This document shows positions 1 to 16,330 of a stretch of 16,330 bases of DNA, piece after piece. Position numbers and translations under genes: made by a program. The notes below the pieces were generated by a model, which made no database searches, had not been told where the DNA came from, and worked only from the letters and a program-made list of their open reading frames with translations. The stretch spans positions 1 to 16,330 of the forward strand of contig WLOR01000021.1 of NCBI GenBank assembly GCA_009699165.1. The letters are read 5' to 3'. Every line of letters begins with the position of its first letter. Position 1 is the first letter of the stretch. Source of the stretch: Actinomycetota bacterium (GTDB lineage Bacteria; Actinomycetota; Actinomycetes; Nanopelagicales; Nanopelagicaceae).

Positions 1-11
1 AGAGACAGTAA

Positions 12-266
12 ATGGCAAGTAAGAAGGGTGTCTCCTCGACACGAAACGGTCGCGATTCAAATCCACAGTACCTTGGCATCAAGCGTTTTGGTGGCCAGGA
101 AGTTAATGCAGGCGAGATTTTGGTGCGTCAGCGCGGAACACATTTTCACCCAGGTAAGAACGTAGGACGCGGTAAGGATGACACGCTGTTTGCACTCGCT
201 GCAGGTGCAGTTGAGTTCGGTCGCGCTCGCGGACGTCGTGTAGTGAACGTGGTTCCGGCCGCTTAA
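12..266 (+). CDS. rpmA: Large ribosomal subunit protein bL27
   Basis: This encodes 84-residue bL27, a protein of the 50S subunit whose flexible N-terminal tail reaches toward the peptidyl-transferase centre. The family signature is clear: the STRNGRDS segment near residues 9-16, GIKRFGGQ near 22-29, and [15 protein letters not shown] in the middle. Length is normal for the family. The third residue is serine, where most bacterial L27 proteins have histidine (MAHKK); the rest of the tail is conventional. The start ATG is preceded by only 11 bases of window, so the ribosome-binding site is only partly visible. rplU (L21) normally lies just upstream, outside the window. A strong terminator follows 21 bases after the stop, so the L21-L27 unit probably ends here. 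The identification is secure. Confidence 0.97.
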
Positions 267-287
267 TGTAGGTTTCTCATACAAAAG

Positions 288-326
288 AGCGAGCCGCGAA
301 TCGTGGCTCGCTTTTTTTTATTTTTT
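288..326 (+). terminator. Rho-independent terminator after rpmA
   Basis: The 5' arm at 288-298 pairs with 302-312 to form an 11-bp stem containing one G-U pair, closed by the three-base loop AAT. A run of eight T (312-319), one A, and six more T follow. The hairpin lies between rpmA and the obg ribosome-binding site, so it should end or strongly reduce transcription of the ribosomal-protein unit before obg. The pairing is read directly from the sequence; function is inferred. Confidence 0.93.
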
Positions 327-360
327 CGCTCGGAAGTTCTATTTGAAGGGAGTATCGAAC

Positions 361-1875
361 ATGACAACTTTTGTTGATCGTGTAACTCTCTACGCCACTG
401 CTGGAAAAGGTGGCGATGGTTGCGTCTCTGTAAAGCGTGAAAAATTTAAACCGCTCGGTGGACCAGATGGTGGAAATGGTGGACGTGGTGGAGATGTTAT
501 TTTGGTCGTCGATCCATCCGTTACGACCTTACTTGATTTTCACCACTCACCTCACCGCAAGGCAACATCTGGACATCAAGGTTACGGTGATCGCAAAGAT
601 GGATACCAAGGTGATGATCTAATTCTTGGTGTCCCAAATGGCACAGTTGTTTTAGATAGTAATGGTGAACAGATTGCAGATTTAATCGGCAATGGAACAG
701 TTTTTGTTGCAGCCCAAGGTGGACATGGTGGGCTCGGAAACTTAGCACTTGCCTCCTCAAGGCGACGCGCACCAGGTTTTGCACTTCTTGGCGAACCAGG
801 TGAAGAGCGCACACTTTTATTAGAGCTCAAATCAGTTGCCGACATTGCACTAGTTGGATTTCCTAGTGCTGGAAAATCCTCACTCATTGCTGCGATTTCA
901 GCTGCACGCCCAAAGATTGCTGACTATCCATTTACAACTTTGGTACCAAACTTAGGTGTTGTTCAAGCGGGTGAGACTCGATTTACTGTTGCCGATGTTC
1001 CGGGATTAATTCCAGGGGCTAGTCAAGGAAAAGGTTTAGGCCTTGAGTTTTTGCGTCACGTCGAACGATGTGTTGCCTTAGTTCACGTTTTAGACTGCGG
1101 AACTTTAGAGACAGATCGTAACCCCGTGCAGGATCTTGAAGTTATTGAAAATGAGCTTGCACTCTATGGCGGACTCGAAGACCGTGTACGCATTATTGCT
1201 CTCAATAAGATCGACCTACCTGATGGACAGGCAATGTCGGATATGGTTGCAGGCGAGCTTCGCGAAAAGGGTTACGAGGTCTATCCAGTTTCGGCGGCAT
1301 CTCGTGCTGGTTTGCAGGAGCTTACATATGCAATGGCACGGCAGATTCAAAAAGATCGCGCCGCTGCGGTAGTTCAAGAGCGCACGCGAATAGTTCTTCG
1401 TCCAGTCGCCGTTGATGATTCTGGCTTTGCAGTCAAAGCAAATGCAGATGGTTCATTTACCGTGCGCGGAAAGAAAGTTGAGCGCTGGGTCCGCCAAACC
1501 AACTTTAAGAACGCCGAAGCCATCGGCTACTTGGCCGATCGATTAGCTCAGTTAGGTGTCGAAAAAGATCTCTTTAAAAAGGGTGCGGTAGCCGGCAGTG
1601 AAGTTCGAATTGGAGACGGGGCAACTGAAGTCGTCTTTGATTGGGAGCCAACAATCGAAGCAGGGGCTGAGCAGTTAGCCGGTCACCTGCATCGCCGTGG
1701 TGAAGATTCACGACTTGAATCAACATGGGCACAGAGTGATCGAGTAGAAGTTGAAGATATTTTGACCGATGATGAAATCGCCAAGCAGTGGGAGTACAAC
1801 GTATCTGACCCTCACACGCCTAAACTTTCACCACCGATTGTTGAAGAAAATTCAGAGGATGGAGATGCCAAGTGA
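361..1875 (+). CDS. obg: Obg/CgtA GTPase
   Basis: This encodes a 504-residue Obg-family GTPase involved in late 50S subunit assembly and stress signalling. The glycine-rich Obg fold occupies about residues 1-158 ([18 protein letters not shown]). The G domain follows: P-loop GFPSAGKSS at 166-174, DVPG at 212-215, NKID at 282-285 and SAAS at 311-314. An OCT domain covers about residues 345-425, and an acidic low-complexity tail ends the protein, as is common in actinobacterial Obg. I chose ATG 361 because GAAGGGAG (345-352) sits at ribosome-binding distance. A TTG six codons upstream would place the Shine-Dalgarno inside the gene. The last four bases overlap the GTG start of proB, indicating translational coupling. 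No separate promoter is obvious between the rpmA terminator and this gene. Confidence 0.97.
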
Positions 1876-2987
1876 GCCGAGCGCAGATTACCTCTGCACG
1901 TCGCATTGTCATCAAAATCGGATCATCATCTCTGACTGGTAAAGCTGGCTCGCAGTTAGATGCATCGGCAGTTGAAAAGCTGGTCGATGTTGTCTCAACG
2001 TGTAAAGCGCGCGGCGCAGAGGTCGTTGTAGTTTCATCAGGTGCAATTGCGGCAGGTCTTGCACCCCTTGGCTTAACCACACGCCCTAAGGATCTAGCCA
2101 CGCAACAAGCAGCCGCATCAGTCGGGCAAGGATTGCTGATTGCTCAGTACACGCAGAGTTTTGCCGAGCATGCAATCACTGCATCACAAGTGCTCATTAC
2201 AACTGAAGATGTTGTGCGCCGCTCGCACTATCAAAATGTGCAACGTACTTTGAACCGACTCCTTCAATTAGGTGTAGTCCCTGTCATTAACGAAAACGAC
2301 TCCGTTGGCACACAAGAGATTCGCTTTGGAGATAACGATCGCTTAGCCGCACTTGTCGCACTGCTCATTGGTGCAGATTTATTGGTATTAGTCTCAGATA
2401 TCGATGCGCTCTATGATGCACCACCAACACAGGCAGGGGCACAACCAATTCATGAAGTAGCCGACATCGGCGATATCGAAAATGTCGTGCTGGGCGGGGC
2501 TGGGTCGGCTGGAGTTGGCAGTGGGGGAATGGTCACAAAGGTTGAAGCTGCACGAATTGCAACCAACGCTGGAATTCCGATGCTATTGACCTCTTTAAAC
2601 GATGTTGATCAATCAATGAGCGGCGCAGAACTCGGAACTCACTTTCACGCCCACGCCAGCAAGACAACATCAAGACTCTTGTGGCTTGCTCATGCCACAA
2701 CAACGCAAGGACAGTTAGTTCTAGATGCCGGCGCCGTCACGGCGATTTTGGAGCGAGGAGTTTCGCTTTTGCCTGCCGGAGTCACTGCAGTCCATGGTGA
2801 TTTCATTGCCGGTGATGCAGTCGAACTAGTTGGGCCAGACCAAAGCGTCATCGCACGTGGGTTGGTTGCATTTGATAGTGACGAGATCCCAACAATGCTT
2901 GGGCGGTCAACAAAAGAGCTTGCCCAATCGCTAGGCGCTGAATACGAACGCGAATTAGTGCACCGAGATGATTTAGTTCTTCTCTGA
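1872..2987 (+). CDS. proB: Glutamate 5-kinase (with PUA domain)
   Basis: This encodes a 371-residue glutamate 5-kinase, which makes gamma-glutamyl phosphate from glutamate and ATP in the first step of proline synthesis. The amino-acid-kinase domain shows KIGSSSL at 15-21, VSSGAIAAG at 54-62, INENDSV at 139-145, FGDNDR at 152-157 and GSGGMVTK at 216-223. The C-terminal ~95 residues fit the PUA domain of the long form, as in E. coli ProB; proline normally feedback-inhibits this class. It starts with GTG inside the obg stop (GTGA overlap) and has a GGAGA ribosome-binding site six bases upstream, so it is probably co-translated with obg. Its 3' end overlaps the convergent hydrolase gene by 15 bp. 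proA, usually adjacent, lies beyond that inserted gene. Confidence 0.97.
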
Positions 2988-4115
2988 AATCTGCCTTAGA
3001 ACCGCAGCAACTTTAGAGCTCATACCATCCGCACTCGTCGGCATGTCGCTAAGTTTTACAATTACCGTGTCATGGAGTGCATCTTGATAGATGTACTGGC
3101 CATGCAATCCCAGCATGAGATTAATTCCTGGATAGGGATGCCACATCTGTGCGCCATAACCCCAGCCGTAATCTAATGTAGCCACAGGCGTTGATAGACG
3201 AGCTTTCCACGAAGTACTTGCAATAGATGGAGTACCCGTCATGAGCGCTAAACCAACGCGAGCATAGTCTCGAGCTGTGGCGTTGAAACAGCAGAATGCT
3301 TTTTCATGTCCACCAACTTTATCGACGTTCCAAGTTGCATTGTAATCTGCGCCAACTTTTTTCCAGATTCGTTCACTAAACGCATCGGCTAGTTTTTGGC
3401 CAGTAATTTTTTGAATAATCAGTCCAAGTAATTGGGTGTTAACACTTCTATACTCGGGAAAAGTTCCTGGCTCTTCACTCATTTTTCGGTTATGCATTAA
3501 AAACCAATCAATATCGGTAGAGGCATACATCTGTGCAATTGCTACGCCCCAGCCGCTAGGACCTGTTGGATAATTATCTGAAACTCCGATCCCTGAATTC
3601 ATATCGAGTAAATCTTTGATAGTTACTTTGTCAAAAGATGTACCGGCCACAAATTCGGGGAGGATACTCACAAAAGTATCGCTCTCCTTAATTGCACCCT
3701 CATCGATTAACTGTCCAATTACAAGTGAAGTCATAGTCTTTGCAACTGAATATGAAGGAAGCACCGTTGAGACGCTCTTGCCATTCCAGTACCTCTCATA
3801 TGTTATTTTTCCCCCACGGATCACGAGAAATGCATTTGTATTTGTATCACTTAAAAAGTTTTCAAAATCTTGACTCTCTCCATTCCACACCACTTGATCA
3901 ATCTCTTCAGAGATGCCCTTTTGCCAGGCAGTTGAAGAGGATGGGTTGGCAGCAATTATGTGGGAGGGCATCAAATCTGGAGTCTTCGAGGCAGGCGCTA
4001 GACCAAGTTTTATCGTCGCAATTGGCTCGGGATATCTAATCGCTTTTGTTAAACCAAAAAGGGCCAGGTAGACAACAAAAAGTGTAATCAGGATTTTTCG
4101 GATTAATGTGAGCAT
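2973..4115 (-). CDS. Membrane-anchored serine hydrolase of the beta-lactamase/NylB-like family
   Basis: This encodes a 380-residue serine hydrolase of the class C beta-lactamase superfamily, most like the 6-aminohexanoate-dimer hydrolase (NylB)/esterase branch. Visible signature residues are S123-V-A-K126 (nucleophile motif SxxK), Y222-x-S224 in YRSVN, H338-G-Q-Y, and a CCFNATARDYARVG segment around 275-288 typical of NylB-like enzymes. Residues about 5-23 form one hydrophobic segment after a short Lys/Arg stretch, so it is an uncleaved anchor or signal peptide with the catalytic domain outside the cytoplasm. No lipobox cysteine is present. The ATG lacks a good Shine-Dalgarno, but TAGGCT lies six bases upstream, fitting leaderless initiation. 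It interrupts the proB-proA pair in antisense orientation. The substrate cannot be assigned; an amide, ester or cell-wall peptide is possible. Confidence 0.88.
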   Translation of the reverse strand: MLTLIRKILITLFVVYLALFGLTKAIRYPEPIATIKLGLAPASKTPDLMPSHIIAANPSSSTAWQKGISEEIDQVVWNGESQDFENFLSDTNTNAFLVIRGGKITYERYWNGKSVSTVLPSYSVAKTMTSLVIGQLIDEGAIKESDTFVSILPEFVAGTSFDKVTIKDLLDMNSGIGVSDNYPTGPSGWGVAIAQMYASTDIDWFLMHNRKMSEEPGTFPEYRSVNTQLLGLIIQKITGQKLADAFSERIWKKVGADYNATWNVDKVGGHEKAFCCFNATARDYARVGLALMTGTPSIASTSWKARLSTPVATLDYGWGYGAQMWHPYPGINLMLGLHGQYIYQDALHDTVIVKLSDMPTSADGMSSKVAAVLRQISEKN

Positions 4116-4121
4116 GAGAAG

Positions 4122-4127
4122 AGCCTA
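4122..4127 (-). promoter_or_regulatory. Predicted -10 box for leaderless serine-hydrolase transcript
   Basis: Read on the minus strand this is TAGGCT, a TANNNT-type -10 element, with exactly six bases (CTTCTC) between it and the ATG at 4115. That spacing puts transcription start on the A of the start codon. A GGGAG further upstream is about 15 bases from the ATG, too far for a normal Shine-Dalgarno. No clear -35 is seen. It forms an inverted repeat with the proA box at 4136-4141. Confidence 0.55.
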
Positions 4128-4135
4128 ACTCCCGA

Positions 4136-4141
4136 TAGGCT
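4136..4141 (+). promoter_or_regulatory. Predicted -10 box for leaderless proA transcript
   Basis: TAGGCT lies seven bases before the proA ATG at 4149, and the interval TGCCCGC contains no Shine-Dalgarno. Transcription is therefore predicted to begin at or one base from the start codon. No convincing -35 hexamer is present; its expected position would lie within the first codons of the divergent hydrolase. Only eight bases separate it from the opposing -10 box. Confidence 0.55.
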
Positions 4142-4148
4142 TGCCCGC

Positions 4149-5411
4149 ATGGATGCTACAGAGATAGTTTCAGGGTTGGCCCACTCTGCACGCATCGCTG
4201 CACGTACTTTGAGTGTTGCCACAGGTACCGAGCGAAAAGCAGCGCTCCATGCAATCGCCGATGCCATTCAAGCTCGTAGCCATGACATCCTGCATGCAAA
4301 TGAAAAGGATATGGAGCGAGGCAGAGCTGCCAATTTGAATTCATCTCTACTCGATCGATTACTGCTGACCCCCGAACGGGTCAAGGCAATTGCAGATGGT
4401 GCGCGCCAGGTAGCTAGCCTTGAAGATCCACTCGGGAAGACTTTGCGAGAATCGGTTTTGCCAAATGGAATCGAGCTCAAACAGATTACGGTGCCGTTCG
4501 GAGTTATCGGAATGGTGTACGAGGCACGTCCCAATGTCACTGTCGATGCAGCTGTAATTTTGCTGATGTCTGGAAATTCAGCGCTGCTTCGAGGATCATC
4601 GAGTGCGGCAGAGAGCAATCAAGTTCTGGTCACCGTGATGCAAGATGCACTTTTGACTACAAAGATATCTCCTGATGTAATTCAATTAGTGCCATCTGAT
4701 GATCGTCAAACGGTAAAGGCTTTGCTTCACGCGCGCGGTCAAGTTGACTTAGTTATTCCGCGCGGCAGCGCTTCGCTGATTCGAATGGTTGTCGACGAAT
4801 CCACTGTTCCGACGATTGAAACCGGTGCTGGCGTATGTCATGTCTACATCGATGAATTTGCTGATTTAGAAAAAGCCCTACCGATTATCATTAACTCAAA
4901 GGTGCAGAGGCCAAGTGTGTGCAATGCAGCTGAGACTTTATTGGTGCATGCAAGCATCGCCCAGGAGTTTTTACCAATCGCGATGGCGGCGCTGCATGAA
5001 GCTGGAGTTATTCTGCACTGTGATGGGCTATCACTTGCCCTTGCGGGAGATATTCCAGCAACCATGGCAGTTGAAGAAAACTGGTCAACTGAGTACGGAA
5101 CACTTGAGATGAATGTTGCCGTGGTTGACTCTGTAGATGCGGCCAGCGAGCATATTTCTCGCTACGGAACCCAGCACACCGAGGCGATAGTGAGCGAAAA
5201 TAAGGAGAACACGGCGCGGTTTATCGCCTTAAGTGACTGCGCAGCCGTGATGGTGAATACATCTACACGCTTTACAGATGGCGAGCAGATGGGCTTTGGG
5301 GCAGAGATTGGGATTTCAAATCAAAAACTTCACGCCAGAGGCCCAATGGGATTAGAGGCGATGACGACGACGACTTGGATTGTTACTGGAAATGGCCAGA
5401 TTCGCAGTTAG
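4149..5411 (+). CDS. proA: Glutamate-5-semialdehyde dehydrogenase (gamma-glutamyl phosphate reductase)
   Basis: This encodes a 420-residue ProA, which reduces gamma-glutamyl phosphate with NADPH to glutamate-5-semialdehyde, the second step of proline synthesis after ProB. The aldehyde-dehydrogenase fold is complete. The N-terminal half carries the cofactor-binding region (GVIGMVYEARPNVT, about residues 118-131), and the catalytic cysteine is C258 in RPSVCNAAETLLV. The C-terminal region contains GFGAEIGISNQKLHARGPMGL. The length matches the family (about 417 in E. coli). The ATG at 4149 has no Shine-Dalgarno but follows a TAGGCT box at leaderless distance. The gene is separated from proB by the inverted hydrolase, so the two proline genes cannot share a simple operon transcript. 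Confidence 0.97.
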   Translation: MDATEIVSGLAHSARIAARTLSVATGTERKAALHAIADAIQARSHDILHANEKDMERGRAANLNSSLLDRLLLTPERVKAIADGARQVASLEDPLGKTLRESVLPNGIELKQITVPFGVIGMVYEARPNVTVDAAVILLMSGNSALLRGSSSAAESNQVLVTVMQDALLTTKISPDVIQLVPSDDRQTVKALLHARGQVDLVIPRGSASLIRMVVDESTVPTIETGAGVCHVYIDEFADLEKALPIIINSKVQRPSVCNAAETLLVHASIAQEFLPIAMAALHEAGVILHCDGLSLALAGDIPATMAVEENWSTEYGTLEMNVAVVDSVDAASEHISRYGTQHTEAIVSENKENTARFIALSDCAAVMVNTSTRFTDGEQMGFGAEIGISNQKLHARGPMGLEAMTTTTWIVTGNGQIRS

Positions 5412-5424
5412 CGCACAAATTAAT

Positions 5425-5430
5425 TAGACT
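5425..5430 (+). promoter_or_regulatory. Predicted -10 box for leaderless gatCAB transcript
   Basis: TAGACT lies eight bases before the gatC ATG, with only CCACACCC between them and no Shine-Dalgarno. TTCGCA at 5401-5406 (overlapping the end of proA) is a weak -35 candidate at 18-bp spacing. This suggests that gatCAB has its own promoter and a leaderless first gene even though proA ends only 27 bases upstream. Confidence 0.5.
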
Positions 5431-5438
5431 CCACACCC

Positions 5439-5738
5439 ATGAGCAGCCTTTCCCGCGATGACGTCGCAAATCTTGCACGCCTTGCGCGAATTGAAATGAG
5501 CGAAGAAGAGCTCGTCAGTCTCTCTAATGAGTTCACCGTAATTCTCGATGCCGTTGCCAGAGTGCAAGAGGTAGCCGGCGCAGATGTCGAACCTACGTCA
5601 CACCCACTGCCGCTTCGAAATGTTTTTCGCCCCGATGTCGTAATACCTTCACTTAGTCCGCAGGAAGCTCTCTCAGGTGCACCTGCGCAAGAAGATGCAC
5701 GTTTTCGTGTCCCTCAAATTCTTGGGGAAGAAGCATGA
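5439..5738 (+). CDS. gatC: Aspartyl/glutamyl-tRNA amidotransferase subunit C
   Basis: This encodes 99-residue GatC, the small belt-like subunit that wraps around and stabilises the GatA-GatB interface of the amidotransferase. It has the typical N-terminal helix-forming stretch ([17 protein letters not shown], about residues 9-25), the central [11 protein letters not shown] segment around 56-66, and the conserved FRVPQIL near the end (89-95). Length is normal. Translation appears leaderless: the ATG lacks a Shine-Dalgarno and follows a TAGACT box. The stop codon overlaps the gatA start in ATGA, so the two are translationally coupled and made in matched amounts. Confidence 0.96.
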
Positions 5739-7228
5739 TTCATTTATCAGCGGCCCAGATGGCAGCAAAATTAGCCACAGGAGAGACAACGTCAGTTGCA
5801 CTCACACAAGCGCATCTAGATCGAATTAATTCAGTTGACTCAGGTGTTCATGCATTTCTATATGTAGATACTGATGGTGCACTTGCACAGGCTGCAGCAG
5901 TGGATGCAAAGCGAGAGCAGGGCCAAGATCTCTCACCTCTTGCAGGTATTCCACTTGCTCTCAAAGATGTCATGACACAAAAAGGTATTCCTACCACTGC
6001 TGGATCAAAAATCCTCGAAGGCTGGCGTCCACCATATGACTCGACAGTTGTTTCGAAATTAAAAGCTAATGACATCGTAATTTTAGGTAAGACGAATATG
6101 GATGAGTTTGCAATGGGCTCATCGACTGAAAACTCAGCTTACGGTCCAACGCATAATCCATGGGATTTAACAAGGATTCCTGGTGGCTCTGGTGGAGGAT
6201 CTTCGGCAGCGTTGGCAGCATTTGAGGCACCGCTTGCAATTGGAACCGACACTGGCGGATCGATTCGCCAGCCTGCTGCGGTGACGGGAACCGTTGGAGT
6301 TAAACCAACATATGGCGGCGTCTCTCGCTTTGGTTTAATTGCATTTTCTTCCTCACTCGATCAAGCAGGCCCCTGTGCGCGCACCGTATTGGACGCTGCG
6401 CTATTGCACGAGGCAATTGCAGGTCATGATCCAAAAGACTCAACAAGTATTAATGCACCAGTGCCACAAGTAGTTGCTGCAGCAAAGAGCGGTGATGTAA
6501 AAGGCATGAAGATTGGTGTTGTTAAAGAGTTAAATGGAGATGGATATCAAAGTGGAGTGCGAACTCGCTTTGAGGAGTCACTGGAGTTATTGGCAGCCGC
6601 TGGAGCAGAAATCGTAGAAGTATCGGCCCCCAATTTCGAGTATGCCCTTGCTGCTTATTATTTGATCGCACCATCTGAGTGCTCTTCGAACTTGGCCCGC
6701 TTTGATGCGATGCGTTATGGACTACGTGTTGGTGATGTTGATGGCGCATCGGCTGAATCAGTTATGAATCTAACGCGAGAAGTTGGATTTGGTCGCGAAG
6801 TTAAACGTCGCATAATCCTTGGAACATATGCGCTTTCATCAGGTTACTACGATGCTTACTACGGCAGCGCACAGAAGGTTCGTACTTTAATTACTCAGGA
6901 CTTTAACAACGCCTTTGAAAAATGTGATGTGATGGTTTCGCCAACGTGCCCTACAACTGCATTCAAGATTGGTGAAAAATCCAATGACCCGATTGCCATG
7001 TATTTAAATGACATCGCAACGATTCCAGTTAACATGGCCGGTATCGGTGGCATGTCACTTCCTGCAGGTTTAGCACCAGAGGATGGATTGCCTGTTGGTT
7101 TCCAAATCATGTCACCTGCGATGCAAGATCAGCGCATGTATTTAGTTGGCGCGGCCCTGGAAGCAGCGCTTCTTAGCAAGTGGGGCGCACCGCTGCTTTC
7201 AAAGGCTCCAGAATTGGCAGGAAAGTAA
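5735..7228 (+). CDS. gatA: Aspartyl/glutamyl-tRNA amidotransferase subunit A
   Basis: This encodes 497-residue GatA, the amidase-signature subunit that hydrolyses glutamine and releases ammonia for transamidation of Glu-tRNA(Gln) and/or Asp-tRNA(Asn) on GatB. The Lys/cis-Ser/Ser triad is complete: K77 in [10 protein letters not shown]152 in PGGSGGGSS, and nucleophile S176 in [11 protein letters not shown]. The 99- and 24-residue spacings match those of characterised GatA (for example S. aureus K79, S154, S178). The GGSGGGS form is the one often seen in actinobacteria. The ATG overlaps the gatC stop by four bases and has a GGGGAAG ribosome-binding site. The stop shares one base with the gatB start (TAATG). 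Confidence 0.97.
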
Positions 7229-8736
7229 TGGCCCTAACGTATGAAGACGTAGTCGCTAAGTACGAACCCGTATTAGGCCTGGAAGTTCACGTAGAACTCA
7301 ATACACATTCAAAGATGTTTTGTGGTTGCAGTACGATTTTTGGCGCAGAGCCCAACACTCAAACATGCCCTGTCTGCCTTGCTCTACCTGGTGCGCTTCC
7401 AACCGTTAATGAAAAAGCGATTGAATCTACGATAAAGATCGGCCTTGCACTTAACTGTTCAATCGCACCTTTTAGTCGATTTGCCCGCAAGAACTATTTT
7501 TATCCAGATATGCCCAAGAACTTTCAGATTTCACAGTATGACGAACCAATCTGCGTGAATGGCTACGTTGATGTTGAGATTGAAACCGATGAAGGACCAA
7601 TGAGTTTTCGCATCGAAATCGAACGCGTACACATGGAAGAAGACACAGGTAAATCACTTCACGTCGGTGGCGCAACGGGACGTATCCACGGTGCTGAGTA
7701 CTCACTTCTTGATTACAACCGAGCTGGAATTCCATTGGTTGAGATTGTTACAAAGATTGTGCCTGGCACAGGAAAATATGCGCCAGAAGTTGCAAAGGCC
7801 TATGTCGCCGAACTCCGAGATATTTTGCGCTCACTTGGGGTGAGCGATGTCAAAATGGAGCAAGGCTCATTGCGATGCGATGCCAACGTTTCATTGCGTT
7901 TAATTGGCATTGAAACACTAGGTACTCGTAGCGAGACAAAGAATGTGAACTCACTTCGATCCGTTGAACGTGCGATTCGTGGAGAAATGATTCGACACGC
8001 AGAGCTTCTCAATAAAGGTGAGCGCGTCGTGCAGGAGACTCGCCATTTTCAAGAAGAGTCTGGACTCACTCGCTCTGGTCGCTCAAAAGAGCAGGCCGAG
8101 GATTACCGTTATTTCCCAGAACCAGATTTAGTTCCTGTTGCACCTGATGCTGCATGGATTGAAACGTTGCGAGCTGGATTACCTGAGCGACCATCGGTTC
8201 ACCGCAAGCGTTTGCAAGAGGCCTGGGCAGTTCCCGATAAAGAGATGGCAGCGATGATTAACGCCGATGTCTTAAATATCGTTGAGGCCACTGTTAATTT
8301 AGGCGCAGATCCAACTAAAGCACGTAGTTGGTGGCTCGGCGAGATTTCACGAATTGCAAATGATAAAGAAGTTACCATCGCCAATTTGAATATTACACCG
8401 GTAGATGTTGCCGAGATTGTTGCGTTGGTTTCAGCTGGCGAACTTACAGATAAGTTAGCTCGTCAAGTAGTAGAGGGCGTTATTGCTGGTGAGGGAAAGC
8501 CTTCAGAGGTTATCGCCGCGCGTGGAATTAAAGTCGTTAACGATGACGGTGCATTGATGGCGGCGATTGAAAAAGTCTGCACTGAACAACCAGAAACGGC
8601 CGAAAAGATTCGCAATGGGCATTTACCCGCAGCTGGAGCTTTAATTGGCGCGGTGATGAAAGAGACAAAGGGCCAAGCAGATGCTGCTCGCGTACGAGAG
8701 CTTCTACTTGGCCACCTTGGACAGTCTTCTAACTAA
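7228..8736 (+). CDS. gatB: Aspartyl/glutamyl-tRNA amidotransferase subunit B
   Basis: This encodes 502-residue GatB, the subunit that binds misacylated tRNA, activates the Glu or Asp side chain with ATP, and transfers ammonia delivered from GatA. The N-terminal signature GLEVHVEL (17-24) is followed by four cysteines at 32, 34, 47 and 50 (CGCS...CPVC), the zinc-binding set found in many GatB proteins. The middle shows [20 protein letters not shown] and [10 protein letters not shown]. The C-terminal ~150 residues form the helical GatB/YqeY tRNA-binding domain. I place the start at ATG 7228, which overlaps the gatA stop by one base and follows AGGAAAG; an in-frame ATG 48 bases earlier lies inside gatA. 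The 3' end meets the MFS gene tail to tail with one base between, and no terminator is visible. Confidence 0.97.
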
Positions 8737-8737
8737 C

Positions 8738-10201
8738 TTAGTGAACTAACACGCCTTCGGTTTCAACGACGGCATCCTTACCGATATTGATAAAGAAGAA
8801 CAGGACGATTGCTCCTATAAATAGCAGCGCTGCGCTGAACTTGAATGCGACCGTAAAGCCATGGGTCATAGCAAATGGTGCAACCATGTTGCCTAGCGAG
8901 GTATGAGCCGTTGCATATGTGGCAGTTGCGGTTGCAGCAACCGTATTAAGTAGAGCGGTGCCTAGCGAGCCACCGATCTGCTGACTAGTATTGATCATTG
9001 CACTTGCAACACCAGTGTCATGATTGCTGACACCATGCAGTGAGGTCGTAGTAAGTGGAATAAAGACAAGTGCCATTCCACTAGACATCACTACGAGCGC
9101 TGGCAACACATGGGAAACATAGGAAGTCTCTGGTGTGATGTTTGAAAGAAATAAAAGACCCAAAGCGGCAGCTATTAAGCCAGGAATCATTAGTGGTTTA
9201 GGCCCAAACTTTGGCAGCAGTTGTGATGCGATTCCCGCAAAGACAATTATTCCAGCCGTGAATGGAAGGAATGCAAAACCGGATTTCAATGGACTATAGC
9301 CAAGGATTACTTGAAGGTAGAGACCTAAGAAAAGGAACATTGAAAATAGTCCGGCACCGACTACCAATGAGCCAAGGTATGAGCCACCACGATTTCGATC
9401 CGTGATAACGCGAAGTGGCATTAGTGGGTTTGCAACTTTGCTTTCGATTGCCACAAAGACGATTAAGAGAACTACGGCAGCTCCTAAGAATCCTAAAGTA
9501 TGTCCATCAGACCAACCCGATGTGGCGGCTTGATTAAAACCATATGTAAGAGAGAAGAGACCTAAAGTTGCAGTGATTACTCCAGGAATATCGTAGGCGC
9601 GATTTCCCTCAGCTTTGGACTCGTGTACAAATCGAGTTGCGAGAATGAATGCGATAACAGCGATTGGGACGTTGACGCCTAAGCACCATCGCCACGAAAA
9701 GAACTCAGTAAGTGTGCCACCCACGATGAGACCGATTGCAGCTCCACCACCAGAGATTGCGCCTATGACACCAAAGGCCTTTGCACGCTCGGCCGGAACA
9801 GTGAAAGTCACCGAGATAATCGCTAGAGCAGCTGGTGCAAGTAGGGCCGCGAAAATGCCTTGCAGTGCACGTGCACCAAAGAGAAGTCCTTGAGTTGATG
9901 CGATACCGCCTAAAGCCGATGCTCCTGCGAAACCAAGGAGTCCGATTAGAAAAATCTTTTTTCTACCCATAAAGTCACCGATGCGACCACCAAGTAGTAA
10001 AAGCGAACCAAATGCCAATGTGTATGCAGTGATTACCCACTGCTGATTTGCATCGGTGATACCAAGATCAAGCTTTGCACTTGGTATTGCGATATTGACG
10101 ATTGATGAATCAAGAACGACCATTAACTGCGAAATCGCAACAACGATTAGTGTGCGCCAGCGATCTGGGGCCTGACCTGCCGGATAGTTAGGATTTGACA
10201 C
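8738..10201 (-). CDS. MFS transporter, DHA2 (EmrB/QacA-like, 14-TM) family
   Basis: This encodes a 487-residue integral membrane protein of the DHA2 drug:proton antiporter family. Hydrophobic segments run throughout and are consistent with 14 helices. LDSSIVNIAIP at residues 30-40 lies in the first helix. Motif A, GGRIGDFMGRKK, is at 71-82 between helices 2 and 3. An antiporter-like glycine-rich helix (GAISGGGAAIG) precedes SWRWCLGVNVP, a landmark of this family. The start is GTG, with a GGAG ribosome-binding site seven bases upstream on the minus strand, so unlike several neighbours it is not leaderless. It diverges from ilvD across 56 bp; TAGCCT (10247-10242) and TTTAAT (10226-10221) on the minus strand are weak -10 candidates. 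No TetR/MarR-type regulator is adjacent. The exported substrate cannot be inferred. Confidence 0.9.
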   Translation of the reverse strand: MSNPNYPAGQAPDRWRTLIVVAISQLMVVLDSSIVNIAIPSAKLDLGITDANQQWVITAYTLAFGSLLLLGGRIGDFMGRKKIFLIGLLGFAGASALGGIASTQGLLFGARALQGIFAALLAPAALAIISVTFTVPAERAKAFGVIGAISGGGAAIGLIVGGTLTEFFSWRWCLGVNVPIAVIAFILATRFVHESKAEGNRAYDIPGVITATLGLFSLTYGFNQAATSGWSDGHTLGFLGAAVVLLIVFVAIESKVANPLMPLRVITDRNRGGSYLGSLVVGAGLFSMFLFLGLYLQVILGYSPLKSGFAFLPFTAGIIVFAGIASQLLPKFGPKPLMIPGLIAAALGLLFLSNITPETSYVSHVLPALVVMSSGMALVFIPLTTTSLHGVSNHDTGVASAMINTSQQIGGSLGTALLNTVAATATATYATAHTSLGNMVAPFAMTHGFTVAFKFSAALLFIGAIVLFFFINIGKDAVVETEGVLVH

Positions 10202-10231
10202 GCAAAAACTCCAATTTCAGATTAAATGATT

Positions 10232-10242
10232 TCTCAGTGAGA
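10232..10242. repeat. Small inverted repeat between MFS gene and ilvD
   Basis: TCTCA-G-TGAGA is a perfect 5-bp inverted repeat four bases upstream of the ilvD -10 box. It could be part of an operator affecting ilvD or the divergent transporter. A repeat this short also arises by chance, so support is weak. It shares the GTGAGA hexamer with the palindrome upstream of ilvB. Confidence 0.25.
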
Positions 10243-10245
10243 GGC

Positions 10246-10251
10246 TAGAAT
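10246..10251 (+). promoter_or_regulatory. Predicted -10 box for leaderless ilvD transcript
   Basis: TAGAAT, a good TANNNT match, lies six bases (TATCGC) before the ilvD ATG. There is no Shine-Dalgarno in the interval, so transcription is predicted to begin at the A of the start codon. No clear -35 hexamer is seen at 16-18 bp. Confidence 0.6.
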
Positions 10252-10257
10252 TATCGC

Positions 10258-11931
10258 ATGTCTACAATGAAACCGCGCTCTGGCTTAGTTACTGATGGAA
10301 TGGAGCGCGCACCTGCACGTGGGATGTTGCGTGCCGTTGGAATGGGCGATGAGGATTGGGTCAAACCTCAAATTGGTATCGCATCCTCTTGGAATGAAAT
10401 CACACCATGTAATTTATCTCTCGATCGCTTAGCAAAAGCATCTCGTCAAGGCGTCATCGATGCCGGCGGTTTTCCAATGCAGTTTGGAACGATTTCGGTC
10501 TCTGATGGAATCTCAATGGGGCATGAGGGAATGCATTTTTCATTAGTTTCCCGTGAAGTAATTGCAGACTCTGTTGAGACTGTGATGCAGGCCGAGCGTT
10601 TAGATGGAATGGTTACTTTTGCAGGGTGTGATAAATCACTTCCTGGCATGATGATGGCAGCTGCACGTATCGATGTCGCGAGCGTTTTTGTTTATGCGGG
10701 CTCTACACTGCCGGGTCAAGTAGATGGAAAAGATGTAACGATTATCGATGCCTTTGAAGCAGTTGGTGCATGTGCTCGAGGTTTCATTACTCAAGAGCGT
10801 GTTGATCAAATTGAACGTGCAATCTGCCCTGGCGAAGGCGCATGCGGTGGAATGTATACAGCCAACACAATGGCAAGCATCGCCGAAGCGATTGGATTAT
10901 CACTTCCTGGTTCGGCTGCACCTCCTGCAGTTGATCGCCGCCGAGATGCATTTGCAGTTAAATCTGGCGCTGCTGTTGTCGAACTCATCCGTGCCGGTAT
11001 TACTACACGAGATATTTTGACCAAGCGGGCATTTGAAAATGCAATCACAATTTTGATGGCACTTGGAGGTTCAACCAATGCCGTGTTGCACTTGCTAGCA
11101 ATTGCTCACGAAGCAGATGTTGATTTAGAGCTCAATGATTTTCATCGTATTGGATCAAAAGTTCCCTTACTTGGCGATCTCAAACCATTCGGTCGATTCG
11201 TTATGAGTGATATGGATAAAATCGGGGGAGTCCCTGTAATTCTCAAAGCACTCCTTGATGCAAAAATGTTACACGGCGATGTATTAACTGTTACTGGTAA
11301 GACAATGGCTGAAAACTTAGCCGATATAAATCCACCAGATCCAGATGGTGAAATTTTGCGTGCATCATCAAAGCCACTTTCAACCGATGTTGGTATAACA
11401 ATTTTAGGTGGAACGTTGGCATCTGAAGGCGCAGTATGTAAGACAGCAGGAATTGGAATCGAATCATTTGAAGGCCCAGCTCGAGTTTTCGAACGCGAAC
11501 AAGCGGCGATGGATGCCCTTGAAAACGGCACAATTCAAGCCGGAGATGTTGTTGTGATTCGTTATGAAGGACCTAAAGGCGGTCCCGGAATGCGCGAGAT
11601 GCTCATGATCACGGGTGCAATCAAAGGCGCCGGTCTTGGCAAAAGCACGCTGCTCCTTACAGATGGCCGTTTTTCTGGAGGCTCTACTGGGCTATGTGTT
11701 GGCCACGTTGCTCCAGAGGCTGTCGACGGCGGCCCCATAGCTTTCATAAAAGATGGTGATGTGGTGCGCATCGATATCACCGCCAGAACTCTGGATTTAC
11801 TCGTTGATGCAGATGAGCTTGCAGCCCGAAAAGTTGGCTGGAAACCGCTGACTCACTCATACACTCGCGGAGTCCTTCATAAGTACTCGAAATTAGTGGG
11901 CTCAGCATCTAAAGGCGCAGTTTGCGACTAG
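10258..11931 (+). CDS. ilvD: Dihydroxy-acid dehydratase
   Basis: This encodes a 557-residue dihydroxy-acid dehydratase, the iron-sulfur enzyme that converts 2,3-dihydroxy acids to the 2-keto acids preceding valine and isoleucine. The three cluster-ligand cysteines are visible: C51 in TPCN, C124 in GCDKSLPGM, and C196 in [15 protein letters not shown]126 in the CDK motif is the expected metal-site lysine, and S473 in GRFSGGSTG is the expected catalytic base. Length is normal for the short IlvD/Edd family. The ATG has no Shine-Dalgarno and follows TAGAAT by six bases, consistent with leaderless translation. It is separated from ilvBNC by a 213-bp regulatory region and appears to be its own unit. 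No T-rich terminator follows its stop before the ilv promoter. Confidence 0.97.
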
Positions 11932-11944
11932 AAATGTTCAAATT

Positions 11945-11962
11945 GTGAGATGTGCATCTCAC
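11945..11962. promoter_or_regulatory. 18-bp palindrome upstream of the ilvB leader promoter (candidate operator)
   Basis: GTGAGATG and CATCTCAC form perfect 8-bp arms around a two-base centre (TG). The element begins 13 bases after the ilvD stop and ends three bases before the -35 hexamer TTGACT. The position suits an activator or repressor site for the ilvBNC-serA promoter. No T-run follows, so it is not a standard terminator for ilvD. The cognate regulator is unknown; Lrp-, LysR- or GntR-type proteins are possible but cannot be distinguished here. Confidence 0.55.
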
Positions 11963-11965
11963 GCC

Positions 11966-11994
11966 TTGACTCATTTGAGAAGCTGTTGGAGAAT
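11966..11994 (+). promoter_or_regulatory. Promoter of the ilvB leader and ilvBNC-serA operon
   Basis: TTGACT (11966-11971) and GAGAAT (11989-11994) are separated by exactly 17 bp, a near-consensus sigma-70-type arrangement and the clearest -35 in the window. The -10 ends six bases before the ATG of the leader peptide, so transcription is predicted to start on that ATG. The downstream order of leader peptide, stem-loop and terminator supports this assignment. Confidence 0.72.
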
Positions 11995-12000
11995 ATGGCC

Positions 12001-12030
12001 ATGTTTACAACAGTTGTTGTGGTGATTTAA
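12001..12030 (+). CDS. ilvB attenuator leader peptide MFTTVVVVI
   Basis: This is a nine-codon open reading frame: Met-Phe-Thr-Thr, four consecutive valine codons (GTT GTT GTG GTG), isoleucine and TAA. Regulatory valine/isoleucine runs are the hallmark of branched-chain attenuators; the E. coli ilvBN leader and the C. glutamicum ilvBNC leader also carry valine runs. Ribosome speed through the valines would report Val-tRNA (and possibly Ile- and Thr-tRNA) supply to the terminator downstream. There is no Shine-Dalgarno. The ATG lies six bases after the -10 box, so the mRNA should begin with this codon. An in-frame ATG at 11995 would give MAMFTTVVVVI but falls at an unlikely position relative to the promoter. 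Confidence 0.8.
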   Translation: MFTTVVVVI

Positions 12031-12031
12031 A

Positions 12032-12062
12032 AGCGCGTGATCTAGCAATTCGATCGCGCGCT
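12032..12062 (+). promoter_or_regulatory. Leader stem-loop (pause or alternative hairpin) of the ilvB attenuator
   Basis: Positions 12032-12042 pair with 12052-12062 in an 11-bp stem with one G-U pair and a nine-base loop. It starts two bases after the leader-peptide stop, so a ribosome at the stop codon would cover its 5' arm, whereas one stalled on the early valine codons would leave it mostly free. It ends immediately before the terminator stem. It could be a pause hairpin or part of the switch; no strong pairing with the terminator 5' arm was found. Confidence 0.65.
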
Positions 12063-12088
12063 ACCCTCAGTTAATCTGAGGGTTTTTT
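12063..12088 (+). terminator. Intrinsic terminator (attenuator) upstream of ilvB
   Basis: ACCCTCAG (12063-12070) pairs with CTGAGGGT (12076-12083) in a perfect 8-bp stem with loop TTAAT, followed by a T-run to 12088. It lies between the valine-rich leader peptide and ilvB, so it is predicted to stop transcription of ilvBNC-serA when charged branched-chain tRNAs are plentiful. Confidence 0.88.
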
Positions 12089-12144
12089 CATTTACAAGGA
12101 TTGCAGATAAGAGAAATCGGATGAGATTGGAAAGGAGTAAGAAG

Positions 12145-13904
12145 ATGGCACACGTACCAACTGCCAACGGCACCGCAATGACTGGAGCTACTTCATTGGT
12201 GAAAAGCCTTGAAGCAGCCAACGTTGATGTGATGTTTGGTATTCCGGGCGGAGCAATTCTTCCTGCTTATGATCCGATATATGACTCAACGATTCGACAT
12301 ATTTTAGTTCGTCACGAACAAGGTGCTGGACACGCTGCAACTGGATATGCCCAAGTGACTGGCCGTGCAGGAGTTTGTATTGCAACTTCCGGACCTGGAG
12401 CGACAAATTTAGTCACACCACTTGCAGATGCCGCCATGGATTCAGTTGCTGTAGTTGCAATTACTGGACAAGTCCCATCAGTTGCAATTGGTACCGATGC
12501 TTTCCAAGAGGCTGATATTCGTGGAATAACCATGCCATTTACTAAACATAATTTTCTTGTGACCAACCCCAATGAAATTCCACGGGTAATCGCAGAGGCT
12601 TTTCACATAGCAACCTCTGGGCGTCCAGGCCCTGTGCTGGTTGATATTGCAAAAGATGCGCTCCAAATGCAGACAACATTTAACTGGCCTACGTCAATAA
12701 ATTTAGCGGGATATAAACCACAAATTCAACCAAATCAAAGTGCGATTAATGATGCAGCATCACTTATCGCTCAATCTGCAAAACCAGTCTTTTATGTTGG
12801 TGGCGGTGTCATTAAAGCCAATGCTTCACGTGAACTACTGGAGTTGGCACAGCTTCTTGGCGCACCTGTCGTAACAACACTTATGGCGCGCGGTGCCTTT
12901 CCTGATTCGCATCCATTACACATGGGAATGCCTGGAATGCACGGCACAGTTGCAGCAGTAACTGCGCTACAAAAGGCTGATTTACTTATTACTTTAGGTG
13001 CTCGCTTTGATGATCGAGTAACCGGCAAGCTCTCTAGCTTTGCCCAAAATGCCAAAGTGATTCATGCAGATATTGATCCAGCCGAAATCGGAAAAAACCG
13101 CTACGCAGATGTTGCAGTAATTGGTGATCTACGCGAAACAATTAAGGCTTTAATTCCTGCGCTATCAGCCGCACTATCTAAAGGCAGGGTTGACCTTTCC
13201 CCTTGGATGGAAAGTGTCAATAAACTCAAATCCACATATCCATTGGGGTATGACACTCCTGCAGACGGTGCGCTTTCTCCGCAGTTTGTCATCGAGCGAC
13301 TTGGCAAAATCTGCGGACCAGATACGATTTTTGCTGCAGGTGTTGGACAACATCAGATGTGGGCTTCTCAATTTATTAGTTATGAGAAGCCACGTACATG
13401 GCTCAACTCCGGCGGGGCAGGCACAATGGGGTACGCAGTTCCAGCTGCGATGGGTGCCCAAGTTGGTGCTCCAGATACAACAGTATGGGCGATTGATGGC
13501 GATGGTTGCTTCCAAATGACAAATCAGGAGCTTGTTACCTGTGCACTCAATAATATTCCGATTAAAGTTGCAATTATTAATAATGAAAGTCTGGGCATGG
13601 TTCGCCAATGGCAAACCCTGTTCTATGACAGCCGATATTCAAATACAAGCCTTGAATCTAAGCGCATTCCAAACTTTCCAATGTTGGCGCAGGCGATGGG
13701 ATGTGTTGGGCTCTCGTGCGATAGCCCCGCAGATGTCGATGCCACGATTGAAAAGGCAATGTCAATCAATGATCAACCGGTCGTGGTTGATTTTCGCGTT
13801 CATCGCGATGCGATGGTTTGGCCGATGGTGGCAGCTGGTACCTCAAATGATGAAATCATGATCGCTCGCGCTACTGCGCCCGACTGGGATTCACAGGAGC
13901 TCTA

Positions 13905-13905
<1 letters not shown>
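12145..13905 (+). CDS. ilvB: Acetolactate synthase large (catalytic) subunit
   Basis: This encodes the 586-residue thiamine-diphosphate enzyme that condenses pyruvate with pyruvate or 2-ketobutyrate, the first common step to valine and isoleucine. The catalytic glutamate is E58 in [16 protein letters not shown]. The central domain follows at about 195-330. The ThDP-binding motif runs from GDG at 452-454 to NN at 479-480, with the usual spacing. I chose ATG 12145 because GGAG lies seven bases upstream; the in-frame ATG at 12121 lacks a good ribosome-binding site and would place that Shine-Dalgarno inside the gene. The stop overlaps the ilvN start by one base (TAATG). Expression should depend on the promoter, leader peptide and terminator upstream. 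Confidence 0.97.

Positions 13906-16330
<2,425 letters not shown>

Follow-up and report, generated by a model that had tools for sequence, protein, structure and literature searches.

A predicted leaderless valine leader peptide followed by two abutting hairpins upstream of ilvBNC-serA in Nanopelagicales

Leaders of the Escherichia coli ivbL/trpL type are Shine-Dalgarno-led. An attenuator at the Corynebacterium glutamicum ilvBNC operon was reportedly described by Morbach in 2000. The account of this operon by Ryabchenko (2025, PMC11857589) describes a leader peptide, IlvL, of 15 residues, adjoining antiterminator and terminator hairpins that share the bases GCC, a proposed antiantiterminator, and a transcript start one nucleotide from the leader start codon. 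In Streptomyces lividans, ilvL (MRTRILVLGKRVG; PMC8079986) is reported as a leaderless BCAA leader of 13 residues with one Val codon upstream of ilvBHC, and the mean distance from the -10 element to the transcription start site is given there as 6.3 nt. The model published for Mycobacterium tuberculosis ilvB1NC (PMC13236596) has a BCAA uORF in a leader of approximately 166 nt before ilvB1, in which a ribosome at the stop codon masks a competing antiterminator and a stalled ribosome frees it. The Corynebacterium ilvB-II motif (PMC10272879), found once per genome upstream of ilvB, is described as a hairpin P1, a terminator P2 whose right side is proposed to pair with the P1 loop as the antiterminator, and a BCAA uORF of usually 15–17 codons that spans most of P1; a C. 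ulcerans reporter was high in minimal and low in rich medium. Candidate ilvB leaders are also listed in PMC1262725.

The window, the whole 16,330-nt stretch of DNA analyzed here (contig WLOR01000021.1), has the arrangement of the actinobacterial leaderless type: directly upstream of ilvB lie a BCAA-rich leader, a hairpin, and a terminator, and ilvB, ilvN, ilvC, and serA follow in this order (profile matches). The source organism belongs to the Nanopelagicales, a freshwater group also known as the acI lineage. The features of the locus are:

11946–11961, no strand assigned: palindrome TGAGATGTGCATCTCA, candidate operator, 4 nt upstream of the -35 hexamer; sole perfect match in the genome, zero or one mismatch in 94 of 118 order promoters
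11966–11971, forward strand: -35 hexamer TTGACT; of 118 promoters in the promoter-first scan, 116 have a -35 starting with TTGA and 117 a spacer of 17 or 18 bp
11989–11994, forward strand: -10 hexamer GAGAAT; GAGAAT in 85 of 116 leader records, otherwise GACAAT, GATAAT, GAAACT, and similar
12001–12030, forward strand: leader ORF MFTTVVVVI-stop, predicted to start at transcript base +1; Val codons 12013–12024, Ile 12025–12027, TAA 12028–12030
12031–12045, forward strand: relic of a longer frame, AAG CGC GTG ATC TAG (KRVI-stop)
12032–12062, forward strand: hairpin P1, 11 pairs, nine-base loop, from folding and covariation
12063–12083, forward strand: intrinsic terminator hairpin T, eight pairs, directly abutting P1, from folding and comparison
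12084–12088, forward strand: U tract of T (TTTTT), from sequence
12133–12137, forward strand: Shine-Dalgarno sequence AGGAG of ilvB, from sequence
12145–13905, forward strand: ilvB, acetolactate synthase large subunit, start codon ATG at 12145 (NF005860, 1045 bits, cut-off 881)
13905–14192, forward strand: ilvN, shortened to 95 aa (TIGR00119, 96.7 bits, cut-off 56.9, profile positions 3–80 of 158)
14204–15241, forward strand: ilvC, ketol-acid reductoisomerase (NF004017, 548.8 bits, cut-off 336)
15207–16328, forward strand: serA, start codon assumed, running past the window end (TIGR01327, 452.9 bits for the portion inside the window, cut-off 454)

The coordinates and profile scores of the four genes bear out the ilvBNC-serA operon proposed in a preliminary description of the sequence. 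A close named relative in ilvB, the isolate IMCC26103 (CP015604.1, 95% identity), carries the leader MQKKLALISSSVIVVVIR at the same promoter spacing. Four contigs titled Bifidobacterium breve (L148, L168, L172, L182) have ilvB genes 72–94% identical to that of the window, and their titles look wrong. The 95-aa IlvN matches the N-terminal half of the family profile. Complete genes from 24 loci of the genus encode 93–95 aa in 20 cases and 184 aa in the other four (L013, L025–L027), and the length is approximately 159–215 aa in most loci of other groups; the C-terminal half of IlvN seems to have been lost in the lineage of the window.

Comparison was made across 131 Nanopelagicales genomes (12 genera, one family), counts over which are not independent because the genomes are related. 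Upstream regions were obtained from 120, of which 119 were long enough; 11 genomes had no usable ilvB start (G006, G010, G011, G016, G020, G027, G112, G114, G124, G137, G150). G004 (contig too short) and G092 and G115 (no VV-type leader at the expected spacing) were left out, and G125, with leader MTSVVVIGERAL, stands outside the 116 leader records and is included in the promoter-first ORF scan. The 116 records were picked with a V/I pair, a spacing of 6 or 7 being preferred or required, and are partly circular for spacing and V/I core; the promoter-first scans ignore start codons and are free of that circularity, except that A2 and T6 of the -10 were required. Alignment A1 comprises 37 representatives of the 116 (similarity cut 0.93), and folding and gap tests used the 107 unique order leaders. 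For other groups of the class, 46 leaders were analyzed out of 76 inputs; strict criteria left 26 of the inputs with no leader, and four had no terminator. Of 80 named loci, 21 yielded no leader. The searched genome of the window itself comprises 1.31 Mb in 132 contigs.

The promoter (TTGACT, a 17-bp spacing, GAGAAT), the six bases ATGGCC before ATG 12001, the ORF MFTTVVVVI, the stem-loop, and the terminator before the ilvB Shine-Dalgarno sequence can all be read directly where the preliminary description placed them. The promoter by itself is at chance level (one found vs. 1.0 expected in such a region). The combination of TTGA, 17 or 18 bp, NANNNT, 6 or 7 nt, and a short ORF occurs once on both strands of the window, against a mean of 0.32 in 200 shuffled windows, and the same arrangement with four V/I/L in a row at 0.005 per shuffled window (200 shuffles). 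Promoters were called blind to start codons in 118 of 119 order regions, and in 116 of these 118 the first ATG or GTG follows the -10 by 6 nt (110) or 7 nt (six), compared with 360 of 5954 random positions (6%). In the two exceptions, either a weak alternative promoter was chosen (G092) or the leader lies 6 nt behind another hexamer (G126). The ORFs reached in this way are closed, at most 36 aa long, and contain a run of three V/I/L in 117 of 117, the G092 ORF not closing; such runs occur in 963 of 2968 random short ORFs drawn from these regions, some leaders being part of this background. The peptides of the 116 records have 8–30 residues, so the distance to the promoter is the constant. In the window, a second in-frame ATG at 11995, directly behind the -10 and absent from the preliminary description, would give MAMFTTVVVVI; an in-frame start codon within the six bases behind the -10 is present in only 10 of 116 leaders, and a start of this type is therefore not the conserved one. 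The predicted leaderless start of the leader ORF, as originally proposed, is thus well supported by the order-wide spacing. Its presentation as unusual is not supported, since leaderless initiation has already been described both at C. glutamicum ilvBNC (PMC11857589) and for IlvL of S. lividans (PMC8079986).

The leader ORF (ATG TTT ACA ACA GTT GTT GTG GTG ATT TAA) holds codons for the pathway product (VVVVI). The last three core codons are V, V, and I in 114, 109, and 112 of the 116 leaders, respectively, in which synonymous core codons vary (GTG/GTA/GTC/GTT, ATT/ATC) with GTG and ATT dominating, and V, I, and L make up 662 of 1477 residues after Met. The peptide looks to be translated and valine-directed, and the order-wide conservation of a BCAA-rich ORF agrees with the valine leader first described. 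A loss of the Val codons in close relatives, named there as a point that would tell against it, was found nowhere in the genus, where 65 of 65 analyzable records keep the V/I core. Only two of the 119 order regions (G092 and G115, genus g31) have no VV-type leader; on visual inspection, the leader place is occupied by an ORF, MLSRISVRLERAS, in which I, V, and L are dispersed, and hairpin and terminator are kept. Leader valines are encoded by GUG or GUA in 332 of 384 cases, as against 99 of 326 in eight genes of the window, where GUG is the rarest valine codon, and 359 of 1203 in 26 ilvB genes; the window leader has two GUU and two GUG. A closed genome of the same genus (G015) has 39 tRNAs, identified with the Rfam tRNA family, which replaced an uninformative tRNA-like pattern search. 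Its tRNA-Val anticodons are GAC (two) and UAC (two), with no CAC, which leaves tRNA-Val(UAC) as the expected reader of GUG and GUA; taken with the codon bias, this suggests that the leaders favor the codons of one isoacceptor.

Outside the genus of the window, the core is followed by a tail that runs into P1 (e.g., RERAI, EKRAI, GERAL, ERAR, RCA). Two genomes of the same genus (G026, G033) read ...VVIRKRAI-TAG where the window has ...VVI-TAA-AAG-CGC-GTG-ATC-TAG: a stop has replaced an arginine codon, and the former tail, including its own stop, persists in frame inside P1, a relic that the preliminary description lacks. In the 65 records of the genus, the peptide ends directly after the core in 36, after a single arginine in 26, and after serine in one, and two keep the long tail. 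We infer from this pattern that the nine-residue peptide is derived and that its tail was retained as RNA structure. Leaders of 8–10 residues at the same promoter spacing are found in other actinobacterial groups (L169, L184, L185, L194, L202). The peptide length first given is correct, and it probably reflects a late truncation.

Folding of 12001–12091 gives an MFE of -37.3 kcal/mol, compared with -18.5 (sd 3.1) for 200 shuffles (z -6.2). Across the 37 representatives, 92.0% of P1 and T cells are paired, a count that leans towards the P1 register of the window because this was named by hand; slid versions give 22–51%. Cells changed on both sides number 17 against a shuffled mean of 6.7, with none of 500 shuffles as high. 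Two other measures of covariation are weak: P1 and T pairs changed on both sides number five, a count reached by 48 of 500 shuffles, and further pair types number 14, reached by 58 of 500. RNAalifold applied to A1 returned a P1 register shifted by two columns, which was read as a product of the GCGCG repeat. The seven inner T pairs are formed in 37 of 37 representatives and are invariant except for U-A/U-G, and T thus has no covariation of its own. The near invariance of this inner stem, CCCUCAG/CUGAGGG (12064–12082 in the window), is more than a terminator should need. Folding and order-wide conservation together uphold the intrinsic terminator of the preliminary description.

The spacing of these elements is also constrained. 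P1 follows the last core codon at a distance of 4 or 5 nt in 110 of 116 leaders, and lies 0, 1, or 2 nt from T in 81, 32, and 3. A hairpin of at least six pairs within 0–1 nt of T is present in 104 of 107 leaders, against 698 of 2140 with the P1 region shuffled. In the 46 leaders of other class groups the gap is 0, 1, 2, or undefined in 34, 7, 4, and 1, and in the Streptomyces loci the peptide MRTRILVLGKRVG lies 7 nt behind the -10 and a hairpin directly before T. The leading edge of the ribosome was assumed to lie 12 nt beyond the first A-site base, a value known from toeprinting. With this edge, the covered fraction of the P1 5' arm (medians, n = 107) is 0 with the ribosome on the first core codon, 0.25 one codon before the last, 0.55 on the last core codon, and 1.0 at the stop, and P1 is the feature that tracks ribosome position in this computed coverage.

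A competing antiterminator was sought as upstream pairing of the T 5' arm before the 3' arm exists, with the ribosome either on the first regulatory codon or at the stop; the folds are nested and use sequence only, placing pseudoknots and proteins outside the test. Values for the stalled and stop states of the E. coli controls are 0.90/0.00 (thrL), 0.77/0.01 (ilvL), 0.62/0.00 (trpL), 0.67/0.01 (leuL), 0.56/0.02 (ivbL), and 0.69/0.68 (hisL), so that the test separates stalled from finished states in five of six attenuators. Nested folds of the window leader give 0.00 at the first Val codon and 0.11 at the stop, with no antiterminator that sequesters T and hence no competing, ribosome-position-dependent element of the trpL type. 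In the same folds, 91 of the 107 order leaders are likewise without one (median over the set 0.08/0.15). A stalled-minus-stop difference above 0.3 is seen in the other 16, namely 10 from the genus of the window (g1), five from g26, and one from g35, and in one of the 46 analyzed leaders of other class groups. The T 5' arm pairs with its upstream leader worse than with shuffled leaders in 107 of 107 (mean -4.3 vs. -6.9 kcal/mol), whereas all six E. coli leaders pair better than the shuffled mean (0 to 50 of 200 shuffles as strong). For the T 3' arm, upstream pairing is stronger than in shuffled leaders in only 27 of 107. The equilibrium probability of T (medians 0.95–0.97 whatever the ribosome position) was dropped as a test because thrL, hisL, trpL, and leuL give at least 0.93 in every state.

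The locus shares with C. glutamicum ilvBNC the ilvB operon, the BCAA leader, the adjoining hairpins, and, if the predicted 5' end is right, a transcript start beside the leader start codon (PMC11857589); however, P1 and T of the window share no base, and no sequestering pairing was found in nested folds. It resembles S. lividans ilvL in its BCAA leader, here predicted to be leaderless, but four consecutive Val codons stand in the window peptide, which stops short of P1. The BCAA uORF and the proposed logic of masking at the stop and release by a stall are common to M. tuberculosis ilvB1NC, which differs in its leader of approximately 166 nt and in the competing antiterminator of the published model. 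The ilvB-II layout is approached by P1, a terminator, and a uORF in single copy upstream of ilvB, yet the window ORF ends at 12030 and P1 starts at 12032, and the pairing proposed there with the P1 loop is not seen, the best pairing of the T 3' arm with the window leader being -2.4 kcal/mol. Regulatory codons, an intrinsic terminator, and, presumably, ribosome position as the signal are shared with the E. coli ivbL/trpL type, in which, unlike here, the folding test detects a competing antiterminator. The type of switch is thus known from relatives, and what seems to differ is the apparent absence of the usual competing antiterminator.

We consider it probable that the locus is a ribosome-mediated attenuator of ilvB, in which a stall on a leaderless valine peptide frees P1 to hinder T by abutment. 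Comparison supports the conservation of the ORF, its codons, the promoter spacing, P1, T, their abutment, and the codon–P1 register; the 5' end, translation, valine response, and polarity are predictions. Transcription would start at or next to A12001, so that the 5'-terminal AUG would be engaged directly by a 70S ribosome. With charged tRNA-Val plentiful, the ribosome would reach UAA 12028 and its leading edge would cover most of the P1 5' arm, so that P1 would be blocked, T would form alone, and RNA polymerase would halt before ilvB. With tRNA-Val uncharged, the ribosome would stall on the valine codons at 12013–12024, leaving P1 exposed to fold; with no spacer to T, the folded P1 would hinder completion of the T base and ilvBNC-serA would be transcribed. 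That P1 weakens T by abutment is something we infer, and it is the least certain part of the scheme because the folds showed no antiterminator acting by base pairing. Should valine shortage induce the operon, as it does in the relatives studied, P1 must oppose T.

The region upstream of the promoter points to further control. The palindrome TGAGATNNNNATCTCA lies mostly 4 nt before the -35 in order promoters, and in 4 of 19 other genomes of the class (G041, G052, G054, G056) versions with 2–3 mismatches precede TTGAC by 5–6 nt. With up to two mismatches, the genome of the window has 97 matches against 30 for a reversed control pattern, and weaker sites may therefore exist. In a draw of 41 genomes, exactly one perfect copy is present in 26 and none in 15, and 24 of the 26 copies are at ilvB by coordinates. 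A DNA-binding regulator likely acts beside the leader. NdgR/LtbR was rejected as the binder, its published motif KTYCRSMWYSYGRRM not resembling TGAGATNNNNATCTCA.

Several other explanations can be weighed against hindrance of T by a freed P1. It is unlikely that this is a classical attenuator whose antiterminator was missed by nested folding, as a pseudoknot, a weak extension of P1 between GGU of the Val codons and ACC of the T base after the manner of the C. glutamicum overlap model, or a structure made with protein help. Sequestration of the T 5' arm in 16 of 107 order leaders is in line with such an element, and the C. glutamicum antiterminator hairpin also adjoins its terminator, with a three-base overlap and mutational support (PMC11857589); on the other side stand the poorer-than-shuffled upstream pairing of the T 5' arm in every order leader, opposite to the six E. 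coli leaders, and the position of the window GGU, which would be under the stalled ribosome. Control might instead be transcriptional and act through the upstream palindrome, the terminator being constitutive or weakly tuned. The order-wide conservation of TGAGATNNNNATCTCA and its restriction to at most one perfect copy in each of the 41 genomes fit this reading, as does the report that candidate regulatory codons of S. coelicolor ilvB were changed without effect (PMC1262725), but the conserved valine codons, their synonymous variation, and the fixed distance from codons to P1 would be left unexplained, and we regard it as rather improbable.

The start and the direction of the switch can be read differently as well. 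The leader ORF would be Shine-Dalgarno-initiated on a longer transcript if GGAGAAT were a ribosome-binding sequence and not the -10; in the window a GGAG overlapping the -10 does lie 9 nt before ATG 12001, and SD-like strings of 4–5 bases precede the leader start by 5–20 nt in 63 of 116 leaders. This is hardly probable, given that 53 of 116 leaders have no such string, that GACAAT, GATAAT, or GAAACT can replace GAGAAT, that 6–7 nt from -10 to start codon are held whatever the peptide length, and that for S. lividans a leaderless start is reported (PMC8079986) for MRTRILVLGKRVG, the peptide found in the Streptomyces loci. The polarity might also be the reverse, with P1 stacking on T and strengthening it, so that a stalled or absent ribosome leads to termination and translation to the stop leads to read-through. 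Abutting helices normally stack and stabilise each other, and T is predicted whatever the ribosome position. As ilvB would then be off under valine starvation, contrary to the C. ulcerans reporter and the M. tuberculosis model, we hold this to be very unlikely.

The search of the window with Rfam 15 gave no family above its gathering cut-off; the best overlap, Atu_C8 (22.7 bits), was discarded as far below the cut-off of 50. A covariance model of P1 and T has a single match in the genome at E up to 1, at the window leader. At E of at most 0.01 it matches 30 of 148 genomes of the class, including 11 that belong to the order; of the 19 outside the order (model R1), three were compared by coordinates (G043, G047, G049), with matches just before ilvB. 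A second, weak match elsewhere is present in G049, G062, and G068 (E 0.001–0.008). No report of a leader peptide of Nanopelagicales or Planktophila was found in the literature searched, mostly outside subscription journals. Nor did that literature, including the accessible part of PMC1262725, yield an earlier statement that leaders of the class are without a sequestering antiterminator, although one may still be published.

Beyond the locus itself, we tentatively raise the possibility, doubtful as yet, that actinomycete ilvB leaders in general are attenuators without a sequestering antiterminator, in which a position-dependent hairpin ending where T starts blocks closure of the T base in the RNA exit channel. 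The Nanopelagicales leader, nine codons long, leaderless, and favoring tRNA-Val(UAC) codons, would be a minimal form. If this is true, ribosome-controlled termination in a large class could run on two abutting hairpins and a leaderless peptide of 8–9 codons, with no antiterminator sequence. It would also provide one explanation for the poor fit of actinobacterial ilvB leaders to the classical model, as in the ambivalent Streptomyces results and the overlap model of C. glutamicum.
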